From a virus, in the IMG/VR virus record IMGVR_UViG_3300044825_000898, positions 1 through 33,820 of that record: a stretch of DNA of 33,820 bases; one strand, written 5' to 3'. How positions within the stretch are numbered: position 1 is the stretch's first letter; the number at the start of each line of letters is the position of its first letter. Under the pieces are notes generated by a model. That model ran no database searches. It saw only the letters and a program-made list of their open reading frames with translations, and was not told the DNA's origin. Below, one piece after another: positions 1 through 33,820 of this stretch. Position numbers and translations under genes: made by a program.

Positions 1-18
1 ACGAAACAGCAGGAAGCA

Positions 19-324
19 ATGTTCCAGCCGGGATGCTTTGTTGTTCTTCATCCTGATAGCAAGCATCCAGACGCTGGCCGAGTCGGCAAGATCGTCAGTC
101 GCAAGGGTAAAGAGATGTTGGTCGAGTTCTTCAACGACGAACTGATCGGCAAGAGCGAGTTCAGCATGATCCCGTTTGGACATTGGCTGCCGGTCTGTGA
201 TTTTTTGGTTGAGGAATACGAACCACGAGCTAAGAAACGCGGCTGGCGTGTCTCTCTGCGCGGCATAGAAATCTTCCGCAAGATGGGATGGGAGTACACC
301 GCTGCAACTGAGGGCAAAGCATGA
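19..324 (+). CDS. Hypothetical protein, possible SH3/KOW-like N-terminus
   Basis: A 101-aa protein of unknown function. The ATG follows an AGGAAG Shine-Dalgarno-like sequence (AGCAGGAAGCA just before the start), so the start is well supported although only 18 bases precede it here. Residues 4-35 (GCFVVLHPD through VGKIVSRKGKEMLVEF) look like a small beta-barrel of SH3/KOW type; this is a reading of the pattern, not a family match. The C-terminal half is basic and aromatic. Its stop overlaps the next start (ATGA), so the two are probably co-translated. Base composition is near 50-53% GC by eye, clearly lower than the roughly 65% of the genes from 1141 onward, which suggests a recently acquired accessory gene. 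Confidence 0.65.
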   Translation: MFQPGCFVVLHPDSKHPDAGRVGKIVSRKGKEMLVEFFNDELIGKSEFSMIPFGHWLPVCDFLVEEYEPRAKKRGWRVSLRGIEIFRKMGWEYTAATEGKA

Positions 325-554
325 CCACCAAACAGGCTATTCAGGATGTAGCGATGATCGCTCGCAACGGAATTGATCGCGTCATCGAGCTTGAGCGAGA
401 TAAAGCCAGCCTACAAGCCGAAGTAACACGGCTGCGAGAACTGTCGGATGAAATGTTCGCAACGATGGTTGCGGCGCTATCGCTGGCCCCGCACGGCTGT
501 GGTGCATACGGCGTGCTGGATGAGGCGATCAAAAGCCTACAACCCAAAAGGTGA
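321..554 (+). CDS. Hypothetical small coiled-coil protein
   Basis: A 77-aa protein starting in the ATGA overlap with the preceding gene. Residues 15-45 (RNGIDRVIELERDKASLQAE and on through VTRLRELSDEM) have heptad-like Leu/Ile/Val spacing and many charges, suggesting a short coiled coil. The rest (HGCGAYGVLDEAIKSL) is unremarkable. Small proteins of this type are common among phage early genes, but no specific role can be assigned. Its TGA stop overlaps a possible GTG start of a 33-codon reading frame, continuing a chain of overlapping small genes. GC content is low compared with the structural genes. Confidence 0.6.
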   Translation: MTTKQAIQDVAMIARNGIDRVIELERDKASLQAEVTRLRELSDEMFATMVAALSLAPHGCGAYGVLDEAIKSLQPKR

Positions 555-652
555 TTCGTAGCGCAGAGGTGACGTTTGGCACGGACGGGAAGATCGAAGG
601 ATGGCTGCGGCCCAAGATTGAGGCGGACTCATGGTCTGCCTGTGTGGACTAA
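551..652 (+). CDS. Possible 33-aa peptide, GTG start
   Basis: A short frame begins with GTG at 551, overlapping the previous stop as GTGA, and ends with TAA at 650-652. It would encode a 33-residue peptide starting MIRSAEVTFGTDGKIEGWLR. AAAAGG just upstream could serve as a weak ribosome binding site. The stop lies 36 nt before a strong terminator, so the frame fits as the last gene of the small left-hand cluster. The support is purely positional: overlap, direction and placement before the terminator. No family is recognised and chance remains possible. Confidence 0.4.
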   Translation: MIRSAEVTFGTDGKIEGWLRPKIEADSWSACVD

Positions 653-687
653 CCCAGCATGCAACCCTGAATCCACCAACCAACCAC

Positions 688-710
688 ACCCGGCCCAGCG
701 CCGGGTTTTT
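688..710 (+). terminator. Rho-independent terminator
   Basis: ACCCGGC (688-694) pairs with GCCGGGT (700-706) around the 5-nt loop CCAGC, followed by a run of T (706-710). It closes the small gene cluster at 19-652. Unusually, the T run ends only 3 nt before the ATG of the nuclease gene at 714. Confidence 0.8.
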
Positions 711-713
711 GCC

Positions 714-1043
714 ATGACCGAATCCGATCTCATGCGCTCTATCATGATAGCCCTCAGCGAGGACGGGCACGCCGTGTTCCGTGGCCAGGTCGGCCAGTTC
801 TTCACCAAGGACGGCCGGCCGATCCGGTCAGGCCTGCCCGTGGGTTTCTCCGACCTGTTCGGGTTCCGGGCCGGTGATGCGCACGCGTTCTTCCTCGAGG
901 TGAAGACCCCAACCGGCCGCGTCTCCAAGGAGCAGGCCGCCTTCCTGGCCGCCATGCAAAAGCGCGGGGCCATCGCATCCGTCGTCCGTTCGGTCGATGA
1001 TGCGCGGGAAGCGTTGCGATTATCTCATCAGTTGATGCTATGA
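714..1043 (+). CDS. VRR-NUC domain nuclease
   Basis: A 109-aa single-domain VRR-NUC (virus-type replication-repair nuclease) protein of the PD-(D/E)xK fold. Visible catalytic signature: D47 in GFSDLFG, E62-V-K64 in FFLEVKTPTGR, and Q74 in SKEQAAF, at the usual spacing. Length fits the stand-alone phage form. Stand-alone VRR-NUC proteins commonly lie next to phage primase/helicase genes and are thought to cut branched DNA during replication or packaging. I chose ATG 714 because the conserved fold begins right after it (MTESDLMRSIMIALSEDGHA). The frame is open upstream to 576, but that part is low-complexity read-through of the terminator. No Shine-Dalgarno sequence is present before 714. Confidence 0.85.
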   Translation: MTESDLMRSIMIALSEDGHAVFRGQVGQFFTKDGRPIRSGLPVGFSDLFGFRAGDAHAFFLEVKTPTGRVSKEQAAFLAAMQKRGAIASVVRSVDDAREALRLSHQLML

Positions 1044-1044
1044 T
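1014..1044 (+). promoter_or_regulatory. Putative extended -10 promoter for the primase
   Basis: TGCTATGAT at 1036-1044 is an extended -10 element (TGn plus a 5/6 match to TATAAT). TTGCGA at 1014-1019 is a possible -35 with a long 19-nt spacer, which an extended -10 can tolerate. Transcription would begin near 1050, giving a leader of about 90 nt before the primase ATG. The element overlaps the stop codon of the nuclease gene. Confidence 0.45.
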
Positions 1045-1074
1045 CCGAATCGGCGCGGGCTAGGGTAGCTCCCG

Positions 1075-1127
1075 AAAAGCCGTCTCGTCAGCGGTCTGCC
1101 CTGCGTCCCTTTAACTGACGGGCTTTT
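1075..1127 (+). promoter_or_regulatory. Hairpin in the primase leader
   Basis: AAAAGCC (1075-1081), a 4-nt bulge GTCT, and CGTCAG (1086-1091) pair with CTGACG (1115-1120) and GGCTTTT (1121-1127). The 13-bp stem carries a 23-nt loop and ends in TTTT. It could act as a weak terminator or attenuator for the primase, or as a translation-control element, since it ends only 13 nt before ATG 1141. Confidence 0.5.
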
Positions 1128-1140
1128 GACGCAAGCACAT

Positions 1141-3564
1141 ATGGACCACATTCAGGCCTTCAGGGAGGCAATTGCAGCCTCCGGCATCGTGCCCCCCGAC
1201 ACGATCAAGGACGACGGGAAGCGGCACCGCTTCTCTAGCACTGGCAAACCCCGCGACGACTCAGGCTGGTACATCCTCCATGGCGACGAGCGCCCCGCCG
1301 GCGCTTTCGGCTGCTGGCGCCTGCAGATCAGCGAGAAGTGGAAGCACGACACCAAGCGCGAGTTCACGCCCGCCGAGCGCGAGGCCTGGAAGAAGCGCAT
1401 GCAGGATCTCGAGGCCGCCCGCGAGAAAGAGCGCCAGGAGGCCATCGCCTATGCGGCCAAGACTGCCGACTACCTGTGGAACGCTGGCACCCAGCGCGAG
1501 CACGCCTACCTCACGAAGAAGGGCATTGCGGGCATCGGCACCCGCGTGACCGGCGGCAAGTACCCCAAGGGCCACGAGTTGGAAGGCCAGGCCTGTCCGG
1601 TGCTGCTGGTGCCCGTGCGCGGGCCCGGCAAGAAGCTGATCGGCCTGCAGCGCATCTTCCCGGACGGCCACAAGACCTTCGTCAAGGGCACGCCCATGGA
1701 CCTGGGCGGCTACTGCCGCATCGGCGACCTGACGCCCACCATGGTGATCTGCGAGGGCTATGCCACGGGCGAGTCGATCAACATGGCCACGGGCTTCGGC
1801 GTGGTGGTGGCGTTCAACGCGGGCAACCTGGCGCGGGTGGCCGAGGCCATGCAGCAATTGGTGCCCAGCGTGCAGTGGGTGATCGGCGCCGACGATGACG
1901 CCTTCACGGTCTACCCCGAGCGCCATCCCAAGGCAGGCCAGCCCTGGAACCCGGGCATCGAGGCGGCCGCGGCCACGGGCCTGCCCGTCGCCACCCCGCT
2001 GTGGGCCGGCGATCGCGGCCGCGGCACCGACTTCAACGACCTGCACTTGGCCGAGGGCCTCGACGCTGTGCGTGCCTGCTTCGAGGATCCCCAGCCGATC
2101 CGGCCGCAGGATGACGCCCTCGACGAGGAAATCTTCGGCGCCGAGCTCAGCGCGTTAGCTGCCGATGCCGGCGTGCCGGCCGTTGCCGAGGCCAGCGCCG
2201 AGCTGCTGCCCGCCGTCACCGATGAGTGGGCCCCCAACTGTTCCGACGACGACTTGGCCGCCAGGCACCTGCAGCGCATGCAGCAGCTCACACTTTGGTG
2301 CGAGGTCTGGGGCCGCTGGCTGATCTGGAACGGCGACCGCTGGATCAAGGACGAGTCCCTGGCCGTGCAAGACCAGGTGCGCCAGACCCTGCGCCACATC
2401 GCCAACGAGGTGCAGAACGACACGAGCATCAAGCCTGACAAGCGCGCCCGCCAGGCCGACAAGATCTCGAGCTTCAAGTCCGTGCAGAACGTCGAGCGCA
2501 TGGCCCGCACCTACCGCCAGGTGGCCACGCATCCCGACGAGTGGGACGCGGATCTGTGGGCCCTGAACACCCCCGGCGGCGTGGTCGACCTGCGCACCGG
2601 CGACGTCAGGCCCCACACGGTGGCCGATCGCTTCACGAAGATCACGGCCGTCGCCCACGGCGGCGAGTGCCCGACCTGGCTGCAGTTCCTCGACCGGGCC
2701 ACGGGCGGCGACAAGCAGCTGCAGGGCTTCCTCAAGCGCATGTGCGGCTACGCCCTCACCGGCGAGGTGCGCGAGCATGCCCTGTTCTTCGTCTACGGCA
2801 CCGGCGGCAACGGCAAGGGCACGTTCCTGAACACCATCACCCACATCATGGGCGACTACCAGCGCGTGTCCGGCGCCGAGACGTTCACCGAGTCCCCCGG
2901 CGACCGCCACACGACCGAGCTGGCCCGCCTGCAGGGCGCCCGCCTGGTGACCGCGCAGGAAACCGAGGAGGGCAAGCGCTGGGCCGAGTCCCGCATCAAG
3001 TCCCTGACCGGCGGCGACCCCATCACAGCCCGCTTCATGCGCCAGGACGATTTCACCTACATCCCTCAGTTCAAGCTGGTGATCGTGGGCAACCACAAGC
3101 CATCGTTCCGCAGCGTCGACGAGGCCATCCGCCGGCGGCTGCACCTGATCCCCTTCACGGCGAGCATCCCGGCCTCTGAGCGCGATCCGCTCTTGCCTCA
3201 GAAGCTCAAGGCCGAGGCCGGCGCGATCCTCTCTTGGATGATCGAGGGCTGCCGCGAGTGGGCCATCCACGGCCTGCAGCCGCCCCAGATCGTCAAGGAA
3301 AGCACCGACCACTACCTGGGCGCCGAGGACAGCCTGCAGCAGTGGCTCGACGAGTGCTGCGATGTCGGCACCGGATTTGCCTCATCCAAGGCCCTGTTTA
3401 GCAGTTGGGCCCGCTGGTGCGAGGAGTCTGGCGAGTTCGTCGGCACCATGAAGCGGCTCATGGCGAAGCTGGAAAGTCGCGGAATCAGCACGGGCCAGAA
3501 GTTCAAGGGGCAGCGCGGGTGTCTCCGCATCATGGTCAAGAATGAGGAAAGCAACCTGCTGTAA
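1141..3564 (+). CDS. P4-type primase-helicase (TOPRIM + D5/SF3-like ATPase)
   Basis: An 807-aa replication protein combining primase and helicase. A TOPRIM-like region is visible at E205 (VICEGYATGESI) and D251-D253 (VIGADDDAF). The C-terminal half is the D5/P4-type ATPase: Walker A GTGGNGKGT at residues 553-561, an acidic segment TAQETEEGKRW, and the conserved sensor and arginine-finger stretch VGNHKPSF...EAIRRRLHLIPF. Known relatives unwind the origin and lay primers for phages that borrow host DNA polymerase, consistent with no polymerase gene being seen here. ATG 1141 is preferred over the TTG at 1126, which lies in the leader hairpin; there is no strong Shine-Dalgarno for either. The gene is followed directly by the repeat-rich region, the likely place where it acts. 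Confidence 0.9.
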   Translation: MDHIQAFREAIAASGIVPPDTIKDDGKRHRFSSTGKPRDDSGWYILHGDERPAGAFGCWRLQISEKWKHDTKREFTPAEREAWKKRMQDLEAAREKERQEAIAYAAKTADYLWNAGTQREHAYLTKKGIAGIGTRVTGGKYPKGHELEGQACPVLLVPVRGPGKKLIGLQRIFPDGHKTFVKGTPMDLGGYCRIGDLTPTMVICEGYATGESINMATGFGVVVAFNAGNLARVAEAMQQLVPSVQWVIGADDDAFTVYPERHPKAGQPWNPGIEAAAATGLPVATPLWAGDRGRGTDFNDLHLAEGLDAVRACFEDPQPIRPQDDALDEEIFGAELSALAADAGVPAVAEASAELLPAVTDEWAPNCSDDDLAARHLQRMQQLTLWCEVWGRWLIWNGDRWIKDESLAVQDQVRQTLRHIANEVQNDTSIKPDKRARQADKISSFKSVQNVERMARTYRQVATHPDEWDADLWALNTPGGVVDLRTGDVRPHTVADRFTKITAVAHGGECPTWLQFLDRATGGDKQLQGFLKRMCGYALTGEVREHALFFVYGTGGNGKGTFLNTITHIMGDYQRVSGAETFTESPGDRHTTELARLQGARLVTAQETEEGKRWAESRIKSLTGGDPITARFMRQDDFTYIPQFKLVIVGNHKPSFRSVDEAIRRRLHLIPFTASIPASERDPLLPQKLKAEAGAILSWMIEGCREWAIHGLQPPQIVKESTDHYLGAEDSLQQWLDECCDVGTGFASSKALFSSWARWCEESGEFVGTMKRLMAKLESRGISTGQKFKGQRGCLRIMVKNEESNLL

Positions 3565-3745
3565 TCCGTCCAATCCGTCCAAAGTGTCAACAGTTGCCGC
3601 ATTTTGTGGACGGATGGACGCTTCGGACGGGTTCTAAGGTAAGTCTCTACACGTGTGCGTGTACGCATGCGCACACATAAGAAAACAATCCCGAGAACCC
3701 GCCCAATCCGCCCGATCCGTCCAAGCGTCACTGTTGCGAATTTTT
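3563..3745 (+). repeat. Imperfect direct repeat pair with 9-mer iterons
   Basis: Copy A (3563-3605) begins with the exact tandem 9-mer AATCCGTCC at 3563 and 3572. It continues CAAAGTGTCAACAGTTGC and ends in ATTTT. Copy B (3705-3745) begins AATCCGCCC then GATCCGTCC and continues AAGCGTCACTGTTGCGAATT. The copies are 142 bp apart and share the same order of blocks. An inverted ATCCGTCC lies at 3608-3615. Confidence 0.7.
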
Positions 3746-3770
3746 CACCACCTGCTTACCATCCCGCATC
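3565..3770. other. Non-coding repeat region, candidate replication origin
   Basis: This 206-bp gap is the longest gene-free stretch in the window. It holds clustered ATCCGTCC-type motifs in both orientations, two copies of a ~42-bp imperfect direct repeat at its edges, a 32-nt alternating purine/pyrimidine tract, and an A-rich stretch (AAGAAAACAA, 3679-3688). GGACGCTTCGGACGG (3616-3630) can pair with CCGTCCAAGCGTC (3717-3729), enclosing the alternating tract. Iteron-like repeats directly downstream of a primase-helicase gene are what a phage origin would look like. A regulatory role for the next gene is the alternative. The best weak promoter-like pair for that gene is TTGCGA (3734-3739) and TACCAT (3757-3762). 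Confidence 0.5.
3648..3679. other. 32-nt alternating purine/pyrimidine tract (Z-DNA potential)
   Basis: Every position from T3648 to A3679 alternates pyrimidine and purine without a break. Inside it GTGTGCG (3655-3661... as GTGTGCG near its left) and CGCACAC (3670-3676) form an inverted repeat. Such sequence readily adopts Z-form or cruciform structure under negative supercoiling. Confidence 0.6.
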
Positions 3771-5102
3771 ATGAATGCTCCCGTCATCAAAAAGATCCCG
3801 GTCGCTGCCCTCGTGCCCTACGAGCGCAATGCCCGCACGCATTCGCCCGAGCAGGTCGAGCAGATCGCCCGTTCCATCCGCGAGTTCGGGTTCACGAGCC
3901 CGCTGCTGGTCGACGAGCAGGGCCGCATCATCGCGGGCCACGGCCGCCTGCTGGCGCTGCGCTCCCTCGGCGAGACTGAGGCCTCGTGCATCGTTCTGTC
4001 GGGCCTGACGGATGCCCAGCGGCGCGCCCTGGTGATCGCGGACAACAAGCTGGCCCTCAACGCTGGCTGGGACACTGAGCTGCTGGTGGCCGAGCTGAAG
4101 GAGCTGCAGCTCGAGGGCTTCGACGTCTCCCTCACGGGTTTCTCGGCGGCCGAGCTGGCGGAGTTCTTCCTCGAGCTTGCGCCCGATCGCGACCCTGACG
4201 AGGTGCCCGAGCTTCCGGCCGAGCCCGTCACCAAGCCCGGCGACGTGTGGCGTCTGGGCGCTCACCTGGTGATCTGCGGCGACTCGACCGACGTGTGCAC
4301 GCTTGGCCGCGTCATGGGCAACGCCCAGGCCGATGCCGTGATCTGTGCTGAGGCCACCTGGACGGATCCGCCCTACAACGTCGCCTACGAGACGAAGGCG
4401 GGGAAGATCGCCAACGACGACATGAAGGACGGCGAGTTCCTCGACTTCCTCACCTCGGCGTTCTCGTCCGTCTGGACCTGCATGAAGCCCGGCGCGGCCA
4501 TCTACGTGGCCCATGCTGACGGTGAGCCGGGCCTTTCCTTCCGCACGGCCTTCCGGGCCGCTGGCTTCAAGCTCTCCGGCTGCCTCATCTGGCGCAAGGA
4601 CAAGTTCACCCTGTCCCGCTCGGACTACCAGTGGCAGCACGAGCCCATCCTCTACGGCTGGAAGCCTGGCAGCGCGCATCGCTGGTACGGAGGCCGCAAG
4701 GAGACGACGGTCTGGGATCTCGGCGACCGCTCGCCCTTCGTGCGCCTCGAGGACGGCCGCTGGCAGCTGACCGTCGGCAATCAGACTATGATCGTGGCAG
4801 GGGACGTGCGCGTCTCTGAGGTGGTGCCCACGGTCATCGATGAGCCCAAGCCCAAGCGCAACGGCTCGCACCCCACCATGAAGCCCGTGGCCCTGATCGA
4901 GCGCATGCTCAAGCACTCGGCCAGGCCCGGCGACCTGATCCTTGACCCGTTTGGCGGCAGCGGCTCGACGCTGATCGCGGCTGACCGGCTCGGCATGGAA
5001 GCCCGGCTGTGTGAGCTGGATCCGCGCTACGTCGATGTGATCGTCAAGCGGTGGGAGGACTACACCGGCCGCAAGGCTGTGTTGGAGACGACCCATGACT
5101 GA
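3771..5102 (+). CDS. ParB-domain / DNA methyltransferase fusion
   Basis: A 443-aa fusion. Residues about 8-95 form a ParB/Srx-like domain with the core GRIIAGHGR (51-59). The remainder is an amino-group DNA methyltransferase: DPPY at residues 199-202 (motif IV) and DPFGGSGST from residue 392 (AdoMet-binding motif I). Motif IV preceding motif I indicates the permuted beta-class order typical of N6-adenine or N4-cytosine enzymes. Proteins of this arrangement are frequent in phages just upstream of the terminase and probably modify phage DNA against host restriction or mark it for packaging; which applies here is inference. No clear Shine-Dalgarno precedes ATG 3771. The 3' end overlaps the small terminase by 8 nt. 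Target base and site cannot be read from the sequence. Confidence 0.9.
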   Translation: MNAPVIKKIPVAALVPYERNARTHSPEQVEQIARSIREFGFTSPLLVDEQGRIIAGHGRLLALRSLGETEASCIVLSGLTDAQRRALVIADNKLALNAGWDTELLVAELKELQLEGFDVSLTGFSAAELAEFFLELAPDRDPDEVPELPAEPVTKPGDVWRLGAHLVICGDSTDVCTLGRVMGNAQADAVICAEATWTDPPYNVAYETKAGKIANDDMKDGEFLDFLTSAFSSVWTCMKPGAAIYVAHADGEPGLSFRTAFRAAGFKLSGCLIWRKDKFTLSRSDYQWQHEPILYGWKPGSAHRWYGGRKETTVWDLGDRSPFVRLEDGRWQLTVGNQTMIVAGDVRVSEVVPTVIDEPKPKRNGSHPTMKPVALIERMLKHSARPGDLILDPFGGSGSTLIAADRLGMEARLCELDPRYVDVIVKRWEDYTGRKAVLETTHD

Positions 5103-5505
5103 GCCCAAGAAGCAGCACGGCGGGGCCCGGCCTGGCGCAGGCCGCAAGCCCCATCAGCCGACTCCTGAGCAGCGCAAGACCGTCGAAGCCCTGTCCGGCT
5201 ACGGCGTGCCCATGCCCGAAATCTCGGCCGTTGTTGGCGTGGACGAGAAGACCATCCGGGCCCACTACCAGGCCGAGCTGATGCAGGGCCGGGCCAAGGC
5301 CAATGCCGCGGTGGTCAAGCGCCTGCACGAGAAGGCAGCCAAGGACGGCGACACCACGGCCCTCATCTGGTGGACCAAGTCCCGCATGGGCTGGTCGGAG
5401 AAGCAGCAGGTGGAGCACTCGGGCCCCGATGGCGGCCCGATCAAGCACGACGTGTCGCTGGATCCCAGCGAGGCCTACAAGCGCATGCTCACCCCTCATG
5501 GCTGA
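5095..5505 (+). CDS. Terminase small subunit-like DNA-binding protein
   Basis: A 136-aa protein with the N-terminal basic motif GGARPGAGRKP (residues 9-19), common in phage small terminases. A helix-turn-helix follows (about residues 23-55, including VPMPEISAVVGVDEKTIRAH). A helical segment and a C-terminal tail complete the protein. Small terminases recognise the packaging site and load the large subunit. The assignment rests on the motif, the length and the position immediately upstream of the large subunit, with start and stop overlapping both neighbours by 8 nt. Such overlap indicates translational coupling. Confidence 0.8.
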   Translation: MTEPKKQHGGARPGAGRKPHQPTPEQRKTVEALSGYGVPMPEISAVVGVDEKTIRAHYQAELMQGRAKANAAVVKRLHEKAAKDGDTTALIWWTKSRMGWSEKQQVEHSGPDGGPIKHDVSLDPSEAYKRMLTPHG

Positions 5506-7003
5506 CTTCGACTGGAAGAACCCCGACTATGCGCCGGTGTGGACTGAGCGCATCGAGCGGCTGAAGCGGCTGCGCTCCGATCCGGCGATCCTGGCCGGCG
5601 TGAAGGCCTTCTACGCTGACCACCCGGTCGAGTTCATCACCGACTGGATGTGCACCTTCGACCCGCGGAACGTGGAGCGCGGCATCGAGGCCGTGACGCC
5701 ATTCCTGCTGTTCCCGCGGCAGGCCGAGTACGTGCGCTGGGTGGTGGAGCGCTGGCAGGGCCGCGAGGATGGCCTGGTCGAGAAGTCCCGCGATGCCGGC
5801 GTGTCCTGGCTGTGCGTGGCCATCGCGGTGTGGATGTGGCTGTTCAAGCCTGGCGTCGTGGTCGGTTTCGGCTCTCGCAAGGAGGAGTACGTCGACAAGC
5901 TGGGCGATCCGAAGTCGCTGTTCTGGAAGATCCGCGAGGCGATCAAGCTGCTGCCCGTCGAACTGCAGCCAACGGGCTACGACGAGCGCAAGCACGCGCC
6001 CAGCATGCGGATCGTGAACCCGGAGAACGGCAGCACGATCATCGGCGAGGCTGGCGACAACATCGGCCGCGGCAACCGCACCTCGATCTACTTCAAGGAC
6101 GAGTCGGCCTTCTACGAGCGGCCCGAGTCGATCGACGCGGCGCTGTCCCAAACCTCGAACTGCAAGATCGACGTGAGCACGCCCAACGGGGCGGGTAATC
6201 CGTTCTACCGCAAGCGCATGGGCGGCAAGATCCCGGTCTTCGTGTTCGACTGGCGCGACGACCCCCGCAAGGATCAGGCCTGGTACGACAAGCAGAAGGC
6301 CACGCTGGATGCCGTGATCGTGGCCCAGGAAATCGACCGCGACTACACGGCCTCCGTGTCGAATGCCTTCATCCCTGGCGATGCGGTGACCGAGGCCATG
6401 GGCCGGGGCCCGGCTGACGTGCAGGCCCTGGGCCCGCTGCAGTGTGCGGTCGACGTGGCCCGCTTCGGTGACGACAAGAGCGTGATCACGTTCCGGCAGG
6501 GCCGGGTGGTGTTCCCTCAGATCGTCTTCGGCCAGGCCGATGTGGTGGACGTGGCCGGTCGTGTGAAGGACGCGTGCGATGCCTGGCGCATGCCGGTGGC
6601 CCAGATCGCTGTCGACACCATCGGCATCGGGGCGGGCGTGGCCGACACGCTGCGCCGGCAGTTCCCCCGAGGCGTGGTGGTCGACGTGAATTCGAGCGTG
6701 CGGCTGTCCGATGGGCAGAACTACAACCTGCGGGCCCGCATGTGGCGCGACATGCGTGAGTTCATCAAATCCGGCGTCAGCCTGCCAAAGGATCCTGAGC
6801 TGGCTGCCGAGCTGACCGCGCTGCAGTACCAGTACCGCGGCGGAGAACTGTTGATCGAGGCCAAGGATGATGCGAAGAAGCGGGGCGTGAAATCGCCCGA
6901 CCGGGCCGATAGTCTTGCGCTCACCTTTGCCGTGCCTGTTCGCTCTACTGGCTCAACCGGTGTAGAGTCACGGGCAATCACTGACTACTCGATGTTTGAC
7001 TGA
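5498..7003 (+). CDS. Terminase large subunit
   Basis: A 501-aa packaging motor. The ATPase part shows a deviant Walker A, EKSRDAGVSW (residues 95-104), and a Walker B ending in D201-E202 (IYFKDESAF). The C-terminal RNase H-like nuclease shows D319 (AVDVARFGDDKS), a second acidic site around D373 (VDTIGIGAG) and D471 (SPDRADSLAL). I selected ATG 5498 because it overlaps the small terminase stop and the product then has the normal length. The frame is open upstream to 5303, but that part is the small-terminase gene read in another frame. TerL docks on the portal and pumps DNA into the prohead. Confidence 0.93.
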   Translation: MADFDWKNPDYAPVWTERIERLKRLRSDPAILAGVKAFYADHPVEFITDWMCTFDPRNVERGIEAVTPFLLFPRQAEYVRWVVERWQGREDGLVEKSRDAGVSWLCVAIAVWMWLFKPGVVVGFGSRKEEYVDKLGDPKSLFWKIREAIKLLPVELQPTGYDERKHAPSMRIVNPENGSTIIGEAGDNIGRGNRTSIYFKDESAFYERPESIDAALSQTSNCKIDVSTPNGAGNPFYRKRMGGKIPVFVFDWRDDPRKDQAWYDKQKATLDAVIVAQEIDRDYTASVSNAFIPGDAVTEAMGRGPADVQALGPLQCAVDVARFGDDKSVITFRQGRVVFPQIVFGQADVVDVAGRVKDACDAWRMPVAQIAVDTIGIGAGVADTLRRQFPRGVVVDVNSSVRLSDGQNYNLRARMWRDMREFIKSGVSLPKDPELAAELTALQYQYRGGELLIEAKDDAKKRGVKSPDRADSLALTFAVPVRSTGSTGVESRAITDYSMFD

Positions 7004-7013
7004 GAGGTGCCCC

Positions 7014-7211
7014 ATGGGTGGACTGTTCCGACCGAAAATTTCCATGCCTCCCGCTCCGCCTCCGGCTCCGACCGTGAACCAGGAGATCGTCGATCGCCAG
7101 CTGCAGGACGTGATGCGCCGTCGCAAGGGCTCGGCTGCCGGCGTGACCGGTGCAGCGTCCCTTGGCACTACGGCCGGTTCTGTGGCCACCAAGGATCTGC
7201 TGGGTGGCTGA
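7014..7211 (+). CDS. Small Pro-rich head-module protein ending DLLGG
   Basis: A 65-aa protein with a GAGAGG Shine-Dalgarno before ATG 7014. It has a proline-rich N-terminus (MPPAPPPAPTV), a basic middle (DVMRRRKGS), and the C-terminus SVATKDLLGG. It sits between the terminase and the portal. Small basic proteins with a conserved Gly-rich C-terminus occur near the connector gene in T7-like phages (T7 gp7.3 and gp6.7 are virion or tail-assembly proteins). The resemblance in size, charge and tail is suggestive only. The terminal motif recurs in the next gene and inside the scaffold protein. Confidence 0.7.
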   Translation: MGGLFRPKISMPPAPPPAPTVNQEIVDRQLQDVMRRRKGSAAGVTGAASLGTTAGSVATKDLLGG

Positions 7212-7212
7212 C

Positions 7213-7479
7213 ATGTCTGGCATCATCGGCCGCGTTTCCGGCGGCATCACTCAAGCGGTCGACCAGAAGGCTGGTCTCCCTGGCTTTGCCGGCATGTGGG
7301 CCCGCGGCATGGCGGCGTCGCGCTTCTATCAGCCCGGCGACACGTCGGCCGCTGCATCGCCTGCACCTTCTGGCCAGGCGTCTTCTGGCACCCAGCCCAT
7401 GGGTGGATCCGCGCCTCAGCAGCGCAAGCGCCAGGCCGGCGCGCAGAGTCTGGCCAGTACTGACATTCTTGGAGGCTGA
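7213..7479 (+). CDS. Small head-module protein ending DILGG
   Basis: An 88-aa protein starting one base after the preceding stop. The N-terminus is Gly/Ala-rich (MSGIIGRVSGGITQAVDQKA) and could be membrane-active or structural. The middle is a low-complexity Ser/Ala/Pro/Gln linker, followed by a basic patch (QQRKRQAG) and the C-terminus SLASTDILGG. The architecture, with a linker, basic patch and Gly-Gly end, parallels its upstream neighbour. It also recalls T7 gp7.3, whose end is likewise a basic stretch followed by a Ser/Gly-rich tail. A minor virion or ejection-related role is inferred. Confidence 0.7.
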   Translation: MSGIIGRVSGGITQAVDQKAGLPGFAGMWARGMAASRFYQPGDTSAAASPAPSGQASSGTQPMGGSAPQQRKRQAGAQSLASTDILGG

Positions 7480-7482
7480 TCC

Positions 7483-9144
7483 ATGGCAGACACCCGTGCG
7501 AGTGAAATCCTCGACATGCACGCTCGCATGGCCAACCAGCGCGAGCACTTCGAGAAGGTGTGGGATGACATTGCCGAGCGCGTGGCGCCCCGCAAAGCCG
7601 AGTTCAAGCGGCGCAACACGGCGCAGACGACCAAGGGCAAGCAGCGCACCGAGAAGATGTTCGACGCGGTGCCGGCGCTGGCCCTGGATCGCTTCGCGGC
7701 GGCGTTCCATTCCCTGGTGACGCCCCGCAACCAGCAGTGGCACAAGGTCAAGACCGCGAACGAGGAGCTGGCCGAAGACACCGACGTGCAGCGATACCTG
7801 GACGAGGTGAACCGTCGGCTGTTCGCTGCGCGCTACGCTGGCAACTTCGACAACCAGGTGCACGAGTGCTATTTCGACGCGGGCGCGTTCGGCACCATGG
7901 GCCTGTTCGTGGCCGACATGCCGGGCCAGAAGATCCTCTACCGCTCCGTGCCGATCGACCAGCTGTTCATCGCTGAGAACGAGCACGGCCAGGTCGACGT
8001 CGTGCATCGCTACTTCTGGATGACGGCTCGCCAGGCCTACCGCAAGTGGGGCGACAAGCTGCCTGGCCACATCAAGACGGCGGCCGAGCGCACGCCAGAT
8101 GCCGAGTTCCCGTTCCTGCACTGCGTCAAGCCGCGCGAGGATCTTGACGTGCGGCGGATGGACTACCGCGGCATGCCGTTCGCCAGCTACTTCGTTTGCG
8201 TCGACAGCAGGATGATCTTGGGGGAGGGCGGGTTCCGCGTGTTCCCTTACTGCGTCGGTCGCTACTCCGTGACGGCCGGCGAGGTCTATGGCCGCTCGCC
8301 CATGATGACGGCTCTGCCCGACGTCAAGATGCTGAACGAGATGAACAAGACCACCATGCAGGCCGCGCAGCTCGCTGTGCTGCCGCCCATGCTGGCCGCT
8401 CGTGATGGCATCCTTGACGCGATCCGCCTGACGCCCGCGGCGATCAACTATGGCGGCGTTGATGACCAGGGCCGGCAGATGCTGCAGCCGCTGCGCCTGG
8501 GCGAGAACCTGCCCGTTTCCATCGAGCTGATGGATCAGAAGCGCAAGGTCGTGCAAGACGCGCTGTGGAACACCCTGTTCCAGATCCTCGTGGACAACCC
8601 GAGCATGACGGCTACCGAGGCCATGCTTCGCGCCCAGGAGAAGGGCGCCCTGCTGGCGCCGACGGCCAGCCGCACCGAGTCCGAGTTCCTGAATCCGATG
8701 ATCACCCGCGAGCTGCAGCTGCTCGAGGATGCCGGCATGCTGCCCGAGAAGCCAGAGAAGCTGCAGGGCCAGGCCTTCATCGAGGTCGAGTACACGTCGC
8801 CTCTCGAGCTGGCCCGGCGTGCCCAGGAAGGCGTGGCCATCCTGCGTGCGGTCGAGCAGCTGGCGCCGCTGGCCCAGGTGCTGGGGCCCGAGGCCTACAA
8901 GCGCGTGAACGTCGACGAGGCGTCGAAGGTGATCTTCGAAGTCAACGGCGTGCCATCCAAGGTGCTCTACTCCGACGACGAGATGGCCGCCATCGACGAG
9001 CAGAAGGCCCAGCAGGCCGAGATGCAGCAGGTGCTGCAGGCTGCACCGGTGGCCGCGTCTGCCGCCCGCGATCTGGCCCAGGCTTCGGCGCTGTCGCAGG
9101 GCATGCCCAACCAGTCGTCCATCCTTCCTGATCCGGGGGCATGA
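7483..9144 (+). CDS. Portal (head-to-tail connector) protein
   Basis: A 553-aa protein of the T7-type podoviral connector family. Recognisable segments include the N-terminal helix region (HARMANQREHFEKVWDDIAE), the LALDRFAAAFHSLVTPRNQQW block, and the wing/stem part with YGRSPMMTALPDVKMLNEMN. The length of about 550 aa is normal for the family. GGAGG at 7471-7475 lies 7 nt before ATG 7483. The portal forms the dodecameric ring at one capsid vertex, binding the terminase during packaging and the tail afterwards. The C-terminus is Gln/Ala-rich and overlaps the next start by 4 nt. Confidence 0.93.
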   Translation: MADTRASEILDMHARMANQREHFEKVWDDIAERVAPRKAEFKRRNTAQTTKGKQRTEKMFDAVPALALDRFAAAFHSLVTPRNQQWHKVKTANEELAEDTDVQRYLDEVNRRLFAARYAGNFDNQVHECYFDAGAFGTMGLFVADMPGQKILYRSVPIDQLFIAENEHGQVDVVHRYFWMTARQAYRKWGDKLPGHIKTAAERTPDAEFPFLHCVKPREDLDVRRMDYRGMPFASYFVCVDSRMILGEGGFRVFPYCVGRYSVTAGEVYGRSPMMTALPDVKMLNEMNKTTMQAAQLAVLPPMLAARDGILDAIRLTPAAINYGGVDDQGRQMLQPLRLGENLPVSIELMDQKRKVVQDALWNTLFQILVDNPSMTATEAMLRAQEKGALLAPTASRTESEFLNPMITRELQLLEDAGMLPEKPEKLQGQAFIEVEYTSPLELARRAQEGVAILRAVEQLAPLAQVLGPEAYKRVNVDEASKVIFEVNGVPSKVLYSDDEMAAIDEQKAQQAEMQQVLQAAPVAASAARDLAQASALSQGMPNQSSILPDPGA

Positions 9145-9425
9145 TGCGGCTGTGGGTGCATTTCTGGAACCTGAGAGAATCGGCGCGGGCGCTGTTTGTC
9201 CGGCGTGACGCCACACCGGCGCAGGCCCGGCCGATCCTCGATGAGCTGCGCGAGTTCTGCCGCGCTGATGTGTCGTGCGTGGTGGTGGCCAAGGATGGCC
9301 GCATCGACACGCACGCGACCGCTGTTGCCGAGGGGCGGCGCGAGGTCTGGCTGAAGATCCAGCAGATCCTCGAGCTGACTGACGAGCAGATCAACAAGCT
9401 GAAGGACGAGAACCATGACGACTGA
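9141..9425 (+). CDS. Bbp19-like small protein
   Basis: A 94-aa protein starting in the ATGA overlap with the portal stop. The core LDELREFCRADVSCVVV, followed by EGRREVWLKIQQILELTDEQ, matches my recollection of the Bbp19-like phage domain from Bordetella phage BPP-1 and relatives: a conserved FCRAD-like stretch, then EGRR-x-V-x-L-x-I. Function is unknown; the position suggests a minor head or assembly protein. The end overlaps the first Gp49-family gene by 11 nt (ATGACGACTGA). ATG 9144 is a possible alternative start. Confidence 0.75.
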   Translation: MMRLWVHFWNLRESARALFVRRDATPAQARPILDELREFCRADVSCVVVAKDGRIDTHATAVAEGRREVWLKIQQILELTDEQINKLKDENHDD

Positions 9426-9777
9426 CGAAACCATTGAGCAAGAGATTCAGGCCAAGGGCCTGACGGCGCCGCGCATCACGCCGGCTGACATCGAGGCGAA
9501 CATCGCCAGCGAGCACTACTTCACGGCAGGAGACGGCGTGTTCGGCCGAGAAGTGGCTGCGTGCGGCACTCCGGTGACGAGCGAGCCGGCGCTGAACCTG
9601 CTGACCTTCTGCGTGCTGACCCTCAAGAACGGCTTCACCGTCACGGGTGAGAGCGCCTGCGCCAGCCCGGCCAACTTCAACGCCGAGGTGGGCCGCAAGA
9701 TCGCCCGCCAGAACGCGATCAACAAGGTGTGGCCGCTGATGGGCTACGAGCTGCGCAGCAAACTTGCCACCGTTTAA
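9415..9777 (+). CDS. Gp49/Gp66-family phage protein, copy 1
   Basis: A 120-aa protein of the family named for N4 gp49 and Sf6 gene 66. Hallmarks: RITPADIEANIASEHYF at the N-terminus, then LLTFCVLTLKNGFTVTGESA, then ARQNAINKVWPLMGYELRSK. Members occur in many podoviruses, and the biochemical role is not established. This is the first of two tandem copies whose starts are exactly 378 bp apart. It differs from the second mainly between residues 24 and 88, where it has VFGREVAACGTPVTSEP instead of a Gly/Asn-rich stretch. A GAAGGACGAG sequence could act as ribosome binding site. Confidence 0.85.
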   Translation: MTTDETIEQEIQAKGLTAPRITPADIEANIASEHYFTAGDGVFGREVAACGTPVTSEPALNLLTFCVLTLKNGFTVTGESACASPANFNAEVGRKIARQNAINKVWPLMGYELRSKLATV

Positions 9778-9792
9778 CGAGAGGACTGAACC

Positions 9793-10155
9793 ATGACGAC
9801 TGACGAAACCATTGAGCAAGAGATTCAGGCCAAGGGCCTGACGGCGCCGCGCATCACGCCGGATGACATCGAGGCGAACATTGCGAGCGAACACTACTTC
9901 ACCGCCGAGGATGGCGTCGGGCGCGCCAACCGAGGGCAGACGAGTAACGGGGGCAAGAACCCGTCTGCACTGTCGCTGCTGACGTTCTGCGTGCTCGTGC
10001 TCCGCAACGGTTTTACCGTGACCGGCGAGTCAGCCTGTGCCAGCCCAGAGAATTTCGACGCCGAGGTGGGCCGCAAGATCGCCCGCCAGAACGCGATCAA
10101 CAAGGTCTGGCCGCTGATGGGCTACGAGCTGCGCAGCAAACTTGCCACCGTTTAA
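9793..10155 (+). CDS. Gp49/Gp66-family phage protein, copy 2
   Basis: A 120-aa paralogue of the preceding gene with the same family blocks (ITPDDIEANIASEHYF, LLTFCVLVLRNGFTVTGESA, ARQNAINKVWPLMGYE). The two genes are almost identical at the nucleotide level over the first 75 nt and about the last 117 nt, but clearly diverged between. GAGAGG upstream of ATG 9793 is a good Shine-Dalgarno. Keeping both copies intact and in frame suggests both are used, or that the duplication is recent and refreshed by recombination. Confidence 0.85.
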   Translation: MTTDETIEQEIQAKGLTAPRITPDDIEANIASEHYFTAEDGVGRANRGQTSNGGKNPSALSLLTFCVLVLRNGFTVTGESACASPENFDAEVGRKIARQNAINKVWPLMGYELRSKLATV

Positions 10156-10170
10156 CGAGAGGTCTGAACC

Positions 10171-10944
10171 ATGACGACGGTTGATCCTGGCGTGGCACCT
10201 GCTGCCGCCACTCCCGCACCTGCTGCTGCAGCCCCTGCTGCCGGCGCATCCGTGGCCGCCGACCTGCTGGGTGGTTCGCCTGCTCCGGCTCCTGGCGCTG
10301 CTGCTCCCGCTGCTGCCCCTGGTGCTGCACCTGCTGCCGATGGCCAGCTCACTGGCGAGGCCAAGCCCGAAGGCGAGCAGGCCCTGAAGCTTCCCGGCAA
10401 GGACGCCACGCCCGAGGATTGGGCCGTGTTCTACAAGTCGATCGGCGCGCCCGAGACGGCCGACGCCTACAAGCTGCCCGTGCCCGAGGGCGACGATGGC
10501 GTGTTCGCCAAGACTGCATCCGAGTGGTTCAAGGAAGCCGGCGTTCTGCCCCGCCAGGCCGAGGCGCTGGCCGGCAAGTGGAACGAGTACGTGGCCTCGC
10601 AGATGCAGTCCTTCGAGAAGGCCGAGGCTGACCGCATCGCTGCTCTGCACGCCAAGAACACGGCGGAGAAGCAAGACCTGATGAACGAGTGGGGCCAGCG
10701 CGCCACCGAGAACATGGAGTTCGCCAAGCGGGCCGTTTCTCAGTTCCTGCCCAAGGAGAAAGCGGCCGACGTGATCGGCGCGCTCGAGGGCGTGCTGGGC
10801 TACAAGGGCGCGATCCAGTTCCTGCACGGCATCGGCAAGGGCCTGGGCGAGCATGACGCCACGGTCGGCATGGGCCAGTCGGCAGGGCAGGGCGGCGTGC
10901 AGAAGTCGCTGGCCGAGCGCATGTTCCCCAACATGCCGAACTGA
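10171..10944 (+). CDS. Capsid assembly scaffolding protein
   Basis: A 257-aa protein. Residues 1-60 are an Ala/Pro-rich low-complexity arm containing SVAADLLGG (residues 27-35). The centre (LPGKDATPEDWAVFYKSIGA through YKLPVPEG) and the helical C-terminal half fit podoviral scaffold proteins, which end in a short basic or hydrophobic coat-binding tail; here the end is LAERMFPNMPN. Position directly before the major capsid gene supports the call. Scaffolds direct procapsid assembly and then leave. GAGAGG precedes ATG 10171. The start region lies in the 378-bp repeat, so it also begins MTT. Confidence 0.85.
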   Translation: MTTVDPGVAPAAATPAPAAAAPAAGASVAADLLGGSPAPAPGAAAPAAAPGAAPAADGQLTGEAKPEGEQALKLPGKDATPEDWAVFYKSIGAPETADAYKLPVPEGDDGVFAKTASEWFKEAGVLPRQAEALAGKWNEYVASQMQSFEKAEADRIAALHAKNTAEKQDLMNEWGQRATENMEFAKRAVSQFLPKEKAADVIGALEGVLGYKGAIQFLHGIGKGLGEHDATVGMGQSAGQGGVQKSLAERMFPNMPN

Positions 10945-10970
10945 TCCGGCGTTGAGATTTTCAGTTGTAT

Positions 10971-11043
10971 TGACGCAACGGCATCACAGGCTGAGAATTC
11001 GCCCGGTGATGCTGTTTTCTCATCATCTGGCGCGATTGCGTCA
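10971..11043 (+). promoter_or_regulatory. Nested hairpin leader of the capsid gene
   Basis: TGACGCAA (10971-10978) pairs with TTGCGTCA (11036-11043), enclosing GCATCAC (10981-10987) paired with GTGATGC (11006-11012). This nested stem lies in the 122-nt gap between scaffold and capsid, just before the consensus AGGAGG ribosome site at 11055-11060. It may stabilise the capsid mRNA or mark an RNA processing point. Confidence 0.5.
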
Positions 11044-11066
11044 TCAACTTTGATAGGAGGCCGTAA

Positions 11067-12086
11067 ATGGCAACGATTGGCGCAAACGTCCTCACGCTGA
11101 CCGATTGGGCGAAGCGTGTTGACCCCTCCGGTGACGGCGTTTCGCCCGTCGTCGAACTGCTCAACCAGAGCAACGAAGTCCTGACCGACATGCTGTGGCT
11201 CGAGGGCAACCTGGCCACCGGCCACCGCACCACGGTGCGCACCGGCCTGCCGTCCGTGGCCTGGCGCAAGCTGAACTACGGTGTCCCTCAGTCCAAGTCG
11301 ACCACCGTCACCGTGGACGACACCTGCGGGATGCTGGAAGCCTTCGGTCAGGTGGACAAGGATCTGGCTGAGCTGAACGGCACCACGGCCGCCTTCCGCC
11401 TGTCCGAGTCGGTCGCGTTCATCGAGTCGATGAACCAGGCCATGGCTCAGACGCTGTTCTACGGCGACAGTGAGCAGAACCCCGAGCGCTTCCTGGGCCT
11501 GGCCCCGCGCTACTCCACCATCTCCGGAGCCAACAACGGCCAGAACATCCTGAGCGCTGGCACCGTGACCGGCGGCGACGGCACCTCCATCTGGCTGGTG
11601 TGCTGGGGCCAGAACTCCGTGCACGGCATCTTCCCCAAGGGCTCGATGGCCGGCCTGCAGCACGAAGACCTGGGCCTGGACACCGTGACCGATGCCGTCG
11701 GCGGCAAGTACCGCGCCTACCTCGACCGCTACCAGTGGAAGTGCGGCCTGGCCCTGCGCGACTGGCGCTATGTGGTGCGCGGCGCCAACATCGACGTGTC
11801 TGCCCTGATCGCCGACACCGCCGGCACCACTGTGCGCATCATCGAGCTGATGAGCCGCATGATCGACCGCATCCCGAACTTCGGTTCGTGCAAGCCCGTG
11901 TTCTACATGAACCGCACCGTCTTCTCGATGCTGCGCGTGCATGCCCTGAACCGTTCGGCGAATGCGCTGGGTCTGGAGCAGGCGATGGACCAGTTCGGCA
12001 ACCCGATCCGCGGCGGCCTGAACTTCCTGGGCATCCCCATCCGCCGCGTGGATGCGATCACCAACACCGAGGCTCAGATCAGCTGA
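11067..12086 (+). CDS. Major capsid protein (Bbp17-like)
   Basis: A 339-aa coat protein. The N-terminus (ANVLTLTDWAKRVDPSG), the block HRTTVRTGLPSVAWRKLNYG and the conserved E-loop-like and P-domain segments (FGQVDKDLAELNG; NQAMAQTLFYGD) match HK97-fold podoviral capsid proteins of the BPP-1 type. A perfect AGGAGG lies 6 nt before ATG 11067, the strongest ribosome site in the window and fitting for the most abundant virion protein. Scaffold lies upstream and cement protein downstream. It would form the icosahedral shell. A structured leader precedes it and a GC hairpin follows it. Confidence 0.9.
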   Translation: MATIGANVLTLTDWAKRVDPSGDGVSPVVELLNQSNEVLTDMLWLEGNLATGHRTTVRTGLPSVAWRKLNYGVPQSKSTTVTVDDTCGMLEAFGQVDKDLAELNGTTAAFRLSESVAFIESMNQAMAQTLFYGDSEQNPERFLGLAPRYSTISGANNGQNILSAGTVTGGDGTSIWLVCWGQNSVHGIFPKGSMAGLQHEDLGLDTVTDAVGGKYRAYLDRYQWKCGLALRDWRYVVRGANIDVSALIADTAGTTVRIIELMSRMIDRIPNFGSCKPVFYMNRTVFSMLRVHALNRSANALGLEQAMDQFGNPIRGGLNFLGIPIRRVDAITNTEAQIS

Positions 12087-12090
12087 TAGC

Positions 12091-12106
12091 GGGGGCTCAT
12101 GCCCCC
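12091..12106 (+). other. Intercistronic GC hairpin after capsid gene
   Basis: GGGGGC (12091-12096), loop TCAT, GCCCCC (12101-12106), without a T tract. It lies 4 nt after the capsid stop and before AAAGGAA, the ribosome site of the cement gene. It more likely protects the capsid mRNA 3' end or tunes read-through than fully terminates. Confidence 0.55.
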
Positions 12107-12121
12107 TTGAAAGGAAACACC

Positions 12122-12544
12122 ATGATTCTCGATCGCGAAAACGCGTTCTCGATCCAGCAGGCGCTGACCGCTACCGCTGTCTCCACCGACTTGATCGACC
12201 TGTCGCAACTGCGCCAGATCGGCTTCGGCAAGGATCTGTACCTGGTGATCACCGTGGATGTGGCCGCTGGCGGCACCTCGCCAACGCTGCAGGTCAACGT
12301 GCAGACCGACGACAACTCGGGCTTCTCGTCGGCAGCCACGGCGCTGACGTCGCCCACCTACTCGCAGGCGCAGCTGGGCCTGTCCACGCAGATCGTGCTG
12401 CCCATGCCTCAGCAGGGCTGGGAGCGCTTCGTGCGCTTGCAGTACGTGCTCGGCGGCACCTCGCCCACCATGACCCTCTCGGCCCACCTGGTCGAGAACT
12501 ATCAGCAGGATCAGAAATATCCCGCTGGCTTCGTGGTGGCCTGA
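12122..12544 (+). CDS. Bbp16-family capsid cement protein
   Basis: A 140-aa beta-rich protein. The start MILDRENAFSIQQALTAT, then STDLIDLSQLRQIGFGKDLY and LQVNVQTDDNSGFSSA, fit the Bbp16 family. That family's founding member decorates and stabilises the BPP-1 capsid as trimers. AAAGGAA before ATG 12122 is the ribosome site; the open frame extends upstream only because the capsid gene lacks stops in that frame. It directly follows the major capsid gene, as expected. Its stop overlaps the next start (TGATG). Confidence 0.88.
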   Translation: MILDRENAFSIQQALTATAVSTDLIDLSQLRQIGFGKDLYLVITVDVAAGGTSPTLQVNVQTDDNSGFSSAATALTSPTYSQAQLGLSTQIVLPMPQQGWERFVRLQYVLGGTSPTMTLSAHLVENYQQDQKYPAGFVVA

Positions 12545-12774
12545 TGAAGCAGCGTGCTCGTCTGGCAGGTGTGCTCGCCAACCCGTTCCGCTTCATCGAG
12601 GCGGGCCAGGAATTCGAGCACGCCGAGCTGATGAACTGGGCTGCCCCTGTGGAGGAACCGCCGGCAGATGAAGCCGCCGAACCCGAGCATGGCGCCCAGG
12701 CCCCTGAGCAGGAAGTGAAGGCCAAGCGGGGGCGCAAGCCGGCCGCCGAACCCGAGCCGTCAGACCCGATCTGA
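12544..12774 (+). CDS. Small hypothetical protein with acidic and AT-hook-like tail
   Basis: A 76-aa protein whose ATG overlaps the cement gene stop. The N-terminal half (VLANPFRFIEAGQEFEHAEL) is well ordered in appearance. The C-terminal half is Pro/Glu/Ala-rich and contains KAKRGRKPA, an AT-hook-like basic motif, followed by PEPSDPI. It is the last gene of the head operon and is followed by a strong terminator. No function is known to me; a minor structural role at the head is a guess from position. Confidence 0.65.
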   Translation: MKQRARLAGVLANPFRFIEAGQEFEHAELMNWAAPVEEPPADEAAEPEHGAQAPEQEVKAKRGRKPAAEPEPSDPI

Positions 12775-12789
12775 TCGCCTGAACAGATG

Positions 12790-12816
12790 AAGACGCCCCC
12801 TCTGTGGGGCGTTTTT
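12790..12816 (+). terminator. Strong terminator between head and tail modules
   Basis: ACGCCCC (12793-12799), loop CTCTGT, GGGGCGT (12806-12812), followed by TTTTT to 12816. The upstream AAG can extend pairing into the T run. It ends the head gene operon. Confidence 0.9.
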
Positions 12817-12833
12817 CATTGGAGCGCGCTGCC

Positions 12834-12861
12834 TTGCGTTTCTCCAGACTGGTGCGAAAAT
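12834..12861 (+). promoter_or_regulatory. Putative weak promoter for tail genes
   Basis: TTGCGT (12834-12839), 16-nt spacer, GAAAAT (12856-12861) with TG at 12853-12854. It is weak by consensus, but it lies just after the strong terminator and 23 nt before the next ATG, where a new start of transcription is needed. Confidence 0.35.
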
Positions 12862-12884
12862 CACACCATCCTCAAGGAGCCCAC

Positions 12885-13532
12885 ATGGCCAGCCAAGTTT
12901 CCATCATGAATCGGGCGCTCACCCACCTGGGCGAGTCGACGATCCTTCTGCCCACCGACAACGTGAAGCAGGCCCGCGTGCTGTCGGCCATCTACGACGA
13001 CACTCGCGATGCCGAGCTGCGCGCGAACCGCTGGAAGTTCGCCATCAAGCGCACCCGCATGTCGGCGCTGGCTGAGGCCCCGGCCTGGGGCTACTCGTTC
13101 CAGTACGAGCTGCCCGACAACTACCTGGCCATGGTGCAGGTGAACGACATCTACGTCACCACGGGCACCAAGCAGAAGGCGCCATGGTCGGTCGAGGGCC
13201 GGCGCGTGCTCACCGATCTCGGAGCCCCGCTGGCGCTGCGCTACGTCGCCCGCATCGTCGACACCACGCTGTTCGATGCGCTGTTCACCGACTCCTTCTC
13301 GCTGCGCCTGGCCATGAATGCGTGCGAGGCGCTGACGCAAAGCGACACCAAGTTCCAGAAGCTGGCCCAGCTCTACAAGGAAGCGATCAGCCGGGCCGTG
13401 CGCGTCGATGCCGTGGAGAACCCGCCCGACGAGCTGCCGTCTGGTTCCTGGATCACGTCGCGCGAAGGCGGCAGCGTGTCGGGCCTGGCCGCTGATGGCG
13501 GCATCTGGCCGTCCGGCGTGGAGGTGCTGTGA
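12885..13532 (+). CDS. Tail tubular protein A-like (gp11-like adaptor)
   Basis: A 215-aa protein. The N-terminus (SQVSIMNRALTHLGESTILL, then AIYDDTRDAELRANRWKFA) is characteristic of T7 gp11-type tail tubular or head-completion adaptors. The length is close to T7 gp11 (about 196 aa). AAGGAG lies before ATG 12885. The upstream extension of the frame crosses the terminator and is not coding. These proteins form the ring joining portal to the tail nozzle. Placement directly upstream of the nozzle gene supports the call. Confidence 0.85.
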   Translation: MASQVSIMNRALTHLGESTILLPTDNVKQARVLSAIYDDTRDAELRANRWKFAIKRTRMSALAEAPAWGYSFQYELPDNYLAMVQVNDIYVTTGTKQKAPWSVEGRRVLTDLGAPLALRYVARIVDTTLFDALFTDSFSLRLAMNACEALTQSDTKFQKLAQLYKEAISRAVRVDAVENPPDELPSGSWITSREGGSVSGLAADGGIWPSGVEVL

Positions 13533-15760
13533 TGGCCAAGGCATCCCCAATCATCTCGAACCTGAATGCCGGCGAATTCTCGCCGATGCTGTCCGGCCGG
13601 GTCGATTACGGAAAGTACCCCAACGCGGCCAGCCGGCTGGAGAACTTCATCCCCACGGTGCAGGGCCCGCATGTGCGCCGCGGCGGCACGCGGTTCGTCG
13701 GCGAGGTGAAGGCATCGACGGCCGGCCGCTGTCTGCTGTGGCCCTTCGAGTATTCGGTCGACCAGGCCTACATGGTCGAGTTCGGCGACCAGTACTGCCG
13801 CTTCTACACCTGGGACGCGGTGACGAAGAAGCGCGGCCGGCTTGAAGTGTCCGGCGTGCCGGTCGAGGTGGCCACGCCCTACACTTTGGCGGACCTGTAC
13901 AACAGCGACGGAACCATCCGGCTGCGCTTCGCTCAGAATGGCGACTTGCTCTACATCGCGCACCCGAACTATCAGCCGCGGATTCTCAAGCGCACCAGCG
14001 CCACGTCGTTCACGCTCACCAAGTTCGCGCCCGGTGGAGGCCCGTTCAAGTCGCTGAACGACACGGCAACGACGGTCTACGCCTCAGCCGAGACGGGCAC
14101 GGGCATCACGCTCACGGCGTCGACCGGGATCTTCCAGGCCGGCCACGTCGGCTCGGTCTTCTATCTCGAGTCCAAAGATCTGAACGCGATCGCGGCCTGG
14201 GAGGTCGGCAAGACGGTGACGGTGGGCACCCGGCGCCGATCCGACGGCAAGACCTTCGAGTGCGTGACCGGCGGCACCACGGGGTCGAACCGGCCCGTGC
14301 ACACTGAAGGCGCTCTGTTCGACGGTGATCCTGGCGCTCAGTGGCAGTACCGCGACGCGGGCTATGGCACCGTGCGCATCACTGGCTTTACTTCGGCCAC
14401 GCAGGTGACGGTCGACGTGCTCGACCGGTTGCCGTCTCAGGTGGTGGGCTCAGGCAATGCCACGACGCGCTGGGCCCATGGCGCCTGGTCTGATGTTGAG
14501 GGCTGGCCGTCGCAGGTTGCCTTCTACCGGGAGCGCATGTGGTGGGCCCGCGATCAGCAGGCCTGGGCATCCGTGTCGGCCGACTTCAGCGACTACTCGT
14601 CGAAGATCTTCAACACCGTGTCCGCTGACGCCGGGTTCACCGTTCAGATCAACAGCGGCAAGATCAACGCGGTTCAGTGGCTGTCGGCTGACCGGGATCT
14701 GCTGGTGGGCACGGCCGGCGCTGAGTTCGCGATCGGCGAGCTGACCAACGGCGAGGCCCTGGGCCCCACGAACCGGCGATGCCGCCTGGTGTCCGAGTTC
14801 GGGTCGCGGGCCATCCCGCCGATCAAGAACGGCCGCTCTACCCTGTTCATCCAGCGATCGGGCCTGGTGGCGCGCGAGACGTTCTATGACTTCGGCAGCG
14901 ACGGCTACGAGTCGAGCGAAACCACGGTAGAGGCCGAGCACATCACGCTGACCGGCGTGCAGCATTCGGTCTATGCGCCTGAGCCCACGCCCATCGTCTG
15001 GTCGATCCGCGGCGATGGCCTGCTGATCGGCTTCACCTGGAACAACGAGCAGAAGGTGCGCGGCTGGCACCGGCACCCGATCGGCGGGGCCGGCGTGGTC
15101 GAGTCGATCGCCGTGATGCAGGCGGCCGAGGGCGATCGCTCCGAGTTGTGGATGATCGTCCGGCGCACGATCAACGGCAGCACGAAACGATACGTCGAGT
15201 TCATGGAGCGGCCGTGGCGCGATGGCGATGCGCAGTCGTCTCAGTTCTACCTGGACTGCGGCCTGACCTACTCCGGCGTGCCGGCCACGACGATCAGCGG
15301 CCTGGACCACCTGGAAGGCCAGACGGTCGACGTGCTGGCCGATGGCGCCCCGCATCCGCAGCGCGTGGTGACGGGCGGCGCGATCACGCTGCAGCGCGCG
15401 GCATCCGTCGTGCAGGTGGGCCTGCCGTGCCCGTGCTACTTCAAGTCGATGCGCCTCGAGGCCGCGGCCGCTGACGGCACGGCCCAGGGCAAGACCAAGC
15501 GCATCCACAAGGCTGTGATGCGCTTCCTGAACACGGGCGGTGGCAGCTACGGCGGCGCCGACACGGCGCTGGACGATCTGCAGCTGCGCACGGCGGCCGA
15601 CCCCATGGGCCAGGCCGTGCCGCTGTTCTCCGGCGACAAGGTGGTGAGCTGGCCCGACGGCTACACCACGGATGCCTTCACGATCTACCGGAACACCCAG
15701 CCGACGGCCGCCACGCTTGTCTCGGTGATGCCGCAGGTCGTCACGCAGGACTCTCGATGA
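13532..15760 (+). CDS. Tail tubular protein B-like nozzle (gp12-like)
   Basis: A 742-aa protein. The opening SPIISNLNAGEFSPMLSGRV, followed by YPNAASRLENFIPTVQGP and RRGGTRFVGEV, is typical of the T7 gp12-type tail nozzle family. The length is also right. GGAGG sits 7 nt before ATG 13532; the GTG one codon earlier is less likely. It would form the hexameric tube tip and bind the tailspikes. The ATG overlaps the preceding stop and the end overlaps the next start by 4 nt, so the whole tail block is translationally coupled. Confidence 0.88.
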   Translation: MAKASPIISNLNAGEFSPMLSGRVDYGKYPNAASRLENFIPTVQGPHVRRGGTRFVGEVKASTAGRCLLWPFEYSVDQAYMVEFGDQYCRFYTWDAVTKKRGRLEVSGVPVEVATPYTLADLYNSDGTIRLRFAQNGDLLYIAHPNYQPRILKRTSATSFTLTKFAPGGGPFKSLNDTATTVYASAETGTGITLTASTGIFQAGHVGSVFYLESKDLNAIAAWEVGKTVTVGTRRRSDGKTFECVTGGTTGSNRPVHTEGALFDGDPGAQWQYRDAGYGTVRITGFTSATQVTVDVLDRLPSQVVGSGNATTRWAHGAWSDVEGWPSQVAFYRERMWWARDQQAWASVSADFSDYSSKIFNTVSADAGFTVQINSGKINAVQWLSADRDLLVGTAGAEFAIGELTNGEALGPTNRRCRLVSEFGSRAIPPIKNGRSTLFIQRSGLVARETFYDFGSDGYESSETTVEAEHITLTGVQHSVYAPEPTPIVWSIRGDGLLIGFTWNNEQKVRGWHRHPIGGAGVVESIAVMQAAEGDRSELWMIVRRTINGSTKRYVEFMERPWRDGDAQSSQFYLDCGLTYSGVPATTISGLDHLEGQTVDVLADGAPHPQRVVTGGAITLQRAASVVQVGLPCPCYFKSMRLEAAAADGTAQGKTKRIHKAVMRFLNTGGGSYGGADTALDDLQLRTAADPMGQAVPLFSGDKVVSWPDGYTTDAFTIYRNTQPTAATLVSVMPQVVTQDSR

Positions 15761-16188
15761 TCATCCGGCGCTTCAAGGCGGGCGATCTTGCCCTGATCAA
15801 GCTGCAGGATGCGCAGGCCTACTTCTCTGGCGAGGTGGCGTCGCCCGACTATGCCGCCACGCTCGAGCACTCCGGCCAGGCCTTCACGGGAGTGCACGGC
15901 GGCGAGGTTGTGTGCGTGGCGGGCTGCGCCAACGTGTGGGAGGGCAGGGCGCTGGCCTGGGCCTTCGTGTCCCCGGCTGCTGGCGCGTGCATGGTGACGC
16001 TGCACCGGGCTGTCGCTGGGTTCCTGGCGCAGGCACAATACCGTCGGATCGAGGCCATCGTCGACGATGGATTTGAGGCCGGGCATCGGTGGATGCGGCT
16101 GCTGGGATTCAGGCTCGAGACGCCTGACGGCATGCCTGGATACCTGCCGGACGGCCGGAAAACATTTCTCTATGCGAGGGTGCGATGA
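15757..16188 (+). CDS. GNAT-like internal virion protein (T7 gp13-like)
   Basis: A 143-aa protein with a GNAT-like pattern: an N-terminal MIIRRFKAGDLALIKLQ, a central strand-rich region (VVCVAGCANVWEGRALAWAFV), and a C-terminal YRRIEAIVDDGFEAGHRWMR...LGFRLE typical of acetyltransferase folds. T7 gp13 and the related DUF2833-type proteins occupy the same slot between the nozzle and gp14-like genes and are needed for infectious virions. The usual acetyl-CoA loop (R/Q-x-x-G-x-G/A) is not obvious, so a structural rather than catalytic role is likely. Start and stop overlap both neighbours. Confidence 0.75.
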   Translation: MIIRRFKAGDLALIKLQDAQAYFSGEVASPDYAATLEHSGQAFTGVHGGEVVCVAGCANVWEGRALAWAFVSPAAGACMVTLHRAVAGFLAQAQYRRIEAIVDDGFEAGHRWMRLLGFRLETPDGMPGYLPDGRKTFLYARVR

Positions 16189-16673
16189 GTGGAGCACTGA
16201 TGTTTATGCAGGCGGCCCAAGGGCTGACTGGCGCCATCGGCGCGATTTCCAGTGGCAACTATGCTGATGCCATGGCCAAGCGCCAGGCGACGCAGATGGA
16301 GCAGGCCGCCGCCGTCGAGGTGACGAACGCCATGTCGCGTGATGAGGCCATGCGTCGGCAAGCCCGCATGCAGCAAGGTCAGGCGCTGGCTGCCAGCGCT
16401 GAGGCCGGCGCCGGGCTGAACGCCGACGCGCTGCGTCAGTCGATCTACGACACCGAGATGGACAGCGCAACCATCCGCTACGAGGGAATGATGCGCTCAA
16501 GCGCGCTGAAGGATCAGGCGGCGATGACGCGCATGGAGGGCAAGCGCGCCAAGCAGGCCGGCTATCTGAGCGCGGCAAGCAGCCTGCTGAACTCCGGCTC
16601 GAACTATTTCGCCGGCCAGCAGCGGACGGACATGGCCAAGAAGGCCGGCACGACTCTGGCGGCAGGAGGCTGA
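16185..16673 (+). CDS. Internal virion protein B-like (T7 gp14-like)
   Basis: A 162-aa, mostly helical Ala-rich protein. The hydrophobic glycine-containing N-terminus (MFMQAAQGLTGAIGAISSG), long charged helix and repeated Ala/Met segments match the T7 gp14 type, which inserts in the outer membrane when DNA is ejected. Size is near that of T7 gp14 (196 aa). The order gp13-, gp14-, gp15- and gp16-like genes is conserved here. Its start overlaps the previous stop (ATGA), and its last codons contain AGGAGG, the ribosome site of the next gene. Confidence 0.8.
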   Translation: MSGALMFMQAAQGLTGAIGAISSGNYADAMAKRQATQMEQAAAVEVTNAMSRDEAMRRQARMQQGQALAASAEAGAGLNADALRQSIYDTEMDSATIRYEGMMRSSALKDQAAMTRMEGKRAKQAGYLSAASSLLNSGSNYFAGQQRTDMAKKAGTTLAAGG

Positions 16674-16674
16674 C

Positions 16675-19344
16675 ATGGCGACGATCAATTTCTACCAGCG
16701 TCGCCAGGTGAGCGATGCGCTGCCCGGCGTCACGCAGGGTTCTCGTTCCGATCCGGTTGCTGGTGCCGTGCAGGGCCTGAGCCAGGTGCTCGGCGGCGCG
16801 GTCCAGGATCAGCAGTCGATCGAGATCCAGCAGGCCCACCACGAGGCCATCCAGGCCCGCAAGAAGATCGAGGACCAGGCGGCCGTCGACGTGTCGAATA
16901 CGCTGTCGCAGGGCGACGTCTACTGGCAGGATCAGCTCAAGACGCGCACCCAGGGCTGGAAGCCTGGCGATCCCGATCTGCGCGCTGGCGTCGCGAAGGA
17001 CTTCGACAAATGGGTGAGCGAGTCGGCGGCCAAGTTGCCGACCGATGCCTCGCGCAAGTTCTTCCTGCAGCACACGGCCGCCATGAAGGCCCGCATGCAG
17101 ATGGGCCTGAGCGACTTCCAGCAGAAGGCCACGACCGACCTGCTGAACGTGAACACGGCCGTTGGCGAGGCAGACGACGAGCGCAACGTCGCCTCCAACT
17201 GGAAAGACGAGAAGTTTGTCGACGGGGTGATCACGCGGCGCACCGAGGCCATCTTCGCCCGCACCGACCTGTCCGAGGCCGACAAGGTGAAAGAGGCCAA
17301 CCGGGTCAAGCTGAAGATGACGCTGGCCCGCGAGCGTGCGTTCATCGAGGCGGATCCGGCCGGCTGGCTCAAGCAGAACGGCACGGCGGCCAAGCCCGGC
17401 AAGGATGGCCAGGCTGCACCTGGCGCGACCGGTGGCTTCGACGCGCAGGTGTCGGCCGTGCTGCAGCGCGAGGGCGGGTTCGTCGCCAACGATGGCGGCA
17501 GCGGCGCGCCGGCGAACTTCGGGATCAACCAGAAGGCGAACCCCGACATCAACGTCAAGGACCTCACGCCGGAGAAGGCGAAGGAGATCTACAAGGCCCG
17601 CTACTGGGATGCGATCGGCGCTGATGGCCTGTCGCCGCAGATGCAGGGCACGGCCTTCGATGCGGCCGTGAACCAGGGCGTGGGCTGGACGAAGAAGGCC
17701 CTGGCCGAGGCCGGCGGCAACGTGGACAAGTTCAACGAGCTGCGCCGGGCCCGCTACCGTGAGATCGCCAACTCCAACCCGGAGAAGGCGCAGTACCTCA
17801 TGAACTGGCTGTCGCGGGTCGATTCCTCGTCGCAGCCTGCTGCTACCGGAGCTGCTACTGCCGGAGCTGCTACTGCCGGAGCTGCCGGCGGCGATCCGTT
17901 CAGCCTGTCCCGCTTCGCGTCCCGCCTGGATCCAGATCAGGTGTACCAGCTGCGCAACCTGGCCGAGACTCGTGTCTCGCAGGCCAACGCGCAGGCCGTG
18001 CAGGACGGGCAGCGGCTGCTCTCCGACCTGATGGCCGCGCACCGTGATGGCGTGGTCGAGCCGGTGGCGCTGGATCGCACGTTCTTCGACCGCTTCGGCG
18101 CCGATGGCACGCGGGTCTATGACCAGTATGCGGCATCGCGCCAGATGGGCGCCGACATTGCCAGCTACGCGGCCAAGCCCACGGCAGAGATCCAGGCCGA
18201 CCTGATGGCGGCCAAGCCCATGGAGGCCGGCCCTGGCTACCAGGCGAAGGAGGCCAGCTACAACGTGAAGATGCAGGCCGCGGCCCACGCCATCAAGCGG
18301 CGCAACGACGACCCCGTGACCTACTCGATTGGCACGTCGCCCAAGGTGCGCGAGCTGGCCGACCGGCTCACGGCCGGGCAGATGACGCCAGAGCAGCGGC
18401 GCCAGGCCACCGAGCAGTTCCTGGACGCCACGCTGGCCGAGCAGGTGCGCCTGGGTGTCGAGCAGCCCAAGATGCTGACGCAGGCCAAGGCCGAACGCTG
18501 GGCGCAGATGGCGATGAAGGCCACGCGGCCGGAGGACTCGGCCAACCTGATCAGCACGCTGGAGAGCGAGTACGGCAAGCACTTCCCCCGCGTGTTCAAC
18601 GAGCTGGCCCGCGAGGGCAAGCTGTCCGGCGAGCTGCTGATCATCCCGAACCTGCCGTCGCAGGCCTCCCGCGAGCTGGTGTCGCGCCTGGCCCGCGTGA
18701 AGGAAAGCGAGCTGGCCGGCACGGTGCCGCCGGATTCGGTAAAGGGCGTGCGCGACAAGGTGCAAGAGCACATGGTCGACCTGGCCAAGACGATCCCTTA
18801 CGCGACCGAGCAGTCCGCCGGCATGCTGGCCAGCTACGAGTCGACCATGAAGAAGATCGCCTACGAGCGCATCGCGGCCGGCACGTCGCCTGGCGACGCG
18901 GTGGACCAGGCGCTGAAGACGATCCTGGGCCACTACGAGCTGCGCGACGGCGTGCGCTTCCCGGCGAAGTCGGATGTGTCTGGCTTCAAGAAGGAGATGG
19001 GCGAGGTGGTCGACGGCCTCAAGCCCGAGACGCTGCAGATCCCCTTCGACACCACGGGCGTGCGCAGCGTGGACGAGCAGCGCAAGATGTTCGCCGACCT
19101 GGTGAAGTCGCGGCCCGTCTGGCACACGACCGACGACGACAAGGGCGTGCAGCTCTACGTCGTCCAGGAAAACGGCGTGAAGCTGCCGGTGATTGCCGAC
19201 GGCCGCCCGGTGCGCAAGACCTGGCAGGAGCTGCAGGCCCCGATGGTAGCCAAGCAGGCAGAGCGCGATGCGCGTCTGCAGCGCACCGAGGAACTGCGCA
19301 AGCAGGTGCAGCCGCAGCAGATCATCCCCGGCGTGCGCTTCTGA
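16675..19344 (+). CDS. Ejection protein with GH108 muramidase domain
   Basis: An 889-aa internal virion protein in the gp15 position. Residues 1-230 are helical. Residues about 254-375 form a GH108-type lysozyme domain: LQREGGF with the likely catalytic E266, then NFGINQKANPD, KEIYKARYWDAIGADGL and FDAAVNQGVGW. A low-complexity Ala/Thr/Gly linker (383-405) follows, then a long helical C-terminal part. In T7 the wall-cutting domain is on gp16, so its presence here on the smaller partner is a domain rearrangement. Its probable role is local peptidoglycan cleavage during DNA entry. AGGAGG precedes ATG 16675. Confidence 0.85.
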   Translation: MATINFYQRRQVSDALPGVTQGSRSDPVAGAVQGLSQVLGGAVQDQQSIEIQQAHHEAIQARKKIEDQAAVDVSNTLSQGDVYWQDQLKTRTQGWKPGDPDLRAGVAKDFDKWVSESAAKLPTDASRKFFLQHTAAMKARMQMGLSDFQQKATTDLLNVNTAVGEADDERNVASNWKDEKFVDGVITRRTEAIFARTDLSEADKVKEANRVKLKMTLARERAFIEADPAGWLKQNGTAAKPGKDGQAAPGATGGFDAQVSAVLQREGGFVANDGGSGAPANFGINQKANPDINVKDLTPEKAKEIYKARYWDAIGADGLSPQMQGTAFDAAVNQGVGWTKKALAEAGGNVDKFNELRRARYREIANSNPEKAQYLMNWLSRVDSSSQPAATGAATAGAATAGAAGGDPFSLSRFASRLDPDQVYQLRNLAETRVSQANAQAVQDGQRLLSDLMAAHRDGVVEPVALDRTFFDRFGADGTRVYDQYAASRQMGADIASYAAKPTAEIQADLMAAKPMEAGPGYQAKEASYNVKMQAAAHAIKRRNDDPVTYSIGTSPKVRELADRLTAGQMTPEQRRQATEQFLDATLAEQVRLGVEQPKMLTQAKAERWAQMAMKATRPEDSANLISTLESEYGKHFPRVFNELAREGKLSGELLIIPNLPSQASRELVSRLARVKESELAGTVPPDSVKGVRDKVQEHMVDLAKTIPYATEQSAGMLASYESTMKKIAYERIAAGTSPGDAVDQALKTILGHYELRDGVRFPAKSDVSGFKKEMGEVVDGLKPETLQIPFDTTGVRSVDEQRKMFADLVKSRPVWHTTDDDKGVQLYVVQENGVKLPVIADGRPVRKTWQELQAPMVAKQAERDARLQRTEELRKQVQPQQIIPGVRF
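17839..17880 (+). repeat. 15-bp tandem repeat encoding AATAG linker
   Basis: Two perfect copies of GCTGCTACTGCCGGA (17851-17865 and 17866-17880) follow a shortened copy (GCTGCTACCGGA, 17839-17850). They encode the Ala/Thr/Gly linker immediately after the muramidase domain. Confidence 0.85.
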
Positions 19345-19377
19345 CGCACAATGGCGGCGAACTCTGGAGACTGACCC

Positions 19378-22300
19378 ATGCCGATGTACCTCGGATCCGA
19401 TGACGCTGGGATCGCGCCCGAGCGTTCCACGCTGCAAGACCTGCCGCTGACCGGCTGGCAGAAGCTGAGCGCCGCAACCCGCGGCGCCTGGCTTGAGTCC
19501 TACGGGCCCACCATGGGCGACTGGGCCATGCAGAAGCTGGGCAACGACAAGTCGCGCAAGATCACGGCGGCAGAGGCCGAGCAGATGCGGCGCGACGGCG
19601 GCTCGCCGCGCATCAGCATCAAACCCAAGGACGGCGAATACACGGCCGGCCAGTGGTCGGAGATCGTCGGCCGCCAGCGCGAGCTGACCGCGATCAACGA
19701 CGTGCGCGACCGCACGCCATGGGAGATGGGATCGGTGGTGCGCGGCGGCGCCATGTTCGCGGCTGGCATCCTCGACCCGATTAACCTGGCGACGGCTGTT
19801 GTGCCCTGGACCAAATCCCTGAGTGTGCTGCAGGGCGCCCGCGCGATGGCCCTGTCCGAGAGTGCGCTGACGCGGGCCGGTGGCCGGTCGATCATCGGCG
19901 CGGCCGATGCTGGCATTTCCACGGCCGTCCTCGAGCCCGCGAACTATGCCGTGCGCAATGCCCTGGGCGACGACTACAGCGCGGCCGACTCGATGGCCAA
20001 CATCGCGTTCGGATCGGCCTTCGGCGGCGGCCTGCATGTGGTCGGCGGCGCGGTGGGCGATGCCTTCCGCATGCGCGCAGGCCGCGGCGATCCGGTGGTG
20101 ACGCCGGATCCCATGCGCGACATGCAGGCCCCGCCCACGGGCGCCATCGTGGGCACCGAGACGAAAGTCCGGGTGGGCGACACCTACGAGCCGGCGCGCT
20201 GGACGGTGGTGGATGCCGAAGCCCTGCAGGCCACGGTCGACAAGGCCGACAACCAGTTCCGCGACCGCTCCCGTCCCGCCTACCAGGCCGAGATCCAGAA
20301 GCGGGCCAATGCGCTCGACCCGGCCCTGGTGCTGGCTGACTCGCCTGTGATGGACATCGGCGCCCCCACGCTGGCGGCCGACGGCCGGATCATCGGCGGC
20401 AACGGGCGCACGCTGTTCATCACGAAGGCCTACGAGATCGGCAAGGCCGGCGACTACCGGGCGGCGCTCGAGGCCCGGCTGCGCGAGGTCGGCATCGACC
20501 CCGACGCAGTGCGCGGCATGAACAAGCCCGTGCTGGTGCGACAGTTCACCCGCGAGGTGGACGTGAAGCGGGCGGCCATGCTCTCGAATGAGGGCGGCGC
20601 CACGGACATGAGCCCGCTCGAACAGGCCAAGGTCGATTCCGAGCGCCTGGGTGATGCCAAGATGCAGGCCGGCGCCGATGGCAACATCGACGTGCCAGAG
20701 AACCGCGCGGCCATCCGGCGCTGGGTCGAGGCCATGCCGGAGAACAAGCGCAACGCTGTGATGGACAGCGACGGCATGCTCTCGCCCGAGGGTGTCCGCC
20801 GATTGAATGCCGCGCTGCTGTTCCGCGCCTATGGCGACTCGCCGATCCTGGGCCGGCTGATTGAGGCCGTCGATCCTGGCAGTCGCAACATCGCCACGGC
20901 ACTCGGCCGCACGGCGCCGGCCCTGGCCGCCATGCGCGACGCGATCGCTGCCGGCGATCTGCATCCGCTCGACCTGGCCGGCGACATTCAGCAGGCCGTG
21001 GAGAAGTTCAACGCGCTGCGCGACCGCGGCACGAAGGTGGCCGACTACCTGGCCCAGCTCGATGCGTTCGGCGACGGTATGAGCCCCGAGGCCCGGCTGA
21101 TGCTCGACTTCATGGGCCGCAATGTGCAGGCGCCGCGCCGGATCATGGATGCCATCCAGGGCTTCATCGAGCGGGTGAACGAGGCCGGCAACCCCAAGCA
21201 AGGCGACATGTTCGGCTCGGCGCCTGCGCCCGACAAGCTGGCCCTGCTCGATGCGGCGATCCGCCAGGCCGAGACCGGCGCCGATACGGCGGCCGAGGTG
21301 GTGGCCAAGGTGTCGCCCGAAACCCGCGAGGCGGCTATGCGCGCGGCCGTGGCCCAGGCGATGGACGGCCGTCCGATCGACGTGGAGCCCATCATCGGCA
21401 TGGATGAGGCCGTTGGCACCCACACCTTCGAGGATGCCGTGGCGGCGGCAGACCGCAACTTCCAGCCCGAGGCCGACGATTTGGCTGACTTCGGGTTCGC
21501 GCGCCAGGTCGAGCAGGAGAACGCCCAGGCGCCGCGCTGGCACGCCCTCGAGGCGGCCGACGCTGCCGCCCAGGAGGCCGAGGCCATGCTGGACGAGGTG
21601 ATCGCGGCGGGCGATCAGGCGTTCAAGTATTCGCGTCAGCAGGCCTACCACGGCACGCAGCATCGTGGCGACCAGGCGGCCGAGCTGCTTGATAGCGCGC
21701 TGCGCAAGGCCTTCGGCGCCGACACTGATGCGCTGATCGCATCGGGCGCTGTGGAAATCGTGCCGACGGTCGACCGCATCCCCGGCGGCCCGCACCCGTC
21801 TGACGTGAAGGCGGCCACGGCGCCTGACGGCAAGGTCTATGTGGTGGCCGAGAACGTGAGCCCCAACGAGGCGCGCGGGATCCTGCTGCACGAGGTCGGC
21901 GTGCACGTGGGCATGGAGGGCATGCTGGGCCGCGAGGTGTTCGACGCGGTGCTGGGCCAGCTCGATGAGGCCATCCTGCGCGGCGAGGAATGGGCACAGG
22001 CGGCGCGCGCTGCCGTGCCTGATGACACGCCGGCCGGCCTGGTGCGCGAGGAACAGCTGGCCTACCTGGTGCAGAACGCGCCCGAGCTGCCCATCGTGCA
22101 GCGGATCATCGCGGCCGTGCGGGCCTGGGCCTACCGCAACTTCGAGTTCGCCCGCGAGCGCATGACGCTCGGCGAGGCCGACTTCCAGGCCATGGCCGTG
22201 TCGGCGTTGCGTGCGGCCGCGCGGGATGAGCGGGCCGGTGCTGGCGTGCTGGCCTACAGCCGCGGCGAGGCCGAAGACCCGGTGCAAGCCAAGGAGACGG

Positions 22301-24930
22301 TGAAGCAGGCGAAGGCATCGGTCGATCGCGCCCGGCAGTATGCCAAGGTGCTGCGTGCGGCGGCCGACAAGCTGGACAACGATGCCGAGGCGGCGGCGGC
22401 CATGAAGGCGGCCATGCCCGACATTTCGCCCCAGGAGATCAAGGATCTGCTGGACGGGCTGCGCAAGGAGGTGAAGGGCCTGCGCGGCATGGCCCGGTCG
22501 GCCAATGATGCGCTGACGGCCGTTGACCGCGCCGACACCATGCAGACCGACGCCATGCGTGCGGCCGATCGCCTGGCCAACAACATCGAGATGGCCGAGG
22601 TGATCAAGGCACGCAATGAGGCGCTGAACCAGGCCGTGCGCCTGAAGACCTCCGGGTTCCTCAAGCAGTTTGCCAAGCCGGGCTTGGACTTCGAGGGCTT
22701 CCGCGCGCTGCTGGTTGGATCCGAGCGCAAGCGGGCCGGCGCGCGCATGTCGGTCGATGCCGAGCAGAAGGCCTTCCGCGGGCAGTGGCTGGCCGGCCTC
22801 GAGGCCGATCTGCGCAAAGCCGACGTGTGGAAGCAGTTCACGTCCGGCGAGTTCGACCGCGACGCGTTCATCGCGCTGCACGCGCTGGGCAAGGGCGAGA
22901 CGCCGAAGGTGAACCCAGAGGCCCTGAAGATCGCCGAGATCGTCCACAAGTACCAGGAGCACGCCCGCAACACGCGCAACCGGTTCGGCGCCTGGATCCG
23001 CGATCTGTCTGGCTACATCACGCGCCAGACCCACGACATGCTGAAGATCCGCGATGCCGGAGAGAAGGCCTGGACGGAGTTCGTCCTGCCGCGACTGGAC
23101 GTCGAGAAGACGATGCGCGACTTCGGCGGGTCGGTCGATGAGTTCCTGCAGCGGGCCTATGAGGACTTCGCTGCCGGCAACCACATGAAGACGCCGGCCG
23201 GCGAGGATGATCTGGCGGCCTTCGGCCGGGGCGGGAACCTGGCGAAACGCGAGTCTGCCAGCCGGGCGATCTACTTCAAGGATGGCGCGGCGGCCTACGA
23301 GTACAACGCCAAGTTCGGCCAGGGCCGCCTGGCTGAGACGGTGCTGCACGGCCTGGACGGCGCGGCCAAGTCGGCCGGGCTGCTGAAGGTGCTGGGCACC
23401 AATCCTCAGGCCACGGTCGAGCGGCTGTTCCGCGAGTATGCCGACAACCTGCGCACCGACCCGAAACGGCGAGCCGAGTTCCTGGGCCACGAGAAGGAGC
23501 TGCGCAACCTGCTGGCTCAAATCGACGGCAGTGTGAACATCCCAGGCAACGTGACGGCGGCCAAGGTGTCGGCGTTCTACCGGTCGTGGATCTCGATGAC
23601 CAAGCTGGGCGGCATGCTGGCCTCGTCGATCGCCGACCTGCCGGTCTACGGTTCCGAGCTGCGGTTCCAGCGCGACAAGAACATGCTCTCAGGCGTGGCC
23701 GAGGGTGTGGCCAGCCTGACGCGCGGCCGTGCCAAGGGCGAGCGCAAGGACATTCTGGCGCAGCTGGGCGTCTTCACCGAGTCGACGCTGGGCGCGGTGT
23801 TCCATCGGTTCGACTCGCCAGACCTGATGGGCGGCAAGACGTCGGCGGCCATGCAGCTGTTCTTCAAGCTCACCGGCATGAACTGGTGGACGGAAAGCCT
23901 GCGCGACGGATACGCGCTGTCTCACTCGGCCTACATGGCCGGGCACACCGACAAGGCCTGGGACAAGGTTCCGGCCGCGCTGCGTGACATGATGGGCCTC
24001 TACAACATCGACGCCGGCAAGTGGGACGTGCTGCGCCTGGCCGCGCTGCAGGAGGCCGACGGCCGCAAGTACCTGACGCCGGAGGGCCTGAAGACGGTGC
24101 CGCGCGCCGCGTTCGAGAACTACATCCAGCAGGTCGGCCGCACGGTGTCGGATGCCTCGGTGCAGAACCTGATGGATGACCTGGGCACGGCGCTGCGCAC
24201 GATGGTGATCGACCGCATGAACCACGCGATTGTGGAGCCTGGCGCGCGCACGCGGGCCTTCATGATCCGCGGCACGCAGTCTGGCACGGTGCCTGGCGAG
24301 ATGCTTCGCTTCGTGACGCAGTTCAAGTCGTTTCCGATCGCGCTGATCCAGATGATCCTGGGCCGCGAGGTCTACGGCCGCGGCTACGACACGCTGGGCG
24401 AGTTCGGCCGGGCTGCGTTCACCACGAAGGAGGGCGCTGGCCACATGCTGCAGCTCGCCTCGTTCATGGCGCTGACCACGGCCTTTGGTTACATGGCCAT
24501 GAGCGTGAAGGATCTGGTCAAGGGCAAGGAGCCGCGGCCTGTCAATGACCCGCGCACCTGGCTGGCGGCCATGCAGCAGGGCGGTGGCCTGGGCATCTAC
24601 GGCGATTTCCTGTTCGGCCAGTACAGCCGCACCGGGTCGAGTCTGTCGACGGCGCTGGCGGGCCCTGCCTTCGGGCCGATCGACACGCTGATGGATCTGA
24701 AGACCCGCGTGCAGAAGGGCGACCATGTGGCCGCGGCGGCATTCAAGGCGGCGATCGACAACACGCCGTTCCTGAATCTGTTCTACACGCGCATGGCCAT
24801 GGACTACCTGTTCATTTACCGCATCCAGGAGTCGCTGAACCCTGGCTTTCTGCGCCGGATGGAGCGGCGAGCCCAGACCGAGAACGGCCAGACCTACTGG
24901 CTGCCGCCTTCCGAGTACGCTGTGCGTTGA
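19378..24930 (+). CDS. 1850-aa ejection protein with DdrB/ParB-like and HExxxH regions
   Basis: A giant internal virion protein in the gp16 position. Residues about 260-450 resemble the ParB-superfamily domain of phage P1 DdrB, including GRIIGGNGRTLFITKAYEIG (core GGNGR at 340-344) and the later MLSNEGGATDMSPLEQA. Residues 830-900 contain LLHEVGVHVGMEGMLG: HEVGVH (838-843) spells HExxxH, with E891-E892 (REEQLAYLV) downstream where zincins often have a third ligand. Residues 960-1100 are coiled-coil-like. The last ~350 residues (TKLGGMLASSIADLPVYGSE; MIRGTQSGTVPGEMLRFVTQ) match the C-terminal part common to podoviral ejection proteins. P1 DdrB is packaged and injected and aids anti-restriction, so a similar function is inferred. 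TGGAGA precedes ATG 19378. Confidence 0.8.
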   Translation: MPMYLGSDDAGIAPERSTLQDLPLTGWQKLSAATRGAWLESYGPTMGDWAMQKLGNDKSRKITAAEAEQMRRDGGSPRISIKPKDGEYTAGQWSEIVGRQRELTAINDVRDRTPWEMGSVVRGGAMFAAGILDPINLATAVVPWTKSLSVLQGARAMALSESALTRAGGRSIIGAADAGISTAVLEPANYAVRNALGDDYSAADSMANIAFGSAFGGGLHVVGGAVGDAFRMRAGRGDPVVTPDPMRDMQAPPTGAIVGTETKVRVGDTYEPARWTVVDAEALQATVDKADNQFRDRSRPAYQAEIQKRANALDPALVLADSPVMDIGAPTLAADGRIIGGNGRTLFITKAYEIGKAGDYRAALEARLREVGIDPDAVRGMNKPVLVRQFTREVDVKRAAMLSNEGGATDMSPLEQAKVDSERLGDAKMQAGADGNIDVPENRAAIRRWVEAMPENKRNAVMDSDGMLSPEGVRRLNAALLFRAYGDSPILGRLIEAVDPGSRNIATALGRTAPALAAMRDAIAAGDLHPLDLAGDIQQAVEKFNALRDRGTKVADYLAQLDAFGDGMSPEARLMLDFMGRNVQAPRRIMDAIQGFIERVNEAGNPKQGDMFGSAPAPDKLALLDAAIRQAETGADTAAEVVAKVSPETREAAMRAAVAQAMDGRPIDVEPIIGMDEAVGTHTFEDAVAAADRNFQPEADDLADFGFARQVEQENAQAPRWHALEAADAAAQEAEAMLDEVIAAGDQAFKYSRQQAYHGTQHRGDQAAELLDSALRKAFGADTDALIASGAVEIVPTVDRIPGGPHPSDVKAATAPDGKVYVVAENVSPNEARGILLHEVGVHVGMEGMLGREVFDAVLGQLDEAILRGEEWAQAARAAVPDDTPAGLVREEQLAYLVQNAPELPIVQRIIAAVRAWAYRNFEFARERMTLGEADFQAMAVSALRAAARDERAGAGVLAYSRGEAEDPVQAKETVKQAKASVDRARQYAKVLRAAADKLDNDAEAAAAMKAAMPDISPQEIKDLLDGLRKEVKGLRGMARSANDALTAVDRADTMQTDAMRAADRLANNIEMAEVIKARNEALNQAVRLKTSGFLKQFAKPGLDFEGFRALLVGSERKRAGARMSVDAEQKAFRGQWLAGLEADLRKADVWKQFTSGEFDRDAFIALHALGKGETPKVNPEALKIAEIVHKYQEHARNTRNRFGAWIRDLSGYITRQTHDMLKIRDAGEKAWTEFVLPRLDVEKTMRDFGGSVDEFLQRAYEDFAAGNHMKTPAGEDDLAAFGRGGNLAKRESASRAIYFKDGAAAYEYNAKFGQGRLAETVLHGLDGAAKSAGLLKVLGTNPQATVERLFREYADNLRTDPKRRAEFLGHEKELRNLLAQIDGSVNIPGNVTAAKVSAFYRSWISMTKLGGMLASSIADLPVYGSELRFQRDKNMLSGVAEGVASLTRGRAKGERKDILAQLGVFTESTLGAVFHRFDSPDLMGGKTSAAMQLFFKLTGMNWWTESLRDGYALSHSAYMAGHTDKAWDKVPAALRDMMGLYNIDAGKWDVLRLAALQEADGRKYLTPEGLKTVPRAAFENYIQQVGRTVSDASVQNLMDDLGTALRTMVIDRMNHAIVEPGARTRAFMIRGTQSGTVPGEMLRFVTQFKSFPIALIQMILGREVYGRGYDTLGEFGRAAFTTKEGAGHMLQLASFMALTTAFGYMAMSVKDLVKGKEPRPVNDPRTWLAAMQQGGGLGIYGDFLFGQYSRTGSSLSTALAGPAFGPIDTLMDLKTRVQKGDHVAAAAFKAAIDNTPFLNLFYTRMAMDYLFIYRIQESLNPGFLRRMERRAQTENGQTYWLPPSEYAVR

Positions 24931-24965
24931 GGATGTCGCATCACATGCTTAGAATGGCGCATCAC
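24927..24965 (+). promoter_or_regulatory. Sigma70-like promoter for the tailspike, with direct repeats
   Basis: TTGAGG (24927-24932), 17-nt spacer, TAGAAT (24950-24955) is the best consensus promoter in the window, in the 46-nt gap before the tailspike. CGCATCAC occurs at 24937-24944 and 24958-24965, exactly 21 bp apart and flanking the -10, which resembles a two-turn operator. Confidence 0.6.
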
Positions 24966-24976
24966 TTGGGGGTTCT

Positions 24977-27493
24977 ATGACCGTTCAATCCACGACCAAC
25001 AAATCCGGGCCCTACGCCGGGGCGGGCATCACGGGCCCGTTCACGGTGGGGTTCCGCTTCCTCGACGCAGCGCACCTGAAGGTGATCAAGACGTCGACGA
25101 AAGGCATCGACACGGTGCTCACGCTGACGACCGACTACACCGTGTCAGGCGTTGGCAACACCACCGGGTCGCTCACGCTGACGTCGGCCCTGGCCATAGG
25201 CGAAAAGCTCACGATCATCCGCGACGTGCCGTTCACGCAGTCGGCGGACTACGTGAACAACGACTCGTTCCCGGCCGAGTCGCACGAGGAGGCGATCGAC
25301 AAGCTGACCATGATGGTGCAGCAGCTCAAGGAGCGCGTCGACGCTTCGCTCTCGCTGCCCGCATCGTTGTCTGGTGTGAGCACTCAGCTGCCAGCGCCAT
25401 CATCGAACAAGTTCATCGGATGGAACGAGGCCGCCACGGCCCTCCAGAACATCGACCCTGTGGCGCTGGCCACGATCGTCGCGTTCGGCACGGCCAGGGC
25501 CGACACGTTTGATGGCAATGGCGTGTCCACGGCATTCACGCTGACGGCGAATCCTGGCGCACAGGCGAACCTCGATGTGTCGATGGGCGGCGTCACGCAG
25601 TACCCTGGCATCGACTACACCTGGTCGAGTGGTACCACGCTGACGTTCACGAGTGCGCCGCCCAATGGTGTGAAGATCCTGGCCCGCTATTTCCAGGCAC
25701 TGCCGCAGGGCTACACCACCAGCGATCTGGTGCAGCACACTCCCAGCGGCGCTGGTGCTGTGATCCGTTCCGCAATGGACAAACTGCGCGCCTACGTGTC
25801 GCGGGCGGAATACTCCTCAGACGCGAACTATGACACCGCACGGTCGGCGCTATCTGGTCGGAACGACCTGGTGGTGAGGCCTGACAACGAGGCCGACATG
25901 CTACTGAGCGCGGCGCTCAATCAGGGCCGCCTGGCGATCCTGTCAGGCCGCACCGCGCCGCATACGAACTTCTCGTGGTTCACCTCCGACTTCACCGTCA
26001 CCGGGTGCGCTGGCGTCGGTCGCGCTTCTGTTGCGCAGGACATTGCCGACGTGTTCCAGACCAAATTCGGCGGGTCGATTGGCGGCACTGTGAGCTACGT
26101 GCACCCGAATGGATCGGACGGCAACGCTGGCACCTCCTGGCGCAGCGCTTTCCTGACGCTCGCGCAGGCGCTACGGAGCACGACGAACGGGACGATCTAT
26201 ATCTGGCCGGGCACCTACTCCCCTAGCGACTTCCGGTATACCGACAGTTATGGTGACCATCCGAAAAAGATCATCGCCCCGTTTGGAGGTGTGACACTGC
26301 GATTCCCTGGCGACTTGGCAAGTTCTGCCACCTGGATCTTGGACGGCGATTATGGGGGCATGTACACCATGTGCATCGCCAGTACGAACAAGCCTGTTCG
26401 CCTCCTGCGGTCCGACCTGGTGGACAAGTACGGCAACAAAATCCCCATGCCGCTGTTTGCCGATCGCATCGCATTGGCATCGCAAAACTTCGGCTGGTGC
26501 TATGAGGCTGGCAAGTCCCTCACCCTGGACGTCAGCACGAGCAACGGCAGCAACGTCTTGACAGTCGTGTCTGGCGGCACGAAGCAGGCCGCCGTCGGTA
26601 TGTCGATCACTGGCACCGGGATCCCTGGCGGGGCGACGATCACGGCGGTTTCGACGAATGCCACCGTGACCATTTCGGCAAACGCCACGGCCACGAACGC
26701 TAGCATCACAGCGACCGCGACCGGCAATCTGCTGACGGCACGCGAGGCTATGAGCGCCAACATCAACACGACGACCAAAAACAATCTGGACATCGTGTAT
26801 GCGGACAGTTCGGGCGACATGAGAACGCTTCTCTACAGTACCACCAGCTACTGGGAGGGGATCAACTTCTTCGGTTACATCAGCGTGCTGAATGCGAGCG
26901 GCCAGGCCGTGCCGCAGTTCTGGGCCAAGAACTGCACGTTCTCCTATGGCAACACGCACTCGCTTTTGGTCGAGGGCGGCTATGCATTCACGCAAGATTG
27001 CGTGTCTCGGTACAGCGCAGCCGATGGGGCGAATTACAACGCACTGAACGGGATCACTGCGCGCGGCGTCGAGATCAATTTCAAGACCTACTATCCGGGC
27101 GACGTGCTCACCTACGGCACCGGCATGACGCTCAATCCGCAAGGCACGGGGGCGAACAAGAACGGATCGAGCAATCACGACAGCTATGTGGTGCGCGTCA
27201 ACGGCGAGCACTTCGACCCCTATGGGCCGAACATTGCCGACACTGCGACCAGCTATTCGTGGTGCCTCGGCGTTCGCGCCGGCTACAACGCCATCGCGCC
27301 GAACAGTATCCCGACCAATCCGCGCTATGGCATCCTCATGCAGGGCAACAATGCCTGGCTTGATGGATGCTCGGCCACTGGCGTCGACGCTGGGTTCAAT
27401 TCGGACTCCAGCGCATCGGTGCGGGTGTTCAACTGCGCAGGCACCCAGTCCGCAACCGCTGGCGGGACGTTCTCGACCTACACCCCCGGTTGA
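24977..27493 (+). CDS. Tailspike / tail fibre with beta-helix
   Basis: An 838-aa receptor-binding protein. Residues 1-160 form an attachment-type N-terminal domain (FTVGFRFLDAAHLKVIKT; EEAIDKLTMMVQQLKERVDA). Residues about 175-250 form a small beta domain found in phage fibres (FDGNGVSTAFTLTANPGAQ). From about 373 a right-handed parallel beta-helix is likely: YVHPNGSDGNAGTSWRSAFL, then many short Gly/Asn-rich turns to the end. A Thr/Ala-rich insert (about 517-580, VGMSITGTGIPGGATITAVS) interrupts it. Such spikes bind and often degrade surface polysaccharide; enzymatic residues are not identifiable by eye. GGGGGT precedes ATG 24977, and the gene has its own promoter. Local GC falls toward the middle, consistent with host-range exchange. 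Confidence 0.85.
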   Translation: MTVQSTTNKSGPYAGAGITGPFTVGFRFLDAAHLKVIKTSTKGIDTVLTLTTDYTVSGVGNTTGSLTLTSALAIGEKLTIIRDVPFTQSADYVNNDSFPAESHEEAIDKLTMMVQQLKERVDASLSLPASLSGVSTQLPAPSSNKFIGWNEAATALQNIDPVALATIVAFGTARADTFDGNGVSTAFTLTANPGAQANLDVSMGGVTQYPGIDYTWSSGTTLTFTSAPPNGVKILARYFQALPQGYTTSDLVQHTPSGAGAVIRSAMDKLRAYVSRAEYSSDANYDTARSALSGRNDLVVRPDNEADMLLSAALNQGRLAILSGRTAPHTNFSWFTSDFTVTGCAGVGRASVAQDIADVFQTKFGGSIGGTVSYVHPNGSDGNAGTSWRSAFLTLAQALRSTTNGTIYIWPGTYSPSDFRYTDSYGDHPKKIIAPFGGVTLRFPGDLASSATWILDGDYGGMYTMCIASTNKPVRLLRSDLVDKYGNKIPMPLFADRIALASQNFGWCYEAGKSLTLDVSTSNGSNVLTVVSGGTKQAAVGMSITGTGIPGGATITAVSTNATVTISANATATNASITATATGNLLTAREAMSANINTTTKNNLDIVYADSSGDMRTLLYSTTSYWEGINFFGYISVLNASGQAVPQFWAKNCTFSYGNTHSLLVEGGYAFTQDCVSRYSAADGANYNALNGITARGVEINFKTYYPGDVLTYGTGMTLNPQGTGANKNGSSNHDSYVVRVNGEHFDPYGPNIADTATSYSWCLGVRAGYNAIAPNSIPTNPRYGILMQGNNAWLDGCSATGVDAGFNSDSSASVRVFNCAGTQSATAGGTFSTYTPG

Positions 27494-27531
27494 GACGCTA
27501 CACTACCGCTCATCATCAACCGGAGAAACCT

Positions 27532-27636
27532 ATGAACCGCATCCTGACTGCCGGCGGCCCCGGCCCTTTCGATCCCAAGAAGGACAAGCCCACGCTGCCC
27601 GTGAAGACGTCCGACACCAAGAAGCGCAAGAAGTGA
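27532..27636 (+). CDS. 34-aa basic peptide
   Basis: A 34-residue peptide starting MNRILTAGGPGPFDPKKDKP and ending in a Lys/Arg cluster (KKRKK). ATG 27532 has a good CCGGAGAAA ribosome site, and the TGA overlaps the next gene's GTG start as GTGA. Tiny basic proteins often follow podoviral tail fibre genes, and no function is known. The good ribosome site and the coupling make it likely to be translated. Confidence 0.6.
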   Translation: MNRILTAGGPGPFDPKKDKPTLPVKTSDTKKRKK

Positions 27637-28013
27637 AGCCTGCCGCGCTGCTCCTGCTGGCCGTGGTGGTGCTCACGCATTACCTGGCGCCGGCTGCCGA
27701 GCTGATCGGCGTCAACCCTCGGTTCGCGTTCTACGTGGCGCGGTCGATCGAGGGCATGGCGCTGTTCTGGCTGCTGGCCCAGGGACGGCGCGGCGTCTTT
27801 CTCGTCGCCTGCATGCTCGGCTTTGCGCTCGAGCTGATGGTGGCAGTCTGTGGCGCGTTCTTCTGGATCTCCGATCTTGCGCCGCAGCCATGGGAACAGC
27901 TATGCGATACCAGCACCGGCGTTCCGATTTCCTCAATCACCCTTGTGGCGGTCGTCTTGGTCGCAGGCATCATCACCGGGAAAACGTCATGGCAGAAGTC
28001 GGGACGACTGTAG
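27633..28013 (+). CDS. Small multi-span membrane protein
   Basis: A 126-aa protein starting at GTG 27633 in the overlap with the preceding stop. Hydrophobic stretches are visible at about residues 3-24 (PAALLLLAVVVLTHYLAP), 34-48, 53-77 (GVFLVACMLGFALELMVAV) and 100-118 (SSITLVAVVLVAGIITG), so three to four membrane spans. It lies at the start of the lysis cluster and could be a holin, antiholin or superinfection protein. No family is recognised. It overlaps the next gene by 25 nt in another frame. Confidence 0.65.
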   Translation: MKPAALLLLAVVVLTHYLAPAAELIGVNPRFAFYVARSIEGMALFWLLAQGRRGVFLVACMLGFALELMVAVCGAFFWISDLAPQPWEQLCDTSTGVPISSITLVAVVLVAGIITGKTSWQKSGRL

Positions 28014-28375
28014 CAGCGGCTGGGACGGCCGCAGTCATCGGAGGGCGGCCGCCGGAAGAGGTCGTGATCTGGGCCGTGTGTGGCGGCGTCGTCGCAGTGT
28101 GGCTAAATCACAAATCCACCCAAAATGGGGATTCATTCGCCAAGTGGTCGATGCATGCAAGCGCCATGGTGCTAGTCTCCGCGATGTGCGGCATCGTCAT
28201 CAGCGCCATCATCCTGCAGCTGGCCCCCCACTATTCCTGGCTCTCGCCCCTTGCTCACATCGAGCGGTGGGCCATGGCCGCGACGATCGCCGCGCTGATC
28301 CACAAGATCGCGCCCAAGCTGGAACGGATCGCTGATCTCTGGGCCAGCCGCAAGGCGAAGGAGCTGGCCGAATGA
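27989..28375 (+). CDS. Membrane protein, possible holin
   Basis: A 128-aa protein with three apparent membrane segments: about residues 25-41 (VVIWAVCGGVVAVWL), 56-80 (ASAMVLVSAMCGIVISAIIL) and 93-107 (AMAATIAALIHKIAP). It ends in a charged, basic tail (LWASRKAKELAE). The N-terminus is Gly/Ala/Thr-rich. Spans plus a charged C-terminus are holin-like, and the gene stands two genes before the endolysin. ATG 27989 is internal to the end of the upstream gene; a coupled start is likely. Confidence 0.65.
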   Translation: MAEVGTTVAAAGTAAVIGGRPPEEVVIWAVCGGVVAVWLNHKSTQNGDSFAKWSMHASAMVLVSAMCGIVISAIILQLAPHYSWLSPLAHIERWAMAATIAALIHKIAPKLERIADLWASRKAKELAE

Positions 28376-28656
28376 ACACCAACACCCTACTGCTGATCGT
28401 CCAGGCGCTTGCGAGCGCCGTTGTCCTTTTGGCCGCGTTCCGTGCGCTGGCCTGCTCAGATCGTGGCGAGCTGTCGCTGCGCACGGCGGCTGGGTTCCTG
28501 CTCGGGTTCGCGGCCGCCACCGGCATTGCTCGGTCGATCCATGAGAAACTGCTGGACGTGCCCACACTGGCTCTGCTGATCGGCGCCGCGTGCTGGGTCG
28601 GCTGGATGGTGCTGCATCATCAGCGCGAACAGAAGGAGCTTGGCCATGGACTTTGA
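28372..28656 (+). CDS. Small membrane protein upstream of endolysin
   Basis: A 94-aa protein beginning in the ATGA overlap with the preceding gene. Hydrophobic segments lie at about residues 5-26 (TLLLIVQALASAVVLLAAF), 39-55 (TAAGFLLGFAAATGIA) and 66-83 (PTLALLIGAACWVGWMV), with a charged tail (HHQREQKEL). It may be a holin or antiholin. It is not an obvious Rz: it lacks the long periplasmic coiled coil. Its final 11 nt overlap the endolysin start, and AAGGAG within its end serves the endolysin. Confidence 0.65.
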   Translation: MNTNTLLLIVQALASAVVLLAAFRALACSDRGELSLRTAAGFLLGFAAATGIARSIHEKLLDVPTLALLIGAACWVGWMVLHHQREQKELGHGL

Positions 28657-29113
28657 CACTGCGTTCGAACGGCTCATCGGGCACGAGGGCGGCTATGTGA
28701 ACGACCCCCGCGACCCCGGCGGCGAAACGAAGTTCGGCATCTCGAAGCGCGCCTACCCTGGTGAGAATATCGCATCACTGACGCTGGAGCGCGCGAAGGA
28801 ACTCTACCGGCGCGACTACTGGTGCCCGGCCGGATGCGATGCCGTTCCCGTGGCCATCCGCTTCGACCTGTTCGACATGGCCGTGAACGCTGGCGTGAAG
28901 GCCGCGGTGCGCACGCTGCAGCTGGCGGCCGGCGCTGATGCCGACTGCGTGCTGGGCACCAAAACCCTGCAGGCCGTGAACTACACCGACGGCGGCAAGC
29001 TGCTGGCCCGATTCAACGGGCAGCGCCTGAAGCTGCTGGCAGACCTGCCGACCTGGGACCGTTTCGGCCGCGGCTGGGCCCGGCGCATCGCTTCGAACCT
29101 TCTGGAGGCTTGA
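28646..29113 (+). CDS. Endolysin, GH108 muramidase
   Basis: A 155-aa lysozyme-like endolysin. HEGGY with the catalytic E14, followed by VNDPRDPGGETKFGISK, then AKELYRRDYWCPAG and FDLFDMAVNAG, are the hallmarks of GH108, with the peptidoglycan-binding-like C-terminal half LQLAAGADADCVLGTKTLQA. It cleaves the glycan strand at the end of infection. There is no signal peptide or SAR segment, so it needs a holin. AAGGAG lies 8 nt before ATG 28646; the TTG two codons earlier is less likely. The same fold occurs in the ejection protein at 16675-19344. Confidence 0.93.
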   Translation: MDFDTAFERLIGHEGGYVNDPRDPGGETKFGISKRAYPGENIASLTLERAKELYRRDYWCPAGCDAVPVAIRFDLFDMAVNAGVKAAVRTLQLAAGADADCVLGTKTLQAVNYTDGGKLLARFNGQRLKLLADLPTWDRFGRGWARRIASNLLEA

Positions 29114-29115
29114 CC

Positions 29116-29511
29116 ATGGGCATCGACGTTTCCGGCCTGGGCGCCGTGGCGGATCTCGCCGGCAAGGTGATCGATCGCTTCTTCCCCGACAAGACCGAGC
29201 AGGAGCGGGCCCAGCTCGCCGCGGCGCTGACCGTGATCCAGGGCCAGCTCGACACCAACAAGACCGAGGCGGCCAACCCTTCGATGTTCGTGGCCGGCTG
29301 GCGGCCTGGCATCGGATGGGTGTGCGCGATCGCGCTGCTGTTCCAGTACGTGCTGCGCCCTCTGCTGATGTGGGTCGGACTGGTGTCTGGCCATTCGTGG
29401 CCTCCTCTGCCGGGCATCGACGACAATCTCTGGCAGCTGATGCTCGGCATGCTGGGGCTGGGCGGCCTGCGCACCTACGAGAAGGTGCGGGGCGCCGAGG
29501 GCAACCGATGA
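29116..29511 (+). CDS. 3-TM holin (GTA-holin-like)
   Basis: A 131-aa protein. After a charged N-terminal helix (DKTEQERAQLAAALTVIQGQ) comes FVAGWRPGIGWVCAIALLFQ, then YVLRPLLMWVGLV and the last hydrophobic region (LWQLMLGMLGLGGLRTYEK). This matches the 3TM holin family named for gene transfer agents, with its conserved RP-x-IGW motif. It likely forms the membrane lesion that releases the endolysin. GGAGG within the endolysin end serves ATG 29116, which begins two bases after that stop. Confidence 0.85.
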   Translation: MGIDVSGLGAVADLAGKVIDRFFPDKTEQERAQLAAALTVIQGQLDTNKTEAANPSMFVAGWRPGIGWVCAIALLFQYVLRPLLMWVGLVSGHSWPPLPGIDDNLWQLMLGMLGLGGLRTYEKVRGAEGNR

Positions 29512-29524
29512 ACCAGGGAGGTGT

Positions 29525-30064
29525 ATGACCACGCAAGTTCCAGCATCCATGGTGGGCGCAGACGTCGCCACCGCCGCGCAACTGGCCGCCGCTGTCGCTC
29601 TGAAGCTGACCGGCGATGTCGTGCAGACCGTCAACTCGCAGACCGGGGCCGTGGCCACCGGCACGACGACGATGGTCAACACCGACACCATCCCGACCAA
29701 CACCCAGGGCGATCAGTATCTGTCGGCGGCCATCACCCCTGCCAGCGCGACCAACAAGCTGCGCATCGAGGTGGTGCTGTTCCTGGCCAACTCTGCGGCG
29801 GCCAATTCCATCGTGGCGGGCATCTTCCAAGACAGCACGGCCAATGCCCTGTGCACCGGTTACGCCTGGGCTCAGAACGCCGGCGGCATCGTGTGTCTGA
29901 CGATGAGCTACTACATGACCGCAGGCACCACCAGCCTCACCACGTTCAAGGTGCGCGCCGGCGGATCGTCTGCTGGCACCACGACGCTGAACGGCACCGG
30001 CGGCGCCCGTGTGCATGGCGGCGTGCTGACGTCCAGCATCACGATCACCGAGTTCAAGGCCTGA
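29525..30064 (+). CDS. Stand-alone tail-tip-like virion protein
   Basis: A 179-aa protein. Residues 35-179, from VVQTVNSQTGAVATGTTTMV through GDQYLSAAITPASATNKLRI to SSITITEFKA, match a beta-rich domain I recognise as the C-terminal part of many phage tail fibre proteins. Here it is a separate gene with a short helical N-terminus (GADVATAAQLAAAVALKL). It probably sits on the virion as an accessory receptor-binding or decoration protein. Its placement after the holin rather than by the tailspike is unusual. CAGGGAGGTGT before ATG 29525 is a good ribosome site. It ends 13 nt from the stop of the convergent gene. Confidence 0.7.
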   Translation: MTTQVPASMVGADVATAAQLAAAVALKLTGDVVQTVNSQTGAVATGTTTMVNTDTIPTNTQGDQYLSAAITPASATNKLRIEVVLFLANSAAANSIVAGIFQDSTANALCTGYAWAQNAGGIVCLTMSYYMTAGTTSLTTFKVRAGGSSAGTTTLNGTGGARVHGGVLTSSITITEFKA

Positions 30065-30077
30065 TCAGCGGTTCGCA

Positions 30078-30539
30078 TCACACGATCACTACGTCGTGGC
30101 TCTGCCGCTTGCGGTGCAGGATTTCCTGGATGCGCTTCTCGGTCTTGCGGTGCGCACGGATGACGATCCTGGCCGGCAGCACCTCGAGCAGGTCGGCATA
30201 GTCCTCGAGGATGGCACGCACGGCCTTCATGCCTTCGCCGTCCAGTCGGATCTTCCCGTCATCTGGCATGCGGCGCCCGGCCCGCGTCATGCCTGCAGTG
30301 GCGTCTTGCAGCAGGCCGGCCGGATCCATGGCCACGCCCTCGGCGATCAGCGTTTCCCTCAGGTTCACGGCATCGCTCACGACGCGCCAGTCGTCCGGCG
30401 TGGGGTTCTCGGCCGATTCCATGGCGGCCAGGCCTTCCCACATGCGCGTGAGCTGGTGCAAGCGCCTGTGCCCGTCGATGGGCTGCGTGGGGCTGGCCAT
30501 CAGCTCGTCCATCATCGTGTAGGTGGTGAAGGTCTTCAT
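30078..30539 (-). CDS. Hypothetical phage protein
   Basis: A 153-aa soluble protein read on the minus strand, starting at ATG 30539 in a 4-nt overlap with the upstream gene. Segments such as DGHRRLHQLTRMWEGLAAME, NLRETLIAEGVAMDP and LEVLPARIVIRAHRKTEKRI look like a conserved helical phage protein. I have no function for it. It is the last gene of the minus-strand operon. The basic C-terminus (AHRKTEKRIQEILHRKRQ) would suit nucleic-acid contact. Confidence 0.7.
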   Translation of the reverse strand: MKTFTTYTMMDELMASPTQPIDGHRRLHQLTRMWEGLAAMESAENPTPDDWRVVSDAVNLRETLIAEGVAMDPAGLLQDATAGMTRAGRRMPDDGKIRLDGEGMKAVRAILEDYADLLEVLPARIVIRAHRKTEKRIQEILHRKRQSHDVVIV

Positions 30540-30997
30540 TGCGTCGTCCCAGTGGCAGCGAAGAAGTGGGCGTGCGCGGCCTTCAGGCTGTCGTTCAGGT
30601 TCGCCGTGATGCCGGCCGTGGCGTAGCGGTGCACATGCTTGGCATGGGCGTAGTGCCAGACCACCTTGTTCACCTTCTCCGCCTTGCCCTTGGCCCGAAC
30701 GATCACGCCGGCATCCAGAGCGGGCTTCAGCAGCGCCGGGATGTGTCTGTCGTCCGGGAGTTTGCACAGCACCTTGATCTCGGCGGCTGTCAGCACTTGG
30801 CCGCTTTCCTCGAGGTACTTGATGACGGTCATCGGGGCCGACACCGTGCGCAGCTTGCGCATGTGGTACATCATCTCGATGATCACGTCGTAGGCTTCCT
30901 GCGCCACCTGCCGGCCGGCTGCAGTCATCGGCGTGTCGAGCAGCTTGTCAGCGACTTGGCTTGCCCGCGTGAGGACTTCAAGGTTCTTGAGGTTCAT
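30536..30997 (-). CDS. Hypothetical protein with winged-helix-like region
   Basis: A 153-aa protein starting at ATG 30997. Residues about 60-120 (PMTVIKYLEESGQVLTAAEI, then DDRHIPALLKPALDAGVIVR) have the pattern of a winged helix: two helices, a recognition helix and a wing (KAKGKAEKVNKVVWHYA). A DNA-binding regulatory or replication role is inferred, not shown. It overlaps the next gene by 4 nt and is separated from the YfdQ gene by a UUCG-capped hairpin. No strong ribosome site precedes it. Confidence 0.68.
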   Translation of the reverse strand: MNLKNLEVLTRASQVADKLLDTPMTAAGRQVAQEAYDVIIEMMYHMRKLRTVSAPMTVIKYLEESGQVLTAAEIKVLCKLPDDRHIPALLKPALDAGVIVRAKGKAEKVNKVVWHYAHAKHVHRYATAGITANLNDSLKAAHAHFFAATGTTQ

Positions 30998-31016
30998 GTC
31001 TGTGCTCGGTGGGTGA

Positions 31017-31034
31017 GGGGGGCCGAAGCCCCCC
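31017..31034 (-). other. UUCG-capped intercistronic hairpin
   Basis: On the minus strand GGGGGGC, loop TTCG, GCCCCCC: a 7-bp GC stem closed by the very stable C(UUCG)G tetraloop, without a T tract. It lies 4 nt after the YfdQ-family stop. Likely an mRNA stability or polarity element rather than a full terminator. Confidence 0.7.
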
Positions 31035-31038
31035 ATGG

Positions 31039-31785
31039 TTAGCCGTGCCTGGTGCCATTGATGGTCGTGATGCCGGTCTTTTCCTCGACCTGGCGGCGCA
31101 GCTCGTCGGCGGCGTCCTCGATGATCTTGTGCGGGCGCTCGAGGTCGTACCACAGCTGAAGCAGGCCATCGTTGATCCGGTAGCGCAGGCGAGCATTCAC
31201 GGCGTAGGCCGGGCCACCTTCGAACACGGCGATGCCGATCTTGAACGTCTCGGGCACCTGGATCTTGCCCTTGCCGGCCGTGCCCTGGATGCTCTCTTCG
31301 TAGGTGAACTCGTTCTGGCCGTTGGACAGGCGGATGCCGCTAGCGAAGTTCACCTTCTTCTTGGCCTCGAGGGTGGTGGCGATCTCGAGCATGTGGGCCG
31401 CCACGGGCTCCACGATGTCGGGCAGGTTGTCCTCGATGAACACGGCGAACTGCTCTTGCGTCATTCGCTTGCTGTCGTTGCCCGTCCAGGTCTTCCACTC
31501 TGCCGACAGCGGGCATTCGTAATCGAACCAGTGGTCACCCCAGCCGGCGTCGTCCTCGCCTGCGCCGTGGTCGTTGATCACGGCCGAGAAGCGGGGCGGG
31601 TTCACCGTCCGGTAGATCTCGGTCAGGCCTTCCACCTTGTGCTTGTTGACCTGGCGCACAAAGCTTTCCAGGTCGCGGATCTTCACCAGGCCCTTCTTGC
31701 GGGTCGGCTTGGGCAGCTTCTTGGTCAGTTCCTCGCTCAGGGTGCCAAAGCGAAGGGCATTGATGGTGTCGGTAAAGGGCTTCAT
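31039..31785 (-). CDS. YfdQ / DUF2303-family protein
   Basis: A 248-aa protein of the YfdQ (DUF2303) family. Typical parts are the central VNPPRFSAVINDHGAGEDDA, then MTQEQFAVFIEDNLPDIVEP and KVNFASGIRLSNGQNEFTYE, and the C-terminal GPAYAVNARLRYRINDG. Members occur in phage recombination and early operons; their function is not established. ATG 31785 is the natural start (MKPFTDTINALRFGTL). No strong Shine-Dalgarno is visible. It follows a terminator-like structure after the HTH gene, so its level may be reduced relative to RecT/YqaJ. Confidence 0.85.
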   Translation of the reverse strand: MKPFTDTINALRFGTLSEELTKKLPKPTRKKGLVKIRDLESFVRQVNKHKVEGLTEIYRTVNPPRFSAVINDHGAGEDDAGWGDHWFDYECPLSAEWKTWTGNDSKRMTQEQFAVFIEDNLPDIVEPVAAHMLEIATTLEAKKKVNFASGIRLSNGQNEFTYEESIQGTAGKGKIQVPETFKIGIAVFEGGPAYAVNARLRYRINDGLLQLWYDLERPHKIIEDAADELRRQVEEKTGITTINGTRHG

Positions 31786-31806
31786 GGCAATGATGGGTAG
31801 AAGGGT

Positions 31807-31837
31807 GGGCCAGAAAAAACCCGCTGGCCCATCGGGT
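31807..31837 (-). terminator. Terminator with alternative hairpin
   Basis: On the minus strand ACCCG (31837-31833), 9-nt loop, CGGGT (31823-31819), then a T6 run (31819-31814) form a terminator. The loop segment GGGCCAG (31830-31824) is exactly complementary to CTGGCCC (31813-31807) just after the T run, so a second, mutually exclusive 7-bp hairpin is possible. Confidence 0.6.
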
Positions 31838-31844
31838 ACGGCGC

Positions 31845-32030
31845 TCAGTTGGTGTTCTGCTTCAGGTACTCGTCCAGGGCCGCTTGCCGGTAGCGGATCG
31901 GGCCGCGGGGCGAGTCGCCCAGCTTGATCCAGGCCGGGCCCTTGCGGGTCGCACGCCAGGCCTCAAGGGTGGCGGTGGAGACGCGCAGCTGGATCGCGGC
32001 TTCCTTCGGGGTCAGCAGCTTGTCGTTCAC
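31845..32030 (-). CDS. Small HTH protein, excisionase/AlpA-like
   Basis: A 61-aa helix-turn-helix protein of the HTH_17 (MerR-like, excisionase-like) type: LTPKEAAIQLRVSTATLEAW is the helix-turn-helix, followed by the wing WIKLGDSPRGPIRYRQAALD. Start at GTG 32030, supported by GAGGTG about 5 nt upstream; no ATG is available. Such proteins are phage excisionases or transcription regulators. No integrase is in the window, so excisionase is not preferred over regulator. It lies 8 nt after the RecT stop. Confidence 0.8.
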   Translation of the reverse strand: MNDKLLTPKEAAIQLRVSTATLEAWRATRKGPAWIKLGDSPRGPIRYRQAALDEYLKQNTN

Positions 32031-32038
32031 GGCGCACC

Positions 32039-32929
32039 TCAGATCGGGCTGTCGTGGTCGATCGGCTCGGCCTGCTGGCCGGCGTGCACCACGGTGGCGG
32101 AGACATCGATCACGCCATCGGCGTCAGCTGCGGGCGCCTCCTGGGCCTGGAGAACCTGGGCGGCAACACGCGACAGGCGCAACGGCCGGCGGGTGTCGGC
32201 CTGTGGGGCCTGGGCATCCTGCTCGGGCTGCGGCGCCGGCTCGGGCTGGGCCTGCTGGGCCTCGGCCGGCGGCATGAACAGCTCGTCGTCTTCGCGCAGG
32301 GCGCCGTCGATGTCGGTGCTCAGGGGAAGGCGCTTGGCGTGCCGGCGCACCACGGTCTTCTTGGCCATCTCGGCAAAGTCGGTGACCCACGGGCCGCTGT
32401 CCTTCGAGCGGCTGCGGCCTCGGATGGCGTTCACGTCCTCCACGCTCATCACCTCGCGGGACTTCTCGCCGTCCTTCATCGTCACGATCGAGTAGACGGC
32501 GATCAGCTTGCCGCGGCCGGCCAGGCTGGGCTTGTGCGTGATGTGCTCGTTGTCGCCCAGCTCGAAGTCGAAGGTGTCGTTCTCGTAGACGGCCTGAACC
32601 GACCAGGTGCTGATCTCGCCGGAGTTGCGCACCAGCTTCATGATGCCTGCGACCATGGGCATCCACTGCGCTTCGACGGTGCCATCCTTGCGGCGGAACG
32701 TGACGATGGCGCCCTCTCGGCCGTCCGGCAGCAGGCCGGTCTGCGCGGCCTTGGTGGCAGCAGCGAACAGCGTGCGCCGGTCGGCATCGAGCAGGGCCTG
32801 GTTCGTTTGCACGGCCGTCAGGGTGGTGCGCACGAAGCGCTCGACCGGGACGTGTGCGGGCAGGGCCGCCTTGAATTGGGGGGCCATCTTCTCGACGGCG
32901 CTTCGGATCTCGACCAGTGCGGTGCTCAT
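32039..32929 (-). CDS. recT: RecT-family single-strand annealing protein
   Basis: A 296-aa protein. The core includes PVERFVRTTLTAVQTNQALL, AATKAAQTGLLPDGREGAIV, MPMVAGIMKLVRNSGEI and AKKTVVRRHAKRLPL, all characteristic of RecT. The C-terminal third (PPAEAQQAQPEPAPQPEQ and beyond) is a disordered Pro/Gln/Ala linker with an acidic end (IDHDSPI), possibly for contacting host single-strand-binding protein. RecT anneals complementary single strands and pairs with a 5'-3' exonuclease, here the adjoining YqaJ gene. ATG 32929 overlaps that gene's stop by 4 nt. Confidence 0.92.
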   Translation of the reverse strand: MSTALVEIRSAVEKMAPQFKAALPAHVPVERFVRTTLTAVQTNQALLDADRRTLFAAATKAAQTGLLPDGREGAIVTFRRKDGTVEAQWMPMVAGIMKLVRNSGEISTWSVQAVYENDTFDFELGDNEHITHKPSLAGRGKLIAVYSIVTMKDGEKSREVMSVEDVNAIRGRSRSKDSGPWVTDFAEMAKKTVVRRHAKRLPLSTDIDGALREDDELFMPPAEAQQAQPEPAPQPEQDAQAPQADTRRPLRLSRVAAQVLQAQEAPAADADGVIDVSATVVHAGQQAEPIDHDSPI

Positions 32930-33820
32930 TGCTTGTTGCCTTTCTTGGTGGTGATGCGCAGGCCGCGGTAACCCTTGCGGCCTCCGTAGGTGGTGCCGAT
33001 CATCTCGGCGGTGATGGTGGTGGGCGGCGTGTCGGCGATCATGCTGGCGCTGATGGTCCAGCACAGGCCCAGCACGCGCTCGGCGTCGCCAATGCGCTCG
33101 AGCAATTGGGCCTTGGCGGTCTGCTTGTCCTCGGTGGCTTCCTTCTCGGCCAGGCTGGCGCGCTGGTACTCGCGCACCAGCGATGCGATTTCGGCATCAC
33201 TGCTGGCGTCAAGGATCTTGCCCGGCTCGGCGTAGCTGTGCAGCCGAATCAGCGCATCGGCGTCCTCGGGCATCATGGGCGGCGGCGGCTCGTTCTTGCT
33301 GACAGATCGCCAGAACTTGGCCACGGCCAGGCGGATCGCGGCGATCACCCGCTCGCTGCGGTGGCGCTCGATCACGCGGTAGCGGTTGCCGCCGACGAAG
33401 GCGCAGACGTAGGCCTTCTTGAACCCGCTCACGGCCATCTGGTGCTGCACCTGCATCTCGATGTGCTCGGGCGCTTCGATCTCGCCGTCGTCGTGGATCA
33501 GCCAGCCATTGCGGAAGGCAAGGTAGTCGACGTTCTTGATCTCGAGGTGCGCCGGGCCGTCCGGGTCATTCGTGATGAGGAAGTCGAACGAGCTGCCGAT
33601 GCGGGCATCCGGGTCGCGCCAGTAGTCCTTCATGGGCTCGATCGTCCAGCCGCGTTCCTCGGCGATGCCGTGGGCGATGGCGGCCTCCAGGCGGTTGCCC
33701 CAGCGCATGCGCTCGTTCTGTTGGAACTCCGGCTGCTCGCCGGACTGCTTGCGGTGCCACAGCTCGAAGTGGGTCACGTAGGGCGACATGCCGAACAGGG
33801 CAGCCGACTCGGTGCTGGTC
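32926..33820 (-). CDS. YqaJ-type exonuclease, 5' end beyond window
   Basis: A YqaJ viral recombinase-family nuclease. Visible are the PD-(D/E)xK pieces: SSFDFLI (Asp), HLEIKNV (E-x-K) and the Gln motif MQVQHQMAVSG. Reading continues upstream of the first internal Met at 33787-33789 as TSTESAALFGMSPYVTHFEL, which matches the conserved family N-terminus (S/T-x-x-x-A-A-x-x-G-x-S-P). The gene is therefore cut by the window edge and that Met is not the start. Over 298 residues are visible. The C-terminal part is a coiled coil plus a small domain. It resects double-strand ends for RecT. Confidence 0.88.
   Translation of the reverse strand, partial: TSTESAALFGMSPYVTHFELWHRKQSGEQPEFQQNERMRWGNRLEAAIAHGIAEERGWTIEPMKDYWRDPDARIGSSFDFLITNDPDGPAHLEIKNVDYLAFRNGWLIHDDGEIEAPEHIEMQVQHQMAVSGFKKAYVCAFVGGNRYRVIERHRSERVIAAIRLAVAKFWRSVSKNEPPPPMMPEDADALIRLHSYAEPGKILDASSDAEIASLVREYQRASLAEKEATEDKQTAKAQLLERIGDAERVLGLCWTISASMIADTPPTTITAEMIGTTYGGRKGYRGLRITTKKGNKQ

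Follow-up and report, generated by a model that had tools for sequence, protein, structure and literature searches.

DdrB of phage P1 (YP_006491.1) is a virion protein, a stand-alone head protein of 995 aa in a myovirus, in which a DdrB-like ParB domain is followed by a helical region and, later in the chain, by a zincin motif. The ddrB gene is non-essential (PMC10695390), its product is needed for protection against EcoB/EcoK (PMC12810830), and PMC9024508 lists the protein under 'Aids DarB addition to capsid'. According to Iyer et al. 2017 (PMC5512222), P1 DdrB is processed before packaging, and DdrB-like ParB domains are predicted to be NTP-regulated nucleases or NTP sensors. The same paper describes polyvalent proteins, multidomain delivered chains that mix DdrB-ParB, MPTase (with an HEXXXH variant among the peptidases), ART, PBECR and lysozyme domains. 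DdrB-ParB domains in virion proteins are already published, and they are common: more than 560 viral-contig stretches and 50 bacterial genome loci matched in our searches. The other systems to be compared are the epsilon15-type phages, in which gp16-like and gp17-like ejection proteins are encoded by two adjacent or nearby genes (Tr60_Ab31, Vibrio phage 1.182.O, Alcaligenes phage Piluca and TPWB-05) and no peptidase module is found. In Piluca and TPWB-05 the gp16-like gene has a DdrB-ParB domain together with an SLT domain.

What does the virus studied here share with these systems? The window, that is the whole stretch analysed, is a 33.8-kb virus record (33,820 nt) with a podovirus-like gene order by PHROGs: terminase, portal, major capsid, tail tube proteins, internal virion proteins, ejection proteins, tail fibre and lysis. 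The internal virion and ejection genes, and the features mapped within the fused ejection protein, lie on the plus strand. A gp13/14-like internal virion protein (15757-16188; phrog_4177 and phrog_308) is followed by a second internal virion protein (16185-16673; phrog_418, E=1e-18), by an 889-aa gp15-position ejection protein with a GH108 muramidase domain (16675-19344; PF05838, E=2e-17) and by the subject of this work, a fused ejection protein of 1850 aa (19378-24930). Epsilon15 gp15, which occupies the same position as the GH108 gene, is annotated as lytic transglycosylase-like. Both the GH108 gene and the endolysin gene (28640-29113) match phrog_315, so that one phage carries two related muramidases. 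Elsewhere in the window, two adjacent 120-aa genes (9415-9777 and 9793-10155) have near-identical ends (MTTDETIEQEIQAKGLTAPRITP... and ...GRKIARQNAINKVWPLMGYELRSKLATV) and divergent middles; the pair is a tandem duplication of phrog_322. The gene at 3771-5102 combines an N-terminal ParB-like domain with a DNA methyltransferase (phrog_498), which gives the phage another ParB-fold protein and possibly an enzyme for self-modification. An open frame of 2438 aa on the minus strand (16204-23520), antisense to the ejection genes, is probably a codon-bias artefact of the high-G+C sequence.

The two ends of the 1850-aa chain are homologous to the proteins of epsilon15 (gp16/gp17), Tr60_Ab31 (gp15/gp16), Vibrio 1.182.O and Piluca (gp47/gp48), and gene order and neighbours agree as well. 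The N-terminal gp16-position domain (aa 1-245, 19378-20112) matches phrog_3003 and, by tblastn, Vibrio phage 1.182.O gp16, Tr60_Ab31 gp15 and Pelagibacter phages. At the other end, the gp17-like pilot/ejection domain (aa 1009-1847, 22402-24918) covers positions 10-828 of the 840 in phrog_684 ('virion structural protein') with E=5e-186 and shares 40.5% identity with gp16 of Pseudomonas phage Tr60_Ab31, and a pilot HMM built with the window sequence scores epsilon15 gp17 at 6e-85. Full-length homology and the position after gp16 make this part an epsilon15-type gp17; it is named by PHROGs, and neither Pfam nor NCBIfam gave a name for it. With aa 961-1341 as the query, a scan gave no loci. The split relatives are annotated as pilot or internal virion proteins, Piluca gp48 being a pilot protein. 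The first-pass annotation had placed the gene among the ejected virion proteins, and this setting holds; packaging and ejection of the window protein itself would follow by analogy with its family.

As the relatives carry these parts as two genes, the window gene is a gp16-like/gp17-like fusion. Is the fusion real? The two-gene arrangement outside the clade might suggest a sequencing or assembly artefact, a reading with a negligible chance of being right: the same fused frame, without stops, occurs in nine other independent contigs (L002, L003, L005, L006, L009, L010, L022, L023 and L040), which refutes it for practical purposes. Unfused natural counterparts also exist (L138 and L139), with the N-terminal part and ddrB in one ORF and the pilot in the next. 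An internal translation start for the pilot was considered at the in-frame ATGs of aa 1009 and 1013 and set aside, as neither has an obvious Shine-Dalgarno sequence.

Within the gp16-like half lies a ddrB-ParB domain (aa 272-389, 20191-20544). It matches PF18763 with E=1.2e-24 and 87.2 bits, against a curated cut-off of 27.6, and the match persists when the segment is scanned alone (E=2.7e-25). Using aa 272-656 as the tblastn query, P1 DdrB is found over query aa 275-613 (29.5% identity over 339 residues, E=2e-26), as are P7, D6 and other phages. The homology thus runs beyond the Pfam domain into a helical extension common to P1 DdrB (aa 390-640, 20545-21297), which is delimited by the tblastn match to aa 613, the alignment and the AF2 model and reaches about nt 21297. 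Two motifs stand out among 54 sequences. The R-D-R of the DdrB-like ParB family (aa 295-297, 20260-20268) has invariant R295 and R297 and a D296 conserved in at least 90%, and GNGR, at the GxxR position of the superfamily (aa 341-344, 20398-20409), has invariant G341, N342 and R344 with G343 in at least 90%; all four GNGR residues are invariant in a 14-sequence alignment that includes P1 DdrB. In the predicted structure GNGR appears to supply the two marks of the family named in PMC5512222, a pocket arginine and a D/N that closes strand 2, the strand 2 assignment coming from the AF2 model and not from the figure of that paper.

The AF2 model of aa 255-640, made from an alignment of 54 sequences, has a pLDDT of 91.2 and a pTM of 0.84. 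Foldseek against the PDB placed ParB proteins at ranks 1-2 with non-significant scores (E 0.17 and 0.4), and a PDB sequence search gave no useful match. A second structural comparison was clearer: ranks 1-10 all belong to the ParB family with Z 6.4-8.0 (7bnk on top, with Z 8.0 and an rmsd of 2.6 over 90 residues; 6sdk, 7bm8, KorB, Noc and PadC among the others), and the first unrelated row follows at Z 4.6. The ParB/Noc/KorB CTPase domains carry a GERR-type box. The window domain resembles them in predicted fold and in its GxxR-type motif and differs from them in having GNGR and in its setting, which shows no partition or parS context. Profile, homology, predicted fold and motifs agree that the DdrB/ParB-type domain is genuine, as the first-pass annotation had proposed by eye; of the region it gave, 20150-20730, the upstream edge lies within about 50 bases of the domain start and the downstream edge is somewhat long. 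Its overall reading of a DdrB/ParB domain in an ejection chain stands as well, but it overlooked the gp16-gp17 fusion and the metallopeptidase module, swappable slot and boundary motif described below.

Between the gp16-like and gp17-like halves lies a zincin-type metallopeptidase module (aa 754-962, 21637-22263). Pfam and NCBIfam gave no family name for it; a name comes from PHROGs (phrog_873, E=7e-14) and from structure. The AF2 model of the module has a pLDDT of 88, with three strands preceding the HExxxH helix, and falls below 50 at both ends, which are predicted to be disordered. Foldseek returned no significant PDB match for this model, and the best structural rows are zincins at a Z of only 4-6; among them are a toxin catalytic domain, PPEP, MATCAP and selecase, which share the fold only. 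The zinc-binding motif HEVGVH (aa 838-843, 21889-21906) and E891/E892 (22048-22053), the candidate third zinc ligand from the usual zincin layout, are conserved without exception in 16 sequences (H838, E839, H843, E891 and E892). Judged from its residues, an HExxxH helix with a downstream Glu, the module would belong with the zincin MPTases of polyvalent proteins; the corresponding motif of P1 DdrB is HExxH. With a ddrB-ParB domain, a zincin-type module and a pilot domain in one ORF, the window protein has the make-up of a polyvalent protein, delivery being expected from its family.

Why would an ejection protein carry a peptidase? Among distinct loci, a zinc motif (HExxH or HExxxH) is absent from the ddrB ORF in all 83 cases where the pilot ORF follows separately, and present in all 10 fused ddrB+pilot ORFs and in all 5 fused ORFs that lack ddrB, counts that set one clade against many redundant prophages, mostly of Acinetobacter. 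As far as sequences can tell, this association fits a peptidase needed for separating the parts. A prohead protease was considered as an alternative cutter: the product of 10171-10944 matches phrog_458 ('protease'), but it is Ala/Pro-rich and by eye more scaffold-like, so that the window has no clear second protease. The capsid gene beside it has no obvious cleaved domain.

In close relatives, comparison of the sequences indicates that the slot between the two halves holds exchangeable effectors. L005 has PBECR5 (RNase) plus ART-PolyVal at this place, ART-PolyVal is found in L008, L009, L010, L018, L020, L022 and L025, and L006 has a ParB_N-like domain that is under the Pfam cut-off and backed by PHROGs. 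The slot modules of L003, L007, L026 and L028 matched nothing. In Vibrio 1.182.O, ART-PolyVal lies inside the gp16-like gene. The ddrB-ParB domain is itself optional, because L018, L020, L021, L025, L026 and L028 keep the fused backbone and the peptidase without it. A module of roughly 600-760 aa recurs in L003 (11447-13729; the copy for which the three databases gave no match), L007, L022, L023 and L004, starting with GxAPGQKKA(T/V)(V/I/L)WQGT and ending with (D/T)RYARQTGE; it is likely a new delivered effector. The idea that the 760-aa form (L003, L007, L022 and L023) opens with a divergent ART (WQGT resembling YHGT) was dropped, as hhalign gave a probability of 0.4% with thin alignments. 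In the window, YHGT stands directly after the first boundary motif (aa 757-760, nt 21646-21657), and in L009 and L005 the same four residues open the ART-PolyVal modules; the short window copy may be the stub of a lost ART module.

How are these modules joined? The edges of the peptidase module carry two copies of a short peptide, [FY][SA]R: boundary motif 1, (FK)YSR (aa 751-753, 21628-21636), where the effector slot starts, and boundary motif 2, (LA)YSR (aa 960-962, 22255-22263), both candidate cleavage sites. Across the clade the motif tends to mark module starts and ends: AFKYSR closes the gp16-like half, PDIRYSR comes after ART, MDRYAR after the unmatched module, LMFSR after the PBECR5 module, LNAYSR after ParB_N, and APAFSR or LAYSR after the peptidase. 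It occurs 94 times in 20 related proteins against 33 expected from shuffling, in a test made after the motif had been spotted. Swap breakpoints, taken from pairwise BLAST alignments, lie within 5 aa of it in 49 of 244 cases, only about a fifth; 1000 random shifts gave 10.9 such cases on average and never more than 21. L040, added after the test, has the motif at both peptidase edges. Copies also lie within domains (FEFAR inside the peptidase, EYSR close to the C terminus), and there are exceptions, L025 lacking it before the peptidase and L010 and L008 having YTR instead of YSR after it. P1 DdrB and the split relatives have no [FY][SA]R at the corresponding boundaries, and none of the papers listed in a literature search on DIRYS-type motifs was relevant.

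Cuts at aa 753 and 962 would again separate the gp16 and gp17 parts, which in relatives come from two genes. The motif could instead be a recombination seam or a structural linker in a protein that works as a single uncleaved chain. Modules do swap at these places, and the virion RNA polymerase of N4, which has a peptidase domain too, enters the particle uncleaved (PMC5512222). This explanation is a plausible one that we hold short of likely, because the codons of the motif differ, serines being written both as TCN and as AGY, hence poor DNA identity at a would-be seam. The mixed serine codons and the alternation of S with A mean that selection acts on the peptide and not on the DNA. The fused genes also co-occur with the peptidase, and the flanks of the motif, at the low-confidence ends of the peptidase-module model (<50), are predicted to be disordered.

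We lean, with somewhat better than even confidence, to a cleaved podovirus ejection polyprotein that begins as an epsilon15-type gp16-like ejection protein, finishes as a gp17-like one and carries two cargoes, the DdrB-like ParB domain as a fixed part of the gp16-like half and the zincin peptidase in the exchangeable slot. The whole chain would be packaged in the head and, we infer, be cut behind the [FY][SA]R copies, at aa 753 and 962; its own HExxxH peptidase is the most likely enzyme. The products would be a gp16-like+DdrB piece of about 80 kDa, a separate peptidase and a separate pilot. These pieces would leave before the DNA at infection, the gp17-like part helping to form the channel, and the DdrB-ParB arm would bind nucleotides, and possibly nick DNA, in the cytoplasm or close to it. 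Extending the scheme to the whole podovirus clade, as self-cleaving gp16/gp17 cargo polyproteins with [FY][SA]R joints, an HExxxH cutter and any effector swappable, delivered through the DNA channel, is a tentative step.

What is the function of the DdrB-ParB domain? Because its pocket is conserved and the backbone can do without it, we prefer to see in it a nucleotide-binding domain that would be delivered and act early in the cell. The main rival is that it is chiefly an assembly or cargo-loading part, the ParB fold being a ligand-binding scaffold with no action on DNA inside the host. P1 DdrB aids DarB addition to the capsid (PMC9024508), the ParB core is followed by the conserved 250-residue helical region common to P1 DdrB, and nearly all relatives have late-gene, virion contexts. 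We consider this rival rather unlikely: the GxxR-type pocket residues are invariant in 54 diverse sequences, as expected of a nucleotide site, and the domain is absent from close relatives with the same backbone and therefore unnecessary for particle building. The first-pass annotation had suggested that the domain could shield incoming DNA or help it to evade restriction. Homology to a P1 Dar component needed for EcoB/EcoK protection (PMC12810830) and ejection ahead of the DNA, expected from the family, would suit direct protection. Yet the part played by P1 DdrB lies in DarB loading. Among the window ORFs scanned with PHROGs, none was named as a homologue of DarA, DarB or Hdf, which leaves the phage outside the P1 Dar system on that evidence, and the most parsimonious enzymatic prediction, a nuclease or NTPase, does not shield DNA. 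Direct protection thus remains an analogy with P1, and an improbable one.

Compared with P1 DdrB, then, the window protein has the same ParB and helical regions and a zincin motif in a different setting, since P1 DdrB has neither gp16/gp17 parts nor [FY][SA]R sites. A fused epsilon15 gp16+gp17 backbone with a slot and a short boundary peptide was not found in the passages searched of Iyer et al. 2017 (PMC5512222), and to the extent of the literature searched, which is weak evidence, the arrangement appears to be new. In it, a DdrB-type ParB domain is attached directly to channel-forming ejection proteins of the epsilon15-like kind. Several segments between joints in the relatives have no Pfam, PHROGs or NCBIfam match. 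[FY][SA]R offers a testable rule for cut points in multi-cargo virion proteins and, if the rule is right, new delivered effectors could be read from phage genomes as the segments between the joints.
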